NCBI GenBank assembly: GCA_903826205.1
Contig: CAIKDP010000238.1
Span: 1-34,350, forward strand
Direction of reading: 5' to 3'
Source of the DNA: Akkermansiaceae bacterium
GTDB taxonomy: Bacteria; Verrucomicrobiota; Verrucomicrobiia; Verrucomicrobiales; Akkermansiaceae
DNA: 34,350 nucleotides
Part shown: one piece after another, positions 1 to 34,350 of the stretch
How positions within the stretch are numbered: position 1 is the stretch's first letter
Layout of the letters: each line of letters opens with the position of its first letter
The notes under the pieces: generated by a model
What the model was told of the DNA's origin: nothing
What the model saw: the letters and a program-made list of their open reading frames with translations, nothing else
Database searches by the model: none
Made by a program: the position numbers and the translations under genes

Positions 1-204
1 ATCAACTTCAAAACACTCGGAAAATTCGCGCGTGAAACGCATGGGATGCTCGATAAAAACCCCAAAGCCTTCGATATCCCCGCCGAGGACATGAAAGATG
101 CGCTGAAATTGATCACTGCACTTGAGGAGTTGGACCAACTCACCGTGCATGCCCGTCGCGAAGGCGGAGTGATGCGCTCGAGCATTCATCTGAAGACCCG
201 CTGA
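1..204 (+). CDS. C-terminal end of an unidentified protein (5' truncated)
   Basis: An open frame runs from the first base of the window to a TGA at 202-204, giving the last 67 residues of a protein whose start lies upstream. The visible part is charged and probably helical, with a stretch rich in Asp, Glu and Leu (AEDMKDALKLITALEELDQL), and it ends in MRSSIHLKTR. No catalytic motif or membrane segment is visible and I do not recognise the family. It runs in the same direction as trmO, 51 bp upstream of it. Coding nature is supported by the high-GC third codon positions and uninterrupted frame; function is unknown. Confidence 0.6.
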   Translation: MNFKTLGKFARETHGMLDKNPKAFDIPAEDMKDALKLITALEELDQLTVHARREGGVMRSSIHLKTR

Positions 205-255
205 ACTACCTGCACCAAGGGACAGTGCCCACTCCATCCCGGTTTTTCCTACCCG

Positions 256-954
256 ATGATTCTGGATCCGATCGCCACCGTGCGCTCCTGCTTCGGGGGG
301 AAATTCGGCACCCCCCGCCAACCCGGACTCTGCCCGAGCGCGTGGGGCACTTTGGTTTTCCATGCGCCCTACCGCAGTGAGGAGGCCATTCGCGGGCTCG
401 ACGGTTTTTCGCACCTGTGGCTCATCTTTGGCTTTCATCAATGCCTCGATCAAGGCTGGCATCCCACCGTCCGTCCGCCCCGCCTCGGCGGCAACCAGCG
501 CATCGGCGTGTTTGCCAGTCGCTCGACGTTCCGGCCTAACAGTCTCGGGCTGTCGCTGGTGCGTTTGGAAGGAATTGATAGAGCGGTTCCCGACGGGCCG
601 GTCCTGCAGTTAGGCGGAGTGGATCTGATCGATGGCACCCCCGTCTTCGACATCAAACCCTATCTGCCTTATGCGGAAGCTCCGCCGGAGGTTGCCGGCG
701 GCTTCGCGCGGCAGGCGCCGCCGCGCCTGCCGGTGATCGTGCATGCCACCGCCAGCGCGGCCTTTATCAGCCTGCCGGCGCGTGCCCAGGCACTGATCCG
801 CGAGGCCCTCTCACTCGACCCGCGCCCGGCCACCCAAACCGCTGATGACGCCCGTGTCTTTGGGGCCGACCTGTGCGGTCACAACGTCCGCTTCACCATC
901 GCCGACGGCACCTGCCAGATCGTGCAAATCGAGGCTTGTAGCGGCGGTCTGTGA
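256..954 (+). CDS. trmO: tRNA (N6-threonylcarbamoyladenosine-37 N6)-methyltransferase TrmO
   Basis: A 232-residue protein of the TrmO/TsaA (UPF0066) family, which methylates t6A37 in certain threonine tRNAs using S-adenosylmethionine. Visible family signatures are the N-terminal IATVRSCFGGKFGTPRQPGL, the LDGFSHLWLIFGFH segment, the core PPRLGGNQRIGVFASRSTFRPNSLGLS and GVDLIDGTPVFDIKPYLPYAEA. The family match is strong and the length is normal. The last residues (ACSGGL and the TGA stop) lie inside a palindromic repeat that begins at about 936, so the natural C-terminus was probably replaced or extended by a repeat insertion. The gene converges on coaX. The ATG at 256 gives a standard N-terminus. 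Confidence 0.93.
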   Translation: MILDPIATVRSCFGGKFGTPRQPGLCPSAWGTLVFHAPYRSEEAIRGLDGFSHLWLIFGFHQCLDQGWHPTVRPPRLGGNQRIGVFASRSTFRPNSLGLSLVRLEGIDRAVPDGPVLQLGGVDLIDGTPVFDIKPYLPYAEAPPEVAGGFARQAPPRLPVIVHATASAAFISLPARAQALIREALSLDPRPATQTADDARVFGADLCGHNVRFTIADGTCQIVQIEACSGGL

Positions 955-1017
955 CCGCCGACTGGCGCCTGCCTCGCGCAGCTCTTCCGCATCGACGCTC
1001 ATAGAGCGCCGCTACAA
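936..1017. repeat. 82-bp palindromic repeat unit carrying the stop codons of trmO and coaX
   Basis: The unit starts with TTGTAGCGGCG (936-946) and ends with the perfect inverted copy CGCCGCTACAA (1007-1017). It also contains an inner hairpin, GCGGCGGTCTGTGACCGCC. The trmO stop (952-954) and the coaX stop (1012-1014, minus) both lie inside it. A further half unit follows at 1034-1062, and a diverged relative sits inside the M3 peptidase gene near 15985. The inverted termini and repeated occurrence are seen directly; a mobile origin is inferred. Confidence 0.8.
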
Positions 1018-1800
1018 TCCGTACCTGCGCGGCCTTGTAGCGGCGGCCTGTGACCGCCGACTGTGCGCATAGACGGCCAGCGCCACCCGTCGAATCCCTT
1101 CCAGGGTCAAGTCATTATCCACCGCATCGATTTCAGGAATCCCTTGCGCGATGAGTTCCGCATCGCCACCGGTGGCAATGATTTTCGGCCGCCCCGGCAG
1201 TTCCGCGCAGATCCGTGCCAGGATCTCGCGCACCAACCCGCGGTAGCCGATGACCGCGCCCACCTGCATCGCGTGGATGGTGGACTTGCCAATCGCGGTA
1301 GCCGGTTCCTGCAGCACGATTTCCGGCAATAACGCGGTTTTCTGCGCCAGATAGACGGTCATCGCACCCAAGCCCGGCGCAATCACCCCGCCGCAATACG
1401 CCGGTGCCGCCGAGACAATGTCAAACGTCACCGCCGTGCCTGAGTCAATCACCACCGCCGGCGCTCCATGGCAAGCCAGCACCCCCACCGCATTGGCCAA
1501 GCGGTCCGCACCTATCTGGTCCGGCTCCGGGTAATCAATCCCCATCCCTAACGGACTGCGGTGGTCCAACATGTGAACCGGGGCCCGCTGCCCGAGATAT
1601 TCCCGCAGCACCTGTGCCTTGGCAGGCACCACCGAGGCAATCACAACGCCATCAAAGGACATATCATCCAGCAAACACGCCAGCGTCGTGGCGGAGACAT
1701 CCGCCGTGGCCAGTACCCCACGCCAGGCCTCCAATGCGCCCGCACCACCGAGCGCGAATTTCGTGCGGGTGTTGGAATTATCGATCAGCAGCCAGCTCAT
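1012..1800 (-). CDS. coaX: Type III pantothenate kinase
   Basis: A 262-residue CoaX-family kinase that phosphorylates pantothenate in the first committed step of coenzyme A synthesis, in the cytoplasm. Visible ASKHA-fold motifs are the N-terminal phosphate loop LLIDNSNTRTKFAL, the pantothenate-site segment PDQIGADRLANAVG, the VVIDSGTAVTFD motif with its catalytic Asp, GGVIAPGLGAM, and ATGGDAELIA near the end. The domain is complete at about residue 245. The final 17 or so residues (SRRSQAAATRPRRYGL) are encoded by palindromic repeat sequence shared with 936-1017, so the tail is probably acquired and not functional. The gene is convergent with trmO, 57 bp away. Confidence 0.95.
   Translation of the reverse strand: MSWLLIDNSNTRTKFALGGAGALEAWRGVLATADVSATTLACLLDDMSFDGVVIASVVPAKAQVLREYLGQRAPVHMLDHRSPLGMGIDYPEPDQIGADRLANAVGVLACHGAPAVVIDSGTAVTFDIVSAAPAYCGGVIAPGLGAMTVYLAQKTALLPEIVLQEPATAIGKSTIHAMQVGAVIGYRGLVREILARICAELPGRPKIIATGGDAELIAQGIPEIDAVDNDLTLEGIRRVALAVYAHSRRSQAAATRPRRYGL
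1034..1062. repeat. Second, partial copy of the TTGTAGCGGCGG repeat inside the coaX 3' end
   Basis: This segment repeats 935-963 with one substitution (GGCCTG instead of GGTCTG in the loop), including the hairpin arms GGCGG and CCGCC. It lies within the coaX reading frame and encodes part of the atypical C-terminal tail SRRSQAAATRPRRYGL. Confidence 0.75.
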
Positions 1801-1920
1801 CGGTCACTCGTGGCTTGGGTTGAAAAATCCGCCAAATATCCCTCGTTCATGCGCGGCACAATCTGGGCGCAGCGGGCGCCCGCTGCCAGTCAATTCGTCA
1901 AAACGTCCAACACGGACAGG

Positions 1921-2085
1921 ATGAGCGGGCTGCTATCCGCTCTCGACACCCCGACGCGCCAGCGCTTGCGCGGCGAATTGCGCGGCTGGCTGCGGCGTTT
2001 TTCCATTCCCACGCTGCTGGTCACGCACGACCGGCAGGAGGCCGTGGCGCTGGGTGACGAGCTGCTGGTGATGCACAACAGTCGG
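1921..2085 (+). pseudogene. Remnant of an ABC-transporter ATPase (ModC/CysA-like), C-terminal part only
   Basis: The plus frame here reads LLSALDTPTRQRLRGELRGW and then RRFSIPTLLVTHDRQEAVAL, followed by GDELLVMH. This is the stretch of an import ATPase from just after Walker B (SALD, the D-loop) to the H-loop (VTHD) and beyond, and it is closest to ModC-type molybdate or CysA/PotA ATPases. Walker A, the signature motif and the Walker B strand are missing, and after VMHNS the frame runs into a GC-rich hairpin (2094-2121). It is a decayed fragment. No modA or modB was found nearby. Confidence 0.75.
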
Positions 2086-2093
2086 ACGCGAAA

Positions 2094-2121
2094 GCGCCGG
2101 GGCGGTTTCCCACCCCGGCGC
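2094..2121. repeat. GC-rich perfect hairpin downstream of amt
   Basis: GCGCCGGGG (2094-2102) pairs with CCCCGGCGC (2113-2121) across a 10-base loop. It lies 27 bp past the amt stop and could slow or end amt transcription, but no run of T follows on the minus strand, so it may equally be another REP-type repeat. It marks the right edge of the ATPase relic. Confidence 0.55.
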
Positions 2122-2147
2122 AACCCTGAGACAACGTCAAGTAGCAC

Positions 2148-3725
2148 CTATGCAATTTCGTGGTATCCCTCTTCCCCATGGTCACTGAGGTCGAGGCCAA
2201 CTTCTTCATTTTCCGCCGTGGGCCGCAATCCGAGGACGGCCTTAACGACGAGAGTGATAACCACGGTGGCGACCACCGCGAGGACGATGGTGATGCCCAT
2301 CGCTTTCAATTGTTCGAAGACGAGACCACCATCGGCAACAAGCTTGGCGAGGCCATTGGTGGTGGCATAGTTGGCCGGATCGGTGATGGCGAGATTGCCA
2401 TTGACCTTGTTGGTGGCCAGCAGTCCGGTGAGCAGTGCGCCGAGCGTGCCACCCACGGCGTGGACGCCGAAGGTGTCCAGTGCGTCGTCGTAGCCAAACA
2501 TTTTCTTCACCGTGGTGCAGAAGAACAAGGGTACCGCACCGGCGAGCAGGCCGACGATGAGCGCGCCCTTCACCGTGATGAAGCCGCAGGCAGGAGTGAC
2601 CACCACCAAACCGGCAACCGCACCCGAGCAGAAGCCCAGGATGGAGGGCTTGCCACGGGTGATCCATTCCAGTGCCGGCCAGACGGCGCAGGCAACGGCG
2701 GTGGCCACGGTCGTGGTGGTGAAGGCATTGGAGGCGACGCCGTCGGCCGCCAGGGCGGAGCCGGCATTGAAGCCATACCAGCCGACCCAGAGCATGCCGG
2801 TGCCGATGGCGCACAGGACCATGCTGTGAGGCGCCATCACTGTTTTGCCGAAGCCCTTGCGCTTGCCTAACATCAGGCACAGCACCAGCGCGCTCCAGCC
2901 TGAGGACATGTGCACCACGGTGCCGCCGGCAAAGTCGATGGCGGCAATCTTGGCGCTGCCATTCCAGACACCGTTCATCAGGCCATCGAAGCCCCACACC
3001 ATGTGCGCCAGCGGGAAGTAGACGATAAACATCCACAAGGCGACAAACAACAGGATCGCGGAAAATTTCATGCGTTCTGCAATCGCGCCCACGATCAAGG
3101 CCGGGGTGATGATCGCAAACATCAATTGGTACATCGCGAACACGTTATGGCTGACCCACGAGGTGTAGTTTGTGTTAGGCAGGCTGTCCACGCCCTCGAA
3201 GAAACAATATTTCAAGCTGCCGAGAAAGGGTGCCCAGCCGGGGGCGCCCTCCGCAGGATGCTCGCCGAAGACCATGGAATAGCCGCACACCACCCACAGG
3301 ATCGTCACCAATCCCGCTACTCCGAAACATTGCGCCACCACGGACAGCACGTTTTTCCTGCGCACCAATCCGCCATAAAACAAGGCGAGACCTGGCAGCG
3401 TCATGAACAACACCAGCGCGGCACAAACCATCATGAAGGCGTTGTGGCCGGGGCCGGGCAGGCCCGCGAGTTTTGACTTGTATTGCTCTTCCGGCTTTGC
3501 CGTGGCCGCAGGGCCGGGGGCAAGATTGTTGAAATATTGTTCCATGTCGGCAACCCGTTGTTCAAGGCTGGCGTCCTTGGGAGTAGCTGCCGCAGCTGCC
3601 GCAGCCGGCGCGGGGTCGGGTGCCGCGGCGTCCTGTGCCATGCCACGAGGGATCAGGGCACCGAATGCCAAACAGGCAAGCAGGATGGGGATGACGTATT
3701 TCTTATGCAAGGATCTGTGGATCAT
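2148..3725 (-). CDS. amt: Ammonium transporter, Amt family, with signal peptide and periplasmic extension
   Basis: A 525-residue Amt/MEP/Rh channel for ammonium uptake in the inner membrane. The start at 3725 gives a good signal peptide (KKYVIPILLACLAFGALIPR, then GMAQ). An Ala/Pro-rich, charged linker (about residues 31-90) precedes the eleven-helix core, which begins at about residue 95. The twin pore histidines are H272 in VVHMSSG and H422 in FGVHAVGG; MVWGFDGLMNGVWNG and DFAGGTVVHMSSGWSAL are typical. The C-tail ends in EEVGLDLSDHGEEGYHEIA, the usual regulatory tail contacted by PII proteins. No glnK/PII gene is present here. A consensus sigma-54 promoter lies upstream at 3806-3822. A start 56 codons further upstream is open but lacks any conserved sequence. 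Confidence 0.95.
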   Translation of the reverse strand: MIHRSLHKKYVIPILLACLAFGALIPRGMAQDAAAPDPAPAAAAAAATPKDASLEQRVADMEQYFNNLAPGPAATAKPEEQYKSKLAGLPGPGHNAFMMVCAALVLFMTLPGLALFYGGLVRRKNVLSVVAQCFGVAGLVTILWVVCGYSMVFGEHPAEGAPGWAPFLGSLKYCFFEGVDSLPNTNYTSWVSHNVFAMYQLMFAIITPALIVGAIAERMKFSAILLFVALWMFIVYFPLAHMVWGFDGLMNGVWNGSAKIAAIDFAGGTVVHMSSGWSALVLCLMLGKRKGFGKTVMAPHSMVLCAIGTGMLWVGWYGFNAGSALAADGVASNAFTTTTVATAVACAVWPALEWITRGKPSILGFCSGAVAGLVVVTPACGFITVKGALIVGLLAGAVPLFFCTTVKKMFGYDDALDTFGVHAVGGTLGALLTGLLATNKVNGNLAITDPANYATTNGLAKLVADGGLVFEQLKAMGITIVLAVVATVVITLVVKAVLGLRPTAENEEVGLDLSDHGEEGYHEIA

Positions 3726-4108
3726 GGGAATTGAGGTTGGGGTTAATCGTTGCGCCGACCTAAACACCAGAATCATACCCGTTGTCGCAGTCGCGAGTGC
3801 ACTTGAGCAAACCGCGTGCCAATTTTTCGCCAGCCTCCCAATTACCCGCAGACCCATGCCGGCATGCCTTGCCGCGACTCGTGAAAAATGCACTCGGCAC
3901 TTGCCATGCGGTATCCGATCCCCTCAGGTTCGCGGTGCCGGAATGTAAACCCGTGCTGAGAAAATGCTGGACAATTCCTTAGGAGTGGTGAACTATCGTG
4001 CCAACGGAACAATCCACGGTTTTCTGAAGTGCGGGTTGGTTCCGGAATTCTCATCCAGTGTCCGGTATTGGCTGGGAAGCAGGCAGCAACCGAAACCAAC
4101 AAAACATC
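3726..4108. other. Divergent regulatory region between amt and the TorF-like porin
   Basis: The 383-base spacer between two outward-facing genes carries the sigma-54 promoter of amt on the minus strand. I looked for a second -24/-12 element facing the porin and found none with correct spacing, so the porin promoter is unidentified. No additional gene is supported. Confidence 0.6.
3806..3822 (-). promoter_or_regulatory. Sigma-54 (RpoN) -24/-12 promoter of amt
   Basis: On the minus strand this reads TTGGCACGCGGTTTGCT, which matches every defined position of the sigma-54 consensus YTGGCACGN4TTGCW, with the required 12-base GG-to-GC distance (GG at 3820-3819, GC at 3808-3807). The predicted transcription start is near 3795, leaving a leader of about 70 bases before the amt ATG at 3725. 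RpoN control of amt under nitrogen limitation is well known in other bacteria. No clear NtrC-type activator site was identified upstream. Confidence 0.85.
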
Positions 4109-4849
4109 ATGCGCAACTACAGCAAAACCATTGGTGCCTTGGCCGCCGTTACCGCCCTTGTGGCTGGCAACGCCTCGGCGGAAGTCGAATATGAGCTCCA
4201 TGCCGGCTGGTCTAACGAATACCTGTTCCGTGGTCTCAACCTTGGTCAGGACCTGATCGAAGCCGGTGCTGATGTGAAAACCGAGGTGTATGGCGTGGGT
4301 CTGAGCGCCGGCGCATGGTATGGCTCGTTCGACAACTCCAAGTTGCCCACGGCGCTCAATCAGGATGTGCGTCAATTGGACCTTTTCGCGCAGGTGGCCA
4401 AGGATTTCGGCTTCATCGCCGGTTCCATCGGCTATATCTACCGCAACTTTGAGACTGACGAATTCAACGCCCATGTCCAAAATCCACCGTCCCAGGAAGT
4501 GGTCTTTTCCGTGGCGCATGAGCTAGGCTACGGGGTTGACCTGTCGCTGACCTATTTCTGGGCCATCGAAGGTGAGAACGACGGCTACACCGAACTGGCC
4601 CTGGCCAAGAGCTTTGAACTCAGCCCGTGCGTGCGACTCAACTGCACCAGCAAACTCGGCTATCAGGTCGATGAGGGCCAATTGGCGGCGCTCACCACCA
4701 AGGTGTCCCTTGACTGGGGTTTTGTGGCACACGCGAAACTCTCGCCGTTCGTGGCCTACTCCATCGCGCTCAGCGATGACAATGACACTTGGTATCAGGG
4801 TTCCAAAAACCAGATTGTCGGTGGCATGATGGTCTCCGTGGGTTTCTGA
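4109..4849 (+). CDS. TorF-family putative outer-membrane porin
   Basis: A 246-residue exported protein with a clear signal peptide (MRNYSKTIGALAAVTALVAG, cleavage after NASA). The mature part begins EVEYELHAGWSNEYLFRGLN, the hallmark start of the TIGR02001/TorF putative porin family, and shows alternating hydrophobic/polar strands ending in the aromatic residue of MMVSVGF, as expected of a beta-barrel. It probably forms an outer-membrane channel. In other bacteria members of this family are often found beside ammonium transporter genes, as here; a role in uptake of small nitrogen compounds is inferred only. The haemoglobin gene starts 11 bp downstream, so the two are likely cotranscribed. The ATG at 4109 is chosen because it yields the signal peptide. 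Confidence 0.82.
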   Translation: MRNYSKTIGALAAVTALVAGNASAEVEYELHAGWSNEYLFRGLNLGQDLIEAGADVKTEVYGVGLSAGAWYGSFDNSKLPTALNQDVRQLDLFAQVAKDFGFIAGSIGYIYRNFETDEFNAHVQNPPSQEVVFSVAHELGYGVDLSLTYFWAIEGENDGYTELALAKSFELSPCVRLNCTSKLGYQVDEGQLAALTTKVSLDWGFVAHAKLSPFVAYSIALSDDNDTWYQGSKNQIVGGMMVSVGF

Positions 4850-4860
4850 GTGGGCCGGGC

Positions 4861-5247
4861 ATGAGCACGCCAAATCTCTATGAGCGCGTCGGCGGTGAAG
4901 CGGGGATCACCCAACTCGTCGGCGCGTTCTATCAACGCGTGCTGGCCGATCCGGAGCTGAGCCCGTTTTTCGCTCATATCCCGCTGGCCACTCTCCAGCG
5001 CATGCAGGTCGAGTTTTTCACCTCGGCGCTGGGCGGCGACATCCAATACTCGGGTCGGCCACTGGCCCATGTCCACCAAGGCCGTGGCATCACCAAAGCC
5101 CATCTGCGGGCCTTCACCGAGCACCTCCTCGCCACGCTCGGGACCCTCAAGCTCAGCCCCCAGGATATCCAAAGCATCTACAATCGCATCGCCTTGGAAG
5201 CCGACGAGATCGCCGAGGGGCTGGGTACCGGTTGTGAAGCGGGTTGA
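4861..5247 (+). CDS. glbN: Group I truncated haemoglobin
   Basis: A 128-residue 2-over-2 globin starting STPNLYERVGGEAGI, the standard N-terminus of truncated haemoglobins. Tyr24 in GAFYQRV fits the B10 position and His72 in AHVHQGRGIT fits the proximal F8 haem ligand; the GG pair in SALGGD lies in the E-F turn. Family members bind O2 and NO, and many act in NO detoxification or redox sensing. It follows the porin by 11 bp and is convergent with rodA, 5 bp away. The specific ligand and function here cannot be read from sequence. Confidence 0.9.
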   Translation: MSTPNLYERVGGEAGITQLVGAFYQRVLADPELSPFFAHIPLATLQRMQVEFFTSALGGDIQYSGRPLAHVHQGRGITKAHLRAFTEHLLATLGTLKLSPQDIQSIYNRIALEADEIAEGLGTGCEAG

Positions 5248-5252
5248 AGCGC

Positions 5253-6446
5253 TCAGGCCGGCTCGGATTGCAGTGGCGACCGTTGGTTGCGGTGGATCCA
5301 GACGCTCTGGACCAGGCCTAACAAAAACATGCAGACCACCACAAAGGTGCCGGAGTAACTGACCAGGGGCATGGGGATGCCAGTGATGGGCAGCAGCAGC
5401 ACGCACATGCCGATACTCTCGAAGACGTGGGAAAAAATCAGGGCGGTGACCAGGGAAACCAGCAGCCTGCCGCTCATGTCACGACTGTAAAAGGCGACGA
5501 ACAAACACTGGATCAGGAGCATCGCATAGGCACTGAGCAACAGCAGGCTGCCTCGAAAACCGAGTTCCTCGCCAATGACCACGAAAATGTAGTCGTCGTG
5601 GGCAGTGTCCTTTGAGGGATAGCCCTTGGCAAAAAGCGAGTTGCGCTCGGCGGGCGCGCTCCAACCGACGCCCTTCCAGCCGGCCTTGCCCACCGCCATG
5701 GTGGCATAATGCGCGGAATATCCCTCATCGGTGATATCCACCTCCTGCCCCTGCAACATCCGCAACCATAGGTCGATGCGCTCCGGGCCGCGGGTGGAAA
5801 CCATCGGCAACACCACAAAATAGAGGATCGGCAAGACCCCGGCACCGATGAATGTCATGAAGGAAAGATAGCGGAAGGGCACGCCGGCGATGAGCAGTGC
5901 GACGATGGACACCGGAATCCAAACCAGCGCGGAACCCATGTCGCCCATCTTCATCACCACCAGAAACGGCACCCCGGCCAGCACGCCAATGATGCCGATG
6001 CGGGCGATCGGCGCGCCAAGCCAGGCATGCAACTTGGGCAAATCCTGAATCAACCAGGCAATCAACAGGATGCCCGAGGTGATGCCCAGTTGCGCCGGTT
6101 GGAATGACAGGCTGCCCAAATTCAGGCGATGTACGGAATTGTCCTGATGCATGGCCACAAACATCAGGATCATGCTCACGCCATAAAACGGCAGGCCCAG
6201 CCAGCGAATCCACCGGTAATCCACCAAGGCCGCTCCGAAAAAACCCACGCTGCCCAAGAGAATCCACTTCTTCTGCTGCCATGCGTAATAGGCGCCCGGG
6301 CCGCCAAACTGGTTTCGAATCTCCGCAGGGATTGTCAGATGGCGGGCCGCACTCTCGATCATGAACACACCAAAAATCAGCAGCCCATACATTACGAGTA
6401 TCAGCACCCAGTTCATCCCCAGAAGTTTCCGCAAAAACGGCGTCAT
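5253..6446 (-). CDS. rodA: Rod shape-determining peptidoglycan polymerase RodA (SEDS family)
   Basis: A 397-residue SEDS-family membrane protein that polymerises glycan strands for lateral wall growth together with a class B penicillin-binding protein. About ten hydrophobic helices are visible, starting with NWVLILVMYGLLIFGVFMI. The long periplasmic loop contains RIDLWLRMLQGQEVDITDEG, GVGWSAPAERNSLFAKGYPS and DTAHDDYIFVVIGEELGFRG, the last matching the conserved HTDFIFAVIGEE block of RodA/FtsW; TGIPMPLVSYSGT matches the C-terminal signature. The start at 6446 (MTPFLRKLLGMNW) is preferred over one 20 codons upstream because RodA proteins begin just before the first helix. No mreBCD or pbp2 gene is adjacent in the window. 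Confidence 0.92.
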   Translation of the reverse strand: MTPFLRKLLGMNWVLILVMYGLLIFGVFMIESAARHLTIPAEIRNQFGGPGAYYAWQQKKWILLGSVGFFGAALVDYRWIRWLGLPFYGVSMILMFVAMHQDNSVHRLNLGSLSFQPAQLGITSGILLIAWLIQDLPKLHAWLGAPIARIGIIGVLAGVPFLVVMKMGDMGSALVWIPVSIVALLIAGVPFRYLSFMTFIGAGVLPILYFVVLPMVSTRGPERIDLWLRMLQGQEVDITDEGYSAHYATMAVGKAGWKGVGWSAPAERNSLFAKGYPSKDTAHDDYIFVVIGEELGFRGSLLLLSAYAMLLIQCLFVAFYSRDMSGRLLVSLVTALIFSHVFESIGMCVLLLPITGIPMPLVSYSGTFVVVCMFLLGLVQSVWIHRNQRSPLQSEPA

Positions 6447-6598
6447 GTGTCGTTGAGCCGCCACCATACCCGGCCATCCCCACATGGCAAGGCACAGCTG
6501 ACCCAAAATTCAATACCCGCGTTCCCATTCACATCCGGACCTGCAGGGGGCCGTGCCCGGCGTTGACCTGAGCGGGTCCATGCCCCTAGCATGGGCGC

Positions 6599-8722
6599 GT
6601 GGCTAACACGGCCCATGGGACACGCTGGCAGACGGACGGAAAATTTTTCCGGGTCGGGGCGCAGCGCGTGCTCATGCGGGCCGTGACCTATGGGCCGTTT
6701 CCCGGAGGGTGGCCGGCGGGCATGGATGAGGATTTTTCACGGATCGCGGCGGTCGGCTTCAATGTGCTGCGCTTGTATGAGCTGCCGGACCGCCGGTTGT
6801 TAGATGCGGCGTGGCGGCATGGCCTGCGGGTGTTAGGTGGGTTGCAATGGCGGCATGGCGCGGATTTCATCCGCCAGCCGGAGTTGTATGCCGCGGCGGG
6901 CCGCGCCTTGGAGCAAGGTTTGCTCGAAACTGGGGATCATCCGGCATGGATGGCCGTCAGTGTGGGCAATGAAGTGCCCGCGGATTTGGTGCGGTGGATG
7001 GGACCGCTGCGGGTGCGGCGGGCGCTTGAGGGATTGATTGCCCGTGGCCGGCAAGTGGCTCCCGCATTGATGTTCGCCTACGCCAACTATCCGAGTACCG
7101 AGTACTTGGAACCTGAAAATGCCGATTTCACGGCATTCAACATCTATCTTGAAGAGGAGCCCACGCTGCGAAGATATATCAAGCGCCTGCATCACATCGC
7201 CGGGGACCGGCCCCTGGTGATTTCCGAGTTCGGCATGGATTCCAGGCGCAATGGCTTGCAAAACCAGGCGGCCGCTCTCGGCTGGGCCCTGCGTGCGGCC
7301 AGTGACTTGGATGTCGCCGGCATGACCGTCTATGCCTGGAGCGACCGCTGGTGGAATGCCGGTGCCGAGGTGTTGGACTGGGATTTCGGCCTGGTCGATC
7401 GCGCGGGCGGGGCCAAGCCGGCGCTGGATGTTGTTAGAAAATGGTTTGACTTTGGCCGTGTGGCGGGCCCGCCCCGGGACCCGTTGTACTCGGTGATCGT
7501 GTGCACGCGCAATGGCAGGGCGAGGATCGGGAAATGCCTGGCGGCGCTGGTAAAATTGGCGGATCACCGGCATGAACTGGTGGTGGTGGATGATGGATCG
7601 CGCGATGGCACAGCGGATTGGGTGGCCACGAATTTCCCGCAGGTGCGGTTGCTGCGCGTGGCACCGGGCGGCTTGAGCGCGGCGCGCAATGCCGGCGCGG
7701 CGGCGGCGGGCGGTGAGGTGTTGGCGTTCACCGATGACGATTGCGAGCCGGACTGCGAGTGGTTAGGGCGACTGCGGCGGGCGTTTGCGGATGGCCGGTT
7801 TGCCGCGGTGGGCGGGCCCAACCTGGCACCGCCTCCGCGCACCTGGCGCGAGGCGGTGGTGTGTGCCGCCCCGGGCGCGCCCAGCCACGTGATGTTGGAT
7901 GATGAGGAAGCGGAGCACCTGCCGGGTTGCAATCTGGCGGTCACGCGGGCGGCGTTTGAGGCCATCGGCGGGTTTGACCCGGTGTTTCACACGGCGGGCG
8001 ATGATGTGGATTTTTGCTGGCGCTTGCGGGATGCGGGTTTGCGGCTCGGGTTTGCGGCGGCGGCCTTTGTGTGGCACTGGCGGCGGCCCTCGCTGGGCGC
8101 CTTTTTGCGCCAGCAAATCGGTTATGGCCGGGCCGAACACCTGTTGCTGGAAAAACATCCGCAGCGGTTTTCCAAACACGGCGGTGCGTGTTGGGAAGGG
8201 TTTGTCTATGGCGGCGGCCCGGTCCGGGCGATGGCGCAGTCCCTGATCTATCATGGCCCCATGGGCGTGGCAGGCTATCAGCCCATCCTCAATCGCATGC
8301 TGCCGCTGCGCGGCCTCGATGAACGCTTCAACTCGGCCACATCACGCCTCGCCTTGCGCGCCGTGAACTATCTCCAACCGCGCCTGCGGGCATGGGCCAG
8401 AAACCACACCCTGTGGCATGCGCCAGCCCGGACCCTTGCGCCAGTAACCCCCAAGGCCACCGCCGAATTCGAAATTGTTAGTGCCGAGGGTCGCGAGCGC
8501 ACGGATTTCCTGCGATTGTTGTTAGATGACGGGTGGCTTGCGGGCGGCGGCTCGGATGGCTGGGACGTCGAAAAACACTCCACCCGCGTGCTCATGGCCA
8601 CCGAGCGCGGCGAGGGCAGTGCCACGCGCACCCTCGTCCGGGTCTGGGGGGATCGCGCGTTGGTGGACGGCTCGCTGGGCCGTCCAGAGCACCCTTGCCG
8701 TGATGCCCCGCTCCCGCTATGA
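6599..8722 (+). CDS. Fusion protein: glycoside-hydrolase-like TIM barrel plus family 2 glycosyltransferase
   Basis: A 707-residue two-domain protein with a GTG start. Residues about 10-285 resemble a clan GH-A TIM barrel (GH2 C-terminal/GH5 type): GFNVLRLYELPDRRLLD, SVGNEVP (Glu near 124, acid/base position) and LVISEFGMDS (Glu near 210, nucleophile position). Residues about 295-520 are a GT2 transferase: YSVIVCTRNG, LVVVDDGSRDGTADW, AARNAGAAAAGGEVLAFTDD with the DXD-like TDDDCEPD, and GGFDPVFHTAGDDVDFCWRL. The remaining 190 residues include a region TDFLRLLLDDGWLAGGGSDG that I cannot assign. No signal peptide or membrane helix is evident, so it is probably cytoplasmic. It may build and trim, or recognise, a surface glycan; the substrate is unknown. 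queA follows within 8 bp. Confidence 0.85.
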   Translation: MANTAHGTRWQTDGKFFRVGAQRVLMRAVTYGPFPGGWPAGMDEDFSRIAAVGFNVLRLYELPDRRLLDAAWRHGLRVLGGLQWRHGADFIRQPELYAAAGRALEQGLLETGDHPAWMAVSVGNEVPADLVRWMGPLRVRRALEGLIARGRQVAPALMFAYANYPSTEYLEPENADFTAFNIYLEEEPTLRRYIKRLHHIAGDRPLVISEFGMDSRRNGLQNQAAALGWALRAASDLDVAGMTVYAWSDRWWNAGAEVLDWDFGLVDRAGGAKPALDVVRKWFDFGRVAGPPRDPLYSVIVCTRNGRARIGKCLAALVKLADHRHELVVVDDGSRDGTADWVATNFPQVRLLRVAPGGLSAARNAGAAAAGGEVLAFTDDDCEPDCEWLGRLRRAFADGRFAAVGGPNLAPPPRTWREAVVCAAPGAPSHVMLDDEEAEHLPGCNLAVTRAAFEAIGGFDPVFHTAGDDVDFCWRLRDAGLRLGFAAAAFVWHWRRPSLGAFLRQQIGYGRAEHLLLEKHPQRFSKHGGACWEGFVYGGGPVRAMAQSLIYHGPMGVAGYQPILNRMLPLRGLDERFNSATSRLALRAVNYLQPRLRAWARNHTLWHAPARTLAPVTPKATAEFEIVSAEGRERTDFLRLLLDDGWLAGGGSDGWDVEKHSTRVLMATERGEGSATRTLVRVWGDRALVDGSLGRPEHPCRDAPLPL

Positions 8723-8729
8723 CTCGTGC

Positions 8730-9722
8730 GTGAGCCTGCGCACCCGCGATTTCGATTACCACCTGCCCGCCGCGTTGATCGCCGCGCGGCCATTGGCCGA
8801 GCGTTCGGCATCGAGGATGTTGGTGGTGCATCGGGACAGCGGCTTGATCGAGCACCGGATGTTCCGGGAGTTTCCCGACTACCTGCGGCCGGATGATTTG
8901 TTAGTTTTGAACGACACCAAGGTGATTCCGGCACGGGTGTTCTCCGATGATGGAAAAATCGAACTGCTCTGTCTGGAGCGCCTGGCAGCCTGCGAATGGC
9001 GCTGCCTGGTGCGGCCCGGCAAACGCATGAAGCCGGGACGCACGGTGTGCGTCGGCGGCATCGCCGGCACCGTCACTGAAGTGTTGGCCAATGGTGACCG
9101 CCTGTTGCGCTGGGACGCGCCGCTGGATCTTTATCAACACGGGCACCTGGCGTTGCCCCACTACATGGGGCGCCCGGATGACGCGGCGGACCTCGACCGC
9201 TATCAAACCGTGTTCGCCCGCGAGGAAGGCGCCATCGCCGCACCCACCGCCGGCCTGCACTTCACGCCTGGTATGTTAGATAAACTGCCGCACGCCTTTC
9301 TCACGTTGCATGTGGGCGTGGGCACCTTCCGCCCGGTGAGCGTCGAGGTGGTGGCCGATCACATCATGCACGCGGAGAAATACGAAGTGACGGCGGCCAC
9401 CGCGGCCAAGGTGAATGCCGCGGCACGGGTGGTGGCGGTGGGCACCACCGTGACGCGGGTGCTCGAGTCGTTGCGCGCAGCGGACGGACTCCACCGGATA
9501 CCCCCGGGCGACCATCGTGGCGAGACGGACATTTTCATCCATCCGCCCTATCAATTCGGCGCGGCGGGCGGTTTGCTAACGAATTTCCACCTGCCGCAAA
9601 GCACCTTGCTCATGTTGGTGTGCGCGTTTGCCGGACGCGGGTTGGTGCTGGATGCCTACCGCCAGGCGGTGGCGGACCACTACCGGTTCTACAGCTACGG
9701 CGATTGCATGTTGTTGATCTAA
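8730..9722 (+). CDS. queA: S-adenosylmethionine:tRNA ribosyltransferase-isomerase (queuosine synthesis)
   Basis: A protein of about 330 residues that transfers and isomerises the ribosyl moiety of S-adenosylmethionine onto preQ1 in tRNA, forming epoxyqueuosine. Family blocks are RDFDYHLPAALIAARPLAER, RPDDLLVLNDTKVIPAR, AREEGAIAAPTAGLHFTPGM, LHVGVGTFRPV, HAEKYEV, GTTVTRVLES, and the C-terminal GLLTNFHLPQSTLLMLVCAF. The GTG at 8730 (VSLRTRDFDYHLP) gives the usual N-terminus. An ATG at 8703 would add nine residues and overlap the preceding gene by 20 bp, and cannot be excluded. No other queuosine gene is nearby. Confidence 0.95.
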   Translation: MSLRTRDFDYHLPAALIAARPLAERSASRMLVVHRDSGLIEHRMFREFPDYLRPDDLLVLNDTKVIPARVFSDDGKIELLCLERLAACEWRCLVRPGKRMKPGRTVCVGGIAGTVTEVLANGDRLLRWDAPLDLYQHGHLALPHYMGRPDDAADLDRYQTVFAREEGAIAAPTAGLHFTPGMLDKLPHAFLTLHVGVGTFRPVSVEVVADHIMHAEKYEVTAATAAKVNAAARVVAVGTTVTRVLESLRAADGLHRIPPGDHRGETDIFIHPPYQFGAAGGLLTNFHLPQSTLLMLVCAFAGRGLVLDAYRQAVADHYRFYSYGDCMLLI

Positions 9723-9726
9723 CGCC

Positions 9727-10620
9727 TCACCCTTTGAGGGTGGCATCGAGCCAGGCGAGGAGTTTCTTGCGATAGGCGCCTTGGTTGCGCACCAGTGAAT
9801 CACCATGGTGCCCGTCCTTGACTTCAAACATGGTTTTTGGCTCGTGCGCGGTCTGAAACAACAGGCGGCCCTGCGCGACCGGCACCACCTCGTCCTGCGT
9901 GCCGTGCACAATGAGCAGCGGCACCGGCGCGATTTTGCCGACGGCATCCTTGGGCGCCCATTCATCCGTGACGAGACGGGCACCCACCTGGCCGGCGAGG
10001 GTTTTGGCCATTGCCAGGTAGGAGGAAAACGCGGCATCCGTGATCACCGCGCGCAAGCCCTTGACCGGTGACTCGCCCAGCGCCGCGAGGGATTGCGCAC
10101 CACCCAGACTGTGACCATAAGAAACGAGCCGTTCCGTATTCACATCGCCTCGGTTGCCGACATAGTCGAAGGCCGCCCGCACATCCTCCAGCATGCCGCG
10201 CCGGTCCACCGTGCCGCCGGATTTGCCAAACCCGCGGTAATCATACGTGAGGACGTTGTATCCGGCATCGACGAACCACATGACGAAACCGAGGTGATGG
10301 CCCATCGATCCGGTATTGCCATGGGAGAACACCACGGTCGCCTTGGCCTTCTTGCCTTGCACGGGCACGAACCAACCGCTGAGTGCCGTGCCATCCTTGG
10401 ATTTGAATGTCACCTCCTCATAGGTGTGCCCCCAATTTTTCGGCGTCGCGGGCACGTCATGGGTGGGAAAATAAAACAACTGGTTGCCGCCGTTTTTCCC
10501 TAACATGGCCTCGGCCAGCCGGGCAAGTTCCTCATTCGTCCCCTGCGGCTTGGGCGCGGCTGACTGGCCCGGAGCCAGCCCGAGCAGCCCTAACCACACC
10601 ACGAACGCTCGCAAATTCAT
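9727..10620 (-). CDS. Secreted alpha/beta hydrolase
   Basis: A 297-residue serine hydrolase of the alpha/beta fold (Bem46/ABHD13-like) with a signal peptide (MNLRAFVVWLGLLGLAPGQS). The domain shows the oxyanion-hole segment VVFSHGNTGSMGHH, YDYRGFGKSGG, the nucleophile elbow SYGHSLGGAQS (Ser near residue 172), the acid in VHGTQDEVVP (Asp near 242) and the His in VKDGHHGDS (near 271). The catalytic triad therefore appears complete. Substrate is unknown; esterase or peptidase activity is possible. It is convergent with queA, 4 bp away, and its 5' side faces the REP array. The start at 10620 is preferred to one four codons upstream because it begins the signal peptide. Confidence 0.88.
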   Translation of the reverse strand: MNLRAFVVWLGLLGLAPGQSAAPKPQGTNEELARLAEAMLGKNGGNQLFYFPTHDVPATPKNWGHTYEEVTFKSKDGTALSGWFVPVQGKKAKATVVFSHGNTGSMGHHLGFVMWFVDAGYNVLTYDYRGFGKSGGTVDRRGMLEDVRAAFDYVGNRGDVNTERLVSYGHSLGGAQSLAALGESPVKGLRAVITDAAFSSYLAMAKTLAGQVGARLVTDEWAPKDAVGKIAPVPLLIVHGTQDEVVPVAQGRLLFQTAHEPKTMFEVKDGHHGDSLVRNQGAYRKKLLAWLDATLKG

Positions 10621-10689
10621 GCGCGCAATCATACAGATCCCGGCGACCTTGTCGAGTAAATCCCGCCCCGACAGTAAATCCCGCCGCCA

Positions 10690-10947
10690 CTAAGGAGCGA
10701 CGACATTCTTGTCGTCGTCATCTGGCACTAAGGAGCGACGACATTCCTGTCGTCGTCATCTGGCACTAAGGAGCGACGACATTCCTGTCGTCGTCATCTG
10801 GCACTAAGGAGCGACGACATTCCTGTCGTCGTCTGCCGCCACTAAGGAGCGACGACATTCCTGTCGTCGTCATCTGGCACTAAGGAGCGACGACATTCCT
10901 GTCGTCGTCATCTGGCACTAAGGAGCGACGACATTCCTGTCGTCGTC
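10690..10947 (+). repeat. Left REP array: seven direct 38-bp palindromic units
   Basis: Seven copies start at 10690, 10728, 10766, 10804, 10842, 10880 and 10918 with an exact 38-bp period. Each has CTAAGGAGC, then a hairpin GACGAC-ATTCCT-GTCGTC (ATTCTT in the first copy), and most a linker ATCTGGCA; the linker after copy 4 is changed to TGCCGC at equal length. These are REP-type elements: short, palindromic, extragenic, and next to a RAYT gene. Constant linkers rule out a CRISPR array. Confidence 0.93.
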
Positions 10948-10973
10948 TTCTCTTTTGCATCTCCTACGCGAAG

Positions 10974-10999
10974 AAACGACAGGAATGTCGTTGCTCCTC
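10974..10999 (-). repeat. Inverted REP copy closing the left array
   Basis: AAACGACAGGAATGTCG followed by TTGCTCCTC is the reverse orientation of the REP unit, with hairpin ACGACA-GGAA-TGTCGT. It is separated from the direct copies by a 26-base spacer (10948-10973) that recurs, 21 of 26 bases identical, in the right array at 11759-11784. Direct and inverted copies together form the composite unit typical of REP/BIME structures. Confidence 0.88.
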
Positions 11000-11053
11000 A
11001 GACGAATAGAAACTCATTGACGAGCAGAAGCATTTGCTCTATGTCGTTCCCCA

Positions 11054-11656
11054 ATGGCTGATTTTCTCAACCCATCGGGCGAGATCTGGAAGCACGGGCC
11101 GGAGCTTCCGCATTGGCAGCAGGGGGAGGTGATGCAGTTTGTCACCTTCCGACTCGGTGACGCGATGCCCGCCACCAAAGTCCGCCAGTGGCGTGAGGCG
11201 CGCGACATTTGGCGTTCTCATCATCCACAGCCATGGTCAGAGGATGATGAACGGGAATACCACAGGCGCTTCACTTGCAAGCTTGAGTACTGGTTAGATG
11301 AAGGGGCTGGCTCGTGTTTGTTCCGAGTCCCTCACGCCCGCGAGATCATGACGGAAGTGTTAATGCGCTTCCAGGGTGAGAAGGTCGAGCATCACGCGTG
11401 GGTCATTATGCCAAATCACCTGCATTTGCTGTTTTCACCCACAGACCCGATCGAGATGCTGGTCAAGGCATGGAAGGGTGTTTCCGCCCGCAGGCTTGGA
11501 CAGGGCGGCATTTGGCAGAAAAACTATCGCGACACGATGATCCGCGACGGCGGGCATTTCGCCAATGCCGTGCGCTATATCCGCAGGAATCCTGCAAAAC
11601 TCCTGACAGGCACCTTCACCCTGTGGGAGGGCCAGCGCGCTCTGGCCGTGCATTAA
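11054..11656 (+). CDS. REP-associated tyrosine transposase (RAYT), Y1/HUH family
   Basis: A 200-residue single-strand DNA transposase of the Y1_Tnp (IS200-like) fold. The HUH metal-binding motif is in WVIMPNHLHLLFSP (His near 122 and 124), the candidate catalytic tyrosine is in IWQKNYRDTMIRD (Tyr near 158), and the family C-terminal block YIRRNPAKL follows. RAYTs recognise and cleave REP hairpins as a single-copy, domesticated relative of IS200/IS605 enzymes. REP arrays lie on both sides, and its stop codon TAA (11654-11656) is part of the first downstream REP copy. The ATG at 11054 is chosen because an ATG at 11041 meets a stop after six codons; no clear ribosome-binding site is visible. Base composition is slightly lower in GC than the neighbours. 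Confidence 0.92.
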   Translation: MADFLNPSGEIWKHGPELPHWQQGEVMQFVTFRLGDAMPATKVRQWREARDIWRSHHPQPWSEDDEREYHRRFTCKLEYWLDEGAGSCLFRVPHAREIMTEVLMRFQGEKVEHHAWVIMPNHLHLLFSPTDPIEMLVKAWKGVSARRLGQGGIWQKNYRDTMIRDGGHFANAVRYIRRNPAKLLTGTFTLWEGQRALAVH

Positions 11657-11758
11657 GGAGCGACAACATTCTTGTCGTCGTCTTCCGGCACTAAGGAGCG
11701 ACGACATTCTTGTCGTCGTCTTCCGCCAGTAAGGAGCGGGGACATTCTTGTCCTCGTC
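11653..11758 (+). repeat. Right REP array, direct units (three copies, 38-bp period)
   Basis: Copies begin at 11653, 11691 and 11729. The third has GGGGAC-ATTCTT-GTCCTC in place of GACGAC/GTCGTC: both arms changed together so that the stem is kept (C to G opposite G to C, plus a G-T wobble), which is evidence that the hairpin itself is under selection. The first copy supplies the transposase stop codon and has one stem mismatch. Confidence 0.9.
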
Positions 11759-11784
11759 TTCTCATTTGCATCTCCTGTAGGAAG

Positions 11785-11914
11785 AAACGACAGGAATGTC
11801 GTTGCTCCTTAAACGACAGGAATGTCGTTGCTCCTTAAACGACAGGAATGTCGTTGCTCCTTAAACGACAGGAATGTCGTTACTCCTCAAACGACAGGAA
11901 TGGAGTGGCTCCTT
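11785..11914 (-). repeat. Right REP array, inverted units (five copies, 26-bp period)
   Basis: Copies begin at 11785, 11811, 11837, 11863 and 11889, each AAACGACAGGAATGTCG plus TTGCTCCTT, with no linker. The fifth is degenerate (GGAGTGG in the right arm). The array abuts the start of the tonB gene and creates spurious upstream in-frame ATGs for it. Confidence 0.9.
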
Positions 11915-11979
11915 CGCCCCCCCGCGCATTTCCCGGGTTGCGTTGGGGGCCGATTGGGGGCATGCTACGGGCGTTGGTC

Positions 11980-13191
11980 ATGACCGCGCATCCCTCGATT
12001 GCACAACGGAACGACGCTCGCTTGTGGGCGGTCGCGCTCGGACTGTCATTGGTGTGCAATGCCGCGCTGCTGTTGCTGGCTGGCTTGACCGTCGTCCAAT
12101 CCCAACAATTTCTACACCCTAACATCGTTGCTGCCCCGCCAGTGGAGACCCTGCGCCTCATCGTGCCGGAACTCGCGGATCCCAACCCAGCCGCCGCCGT
12201 TACGGATGCCGCTGCGGCCACGGCCACCGCAGAAGCCACTGCCATGCCGGTCGTCCCGGCACAGGATCCGGAGTTTGCCCGCACGTCCGAGGACCAGCGG
12301 AGTTCCCGCCCGGACAAGCCCGCCTTCATCGGCGAGCGCGACACCGCCGCCACCAGTGATGCCTCGCCGGATCCGAACGCCGCGGCCATGCCCGCCCAAG
12401 CGGGGATTCAACCGCGCCATGCCGCGGACATCGAGACGACGGAGAGCCGTTACCAAGACGGGACCCTCAGCGACGCCGCGACCGCAGCAGCGGACGCTCC
12501 GCTGTCACCCAACCTGCCCGAGCCTCCCGCAGCCGAGACGCCTCCGGCCCCGCTGGCTGCCGCAACGCCCGGCGAACCCAGCGAGTCACCCGGCACCGAC
12601 AACCAACTTTCCACCCCGCCCGTGCCCGCCCACTTGGCCGAAGGACCGAATCCCGTCGAGGTGGCCGTGCCGCTAACAACTTCGGAGGGGGCTCCCAAGT
12701 CCGCCCCGCAAACGTTGCCACGGGAGGGGACGCCGGAGGCCCAGTCCACAGCGGACGACCTCAAGGAAAGCCATGCCCCGGCAGCCGTCCCGCAGGAATC
12801 ACCGAAACCGCCGGCCTTCCGCGGCAACCAGCGCAAGACCACCATCCAGGGGTCGATTTCCCGGACCGGGCGCAGTGCGCTCGATGTGGAGGACTCGCCG
12901 CTGGGCCGCTATCAAGCGACCCTCAGCCGTGCCATCGAACTCGAGTGGCAACGCAACTGCGTGCGCTATCGGGACTTTATCACTCCCGGCTACCTCACCG
13001 TGCGCTTTTTCGTCGATGCCAAGGGCAAGGTGCGCAATGTCCAATTTGTGGGTGCCATGCAGACGGGCCAACAGCAAAAAGGATTCACCCTCAACGCCAT
13101 CCGCGACGCCGTCATCCCCGCCATGCCGCCTGATGTCCGCAAGGATTATCAAAAGGAACCGCTCGAACTCATCTTCAACTTCTATTTCTAA
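11980..13191 (+). CDS. tonB: TonB-like energy-transducing protein
   Basis: About 403 residues. A single N-terminal membrane helix (LWAVALGLSLVCNAALLLLA) is followed by a long Pro/Ala/Glu-rich periplasmic spacer (about residues 45-300) and a C-terminal TonB-like domain with SPLGRYQATLSRAIELEWQR, GYLTVRFFVDAKGKVRNVQF and LELIFNFYF. TonB couples the ExbB-ExbD proton motor to outer-membrane receptors; exbB and exbD follow directly. No TonB-dependent receptor lies in the window, so the cargo is unknown; a TolA-like role is an alternative. The start is uncertain: ATG 11980 or 11962 are plausible, while an in-frame ATG at 11848 lies inside REP copies and would translate repeat sequence. Confidence 0.82.
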   Translation: MTAHPSIAQRNDARLWAVALGLSLVCNAALLLLAGLTVVQSQQFLHPNIVAAPPVETLRLIVPELADPNPAAAVTDAAAATATAEATAMPVVPAQDPEFARTSEDQRSSRPDKPAFIGERDTAATSDASPDPNAAAMPAQAGIQPRHAADIETTESRYQDGTLSDAATAAADAPLSPNLPEPPAAETPPAPLAAATPGEPSESPGTDNQLSTPPVPAHLAEGPNPVEVAVPLTTSEGAPKSAPQTLPREGTPEAQSTADDLKESHAPAAVPQESPKPPAFRGNQRKTTIQGSISRTGRSALDVEDSPLGRYQATLSRAIELEWQRNCVRYRDFITPGYLTVRFFVDAKGKVRNVQFVGAMQTGQQQKGFTLNAIRDAVIPAMPPDVRKDYQKEPLELIFNFYF

Positions 13192-13201
13192 CATATAAAC
13201 C

Positions 13202-13882
13202 ATGTCCGTCCCCCACGCCTGTCTCTGCGCCATCACCACCCCCGCCGAAGCCCTTCAAGCGACCTGGTCATTCCTCGTCCGGGGTGGATTTTTCATGATA
13301 CCCCTCTCGTTGTGTTCGGTCATCGGCATGATGGCCATTGTGTACAAATTCCTCTCGCTCTCGCGCAGCCGCGTCATCCCGGAGGCTCTCGCCCGCCAAG
13401 TGGAAGGCTATGAAAATCTAACCGCGGAGGCCAAATTGGTGGCCATCCCGCGCCAGCTTCAGGAAGGCAACAGCACCTTGGCCCGGCTCTGTGCCGTCGC
13501 CCTCAAGCATCAGGCCAAATCCCTGCCGGAAATCACCCAAGCCGTCGAGTCCGCCGCCCGCGAGGAATTCGTCCACCTCCACTCCGGCGTCGGCGTGCTG
13601 GATGTGCTCGTCACGGTGGCTCCGTTGTTAGGTTTGCTCGGCTCCGCCTCCGGGCTGGTCGTCATCTTCGAAGGCCTTGGCGAGACCACCGACCACGTGC
13701 TGGTGGCCCACGGGATTGCCGTGGCGCTCCATACCACCATTTTCGGCATAGTGACCGCGGTGGTCTGTGTCATTGCCCACAGCCATTTCACCCGCCGCAT
13801 CGAGCGGCTCACCGTGCGTCTTGAAACCATGTTGGGCGATTTCGCCCACGCCTGCCAAGCCCGGTCCGCCCCGAATTCCTAA
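13202..13882 (+). CDS. exbB: ExbB/TolQ/MotA-family proton channel protein
   Basis: A 226-residue inner-membrane protein. The first helix (FLVRGGFFMIPLSLCSVIGM) is followed by a cytoplasmic region and the conserved ExbB/TolQ block (EEFVHLHSGVGVLDVLVTVA, then PLLGLLGSASGLVVIFEGLG), and a third helix VALHTTIFGIVTAVVCVIAH. With ExbD it forms the proton-driven stator that energises TonB. It starts 10 bp after tonB and ends 6 bp before exbD, so the three form one operon. Confidence 0.92.
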   Translation: MSVPHACLCAITTPAEALQATWSFLVRGGFFMIPLSLCSVIGMMAIVYKFLSLSRSRVIPEALARQVEGYENLTAEAKLVAIPRQLQEGNSTLARLCAVALKHQAKSLPEITQAVESAAREEFVHLHSGVGVLDVLVTVAPLLGLLGSASGLVVIFEGLGETTDHVLVAHGIAVALHTTIFGIVTAVVCVIAHSHFTRRIERLTVRLETMLGDFAHACQARSAPNS

Positions 13883-13888
13883 CCGCCC

Positions 13889-14305
13889 ATGCATTTCCAG
13901 CGTCCCGTTCGCAGTCGCAGCCAGGTGCAGATCATCCCGATGATCGACGTGCTGATCTTCCTGCTGATCTTTCTGATCATTTCCACCCAGTTCAAAAAAC
14001 CCCGCAACGTGCTCCGCGTTGAGTTGCCCACCGTGCACGAGGTCCCATCGGACAAGGTGACAGACACCCGCTCGATCATCGCCGTGGATGCCGAGGGCCG
14101 CATCACCCTGGACTCCCTCAGTGTGCCGGAGGGCCTGCTCAAAAGCTACCTCGTCGCCTATCAAAAACAAAACCCCGGCCGCAAACTCGAACTCGAGGCG
14201 GATCGCAAGCTGCCGCTTGAGCGCCTGCTCGCTGTCTGGGATTCGCTCATCAAGGCCGGCCTCCAGATCAAGGATGTCCCCGCCCGCATCCGCCTGCCGG
14301 AGTGA
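13889..14305 (+). CDS. exbD: ExbD/TolR-family protein
   Basis: A 138-residue protein with the ExbD layout: a short cytoplasmic start, one membrane helix with the essential proton-carrying aspartate (Asp20 in IIPMIDVLIFLLIFL), and a periplasmic domain (ITLDSLSVPEGLLKSYL, DRKLPLERLLAVWDSLIKAG) ending in VPARIRLPE. It is the last gene of the tonB-exbB-exbD operon. Confidence 0.93.
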   Translation: MHFQRPVRSRSQVQIIPMIDVLIFLLIFLIISTQFKKPRNVLRVELPTVHEVPSDKVTDTRSIIAVDAEGRITLDSLSVPEGLLKSYLVAYQKQNPGRKLELEADRKLPLERLLAVWDSLIKAGLQIKDVPARIRLPE

Positions 14306-14344
14306 GCCGTGGCGGCGCCTTTTGCCTGTGGGCGAATTATCTTC

Positions 14345-14422
14345 GTAGGCGCGCTGGTGACAGCGCGTGGGGGGTGATGGCGCATCCGCGGAATCCGCCC
14401 GCGTTGTCACCAACGCTCCTAC
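14345..14422. repeat. Palindromic element plus tandem tail in the exbD-M3 peptidase spacer
   Basis: GTAGGCGCGCTGGTGACAGC (from 14345) is mirrored by GCGTTGTCACCAACGCTCCT with a final AC (14401-14422), forming a long imperfect inverted repeat with the core GGTGACA/TGTCACC. It is immediately followed (14423-14500) by two near-tandem copies of a unit of about 31 bp containing CTAACCAACGCGCC, plus a partial third. Confidence 0.7.
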
Positions 14423-14525
14423 ACACGAGTCCGCTTACTAACCAACGCGCCCACACAAGAGCCCGCGTTCTAACCAACGCGCCTAAACAAGAGCCCGCGC
14501 GGCCAGCGGCCCATCCCCCAACATC

Positions 14526-16670
14526 TTACACCAGCCCGGCGCGTACCAGCAGGGGTTGGAGCTCGGGGTCGCGGCCCATGAAGCGGCGGTAGAGTTCATC
14601 GGGCGGGGTGGCATTGCCCTGGCTGAGGATGTGCTGGCGGAAGGCGCGGCCGGTGGCGGCATTGAGAATGCCCTCATTCTGGAAGCGGGTGAAGGCATCG
14701 GCATCGAGGACCTCGGCCCATTTGTAGGAATAGTAGCCGGCGGCGTAACCTGTGGGGTCGCTGAAGAGATGGTTGAAGCGGCGCACCATCGATGGGGTCT
14801 CCGTGCTGAGCGGGGCACGGTAGTCTGCCAGAATCCGGCGGTCCACGGCATCAAGGTCCTGACCGTGGTAGTCGCCGAGGCGGATGTGCAGTTCAAGGTC
14901 GAGCTTGGCATAGGCGAGCTGGCGCATGCAGGCGGAGGCACTCAGATAGTTTTTGGCGGCGAGCATCTTGGCCAACAATTCGTCCGGAATCGGCGCATCG
15001 GTCTCATGGTGGCGCGCGAAGAGGTCCAGTGACTGGCGGTCCCAACAGAAGTTTTCCATGATCTGGGACGGCAGTTCGACGAAGTCCCATGGCACGTTGG
15101 TGCCGGCCAGCGATTTGATAGGCACCTCGCTCAGCAGACCATGGAGGAGGTGGCCGAATTCATGGAAGATGGTTTCCACCTCGGCATGGGTGAGCAGCGC
15201 CGGCTTGCCATCGACCGGCGGACTCAGGTTGCCGACGATGAGCCCCAGGTGGGGCTCGCCCGCGGCGCCGATATGCAGGCTGTTCATCCACGCCCCGCCG
15301 CGCTTGGACTCGCGCGGGTGCCAATCGGCATAGAACGACCCGAGATGCGCGCCGGTGGCCGAGTCGTGGATTTCATAGAAGGCACACTCCGGGTGCCAGA
15401 CTTCGACGGGCACATCCTCATCGTTAGATGCGGTGGGTCCGGCGCTGCCGGGCGGGAGGCAGGTGGTCTCCAACTTGCGGATGGTGATGCCGAAGAGGCG
15501 GGAGGCGATTTCAAACATGCCGGCCATGACGCCATCGACCGGGAAGTACGGCCGCAGCGCTTCTTCATCGAAGTCATAGTTTTCCTGGCGCTGGAGTTCG
15601 GCCCAGTAGCCGACCTCCCAGGGTTCGAGCGGGGCGACGGGTTGTTGGGTGGCAGCCGCCTTGTAGTGGGCGAGTTGGCGATGCTCGGCGAGGAATGCGG
15701 GGTGGATGCGGCGGTGGAGGTCCTCAATGAAACCAAGGGCGGTGCTGCCGGTCTTGGCCATCCGCCGTTGCAAGGTGAGATCGGCGAAGTGACCGTGACC
15801 GAGAATGGCGGATTTCTCCTGGCGGAGTTGCAGGATTTGCCAGACGAGCGGCGAGTTGTCATAGTCGCCGTAACCGCCGACTCTAACGGACGCCTCCCAG
15901 GCCTGGCGGCGGATGGTCGCGTCATGCAGGTGTTGCATCACCGGCAGCAGCGAGGGGGCGTGCAGCGTGAACCGCCATGCGGGGCCTTGTGGCGGCGGTC
16001 TGTGACCGTCGCCGGGTTGCGGCTCCGCGCCTGATACGGGCGGGACGCCCGCACTCCTTGACTTGGCGTTGGCGGCGGCGGCGGCCTTGGCGGAGTCCGG
16101 CAGGCCGGCGAGTTGCGCCTCATCGTGGATGATGAGTTCCCAGGCGTTGGTGGAGTCGAGGACGTGTTCGGAGTACAGTTTGGTGAGCTTGGAAAGCTCG
16201 GCATCGAGCGCGGTGATGCGTTGTTTCTGCGCGGGTGGAAGGTCGGCGCCCGCTTGCCGGAAATCGGCCAGCGTCTCACACACAAACCGTTGCGCCACCG
16301 GCGCCAGCGCACCGATGGCGGGGCTCTCAGCGACATTCTTGAGTACCTCCCAGAGACGGGCATTGAGCGGTATGGAGGAATAAAAGTCGGAAACCTCCGG
16401 CAGCATCTGGTTGAGGGCTTGGCGCTGGGCCGGGTTGTCATTGACCGAATCGAGGTGTTGCAGGCGGCCCCAGCCGCGACCGAGCACTTCGGTGGCTTGT
16501 TCAAGGGCCAGGAAGGTGCTCTCATAGGTCGCGCTTGCCGGATCCTGGGCGCAGATGGCCGCGATGTTGCGTTTTGATAGATCGAGGGCGTGGCGGATGT
16601 CCGCCTCAATGTGCCCGGGGGTGAGCGTGGACCAGCGGATGTGGAAGTCGGGGGCGAGAAACGGGTGCAT
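14526..16670 (-). CDS. prlC: Oligopeptidase A-like M3 family metallopeptidase
   Basis: A 714-residue cytoplasmic zinc oligopeptidase of the M3 family (OpdA/Dcp type) that degrades short peptides such as cleaved signal peptides. The zinc site HEFGH is at residues 503-507 in ETIFHEFGHLLHGLLSE, with the third ligand expected in the following SQIMENFCWD block. The N-terminal helical domain (DILKRNIAAI-type region, residues 20-200) and the C-terminal GYAAGYYSYKWAEVLDADAF block are typical. About 26 residues, roughly 204-229 (SRSAGVPPVSGAEPQPGDGH and following), interrupt the conserved run between NAK and AWRFTLHAPSLLPVMQ; they are encoded by a palindromic repeat and are absent from the family. Confidence 0.94.
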   Translation of the reverse strand: MHPFLAPDFHIRWSTLTPGHIEADIRHALDLSKRNIAAICAQDPASATYESTFLALEQATEVLGRGWGRLQHLDSVNDNPAQRQALNQMLPEVSDFYSSIPLNARLWEVLKNVAESPAIGALAPVAQRFVCETLADFRQAGADLPPAQKQRITALDAELSKLTKLYSEHVLDSTNAWELIIHDEAQLAGLPDSAKAAAAANAKSRSAGVPPVSGAEPQPGDGHRPPPQGPAWRFTLHAPSLLPVMQHLHDATIRRQAWEASVRVGGYGDYDNSPLVWQILQLRQEKSAILGHGHFADLTLQRRMAKTGSTALGFIEDLHRRIHPAFLAEHRQLAHYKAAATQQPVAPLEPWEVGYWAELQRQENYDFDEEALRPYFPVDGVMAGMFEIASRLFGITIRKLETTCLPPGSAGPTASNDEDVPVEVWHPECAFYEIHDSATGAHLGSFYADWHPRESKRGGAWMNSLHIGAAGEPHLGLIVGNLSPPVDGKPALLTHAEVETIFHEFGHLLHGLLSEVPIKSLAGTNVPWDFVELPSQIMENFCWDRQSLDLFARHHETDAPIPDELLAKMLAAKNYLSASACMRQLAYAKLDLELHIRLGDYHGQDLDAVDRRILADYRAPLSTETPSMVRRFNHLFSDPTGYAAGYYSYKWAEVLDADAFTRFQNEGILNAATGRAFRQHILSQGNATPPDELYRRFMGRDPELQPLLVRAGLV
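15985..16060. repeat. Palindromic repeat inserted in frame within the M3 peptidase gene
   Basis: The segment begins CCTTGTGGCGGCGGTCTGTG, a one-base variant of the start of the repeats at 935 and 1034, and ends CGGGCGGGACGCCCGCACTC, a hairpin related to that at 25511-25527. Two repeat motifs found elsewhere only between genes are thus joined here inside a coding frame without breaking it. Family comparison from memory (E. coli PrlC has no such residues) supports an insertion. Confidence 0.78.
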
Positions 16671-16678
16671 GGAGGGAT

Positions 16679-16798
16679 TATGTTAGTATGTGAAGAAGTA
16701 AGTAAGTGAAAGAGGATCGGTCGGATCAGTCGGATCCGACGGATGATTCTTCTTCTGTCTTCTGTCTGGGAGCGCAGCGGTCTTCTGTCTTTGCCAGC
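16679..16798. repeat. Text-like low-complexity repeats at the M3 peptidase / YhaM junction
   Basis: Three simple motifs run in series: AAGTAAGTAAGTGAA, then TCGGTCGGATCAGTCGGATC, then TTCTGTCTTCTGTCTGGGAG followed by CGCAGCGG and another CTTCTGTCT. The last two encode the C-terminal tail of the YhaM-like protein and its stop codon (16726-16728). Confidence 0.7.
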
Positions 16799-17802
16799 GG
16801 CCGCACGAGATTGGCGGGGAGGGGGAAAACGCGATCGAAGATGCCGGGAGCGATTTCGTTGGCTTGGGCGTAGGCGTCGCGGAGCATTTCCAGTTTGGCA
16901 TCGAGGTTGTCGATGTGATGCAGGGCAAACGCTTCCGGGGTGCGCGGCAGGGTGGGGGAGCCGAACTCGAATTGACCGTGGTGGCTGGCGATGAGGTGGA
17001 GCAGATGCAGGCGGGTTTCCTCGGCGGCCGGCTTGAGCTCGGTCCAGGCGGCTGCCGCGGGCGAATCCAACAATTCCCGCCAGAGTTTGTTGACGATTTC
17101 GATGCCGAGCGGGATGTGGCCTAACATCTCACCGCGGAGGCTGAGGATTTGGCTGAAGCCGTCTTCCGGATAGGCGTTTTCCCAGAGTTTGCCACAATCG
17201 TGGAAGAGCACGCCGGTGAGCAATAGGTCGCGGTTGAGTTCCGGATAGACCGGGCACAGGGCGGCGGCGGCACGCAGCATTTGGGCGACGTGTTCGACGA
17301 GTCCGCCGCGGCGGGCATGGTGGTTGCGCTTGGCGGCGGCGGTGCGGCGGAAACGCTCGCCCATTTGCGTTAGAAAATGCTGGCACAGCGCGTGAAGCCG
17401 GGGGTCGCTGATGGATTGGCTCAGGGCAAGGATGTCGGCATAGTCCCGTTCTTGCCTGGCACGCGTCGCCGGGTCGCCGGCGAGGAAATTGGCAATGGCC
17501 GCGGCATCCAGCGCATGCCAGGCGAGATGGTTGGGGTTGACGCCGTATTGATTCTGGGTCCACTCCGCTTCGAGGCGGACCATGGCGCTTTCGGCGAGTG
17601 CGCCGGCCGCCTCGAAATTCGGCGAGTCTGCCCAGATTTTGATGGATAAATTGCCGGTGGCGTCGGCGAACACGAGTTCCAGATAGGGTTTGCCGGTTTT
17701 GGTCGAGCGGGTGACGCGGGATTGGAGTTGGGCGGCGATGGCAGCGGCGATGGGGGTTTCGCCGGATTGCTCCTTGAGGGCGGCAATGGTGATGGGACTC
17801 AT
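16726..17802 (-). CDS. YhaM-like 3'-5' exoribonuclease (OB fold plus HD domain)
   Basis: A 358-residue protein. The N-terminal half is an OB-fold nucleic-acid-binding domain (STKTGKPYLELVFADATGNL, IKIWADS). The C-terminal half is an HD metal-dependent hydrolase domain with NHHARRGGLVEHVAQM, the HD pair in GVLFHDCGKLWE (near residue 199), GEMLGHIPLGIEIV and LIASHHGQFEFGSPTLPRTP, all matching YhaM/CbfI family blocks. It should degrade RNA or single-stranded DNA from the 3' end. The domain ends at about PLPANLVRPL; the final 22 residues (AKTEDRCAPRQKTEEESSVG and SD) are encoded by simple intergenic repeats. The start at 17802 (MSPITIAALKEQSGETP) begins the conserved part; the longer upstream frame is repeat-free but unconserved. 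Confidence 0.86.
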   Translation of the reverse strand: MSPITIAALKEQSGETPIAAAIAAQLQSRVTRSTKTGKPYLELVFADATGNLSIKIWADSPNFEAAGALAESAMVRLEAEWTQNQYGVNPNHLAWHALDAAAIANFLAGDPATRARQERDYADILALSQSISDPRLHALCQHFLTQMGERFRRTAAAKRNHHARRGGLVEHVAQMLRAAAALCPVYPELNRDLLLTGVLFHDCGKLWENAYPEDGFSQILSLRGEMLGHIPLGIEIVNKLWRELLDSPAAAAWTELKPAAEETRLHLLHLIASHHGQFEFGSPTLPRTPEAFALHHIDNLDAKLEMLRDAYAQANEIAPGIFDRVFPLPANLVRPLAKTEDRCAPRQKTEEESSVGSD

Positions 17803-17857
17803 AGCCGTGGCAATAACAGATGCGTCGCTCCGCGGCAAGTCAAGATTGGCAGGCGAG

Positions 17858-18316
17858 TCAGACCTCTTCGCCGCCCTGGCCTTGCTTGCGCATTTCCTCG
17901 AGGGCTTCTGACATGTCCTCAAGGCTGTCCCAGAGCGCGCGGTTGACATAGAGCGGGGCTCCGCAGCGCACGGCCAGCGCCAGACAGTCCGAGGGCCGGG
18001 CGTCAAGCTCGACTATCTTGCGCTCCATGATTTCGTTTTGCGCATCAAGAATAAGGCGGGCGTAGTAGATCTCATTTTCCATGCGGACGATGACGGCACG
18101 CGATACCTTGGCACCAAACCCCTGCAGGGCGTTGAGAAACAAATCATGGGTGAGCGGGCGCGGCACCGACTGGTCACTGAGGACCGTGTTGATAGAGGCG
18201 CCGACCGCAGGGTCGATGTAAAAGACGATCGCCTTGCTGCCATCCCCGAGAAACACGGCGCAGCCGGCCTGGGTGGGGAGCAGGGCAATGGGTTCGACGC
18301 GGACGAGATCGGCCAT
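17858..18316 (-). CDS. Bifunctional nuclease family protein (DUF151)
   Basis: A 152-residue protein of the DUF151/bifunctional nuclease (BFN) family, which in plants and some bacteria has reported DNase and RNase activity. Family features are FLGDGSKAIVFYIDPAVGAS, RPLTHDLFLNALQGFGAKVS, YYARLILDAQNEIMERKIVE and the strongly conserved ELDARPSDCLALAVRCGAPL. The C-terminus is an acidic, Gln/Glu-rich tail. It lies 55 bp upstream of the YhaM-like exonuclease in the same direction, so a nucleic-acid turnover pairing is possible but not shown. Confidence 0.88.
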   Translation of the reverse strand: MADLVRVEPIALLPTQAGCAVFLGDGSKAIVFYIDPAVGASINTVLSDQSVPRPLTHDLFLNALQGFGAKVSRAVIVRMENEIYYARLILDAQNEIMERKIVELDARPSDCLALAVRCGAPLYVNRALWDSLEDMSEALEEMRKQGQGGEEV

Positions 18317-18363
18317 GGGGGAAGGATGCGTTAGATTGGAGGTTGTCAGTTATCAGGAAGAGA

Positions 18364-18897
18364 TCAGCTGCCCGCCGGCTGATGCTGGCGCCCCATGAGG
18401 TATTTGCGCGAGCCGGCGACGTATTTGATCGCCCAGCCTTTGATTTTCGCCTGCTCGTCGAGCGGCAGGGTGCGGACGACCTTGGCGGGCGAACCGAGCA
18501 CCAGCGAGCCGGGTGGAATGACGGTGCCGCCGGTCACCAGCGCGCCCGCGCCGATGATCGAGCGTTCGCCTATGACCGCGCCGTCCAGAATGATCGCCCC
18601 CATGCCGACAAGCACCTCATCCTTGACGGTGCACGCATGCAGGATGGCGGAGTGGCCGACGGTGACGAGTTCGCCGACATAACAGCCGTAGTTGTCGGCG
18701 AGATGAATCACGGCATTGTCTTGGATGTTGGATCGCGGACCGACGACAATCTCGTTGATGTCGCCGCGCAAAGTGGCTTGATACCAGATGCTCACTTCTT
18801 CATGCAGGGTGACGCGACCGATTACGTCTGCGCTCGCGGCTATGAACACGCTGGCGTGAATGGATGGGGCAAACTCCAGAAAATTCTCAATGGCCAT
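18364..18897 (-). CDS. Gamma-class carbonic anhydrase family protein (left-handed beta-helix)
   Basis: A 177-residue hexapeptide-repeat protein. The three zinc ligands of gamma carbonic anhydrases are present: His65 in NAVIHLAD, and His82 and His87 in VGHSAILHACT. Beta-helix turns such as IGRVTLHEEVSIWYQATLRG, VLVGMGAIILDGAVIGERSI and the C-terminal LVLGSPAKVVRTL are typical of the YrdA/CaiE-like group. Some family members lack carbonic anhydrase activity, so the activity is not certain. A spacer of 47 bp with a TTATCAGG repeat separates it from the downstream bifunctional nuclease gene. Confidence 0.92.
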   Translation of the reverse strand: MAIENFLEFAPSIHASVFIAASADVIGRVTLHEEVSIWYQATLRGDINEIVVGPRSNIQDNAVIHLADNYGCYVGELVTVGHSAILHACTVKDEVLVGMGAIILDGAVIGERSIIGAGALVTGGTVIPPGSLVLGSPAKVVRTLPLDEQAKIKGWAIKYVAGSRKYLMGRQHQPAGS

Positions 18898-19170
18898 GCC
18901 GAAAACTTAGGGGGGCGGCCCGCAAAGTGCAAGCGCGGGTTGTACGCTGCCGGGTTTTCCAAAAGTGCGTGGGCCTCCTCCACGCAGCTCACGCGCGGCG
19001 TGCGCGATTCATCCCGCCCCTCAATGGCTGCGCTCCCAGCGTGCCCCGTGCCCCGTGCCTAGGCTCGCTGGATTCGTCACAAAACTCCGCCCCTGCACCA
19101 CCGCAGGGGCGCCTGCAGGATTGCCGAAGTCGAAACACACCGGTGCGCCGGTACCCCATCCCTCGCATAC

Positions 19171-19221
19171 GCAACGCGACAATCCGGAGGTCCGATCGGA
19201 CCACGCGATTGTCGCGATCGT
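19171..19221. repeat. 51-bp palindromic repeat, copy A
   Basis: Outer arms CGCGACAAT (19175-19183) and ATTGTCGCG (19208-19216) flank a perfect 14-base palindrome GGTCCGATCGGACC (19189-19202). Copy B at 19328-19378 differs at only two bases. The nested palindromes suggest a REP- or MITE-like element. Confidence 0.82.
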
Positions 19222-19327
19222 GTCAGGTGCGTGTGCCGCGCACCGAGTGAGATCGGGAGCAGTTGGGACGGCGCGTGGCCCAGTGACGAGCGGTATGCGG
19301 TATGAAATCCCGATTCCATCAGTCACA

Positions 19328-19378
19328 GCAACGCGACAATACGGAGGTCCGATCGGACCACGCGACTGTCGCGATCGT
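19328..19378. repeat. 51-bp palindromic repeat, copy B
   Basis: Same orientation as copy A, 157 bp downstream. The central GGTCCGATCGGACC is unchanged; one outer-arm base differs (ACTGTCGCG instead of ATTGTCGCG), as does one base after CGACAAT. Confidence 0.82.
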
Positions 19379-19511
19379 AGGAGTCGCGGAATTGGTGCCA
19401 AGCGATTAAATGGTGAATTGCCGGCAGATTCCGCGGTCATGAATTGCGGCATTTGGGCGCCTCCGGACTGGATGGGTCGGAGGCTGACCTGCCTTGAGGC
19501 ATGCACTCCCC

Positions 19512-20915
19512 TCAATGCGCGGCTATCAGATCGTAACCGCTCCATGCGCCAATGGTGAGGGTGGCAAATTGGCCGACAGGCAGCGCCTCGTCCACATGCA
19601 CCGAACCGTCGATTTCCGGCGCATCCCATGCGGTGCGGGCAATGCCGGGGGACTCGACCAAGACCCGCACGGATTTGCCGACCTGGGCTTGGTTGGTCTC
19701 GCCGGCGATGCGCTGGAGGGTCGCCATGGCACGCGACCAGCGGCTGCGGCGGGTCATGTGATGGAGGTGGCCAGCCATTTGATAGGCGCGGGTGCCCTCT
19801 TCCTTCGAGTATTGAAACACCCCGGCGCGCTCGAACCGGAAGTCCTCCATGAAATCTAACAATTCCTGGAAATCCGCCTCGGTTTCGCCGGGGAAGCCGA
19901 CGATGAAGGTGGTGCGGATGCCAAGGCCGGGGATGCCGGCGCGCATGCGGCGCAGCAGGTCGCGGATGGACGCGCCGCTGGTGACCCGCTGCATGGCGGT
20001 GAGCATGCGCTCGGAGATGTGTTGGAGCGGGATATCGACGTACTTGGCGACCTTGTCGCACGCGGCGATGGTTTCTATCAATTCGTCGGACCAATGGGCC
20101 GGGTGGGTGTAGAGCAGGCGGACCCAGAACTCGCCCGGGATTTGGTTGATGGCGCGCAGCAGGGTGGACAGGGATTCGCCCTTGCTGGAATCCACTGGGG
20201 AGCTTGGCTTCGGACGCCCAACAGTCCACTGGTCCATGCCAAAGTAGGTGGTGTCCTGGGAGATGAGGTTGATTTCCCTAACCCCTGAAGTGACGAGGGC
20301 CTCCACCTCGCGCACGACCGAGTCCTGGCTGCGCGAGCGGTGGCGGCCGCGGATTTGCGGGATGACGCAGAACGAGCAGGTGTGATTGCAACCTTCCGCG
20401 ATCTTGACGTAGGCGAAATGGTCCGGCGTGAGCCGGAACCGCGGCGTGGTGTAGTCAGGGACAAATTGCGGCTTGAGGGTGACGTAGTCGCGCGGGTCGT
20501 CAGTGGCGGCCGGACCTTCCGACTTTGTTAGAACGGGGGCGTTCTTGGTGCCGAGGAGGTTGTGGATGATCGGGGCGATCTTGGGAAGTTGGTCGATGCC
20601 GATGAAGGCATCGACTTCCGGCATGATGCCGGGCAGTTCCTTGGCGAAGCGCTGGGACAGGCAGCCGGCGACGATGATTTTCTGGCGTGCACGGTCGGGG
20701 TCGGCACTGCGGTCCTTGACGGCACCGAACACGGCGTCGATGGATTCCTGCTTGGCGATGTCGATGAACGAACAGGTGTTGACGATGAGGACGTCGGCCA
20801 GTTCGGGATCAGGCGTGAGGGCCATGCCGGCTTGGGCCAGATGGCCGAGCATGACTTCCGAGTCGATGAGGTTCTTGGCGCAACCCAGGGAGATGAGGCC
20901 GACGGTGATGGACAT
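19512..20915 (-). CDS. rimO: Ribosomal protein uS12 methylthiotransferase RimO
   Basis: A 467-residue radical-SAM methylthiotransferase that modifies the conserved aspartate of ribosomal protein S12. The N-terminal MTTase domain carries cluster cysteines Cys12 (SLGCAKN), Cys48 (VNTCSF) and Cys85 (AGCLSQR); the radical-SAM motif is Cys176, Cys180 and Cys183 in EGCNHTCSFCVIPQIRGRHR. RimO-type features are ISLGCAKNLIDSE and the SQDTTYFGMD block, and a TRAM domain ends the protein. A short Pro/Ser-rich insertion (VGRPKPSSPVDSSKGE) follows the SQDTTYFGMD strand. A coiled-coil protein gene lies 135 bp upstream in the same direction. Confidence 0.95.
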   Translation of the reverse strand: MSITVGLISLGCAKNLIDSEVMLGHLAQAGMALTPDPELADVLIVNTCSFIDIAKQESIDAVFGAVKDRSADPDRARQKIIVAGCLSQRFAKELPGIMPEVDAFIGIDQLPKIAPIIHNLLGTKNAPVLTKSEGPAATDDPRDYVTLKPQFVPDYTTPRFRLTPDHFAYVKIAEGCNHTCSFCVIPQIRGRHRSRSQDSVVREVEALVTSGVREINLISQDTTYFGMDQWTVGRPKPSSPVDSSKGESLSTLLRAINQIPGEFWVRLLYTHPAHWSDELIETIAACDKVAKYVDIPLQHISERMLTAMQRVTSGASIRDLLRRMRAGIPGLGIRTTFIVGFPGETEADFQELLDFMEDFRFERAGVFQYSKEEGTRAYQMAGHLHHMTRRSRWSRAMATLQRIAGETNQAQVGKSVRVLVESPGIARTAWDAPEIDGSVHVDEALPVGQFATLTIGAWSGYDLIAAH

Positions 20916-20949
20916 GGGGGAGGCGCTGCGCGCCGGGTGGGGGTTATTG

Positions 20950-21045
20950 GTTAGAGGTTATCAGGAGGGATACAGGAGACCGGAGACGGATGGCCGCAGA
21001 GAGTCGCGACGCTCAACTGATAATCTCTAACAAATAACCTCTAAC
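20950..21045. repeat. Inverted GTTAGAGGTTAT repeats upstream of rimO
   Basis: GTTAGAGGTTAT (20950-20961) has a perfect 12-base inverted copy at 21034-21045, and a second inverted variant (GTTAGAGATTATCAGT on the minus strand) at 21016-21031. A related TTAGATTGG..GTTATCAGG stretch lies at 18329-18358. They occupy the rimO upstream region, so they may overlap its promoter. Confidence 0.65.
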
Positions 21046-21050
21046 TCACT

Positions 21051-21713
21051 TCAGAACCGCGGCGGCAGGATGAGTTCGTCGCCGGGTACGGGGGCGATGG
21101 GGCCGAAACCCGGAAGAGGAGTGGCGACGGCCTCCGCGCCCTCGACGGAGGTGACTTTGAGTTGGCCGAGGATGCCGGAGTTGCGGCGGAGGGCGAGGAT
21201 GGTGTTTTGCTGGACTTGCTCCGGCATGATGACGTCGAGGGTGACGAAGTTGCCATACTGGGCGTCTTCGCGGAATTCTTTCACCTTGCCGATGAGCAGG
21301 GCTTGGGTGGTGAGGCGGGTTTCCCGCGCGAGGGTGTTTTTTTTCTCGAGGTCCCGCTGGGTCAGCAGCAGGTTTTCGCTATCGGAGACTTTGGCGTTGC
21401 GTTCGGCCTTGTCCTTTTCCTCCTGCAGGGCCTGGAGTTTTTCCTTGTCTTCCTTGGCTTGTTGCTTGAGGGCCTCGCGTTCATCACTGGTGAGGGGGGG
21501 CGGGGCGACGAGGACGGAATTGTGCTGTTGGATTTGTTTTTCCAAGGCGGCGCGGTTTTGCTCATCGCGGAGGCCATCGATCTGTTTGCGCAGGCGCTCA
21601 TATTCATCCGACGGGGTGTTTTTCACCCCTTGTTGCATGCCATTCCACGACATCACCAAGGCCGCGAGCAAGAGCGCGATGATGGTGCCGAGAAGAAGTT
21701 TGGTAGTGTCCAT
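21051..21713 (-). CDS. Membrane-anchored coiled-coil protein of unknown function
   Basis: A 220-residue protein. It starts with a cytoplasmic MDTTK and one membrane helix (LLLGTIIALLLAALVMSW), followed by a long charged coiled coil (about residues 40-130, for example SDEREALKQQAKEDKEKLQA) and a small C-terminal domain (FVTLDVIMPEQVQQNTILAL, GILGQLKVTSVEGAEAVATP) ending in PVPGDELILPPRF. The layout suggests a periplasmic scaffold or envelope protein. I do not recognise the family. The start at 21713 places the membrane helix correctly; an upstream start would add unconserved sequence. Confidence 0.8.
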   Translation of the reverse strand: MDTTKLLLGTIIALLLAALVMSWNGMQQGVKNTPSDEYERLRKQIDGLRDEQNRAALEKQIQQHNSVLVAPPPLTSDEREALKQQAKEDKEKLQALQEEKDKAERNAKVSDSENLLLTQRDLEKKNTLARETRLTTQALLIGKVKEFREDAQYGNFVTLDVIMPEQVQQNTILALRRNSGILGQLKVTSVEGAEAVATPLPGFGPIAPVPGDELILPPRF

Positions 21714-21830
21714 GCGCGGAAGATGGCCGGATCCGCACGGGCTGTCAACGCGGCAACCATGGAATCGCGGGCACGGTACGGAAATCACGGAGCGTTTCCG
21801 GACCTCGGTTCGGCGCGGGTCGGGGGGGGT

Positions 21831-23102
21831 CTACGGGCCGCCTGCGGCCTTGTTTTGGAACCGGCGCGCGACGTTTTCCGGCAGTGCGTTTTTTTGCATC
21901 CAGGCTTGGGCCGAGGTGGGATCGCGGCTCAGCCAGGTGTCCAGCGCGCGGTTGTACATGCGGTCCTGTTCGCCCGGGTTGGAAATCCGGCCGATGTAGC
22001 TCAGCGCCAGTGAGGGGTCGTTGCCAAGCGAGTGCCAGACAAAACTTTGGAGGGTTCCGTCAGTCACATCGCTGCTATAGCGGTTGATCATTTTGGCGGC
22101 CGCGTTGGCATCCTGGGTGGCGATGGCCGTGATGACGCCGCGCAAGGCTTCGCTGCGCGACTCGCCTTTGGGCAATGCCTCGAAATAGGCGACCGCGGCC
22201 TTTTCATTGGTGTTGGTCCAGATGCCGAGCACGTCGTCCATCCGGCGCTTGGCGGCTTCGCCGGGGTTGGCCACGAGCCAATCCGCGGTGCCTTTCGGGT
22301 CAATTTGCGCGAGTTGTTCCGCCGCGCGCATCATCGAGCCATTGCGCAGCGAGTCATCCGCGAGGGCGGAAATCCACGTGCGGGCGGCCTCCGGGCCTTG
22401 GGCGAGAAGGTGGGGGAGCATGGCGTCCAAGGCCTCGCCGCGTTCCTGACTGCGGGGCATGCCGCTGAGCAGGGTGGTGGCGCGGGTTGGGTCGGTGGCA
22501 CCGAGACTGCGGATGATGCCGGCCAGATAGGGGTTGGCACCAGTGCCGGTGTGGTTGGCTTCGGCCCAACGGATGGCAGCGTCCGGATCAGTGGCGGCCC
22601 ATGAGGTCAATATCGTGTTGCTGGCGAAGTTGCCGCGGGTGTTGGCTTTGGCGTAAGTCAGGGCGGCGATGGGATCGACTTGAGACCAAGCGGTGAGCAA
22701 CATGGCGTATTCCCCGGAGCGGCTGTCGGTGAGTCCCAGATCGCGGAAGCGGGTGATCGCCGCTTCGAAATCGCGCGGCGCGAGTTGGTCGATGTAGGCG
22801 AGCAGCGCGCGGTTGCGGGCCAAGGGATTTTCCCCGCGGATGATCATCTCGAGGCGTTTGAGTTTTTCCTCCGCGGTGGTGGCCGCCGTTCGGCCGCTGT
22901 CCGGACGGGTTTTCCGCTCAGCCAGAGAGGCGGAATGGCCGCTTGTGTCGGCTGCACGCGAACTCGAGCGCGTGGGCGCGGGTTGGGATTCGCTGGTCGT
23001 GACGGAGCTTGGGCGATCCGGGATTGTGAGTCTGCCGACAAGAAATCCCGCGGCTCCGATGACAAGTGCGGTGGCGAGGGTGGTGGCGCGGGTGAGGTGC
23101 AT
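21831..23102 (-). CDS. Membrane-anchored alpha-helical repeat protein of unknown function
   Basis: A 423-residue protein with an N-terminal helix (TTLATALVIGAAGFLVGRL) acting as signal anchor, a Ser/Thr-rich linker (residues 30-80), and then about ten helical repeats of 30-40 residues. Each repeat has the pattern W-x-x-x-DP-x-A-A (AWSQVDPIAALTYAKAN, SWAATDPDAAIRWAEAN, TWLSRDPTSAQAWMQKN). Such repeats usually form a curved solenoid that binds other proteins. Similar proteins are frequent in Verrucomicrobiota as far as I recall; no function is established. It lies upstream of the coiled-coil gene in the same direction. Confidence 0.82.
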   Translation of the reverse strand: MHLTRATTLATALVIGAAGFLVGRLTIPDRPSSVTTSESQPAPTRSSSRAADTSGHSASLAERKTRPDSGRTAATTAEEKLKRLEMIIRGENPLARNRALLAYIDQLAPRDFEAAITRFRDLGLTDSRSGEYAMLLTAWSQVDPIAALTYAKANTRGNFASNTILTSWAATDPDAAIRWAEANHTGTGANPYLAGIIRSLGATDPTRATTLLSGMPRSQERGEALDAMLPHLLAQGPEAARTWISALADDSLRNGSMMRAAEQLAQIDPKGTADWLVANPGEAAKRRMDDVLGIWTNTNEKAAVAYFEALPKGESRSEALRGVITAIATQDANAAAKMINRYSSDVTDGTLQSFVWHSLGNDPSLALSYIGRISNPGEQDRMYNRALDTWLSRDPTSAQAWMQKNALPENVARRFQNKAAGGP

Positions 23103-23493
23103 AAGGTGTACTTCGGAATCAGATCGGGACTGTGTCGTGATGGTACCGTTTCAATACGCCAGATATTTCTCCAATTGTGCGGCAAATCACAGGCCAATCC
23201 CGCCGCCCGCCACCTCCGAAGGGCTCAATAACCGCCCCTCTGCCAATTGCAATAATTTTGGACGGTCGTCCCAAAATATTGCAATTGGTTGACTCGGCAG
23301 AAGGTCGGGGTGAGGCAAGATGAGTTGTCTTGGCTGGCTGGTTTGGGAGAGGGGCGCGCGCGGCGGGGATCCGGAGGGGTGTTACACAAACCAACCAACC
23401 TCGCGCGGGTCACAATAATTATGGCGCAGATCGGTTCCTGTTGGGTTAGAGTTTCGGCATCGACGCGGGCTGGTTTGACGTGCAGACTCGGGC
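23103..23493. other. Divergent 391-bp spacer with a long AT-rich palindrome
   Basis: This spacer separates the minus-strand helical-repeat gene from the plus-strand CvfB-like gene, so it should hold both promoters. Its main feature is the 46-bp palindrome at 23243-23288. A TTGACT lies right after it (23289-23294) but no matching -10 is convincing. No gene is supported. Confidence 0.55.
23243..23288. repeat. 46-bp palindrome with TTTTGGACG-GT-CGTCC core (family P, copy 1)
   Basis: The left arm CCAATTGCAATAATTTTGG plus ACG is mirrored by CGTC plus CCAAAATATTGCAATTGG, with a single one-base slip. The core TTGGACG-NN-CGTCC is shared with palindromes at 33043-33074 and 33165-33198. It is AT-rich against a GC-rich background. 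It could be a dispersed repeat or an operator for a dimeric, TetR-type regulator. Confidence 0.8.
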
Positions 23494-24327
23494 ATGGCAA
23501 AGATTGGAGAGCGCGCGAGTTTGAGGATCGTCCGGGAGAAGCCCAGCGGGCTGTATCTGGATGGCGGGGAACTCGGCGAGGTGCTGCTGCCACGGCGGGA
23601 AGTGCCTGACCTGTGGGAGCCCGGCGGGATGGTGGACGTGTTTCTTTACCTCGATTCCGAAGACCGCCAGGTGGCGACCACGAAACAACCCAAGGCGATG
23701 CCCGGGCAATTCGCGCGGTTGCAGGTGGTGGCCCTCACCCCGGTGGGTGCGTTTTTGGATTGGGGTTTGGCGAAGGATTTGTTGGTGCCCTTCCGCGAAC
23801 AAAAGACCCGCATGGAAATCGGCCGCTCCTATCTGGTATACGTGCGGGTGGACGAGGCCAGCGGGCGGATTGTCGCCACCACCCGGCTGGCGCGGCATTT
23901 GGATCTCACGCCGCATGCATGGCGGGAGGGCGATGCGGTGGACTTGATGCTTTATGGGAAAACCGAGCTTGGGTACAAGGCGATCATCAACGGCAGTCAC
24001 AGCGGGTTGTTGTTTGCCAACGAGGTGTTTCAGAAAATGCAACCCGGCGAGTGTGTCAAAGGTTATATCGCCGGGGTGCGACCGGATGGGAAAATTGATT
24101 TGAGCTTGCACGCGCCGGGGCGGGCCCGGGTGGATGGTTTGGAAGCTCAAATCCTCGCCGAGCTTGAGGCGCGCGGCGGGTTCTGGGCGCTCTGCGACAG
24201 CAGTTCGGCCGAGGAAATTCACCGCGAGCTCGGGGTGAGCAAACGCACATTCAAGCAGTCTGCCGGGGCCTTGTTGCGCAAGCGCAAGATCACGCTGGGC
24301 GACGACGGCATGCGCCTGGCGGAGTGA
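23494..24327 (+). CDS. cvfB: CvfB-like S1 RNA-binding protein with winged-helix C-terminus
   Basis: A 277-residue protein of the CvfB/YitL family. It has a row of S1-like OB folds (residues about 8-60, 68-135 with VVALTPVGAFLDWGLAKDLL, and 145-210 with GYKAIINGSHSGLLFANEVF and GYIAGVRPDGKIDLSLHAPG) and a C-terminal winged helix (SSAEEIHRELGVSKRTFKQS, AGALLRKRKITLGDDGMRLA). CvfB binds RNA and affects virulence factor expression in staphylococci; in most bacteria its role is unknown. The first product codons MAKIGERASLRI fit the family N-terminus. Confidence 0.88.
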   Translation: MAKIGERASLRIVREKPSGLYLDGGELGEVLLPRREVPDLWEPGGMVDVFLYLDSEDRQVATTKQPKAMPGQFARLQVVALTPVGAFLDWGLAKDLLVPFREQKTRMEIGRSYLVYVRVDEASGRIVATTRLARHLDLTPHAWREGDAVDLMLYGKTELGYKAIINGSHSGLLFANEVFQKMQPGECVKGYIAGVRPDGKIDLSLHAPGRARVDGLEAQILAELEARGGFWALCDSSSAEEIHRELGVSKRTFKQSAGALLRKRKITLGDDGMRLAE

Positions 24328-24397
24328 GGAGCGCGGCAGTGAGAGTTGATGCCAATGAGAATCCCCTTGGCGGAGGGGTCGTAACTGAGCTTATGCT

Positions 24398-25408
24398 GTG
24401 CGTGTGCTTCCCGCGCTTGAAACCCTGATGCTTGCCTTTGCCGGCGAGGCTGGTCTAACCGTGCCCGGCAAGGCCTTGTTTCTGGGCGCGCAGCCGCATC
24501 CGGCGTTGGCCCGCTGGCCGGACGTCATCGGTTGGCAACCGCTCAAGCCGCTGGCGGCGGCATGGGACCGCGCCGGCTTTGTCAGGGTGGAGCAACCGGC
24601 GGGCCGGTATCCGCTGGTGCTGGTGCTGCCGGGTAAATCGCGGGATGAAACGCTGGCGTGGTTTGCGCTGGCCCGCGACCACTTGGCGCCCGGCGGACGC
24701 CTGCTGGCCGCCATGCCTAACACGGCAGGCGCGGCGCGCTTTGAAAAGGAACTCGCCAGCGCTAGCGGCCATATCGCGTCGCTGCAAAAACACAAGTGCC
24801 GCGCCTTCCACGCGCTGGACGATGGCAAGTGGCGCGAGGAGGTTTTTGCCGGATGGCGGGCGTTGGGCGAACGCCGACTTGTTTCTAACACAACATTCGT
24901 GGTTGAGCCCGGGATGTTCAGCGTGGACCACATCGACCCCGGATCGGCGTTTCTCGCCGGCCATCTGCCGGCAAATCTGCGCGGCTGCGTCGCGGATCTG
25001 GGCGCGGGCTGGGGGTTTCTATCCGCTGCGGTGCTGCGGCGCTGTCCCAAGGTGGAGCGCATCGATTTGTTTGAAGCCGATGTCCGGGCGCTGGATTGCG
25101 CCCGGGTGAATCTGGCCGGCCATGCGCGGGAGATCCAGTTCCACTGGCACGACGTGTGCGAAGGGATTGCGGGCGGTTATGACGTCATTGTGATGAACCC
25201 GCCGTTTCACTCCGGCCAGGCGACGGATGTGGATTTGGGCCGGACGTTTCTCAAGACCGCCGCCGCCGCGCTCAAGCGCGGGGGCAAACTCTATCTGGTG
25301 GCCAACCGCCAACTGGCGTATGAAGCGGTGTTGGAGGCCAGCGGACTGGTTTGGCGCAATGCCGGGGAGGACAGGGGCTACAAACTGTTGTTTGCGGAAC
25401 GGCGGTGA
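24398..25408 (+). CDS. RsmC/RlmG-like rRNA guanine-N2 methyltransferase
   Basis: A 336-residue class I SAM-dependent methyltransferase with the two-domain RsmC/RlmG layout: an N-terminal degenerate MTase-like domain (residues 1-150, KALFLGAQPHPALARWPDVI) and a C-terminal catalytic domain with the SAM loop CVADLGAGWGFLSAAVLRRC, the acidic ERIDLFEADVRALDCARVN, and the catalytic motif NPPFH (residues about 267-271, in DVIVMNPPFHSG). Enzymes of this group methylate N2 of guanine in rRNA (G1207 of 16S or G1835 of 23S in E. coli); which site applies cannot be told. The start is a GTG at 24398; an ATG at 24428 is an alternative. Confidence 0.87.
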   Translation: MRVLPALETLMLAFAGEAGLTVPGKALFLGAQPHPALARWPDVIGWQPLKPLAAAWDRAGFVRVEQPAGRYPLVLVLPGKSRDETLAWFALARDHLAPGGRLLAAMPNTAGAARFEKELASASGHIASLQKHKCRAFHALDDGKWREEVFAGWRALGERRLVSNTTFVVEPGMFSVDHIDPGSAFLAGHLPANLRGCVADLGAGWGFLSAAVLRRCPKVERIDLFEADVRALDCARVNLAGHAREIQFHWHDVCEGIAGGYDVIVMNPPFHSGQATDVDLGRTFLKTAAAALKRGGKLYLVANRQLAYEAVLEASGLVWRNAGEDRGYKLLFAERR

Positions 25409-25510
25409 GATCACATGGCGCGCAACGCGCTGGAATGAGATGCGTCTTTCCAATCACCCGCGTATGCACTAGACCTGCGCGGCAGAGTGTTTGGCAGGAT
25501 GCCGAACACA

Positions 25511-25527
25511 GCCGGCGGGACGCCGGC
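25511..25527. repeat. GCCGGC-GGGAC-GCCGGC hairpin just upstream of the rsuA start
   Basis: A perfect 6-bp stem with a 5-base loop, followed by GCTCCC and the start codon at 25539. The loop and flanks resemble the GGGCGGGACGCCCGC hairpin inside the M3 peptidase repeat at about 16038-16052. It occupies the place where a ribosome-binding site would be expected. Confidence 0.6.
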
Positions 25528-25538
25528 GCTCCCCCATT

Positions 25539-26243
25539 ATGAAACTCGTCAAACTGTTGGCCAACCTCGGCTATGGCTCCCGCAAGGAAGTCCAACGCCT
25601 GATCCGTGCCGGTGCCGTCACCGATGAGGGCGGGTGCGTCCTGGGCGGGAATGATTTCCCGCCCCACGCCAGCATCCGCTTCCGCGGCGAACCGCTGGAT
25701 CCGCCGTTTCCCCTGCTGCTGATGCTCAACAAGCCGGATGGCTACACATGTAGCGCGGACGACCCGGGATCCACCATCTACGATCTGCTGCCGCCACGCT
25801 TCGCCCTGCGCAATCCCTTGCTCAGTCCGGTGGGGCGGCTCGACAAGGACACCACCGGCTTGTTGATTCTAACCGATGACGGGCAGTTGTTGCACAAGAT
25901 CATCCATCCGAAATCCGGCTGCCTCAAAACCTATCATGCCGTTCTGGATCGGCCGCTTGAAGGTCACGAATCCGCGTTGTTTGCCTCGGGTGAATTGGTG
26001 TTGCGCAACGAAGCCAAGCCGCTGCTGCCGGCGGCCATGGAAGCGCTCGGCGAGCGCGAGGCGCGCGTCACCTTGCACGAGGGCCGCTACCATCAGGTCC
26101 GCCGGATGTTTGCCGCGGCCGGCAACCATGTGCTCACACTCCGGCGCATCTCCATCGGCGGATTATGCCTGCCTGAGGATTTGCCGGAAGGCGAGTGGCG
26201 GGAACTCACCGCGACCGAACGGGCGGCGATTTTTCAACTATGA
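25539..26243 (+). CDS. rsuA: RsuA-family pseudouridine synthase
   Basis: A 234-residue protein with an N-terminal S4 RNA-binding domain (MKLVKLLANLGYGSRKEVQR, LIRAG) and a pseudouridine synthase domain with the catalytic Asp in SPVGRLDKDTTGLLILTDDG (Asp near residue 102-103). LMLNKPDGYTCS and EGRYHQVRRMFAAAGNHVLT are further family blocks. It most likely makes pseudouridine 516 in 16S rRNA, as RsuA does, though the RluE/F relatives cannot be fully excluded. It converges on the ABC permease gene with no gap. No Shine-Dalgarno sequence precedes the ATG; a repeat hairpin lies there instead. Confidence 0.92.
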   Translation: MKLVKLLANLGYGSRKEVQRLIRAGAVTDEGGCVLGGNDFPPHASIRFRGEPLDPPFPLLLMLNKPDGYTCSADDPGSTIYDLLPPRFALRNPLLSPVGRLDKDTTGLLILTDDGQLLHKIIHPKSGCLKTYHAVLDRPLEGHESALFASGELVLRNEAKPLLPAAMEALGEREARVTLHEGRYHQVRRMFAAAGNHVLTLRRISIGGLCLPEDLPEGEWRELTATERAAIFQL

Positions 26244-27041
26244 TCACTGGGTCGAAAATTTCGTGAGCAGGCCGCGGCGGCGGGTGTAATTCAAGATCCA
26301 GACGAAAAACCCGCCGGCCAATGCCAGATAGACGAGGTTGAGGGCAAACGCCCAGCACAACGGCGCCCAGCTCATGCTGCCGGTGCGCATCACCTCGCGC
26401 ATGCCCTCGAAGATATGGGTGGCGGGCAGGGCCAGCGCGACGGGTTGCAACCAGGCGGGCAGCACACTCACCGGATAGAACACGGCCACCACCGGTTGGA
26501 TGAAGAACGGCACCGCCCAGGCGAGGGACTCCGCCGCCTGGCCCCAGCGCAAAATCAGGGCGGTGGAGATCATGCCCAGCGACCAGCCAAACAGCATCAG
26601 ATTGAGAAAGAACGGAATGAGCCACCAACGCATCACAAAAACATTGAACGAGTAGGCCAGCCAGCCGATGACAACCAGCGCCACCGCGGTGACGCATATA
26701 CGCAGCACGCCCACCGCGAAGGTGGCACTCAGATATTCCACACTGCGCACCGGGGCGACGAAGATGTTGAGCAGGTTGCGCGTCCAGACGTCCTCAAGAA
26801 AGGATATGGCCACGCCTTGTTGGGCCCGGAACAGGATGTCCCACAAAATCATTCCACCTAACAAAAATGTGATGAACTGGGGAAAGTCGCCGCTGGTGCT
26901 CTGCCGCAAGTAAACCGTTAGAAACCCCCACACCAGCAAATCGACGATCGGCCAGAAGACCATTTCCACGAGGCGTACGGGGCTGCGGGTGTAGAGGAAG
27001 ACATAGCGCAGGAGCAGCGCGTTGACGATGCGGAGGTTCAT
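26244..27041 (-). CDS. ABC-2 type exporter permease
   Basis: A 265-residue inner-membrane permease of the ABC-2 (DrrB/NodJ-like) type with about six hydrophobic helices, including VEMVFWPIVDLLVWGFLTVY, FITFLLGGMILWDILFRAQQ, ICVTAVALVVIGWLAYSF and the conserved re-entrant region around AVPFFIQPVVAVFYPVSVLP. It is the partner of the ATPase encoded just upstream (27123-27902) and probably exports a lipid, polysaccharide or drug-like compound. The first eleven codons are duplicated upstream (27096-27128), separated by a 52-bp repeat; originally the gene probably overlapped the ATPase stop by ATGA. Confidence 0.9.
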   Translation of the reverse strand: MNLRIVNALLLRYVFLYTRSPVRLVEMVFWPIVDLLVWGFLTVYLRQSTSGDFPQFITFLLGGMILWDILFRAQQGVAISFLEDVWTRNLLNIFVAPVRSVEYLSATFAVGVLRICVTAVALVVIGWLAYSFNVFVMRWWLIPFFLNLMLFGWSLGMISTALILRWGQAAESLAWAVPFFIQPVVAVFYPVSVLPAWLQPVALALPATHIFEGMREVMRTGSMSWAPLCWAFALNLVYLALAGGFFVWILNYTRRRGLLTKFSTQ

Positions 27042-27128
27042 GGCGTCATGTCTTCGGGATTTGAAATTTGAGATTTGAGAGTTGAGATTGCAGATGGAGC
27101 AACGCGTTGACGATGCGGAGGTTCATGG
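27011..27128. repeat. 33-bp direct duplication flanking a 52-bp simple-repeat insertion
   Basis: 27011-27043 and 27096-27128 are the same 33 bases with a single difference (GGAGCAGCGCG against GGAGCAACGCG); both contain GTTGACGATGCGGAGGTTCA. Between them lies a 52-bp segment with GGGATTTGAAATTTGAGATT and TGAGAGTTGAGATTGC. This is the structure left by insertion of a short repeat with target duplication, or by slippage repair. Confidence 0.88.
27046..27126 (-). CDS. 26-codon micro-ORF between ATPase and permease, created by duplication
   Basis: The ATG (27126-27124) overlaps the ATPase stop TGA (27125-27123) as ATGA. The first ten codons copy the permease start (MNLRIVNALL), the rest is repeat sequence ending KFQIPKT, and its TGA (27048-27046) lies 4 bases before the true permease ATG at 27041. 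It probably acts as a translational bridge with no function as a peptide. The reading is direct from the sequence; the coupling role is inferred. Confidence 0.45.
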   Translation of the reverse strand: MNLRIVNALLHLQSQLSNLKFQIPKT

Positions 27129-27902
27129 GGTGAGTGCCTTGTCACCGGCGTCTTCCAGATCCCCGCTGCGGGCGATCTTGATGAACACGTTTTCCAGGGA
27201 TTGTTCGGTGGAACGTTTCACGATGTCCCCGGGGGTGCCCTCGGCCACGATCCGGCCCTTGTGCAGGAAGATCACGCGGTCGCAGACTTCCTCGATATCG
27301 CGCATGTTATGCGAGGTGTAGAGAATGCCGATGGCCCGCTCGCGTTGCACGCGGCGCACGACCTTGCGCACCTTGTCGGCGATGTCGGGGTCGAGGCTGG
27401 CGGTCGGCTCGTCGAGCATCAACAGCTCCGGATCATTGAGAAAGGCCTTGCACAGGTTCACGCGGGTGGATTCCCCGGCGGACAGTTCGCCGGTGACGCG
27501 GTTGCGCAGGTGGCCCACCTCAAGCATTTCTAACAAAGAAGCGATTTTCTGTTTCGGATGGGGCACGCCGTAGATGCGGGCGAAGACGAGCAGGTTTTGC
27601 CAGACTTTGAGGTTGCCGGGCAGGCTGGCATAGGACGAGGAGAAGTTGCAGCGCTGGAGGATTTCGATGCGGTGGCTGTGGAGCGCCTTGCCAAAGGCGA
27701 AGAGTTGGCCGGAGCTGGGCAGGGTGAGGCCCAGCAGGCAATTCATCGCGGTGGTTTTGCCCGCGCCATTGGCGCCTAGCAGGCCGAGGATTTCGCCGCG
27801 GCGCAGTTTGAAGCTGAAGCGGTCCAACGCCTTGACACCATCGAACTCGCGGGTCAGTTCGATGGCTTCCAGCAGGGTTTCCCGGGTGTCGGTTTCTAGC
27901 AT
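27123..27902 (-). CDS. ABC exporter ATP-binding protein
   Basis: A 259-residue ATPase. Walker A is GANGAGKTT (residues 43-51), the signature is ELSAGESTRVN, Walker B is ELLMLDEPTASLD, and the H-loop is LYTSHNMRDIEEVCD. The LSAGE signature and the overall sequence place it with ABC-2 exporters of the CcmA/DrrA/NodI type, matching the permease directly downstream. The thioredoxin lipoprotein gene ends 12 bp upstream, so obgE, the small unknown gene, this lipoprotein and the exporter lie in one co-directional run. Confidence 0.93.
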   Translation of the reverse strand: MLETDTRETLLEAIELTREFDGVKALDRFSFKLRRGEILGLLGANGAGKTTAMNCLLGLTLPSSGQLFAFGKALHSHRIEILQRCNFSSSYASLPGNLKVWQNLLVFARIYGVPHPKQKIASLLEMLEVGHLRNRVTGELSAGESTRVNLCKAFLNDPELLMLDEPTASLDPDIADKVRKVVRRVQRERAIGILYTSHNMRDIEEVCDRVIFLHKGRIVAEGTPGDIVKRSTEQSLENVFIKIARSGDLEDAGDKALTP

Positions 27903-27914
27903 GGTGAAAGGGAT

Positions 27915-28487
27915 CTAGCGCTTCTCCATTCCCGGCGGCATCCAGTTCTTCGGCATCGGTTTGACTGTCTCTGCAGGCGTCTGCGCCGGCGTGGCCGGCG
28001 TGGTCGCAACCGGCGTGATCCCCTCGGCCAGAGTCGCGATTCTCGCCAAGACCTCCGCCTCACTCGGGCAGCCGACAAAGCGATCCACCTCGCGCCCATC
28101 TTTGAAAATGCGCACGTCCGGGATGCCCCGAACTTCTTTTCCGGCGGCGAATTCCTTGGCTTGATCGACGTTGAGACGGCCGACAAAAACCACCGCCGGA
28201 TGCGCCGCGGCGGCCGCTTCCAACATGGGCCCCAGCATCCGGCAAGGACCGCACCAATCGGCGTAAAAATCGACGATGACCAGCTTGTTCTTCTGGGCCA
28301 CGAACGCATCGTAGCTGGAGGCGTCGATGGCGGTGACTTGCCCGGAGTCATAAGTGGCGGCAGGTATTCCGCCGGGGACGGATTTGAGCTTATGGGTCAA
28401 GGATCGCAGCCGGTCGCAGCCACTGAGGTGGACCACGGCAAGCAAAAGTGGGATGCCAAGCAGCAGGCGGCGGACGTCCTTGATCAT
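27915..28487 (-). CDS. Thioredoxin-fold lipoprotein
   Basis: A 190-residue protein with a lipoprotein signal peptide (DVRRLLLGIPLLLAVVHLSG, lipid-carrying Cys24) and a thioredoxin domain. The active site is Trp78-Cys-Gly-Pro-Cys82 in VDFYADWCGPCRMLGPML and the cis-proline is in VRGIPDVRIFKDG. A low-complexity Thr/Pro/Ala tail (PVATTPATPAQTPAETV) ends the protein. It probably reduces or exchanges disulfides in the periplasm as a membrane-tethered thioredoxin. The start at 28487 is selected because it gives the signal peptide; 29 further upstream codons are open but unlikely. Confidence 0.9.
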   Translation of the reverse strand: MIKDVRRLLLGIPLLLAVVHLSGCDRLRSLTHKLKSVPGGIPAATYDSGQVTAIDASSYDAFVAQKNKLVIVDFYADWCGPCRMLGPMLEAAAAAHPAVVFVGRLNVDQAKEFAAGKEVRGIPDVRIFKDGREVDRFVGCPSEAEVLARIATLAEGITPVATTPATPAQTPAETVKPMPKNWMPPGMEKR

Positions 28488-28570
28488 GGGGTATTTTGCA
28501 CTCGATGGATGGGGATGACAACCCCCAATCTCAGGCGTGCCTTGAAACCACTGGCTTGACCCCGCGTGGC

Positions 28571-28996
28571 TCATGTCCGGGGCTCCAGGTAGCCATGCGC
28601 ACGGGCTTGGTCGCGCGCCGCATCGCTCACGCGGGTGAGCAGTTCGCGGGAGGCCGGACCGAGGCCGGCGGCAAAGGCGGCCGTGGCCGCGTCTTGCGCG
28701 AGGACGGGAATGGCGGCGGCGGTGAAGCAGTGGCTGGTTAGATAGTGGCGGGCTTCCACCGCGGTGGCCAGGCTGAAGAGTCCTGCGTAAAACCAGGGTT
28801 TGGGATCCAAGGTGCGATCCGGTCCGCGGCTCAAGGCGCGGGCAATATCACAGGACGCCAGGAGACGGTCCGGATCGCTTTGTTCCAGATGGGTGAGCCA
28901 AGCGTCGGTCGTCTGGTCCAATCCGCCGCGGACAAACCAGCCGCGGTTGACGCGTCTGGCCCAGGCAATCGGATCGGTGGTGTCGCGGTGTTGCAT
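28571..28996 (-). CDS. Small protein of unknown function between obgE and thioredoxin gene
   Basis: A 141-residue protein, mostly alpha-helical and without signal peptide or membrane segment (MQHRDTTDPIAWARRVNRGW, LEQSDPDRLLASCDIARALS, LDPKPWFYAGLFSLATAVEA). I do not recognise the family. The start at 28996 is the last ATG before the GC-rich region and the repeat triplet; a longer frame upstream is antisense to obgE and not credible. Position in the obgE direction suggests cotranscription across the repeats. Confidence 0.68.
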   Translation of the reverse strand: MQHRDTTDPIAWARRVNRGWFVRGGLDQTTDAWLTHLEQSDPDRLLASCDIARALSRGPDRTLDPKPWFYAGLFSLATAVEARHYLTSHCFTAAAIPVLAQDAATAAFAAGLGPASRELLTRVSDAARDQARAHGYLEPRT

Positions 28997-29050
28997 GCGG
29001 CGCCGGCGGGGTGGGAGTTGGAAGAGGGGGAGTTGTGGCGGAAGAAAAGC

Positions 29051-29152
29051 TCTGCGGTTGGAAGCCGCAGCTACGGGAAGAGGGGGTCTGCGGTTGGAAG
29101 CCGCAGCTACGGGAAGGGGGGATCTGCGGCTGGAAGCCGCAGCTACGGAAGA
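29051..29152. repeat. Three tandem hairpin repeats (36-bp period) downstream of obgE
   Basis: Copies at 29051-29080, 29087-29116 and 29123-29152, each with the hairpin CTGCGG-TTGGAAG-CCGCAG followed by CTACGGGAAG; in the third, the loop reads CTGGAAG and one G is lost. Spacers are six bases of G and A. The array starts 11 bp after the obgE stop (minus strand) and may act as a pause or mRNA-stability element. Confidence 0.85.
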
Positions 29153-29162
29153 GCTACGGTTC

Positions 29163-30209
29163 TTAGCGGCGGTGGCCGACTTCGTTGTCGAGGATTTGGC
29201 GGAGATCATCAAGGCCGGTTTCCAAGTCGGCGGAAATCGGGATGATGTCGACCTTGGGGAAGCGCAGGCGGAATGCATCGAGGTTGGCGGCGGCGTTTTC
29301 CAGGTCCATTTTGTTGGCGACAACTTTCCACGGGAAACGGGCGAGGTCCTCGTCATATTCCTTGATTTCACGGCGCAGAATTTCCAAATCGGACACCGGA
29401 TCCCGGCCATCGACGCCGGCGATGTCGACGACGAAGAGAAGCAGGCGGCAGCGGGTGATGTGGCGGAGGAATTCATGGCCGAGGCCGCGGTTGGCATGGG
29501 CCCCCTCGATGAGCCCGGGAATGTCGGCGACGGTGCAACGGCGGAAGCCGGGAAACTCGACGACTCCGACGGTGGGCTGCAAGGTGGTGAACGGGTAGGA
29601 GGCCACCTTGGGCTTGGCGGCGGAGAGCTTGCCGAGGAGGGTCGACTTGCCGGCATTAGGGAAGCCGACCAAGCCGGCATCGGCGATGCGGCGCAGTTCA
29701 AGGTAGAAGATGCCTTGCTCGCCGGGGGTGCCGAGAGTGTGTTCCGTGGGGGCGCGATTGGTGGGGGTTTTGTAGTTCCAGTTGCCTCTGCCGGGCTCCC
29801 CACCATGGCAGAGGATGAATTGCTGGCCGTTTTCAGTGAGGTCGGCGATGGGCTCCAAGTCGATGCCCTCATCACTTCGCTCGGCAGTCACCGCCTCCGC
29901 CAGGGTGGCGGCATTGCTGCGATAGACGACCGTGCCAGGCGGGACTTTGCCGATGACTTTTTTGCCGGCACGGCCGGTTTTGCGGGTGCCGCCACCGGGC
30001 TTGCCGTCTTCAGCGAGGAGTTTCGGGTCGTAGTGGTAGGCGCGAAGATTGTCCGTTGACGGATCAACGATGAGGATGACATCGCCGCCGCCGCCGCCAT
30101 CACCCCCATCCGGACCGCCGCGAGGGACGAATTTTTCGCGCCGCCAGGAGACGACGCCGTCTCCACCGTCGCCGGCTTTGGCAGAAATTCGGATGTGGTC
30201 GATGAACAT
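29163..30209 (-). CDS. obgE: GTPase ObgE/CgtA
   Basis: A 348-residue essential GTPase associated with the large ribosomal subunit and stress control. The N-terminal glycine-rich Obg domain (AKAGDGGDGVVSWRREKFVP, GGPDGGDGGGGGDVILIVD) is followed by the G domain: G1 GFPNAGKST (182-190), G2 region FTTLQPTVGVVE, G3 DIPGLIEGAH, G4 NKMD and G5 PISADLETG. The C-terminal OCT domain seen in some bacteria is absent, as is common outside Firmicutes. The Obg domain carries an insertion near residues 98-120 (NAATLAEAVTAERSDEGIDL). The start at 30209 gives the standard MFIDHIRISAKAG N-terminus. Confidence 0.96.
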   Translation of the reverse strand: MFIDHIRISAKAGDGGDGVVSWRREKFVPRGGPDGGDGGGGGDVILIVDPSTDNLRAYHYDPKLLAEDGKPGGGTRKTGRAGKKVIGKVPPGTVVYRSNAATLAEAVTAERSDEGIDLEPIADLTENGQQFILCHGGEPGRGNWNYKTPTNRAPTEHTLGTPGEQGIFYLELRRIADAGLVGFPNAGKSTLLGKLSAAKPKVASYPFTTLQPTVGVVEFPGFRRCTVADIPGLIEGAHANRGLGHEFLRHITRCRLLLFVVDIAGVDGRDPVSDLEILRREIKEYDEDLARFPWKVVANKMDLENAAANLDAFRLRFPKVDIIPISADLETGLDDLRQILDNEVGHRR

Positions 30210-30302
30210 GCGCGGGAGGATTCCCCAGACCGACGTGTCGGTCAACGCGCAAAAGCCGGCGATTTTGCTTTGAGGTGGGGTGGGATGTGCTTTAGTCCGC
30301 GC

Positions 30303-30806
30303 ATGAACCTACGCATTGCGGCGCTGGCGGCTATTTTCACCCTTGGGGTTGCACCTTCTGGGAAGGCGGGCGGCAAGGCGGAGGAGATCGGCAAGGTCAC
30401 CTTTCACCTGCAAACCGACGAGGGCTCCAATCCAAAGATGATTTTCTCGCAGACGAATGACGGCAAGCCGCCGTTTTTCCTGCGCAGTCCGGAAATCACC
30501 ATGAAGGACATTGTGGCGTTCCGGCCGTTTCCCTCGGGGATGGGCGAGGAATTTGGCGTGGTTTTCCAGCTCAAGGACAGCGCCAAACGGCATCTGGCCG
30601 TCGTGAGCATCTCGAGCCAAGGGAAGTATTTGCTGGCTCAGGCCAATGGCAGGTTTGTCGATTGTGTGATGATCGACGGGCCGGTGGAAGACGGGTTTAT
30701 TGTCATCTGGAAGGGTCTCACGCTGGAGGAGGTCAAGCTCTTCGACAAGGCGATGCCGCGCATCGGCGACGATGGCAAAGGCAAGAAAAAGAAGAAGACC
30801 AAGTAA
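30303..30806 (+). CDS. Small secreted protein of unknown function, lysine-rich tail
   Basis: A 167-residue protein with a signal peptide (MNLRIAALAAIFTLGVAPSG, cleaved near KAGG). The mature domain (EIGKVTFHLQTDEGSNPKMI, EITMKDIVAFRPFPSG, GFIVIWKGLTLEEVKLFDKA) faintly resembles the periplasmic head domain of SecD-like proteins, but this is a weak impression. It ends in a basic run, GKGKKKKKTK. The M23 peptidase gene starts 13 bp downstream, so both are likely cotranscribed. Function unknown. Confidence 0.78.
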   Translation: MNLRIAALAAIFTLGVAPSGKAGGKAEEIGKVTFHLQTDEGSNPKMIFSQTNDGKPPFFLRSPEITMKDIVAFRPFPSGMGEEFGVVFQLKDSAKRHLAVVSISSQGKYLLAQANGRFVDCVMIDGPVEDGFIVIWKGLTLEEVKLFDKAMPRIGDDGKGKKKKKTK

Positions 30807-30819
30807 TCCCGCCGAATTT

Positions 30820-31914
30820 ATGAACCGCTTATGCGCCTTGGTGATGTGTTGTGTCAGCGCGCTGCAGGCTGCGCCGCCGGTCGTGTGCCTGCCCACGGAA
30901 AATCACTTCCTGTTGTCGGATGAACCGGAAAAGTTCTACATGTATGTGGATCGGACTTTCGAGGGTGAGACGACCAAGGCATGGGAAGCCGGCATGTTTG
31001 GGAATGTGCGCTCACCGATCCGTCTGAATGGTCAGGTGGTGTTCACGCATTTTCATGAAGGCATCGATATTGCGCCGCTGCAGCGGGATCGCGCGGGCAC
31101 GCCGTTGGATCCGGTGGCCAGCATCGCCGATGGCACCGTGGTGCATGTCAGTCCGCTCGCCGGGCGCAGCAATTACGGCAAATACGTGGTGGTGGAGCAT
31201 CGCTGGGAGGACTCGTCGGTGTATTCGCTCTATGCGCATTTGGCCGATATTTCCTGCAAGGAAGGGGACGTGGTGAAGGCGGGCGATGGGCTCGGGCGCC
31301 TGGGTTTCACCGGGGTTGGGCTCAATCGCACACGGGCTCATCTGCATTTGGAACTCACGCTTATGATGAGCGCCCGCTACGAGGATTGGCACAAGTCCAA
31401 TGGCAAGGGGGCCAATTGCCACGGGTTGTACAACGGTATGAATCTATCAGGAGTGGATGTGGCGAGGTTTTTCCTGGAACAAAAGAAAACCCCGGAGCTG
31501 CAATTCAGCCAGTTTGTGACGGCCACGCCGGTGGCCTTCAAGGTGCGCGTGCCGGCGAAGGGCAAGCCGGATGTGCTGACCCGTTATCCATGGTTGCTGC
31601 ATGGCTCTGCGGAGGGTGCGGTGTCGTGGGATATCAGTTTCAGCGCCTCCGGTCTGCCGCTGGCTTTCGCTCCCAGCCAACAGTTGGTGCCGGCTCCGAC
31701 CCTGATTGAGGTCCAGTCCTCAACAGTGCCGCAGCGCTATCTCACGCGCGGATTGGTGACAGGGGACGGCGACAAGGCCGCACTCAGCCCGGCCGGAAAA
31801 AATCTATTGGTCTTGTTGCTGGATGATTTTCCGGTGGCTCCGGCGACGCCCGTGATCCCGGGTGCTCCCGCGGCGGCAGGCAGGCCATCGGCCAAGGCAA
31901 AGTCCGGAGCATGA
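30820..31914 (+). CDS. Secreted M23 (LytM-type) metallopeptidase
   Basis: A 364-residue exported protein (signal peptide MNRLCALVMCCVSALQAAPP). The LytM domain (residues about 60-190) carries the first zinc motif in VFTHFHEGIDIAPLQ (HxxxD, near residue 77), GKYVVVEHRW, and the second motif HLHLEL (near 173). The C-terminal half is a beta-rich domain of unknown type (TPVAFKVRVPAKGKPDVLTR) and a Pro/Ala-rich tail. M23 enzymes cut peptidoglycan cross-bridges or activate amidases; as both zinc motifs are intact, this one is probably active. Confidence 0.88.
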   Translation: MNRLCALVMCCVSALQAAPPVVCLPTENHFLLSDEPEKFYMYVDRTFEGETTKAWEAGMFGNVRSPIRLNGQVVFTHFHEGIDIAPLQRDRAGTPLDPVASIADGTVVHVSPLAGRSNYGKYVVVEHRWEDSSVYSLYAHLADISCKEGDVVKAGDGLGRLGFTGVGLNRTRAHLHLELTLMMSARYEDWHKSNGKGANCHGLYNGMNLSGVDVARFFLEQKKTPELQFSQFVTATPVAFKVRVPAKGKPDVLTRYPWLLHGSAEGAVSWDISFSASGLPLAFAPSQQLVPAPTLIEVQSSTVPQRYLTRGLVTGDGDKAALSPAGKNLLVLLLDDFPVAPATPVIPGAPAAAGRPSAKAKSGA

Positions 31915-31920
31915 GCGGAG

Positions 31921-32940
31921 TCAATGTTTCCCGTGATCCTCCTCGTGCTGGCGGTAGTGTTCGGCGAGAACGTCGCGGCCGAAGTCACCCGCAAAGTCGC
32001 GCCACGTCGTGTGAATGTGGTTGGCGTCGTTCTGGGTGTTGGCGGCTTCCATCAGAAAAGTCGGGCCTTGGACGCGGTAATACCATGCCTCGCCGGGCTG
32101 GGTGCCGCCAGCCCAAGCGAAGCGGATGTCGTCGATTCCGGCTTGGGTGATTGTTCGCAAATCGGCCTCGGCCAGATCCTGGCGGTGGCGTCCGGTGTAT
32201 TCGGCGATGAGCTCAAGCAGCGCCTTTTTCTGCGGCGCCGACATGTCTCTGGCGGGGATGCCGACGGGTTCCAGCGCGGTGGTCGTGCGGTTTTCGGCGC
32301 TGAAAATCTCGGCGGGCGCTTGGCGGCTGAAAACAACCGCTGTTTTGCCGTCAGCAAGGAGGGTGTTGACGAGGGCATGGGCGAGTTCGTCCTCGGCCTT
32401 GAGGACACGGAGTCCTTGGGAGTCGCCCGCACGGACTTGTGCCGGATTGGCCCCGAAAAATGATGGGGTGACGGCGATTTGCTGGTTGCCAACGACGGTG
32501 TAATTGAGTGCCAGGTGGTGGCCTTCGAATTTCCAGCCCCAGCCTGCCGGGTCCCCGGGTTTGCCAAAGAGGGAAACATGATACTTGCCTGGATCGCGGT
32601 AGCCAGGGTTCTTCTCGAGCTCCGCCAGGACCCCTTCGAGGGTGATGATCTGCATCGCCTTGCGCTGGCCTTGGTCACTCAACACGGAATCCAGCAACTT
32701 CATCGTGGCGGCGCGCTGGGCCGCGTTCATTGCCTTGAGCGGCAGGCCGCTGCGCGTCTGCGGCGTGAAGCGGAAGTTTTCCCGTGCGTCGGCATCAAAG
32801 GGGAATGTGGCAATGTCGCGCCGGGCCTCGTCGAGGGATCCCAGAAAGGCGGCCGCAGCGGATTGCATGGCAGGCATGGACGGCAGGTCCTGTGCCGCTA
32901 GCGGCAGCGCAAGCACGAGCGCTAAAAACAGATATTTCAT
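31921..32940 (-). CDS. DUF3500 family secreted protein
   Basis: A 339-residue protein with a signal peptide (MKYLFLALVLALPLAA, cleaved near AQD). It matches the DUF3500 family in blocks such as FTPQTRSGLPLKAMNAAQRA, KYHVSLFGKPGDPAGWGWKF, EGHHLALNYTVVGNQQIAVT, PSFFGANPA and the C-terminal FLMEAANTQNDANHIHTTWR DF. The family has no proven function; conserved His, Trp and Asn residues suggest an enzyme or metal-binding protein. It converges on the M23 gene, 6 bp away. The start at 32940 places the signal peptide at the N-terminus. Confidence 0.88.
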   Translation of the reverse strand: MKYLFLALVLALPLAAQDLPSMPAMQSAAAAFLGSLDEARRDIATFPFDADARENFRFTPQTRSGLPLKAMNAAQRAATMKLLDSVLSDQGQRKAMQIITLEGVLAELEKNPGYRDPGKYHVSLFGKPGDPAGWGWKFEGHHLALNYTVVGNQQIAVTPSFFGANPAQVRAGDSQGLRVLKAEDELAHALVNTLLADGKTAVVFSRQAPAEIFSAENRTTTALEPVGIPARDMSAPQKKALLELIAEYTGRHRQDLAEADLRTITQAGIDDIRFAWAGGTQPGEAWYYRVQGPTFLMEAANTQNDANHIHTTWRDFAGDFGRDVLAEHYRQHEEDHGKH

Positions 32941-33042
32941 CCCCGGACTATACACGCATGGCCCCCGTGCGCTCGCAAAATCATGGTCATGTCACATGCC
33001 ATGCCCGCCATAAAGCCCACCCGAAACGGCGTGCATCAATAA

Positions 33043-33074
33043 CAATAGATTTGGACGACCGTCCAAATCTATTG
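33043..33074. repeat. Perfect 32-bp palindrome CAATAGATTTGGACG-AC-CGTCC (family P, copy 2)
   Basis: The left arm CAATAGATTTGGACG is mirrored exactly by CGTCCAAATCTATTG across the two central bases AC. It shares the core TTTGGACG-NN-CGTCC with 23243-23288, and a degenerate copy lies 91 bp downstream. It looks like a dimeric-regulator operator or a dispersed palindromic repeat. Confidence 0.85.
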
Positions 33075-33164
33075 CAAAAAAGGATGGGTTCAAGCGGAGT
33101 CAAAAGTCAGCACCAATCGTTGTCCCCTATGGGTATCCTTCAAATCCCGAGTGCTCTTGGATCG

Positions 33165-33198
33165 ACAATAAATTTGGACGCCCGTCACAATACATTGT
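33165..33198. repeat. Degenerate family P palindrome (copy 3)
   Basis: The left arm ACAATAAATTTGGACG and the right arm CGTCACAATACATTGT pair at about 12 of 16 positions around CC. The left arm is nearly the same as copy 2; the right arm has decayed. Confidence 0.7.
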
Positions 33199-33294
33199 CA
33201 GTTGGTGGGTTGATATGTCGAGTGTTGCGCGCGCGCGGTGGTCGTTGGGGTGCGCGGGAGGGGCAGGGCGCCCGGGTGGGGCAGGGTGCGGGGG

Positions 33295-33324
33295 TTGACA
33301 GTGTGGATAGCGACGTCGTAGGCT
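33295..33324 (+). promoter_or_regulatory. Possible sigma-70 type promoter of the glycosidase gene
   Basis: A consensus TTGACA (33295-33300) is followed after 18 bases by TAGGCT (33319-33324), a poor -10 match. The ATG lies 85 bp downstream. It is the only good -35 box in the spacer, but the -10 is weak. Confidence 0.25.
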
Positions 33325-33408
33325 GGTGAGGCCGGCTGGGTGGGCGGCGCTTTCTGGGCGTCGAATTCATCGCGCTGCGGCATGAGCCGAATATCAATCA
33401 AGACCTTT

Positions 33409-34350
33409 ATGAAACACCTGCATTACCAATGTTTGATCGCCGGCGCAGTGGCACTCGCGGGCGCCCATAGCGCGCTGGCCCAAGCTGAAATCTCCCAGAC
33501 CGAACAACAATTCCGCAGCTTGCCGCCGGAGGCGCGGCGTTTGACGGGGCCCTTGTTCTGGATGCACGGCGACGAGACCCGCGAGCAGTTGGAAACCGAG
33601 TTGAAAAACGTGGTGGATGGCGGCAATGGCAGCTTCACCGCCGAGCCCCGCCCGCACAAGGATTGGCTGGGCGAGGGTTGGTATCGCGATCTGGGCATCA
33701 ACCTGGATTTTGCCCGCAAGAACAATCTCACGATGGTCATTTATGACGATTATTGGTGGCCGAGCCAAATGATGGGAGGCCGGGTTCCCAAGGAATTCGG
33801 CAGCAAGGTGTTGGAGGCTTCCGCTGTCCACCTCAAGGGGCCGGCCAAAGCGGATGAGGCCGCCTACGGTGACGCCAACCTCATCGCGGTGGTCGCCGGC
33901 AAGGAACTCGATGGCGGTGCCATCGACGGTCAATCCCTGATGGATCTGACCTCCCACATCAAGGATGGCAAGCTCGTTTGGGAAAGCCCCGCCGGAGCGT
34001 GGTGCGTCATGAAGTTCACCTGGAAGTTCAAGGGCAACAAGGGCGACCAGCAAAGGTATATCTCGGTGGACGGTGCCAGCCCGGAGTGCGTTGATTGGTT
34101 CATCAGGACGGTCTATCAACCGCACTACGACCGCTTCAAGGCCGACTTCGGGAAAACCATCACCGGCTACTTCTATGATGAGCCGGAAACCCAGGGCGAC
34201 TGGGGCAGTGCGGTGCCAAAGGTCATCGCCGAGCGCAAACTCGATCTGGCCAAGTTGCTTGTCGGCTACAAGTTCAAACTCGCCGGTGAGGAGCAAACTG
34301 CGGCCTATTACAGTTATATCGACGCCTTCGCCGAAGCCTGGGGTCGCACG
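33409..34350 (+). CDS. N-terminal part of a large secreted glycoside hydrolase (GH106-like), 3' truncated
   Basis: The open frame starts with ATG at 33409 and runs without a stop to the end of the window (314 residues seen). A signal peptide is clear (MKHLHYQCLIAGAVALAGAH, cleavage after SALA). The mature part (PPEARRLTGPLFWMHGDETR, NLTMVIYDDYWWPSQMMGGR, ITGYFYDEPETQGDW) resembles the large family of GH106-like alpha-L-rhamnosidases and related proteins, which are about 800-1100 residues. The acidic FYDEPE motif may hold a catalytic carboxylate. Assignment is from pattern memory only. It suggests breakdown of rhamnose- or other deoxysugar-containing polysaccharides outside the cytoplasm. Confidence 0.78.
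   Translation, partial: MKHLHYQCLIAGAVALAGAHSALAQAEISQTEQQFRSLPPEARRLTGPLFWMHGDETREQLETELKNVVDGGNGSFTAEPRPHKDWLGEGWYRDLGINLDFARKNNLTMVIYDDYWWPSQMMGGRVPKEFGSKVLEASAVHLKGPAKADEAAYGDANLIAVVAGKELDGGAIDGQSLMDLTSHIKDGKLVWESPAGAWCVMKFTWKFKGNKGDQQRYISVDGASPECVDWFIRTVYQPHYDRFKADFGKTITGYFYDEPETQGDWGSAVPKVIAERKLDLAKLLVGYKFKLAGEEQTAAYYSYIDAFAEAWGRT

Follow-up and report, generated by a model that had tools for sequence, protein, structure and literature searches.

A 1.2-kb island at positions 10690-11914 of a contig from an Akkermansiaceae bacterium is very probably a REPtron, that is, a single-copy domesticated Y1 HuH transposase (RAYT/TnpAREP) with its own REP hairpins at both sides; we put the probability of this reading at about 0.82. 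The DNA analysed, hereafter the window, is a stretch of 34,350 nt belonging to a verrucomicrobial draft genome (5.57 Mb, 469 contigs, 97.66% complete). The island lies between an alpha/beta-hydrolase-like gene (9727-10632, minus strand) and a downstream tonB/exbB/exbD-like set on the plus strand, names that were read from the ORF translations, and it holds one plus-strand ORF of about 200 aa. Both flanks of this RAYT gene are made of one and the same block in equal orientation, composed of REP-a (+), a spacer and REP-b (-):

10691..10945, plus strand: left REP-a array, seven units, TAAGGAG foot, 8-bp stem CGACGACA/TGTCGTCG and TTCY loop, 38-bp period
10946..10973, no strand: left spacer from REP-a to REP-b, homologous to the right spacer and within the 85% identical 180-nt block
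10974..10999, minus strand: left REP-b, one inverted unit, foot GGAG, stem AACGACA/TGTCGTT
11054..11656, plus strand: RAYT/TnpAREP-type Y1 HuH transposase, ORF of 200 aa
11654..11756, plus strand: right REP-a array, three units, 38-bp period; its TAA doubles as the RAYT stop codon
11757..11784, no strand: right spacer, homologous to the left spacer
11785..11914, minus strand: right REP-b array, five inverted units, 26-bp period, the last one degenerate

The GGAG feet of the left REP-a array are located at 10694, 10732, 10770, 10808, 10846, 10884 and 10922, in exact steps of 38 bp, and those of the right array follow the same steps at 11657, 11695 and 11733, the third unit having an altered stem. 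Right REP-b units start at 11785, 11811, 11837, 11863 and 11889, in steps of 26 bp, and the array ends with the degenerate unit (11889-11914). A repeat finder aligned 10840-11019 with 11651-11830, in the same orientation and with 85% identity over 180 nt. The original prediction of a transposase lying between two composite arrays of the same order and orientation was thus borne out, with seven REP-a and one REP-b units on the left and three and five on the right. The two spacers are homologous, as had been proposed; the figure of 21/26 identical positions given for them depends on where the borders are drawn, and counting by eye from the hairpin end to REP-b yields 23/28. The inverted REPs expected of a REPtron are present, REP-b (-) preceding the gene and REP-a (+) following it, and the first hairpin on the right has its GGAG foot immediately after the TAA stop codon of the RAYT. 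Elsewhere in the window, at about 28900-29200, the ORF list contains short repeated segments (GSRSYG type) in ORFs that adjoin an obg-like GTPase gene.

The protein has the features of a RAYT. Its HuH motif is N121-H122-L123-H124, followed by W154 Q155 and by a catalytic-type Y175 within YIRRNP. In a 30-row family alignment N121, H122, W154, Q155, Y175, N179 and P180 are invariant and H124 nearly so. Scores against family models are low, 23.6 bits for Pfam Y1_Tnp, barely above the cut-off of 23, and 59.1 bits (E 4.4e-16) for NCBIfam REP_Tyr_transpos NF047646, below the equivalog cut-off of 80. Among solved structures the best match by sequence is PDB 4er8, a TnpAREP with its REP (phmmer, 1e-4), and the E-value reaches 5.8e-9 when the 30-row family profile is used. 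An AF2 model built from 30 sequences (pLDDT 89.9) also has 4er8 as its top Foldseek match (E 2.7e-6), with a moderate TM-score of 0.46/0.56, followed by ISDra2 and IS200/IS608-type transposases. The protein therefore combines the Y1 HuH core, the W and Y-x-x-x-N-P motifs and the TnpAREP-like fold that define RAYT/TnpAREP, and the REP/RAYT identity proposed for the island is supported by Pfam Y1_Tnp, by the match to 4er8 with both profile and Foldseek, and by the dispersed REPs described below.

REP-a is spread through the genome. Using the 24-nt motif GGAG-CGACGACA-TTCY-TGTCGTCG at up to three mismatches, we found 130 places in the draft, a number that includes the window units and close stem variants, and 0 places with the reversed pattern as a control in the same genome. 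A lack of further REP copies elsewhere had been named beforehand as an outcome that would count against a REP/RAYT pair, and it did not occur. Exact copies number 62, eight of them in the window. At 12 of the 15 two-mismatch places the changes alter both sides of one stem pair and keep the pairing, and the 20 one-mismatch places divide equally into 10 that alter one stem side only and 10 that alter the loop (hand counts). When folded as single-stranded DNA and compared with 200 dinucleotide shuffles, REP-a gave a z of -4.9 and REP-b of -3.9. The two share the AAGGAG foot and have similar TTCY loops and unlike stems.

In the dispersed copies of REP-a that we read, the partner is a third hairpin, REP-c, rather than REP-b. 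REP-c (GGAG-CCACCACA-TTCY-TGTGGTGG) occurs at 84 places in the same genome at up to two mismatches, with 0 controls, and also folds as a single-stranded hairpin far better than shuffles. Fetching 30 of the 62 exact REP-a sites yielded 17 distinct arrangements, in 16 of which REP-a forms an inverted pair with REP-c; the remaining one lies at a contig end. Contigs C32 and C132 carry alternating REP-a/REP-c composite arrays of 117 bp or 133/134 bp, that is, regularly spaced REPs of alternating orientation as in a BIME. REP-b forms head-to-tail arrays with an exact 26-bp period, of five units at C73:5497-5626 and of three at C271:5910-5987, and the homologue search found no Y1 match on either contig; these arrays bear on the proposal that the same arrays in relatives lacking the transposase would speak against the pairing. 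A tandem array of another kind, three GGAGTGGGGACATTCCTGTCCCCA hairpins with an exact 36-bp period, is found outside the window at C324:3036-3131. Exact REP-a copies occur on 37 contigs, and on at least 14 of these (hand count) one lies no more than about 350 nt from a contig end, as if arrays had broken the assembly there, and because of these copies near contig ends the draft probably undercounts REP arrays. REP copies near contig ends were seen on contigs such as C8, C23, C31, C32, C132, C301, C307, C433 and C469.

Searching the genome for Y1 homologues returned 17 genes, 16 of them above the Pfam cut-off, and the closest relative of the window RAYT is about 50% identical to it. In the loci compared, which covered up to 1.5 kb per side and less at contig ends, REP-a lies beside a Y1 gene in 1 of 17, that of the window RAYT, and REP-c is near none of the 17. 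On C439 a REP-a copy is located about 2 kb from another Y1 gene. Three further RAYT-like genes have hairpins of their own, on C224 (L003/L115; GGAG foot, stem GGGCGAT), C294 (L011; GTAG, stem CTGCGGC) and C439 (L014; GGAG, stem GCCGGC). Together with the window, these bring the REPtron-like loci of one genome to at least four, which use two foot types.

Because the partner of REP-a is REP-b in the flanks and REP-c in the dispersed pairs, REP-a is the one element that ties the window RAYT to the latter. Another RAYT, unassembled or undetected in the draft, could mobilise the REP-a/REP-c REPINs, the window RAYT being specific for REP-a/REP-b only. The difference in partners fits this explanation, as do the fragmentation of the assembly and the REP-a copies close to contig ends. 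However, the window and the dispersed pairs have identical REP-a, and REP-c is absent from all the Y1 loci fetched; we consider it unlikely that a second enzyme is responsible.

The pairing of RAYT genes with flanking hairpins was also found in relatives. RAYT protein matches at E ≤ 1e-5 are present in 119 of 145 genomes (own included). Among the best 80 of 302 relatives, named GTDB records put the family in Verrucomicrobiota, with Akkermansiaceae and Verrucomicrobiaceae MAGs, Prosthecobacter, Verrucomicrobium, Chthoniobacter, Opitutus and Geminisphaera, and a few records are labelled Bacteroidales, Chlorobiaceae, Planctomycetia, Kiritimatiellae, Lentisphaerae, Acidobacteria and others. We surveyed the 90 RAYT genes that best match the window protein for hairpins with a stem of at least 7 within 300 nt. 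The foot is GGAG in 233 of these 280 hairpins, GTAG in 9 and GTGG in 13; in the same loci, 40 of 104 hairpins located farther out or inside the RAYT genes have GGAG. The GGAG finder placed hairpins in 71/90 loci, on both flanks in 60 and on neither in 19. The order is exactly (a+ b-) RAYT (a+ b-) in 11 loci, and smaller subsets of it appear in 38/60 others (hand count); the nearest left hairpin is inverted in 43/69 cases and the nearest right one direct in 44/62. Stems vary among loci and mostly match across the two flanks of one locus. As in the window, GGAG comes immediately after the RAYT stop in 19 of the 30 closest loci and overlaps it in three (hand count), and L052, L059 and L071 have a second GGAG slightly downstream, which serves as the foot of the hairpin.

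These counts bear on whether the arrays might be plain tandem expansions of ordinary hairpins, such as terminators or regulatory repeats, with a RAYT there by chance. Strict periods and a 26-bp REP-b array without a RAYT are what slippage would leave, and the last REP-a of each block resembles a terminator, with a T-rich tail and a terminator-like score (4 sites in the scan vs 1.2 ± 1.5 in shuffles). Yet 71 of the 90 loci have hairpins built to this design next to the RAYT, with locus-specific stems that mostly agree across the two sides, and a chance association is therefore refuted; we give this explanation very little credit. Since it has that tail and score, the last REP-a of the blocks possibly acts as a terminator in addition.

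The strictly fixed periods noted for the arrays are real inside each array (38 and 26 bp) but do not extend to relatives, where the tandem arrays of L051-L054 have periods of 26 to 33 bp, fixed within an array and unequal among relatives. REP-a-like places (up to three mismatches) occur in 34 of the 145 genomes, own included, and five or more in just 12. The original prediction had pointed to the same arrays in relatives lacking the transposase as a result that would speak against it; none was seen among the sites read, yet three of those 12 genomes (G059, G078 and G114) have distant RAYTs only, with best E-values of 5e-21, 8e-24 and 3e-33. For two REP types of relatives, searched at up to one mismatch, few copies lie elsewhere: GGAGGTTGG... 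has five copies in G014/G016, all at RAYTs, and one mismatched copy in G104 (3/79 genomes), and GGAGTGGGG..., of the TGGGGAC type, reaches at most three per genome in 13/79 genomes. Private stems fit these pattern-search counts, and general dispersal of the two types does not.

Several points speak against the REPtron reading: the sub-cut-off score for NF047646, the GGAG foot in place of the canonical GT[AG]G, the unlike partners of REP-a in the flanks and in the dispersed pairs, the CT that is at about chance level before REP-c and rare before REP-b (see below), the GGAG at 40 of 104 hairpins farther out or inside the genes, the REP-b arrays without a RAYT, the REP-a copy on C439 at a distance of about 2 kb from a Y1 gene other than the window RAYT, the unpaired changes in half of the one-mismatch REP-a places, the few copies away from RAYTs for the two REP types tested, and the 19 of 90 loci without a GGAG hairpin.

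Foot type differs by RAYT branch among 80 named loci. On a tree of 103 proteins, eight foot classes require nine changes, the minimum being seven; shuffled labels gave a mean of 18.8 and a value as low in 0/200 cases. Of 170 loci, 99 were labelled by the GGAG rule and 20 by hand, with 51 omitted. The eight rows from Verrucomicrobiota that have GTAG/GTGG feet group together on a single branch (98/91), and a ninth GT[AG]G row, L220 (Bacteroidales), falls elsewhere. Other feet seen beside RAYTs are GGAT (L188, L198), GGAA (L110, L179), GGGG (L076, L088) and, in Bacteroidales, GTCG (L213, L217).

Residues Q155, Y158 and T161 of the window protein align with Q95, F98 and H101 of the E. coli enzyme, of which Q95 and H101 are guide-contact residues (PMC6006769; for Q95 also PMC8266576). 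Feet were assigned by a caller that did not see the protein and knows only G[GT]NN feet, leaving uncalled 59/170 loci of a first set and 46/79 of a set of new, non-redundant ones. Results from the 111 first loci called showed Gln155 with G at base 4 in 101/103 and Met155 with non-G in 6/6; in the 33 new loci called these figures were 18/22 and 5/9. A strict code linking residue 155 to base 4 was rejected on the 5/9 for Met155 in the new loci. Base 2 fared better: the new loci had His161 with T in 15/16 and Thr/Arg161 with G in 14/17, and pooling of 142 loci gave 23 T and 3 G for His161, 65 G and 8 T for Arg161, and 43 G and 0 T for Thr161. Columns 168 and 172 equal 161 in information, and column 75 exceeds 155. 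A phylogenetic control on a tree built without the guide segment provided three supported independent pairs, which gave no support (median p 1). Because other columns are as informative and the independent pairs give no support, foot type and guide-contact residues appear to be correlated at the level of clades only, and a causal code is hypothetical. A broader scenario is tentative and rather doubtful: that in the Verrucomicrobiota RAYT radiation the guide foot changed repeatedly, by way of a few residues in W-Q-x-x-Y-x-D-x-x-x-R (155, 158 and 161 in the window), giving the feet GGAG, GTAG, GTGG, GGAT, GGAA, GGGG and GGTG, and that a REPIN-RAYT-REPIN block moved as a unit between sites.

By analogy with characterised TnpAREP, the RAYT would bind the folded single strand through foot, stem and loop, cut near the hairpin by means of its tyrosine and rejoin the ends; REPINs would thereby be copied or moved in trans and arrays would grow beside the RAYT gene. 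The 38-bp and 26-bp arrays would be explained most simply by slippage, or by unequal recombination of direct copies with one another, which RAYT cuts may have triggered. TnpAREP binds REPs as single-stranded DNA and cuts at CT, in one system also at CA, and foot bases 3-4 have been proposed to select the CT (PMC8266576). Since GGAG retains A3G4, a CT cut site would be predicted here as well. CT directly precedes AAGGAG in 8/8 exact REP-a copies of the window and lies within 10 nt before the foot in 27/30 distinct dispersed REP-a contexts; before the foot of REP-c it is found in 12/27, about chance (estimated at about 0.44), and before that of REP-b it is rare (2/7). Cutting at CT beside the GGAG foot is a prediction.

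The flanking genes offered a view of the site without the island. The hydrolase has matches in 45/89 genomes, and 30 loci, own included, were read. In two of 29 relatives (G047 and G035) a tonB-like gene is located within 1.5 kb of the hydrolase, in both cases with no RAYT there. In G047 (L323) the two genes are adjacent, neither a RAYT nor a GGAG hairpin was found between them, and no RAYT match at E ≤ 1e-5 occurs anywhere in that genome. In G035 (L321) the gap is longer; roughly 66 nt past the start of the hydrolase it contains a half REP that retains the foot, the left arm and some of the loop. Either gain or loss of the island would agree with these sites, the change being unpolarised. In the flanks of 49 core loci, read up to 1.5 kb, 62 of 1176 pairs have a common flanking ORF, and the window RAYT shares none with the 48 other loci, seven of which are second fetches of places already counted.

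A still mobile IS200/IS605-like element could account for such data if the REPIN-RAYT-REPIN island transposed or recombined as a whole; the direct REPIN flanks would then mark where a circle, made of one REPIN and the gene, was joined. The empty site in G047, a genome that also has no RAYT match at that threshold, agrees with this, as do the equal hairpin types at both flanks in many relatives and the lack of common flanks around the window RAYT, whereas a nine-locus RAYT group of similar divergence (62-92% RAYT identity) keeps its neighbours. Nevertheless, where an IS200/IS605 element would have several near-identical copies in a genome, this one has a single copy, the next match being the relative at about 50% identity; G035 has the gene pair, no RAYT and half a REP, with gain and loss left unpolarised; the flank comparison extends over at most 1.5 kb and includes the second fetches; and RAYTs have been reported as not changing place (PMC2817692). 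A mobile element is therefore, in our judgement, improbable, and the block movement envisaged in the original prediction is compatible with the empty site and the lack of common flanks, and no more.

As a REPtron, the island has an architecture that is already known. E. coli yafM has BIME-2 elements on both sides, with Y and Z2 units (PMC2817692; PMC6006769); like it, the window has a Y1 HuH gene in single copy that is enclosed by two types of inverted REP, with a REP soon after the stop codon, other REPs scattered over the genome in inverted pairs, and a REP sequence particular to the gene. Unlike yafM-type REPtrons, the window has a GGAG foot instead of GT[AG]G, a verrucomicrobial host, 38-bp and 26-bp arrays of uniform orientation beside the gene, and a dispersed partner that differs from the flank partner. 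REPs just behind the stop codon of gammaproteobacterial RAYTs have been reported, and so has a RAYT flanked left and right by BIMEs (PMC2817692). Evenly spaced tandem REP arrays are known from Pseudomonas fluorescens SBW25, with GI and GIII steps of 72 and 112 bp (PMC3116915); the window resembles them in its regularly spaced tandem REPs and in REPIN clusters beside RAYT genes, and differs in REP sequence and spacing. Since even arrays and BIME-flanked RAYTs were already described (PMC3116915, PMC2817692), fixed periods and spacer do not mark the distinct subtype that had been suggested, which stands as a variant by its GGAG foot and host phylum.

Within the phylum, Opitutus terrae has GTAG/GTGG repeats, and REPtrons were reported in species with GTAG repeats (PMC3733652). 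It shares with the window the phylum and the dispersal of REPs and is set apart by its feet; in our loci, feet of this kind belong for the most part to a distinct RAYT branch. TnpAY1 subclass 2.7 of Quentin et al., known from Cyanobacteria and few other phyla, is defined by [ND]HVH, WQ, YI[LR][NQ]NP and a median length of 213 aa (PMC6006769); by description, the window protein resembles it in its W-Q motif, a similar Y motif, a size of about 200 aa and the flanking hairpins, and differs in NHLH, YIRRNP and the GGAG foot. GGAG as the start of a word is absent from the main text of PMC3733652, PMC6006769, PMC2817692 and PMC8266576, although longer printed sequences would escape such a search and supplements may tabulate it. 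In the literature on RAYT, REP or REPIN and Verrucomicrobia, taken without supplements and subscription papers, PMC3733652 alone was recognised as bearing on REPs in the phylum.

Taken together, the island is a variant of a known architecture by its GGAG foot, by the radiation of its family in the phylum and by the split between flank and dispersed partners, in a group where few gene-and-repeat partnerships of the RAYT kind have been described. For the study of how RAYTs read REPs and how REP families diversify, Verrucomicrobiota offer many natural RAYT-REP pairs; foot and stem vary while the protein stays alignable, so that foot reading may be tested by swapping a few residues and one or two bases. 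These RAYTs also separate two things that are usually joined, the keeping of REPs beside the gene and their spread throughout the genome.
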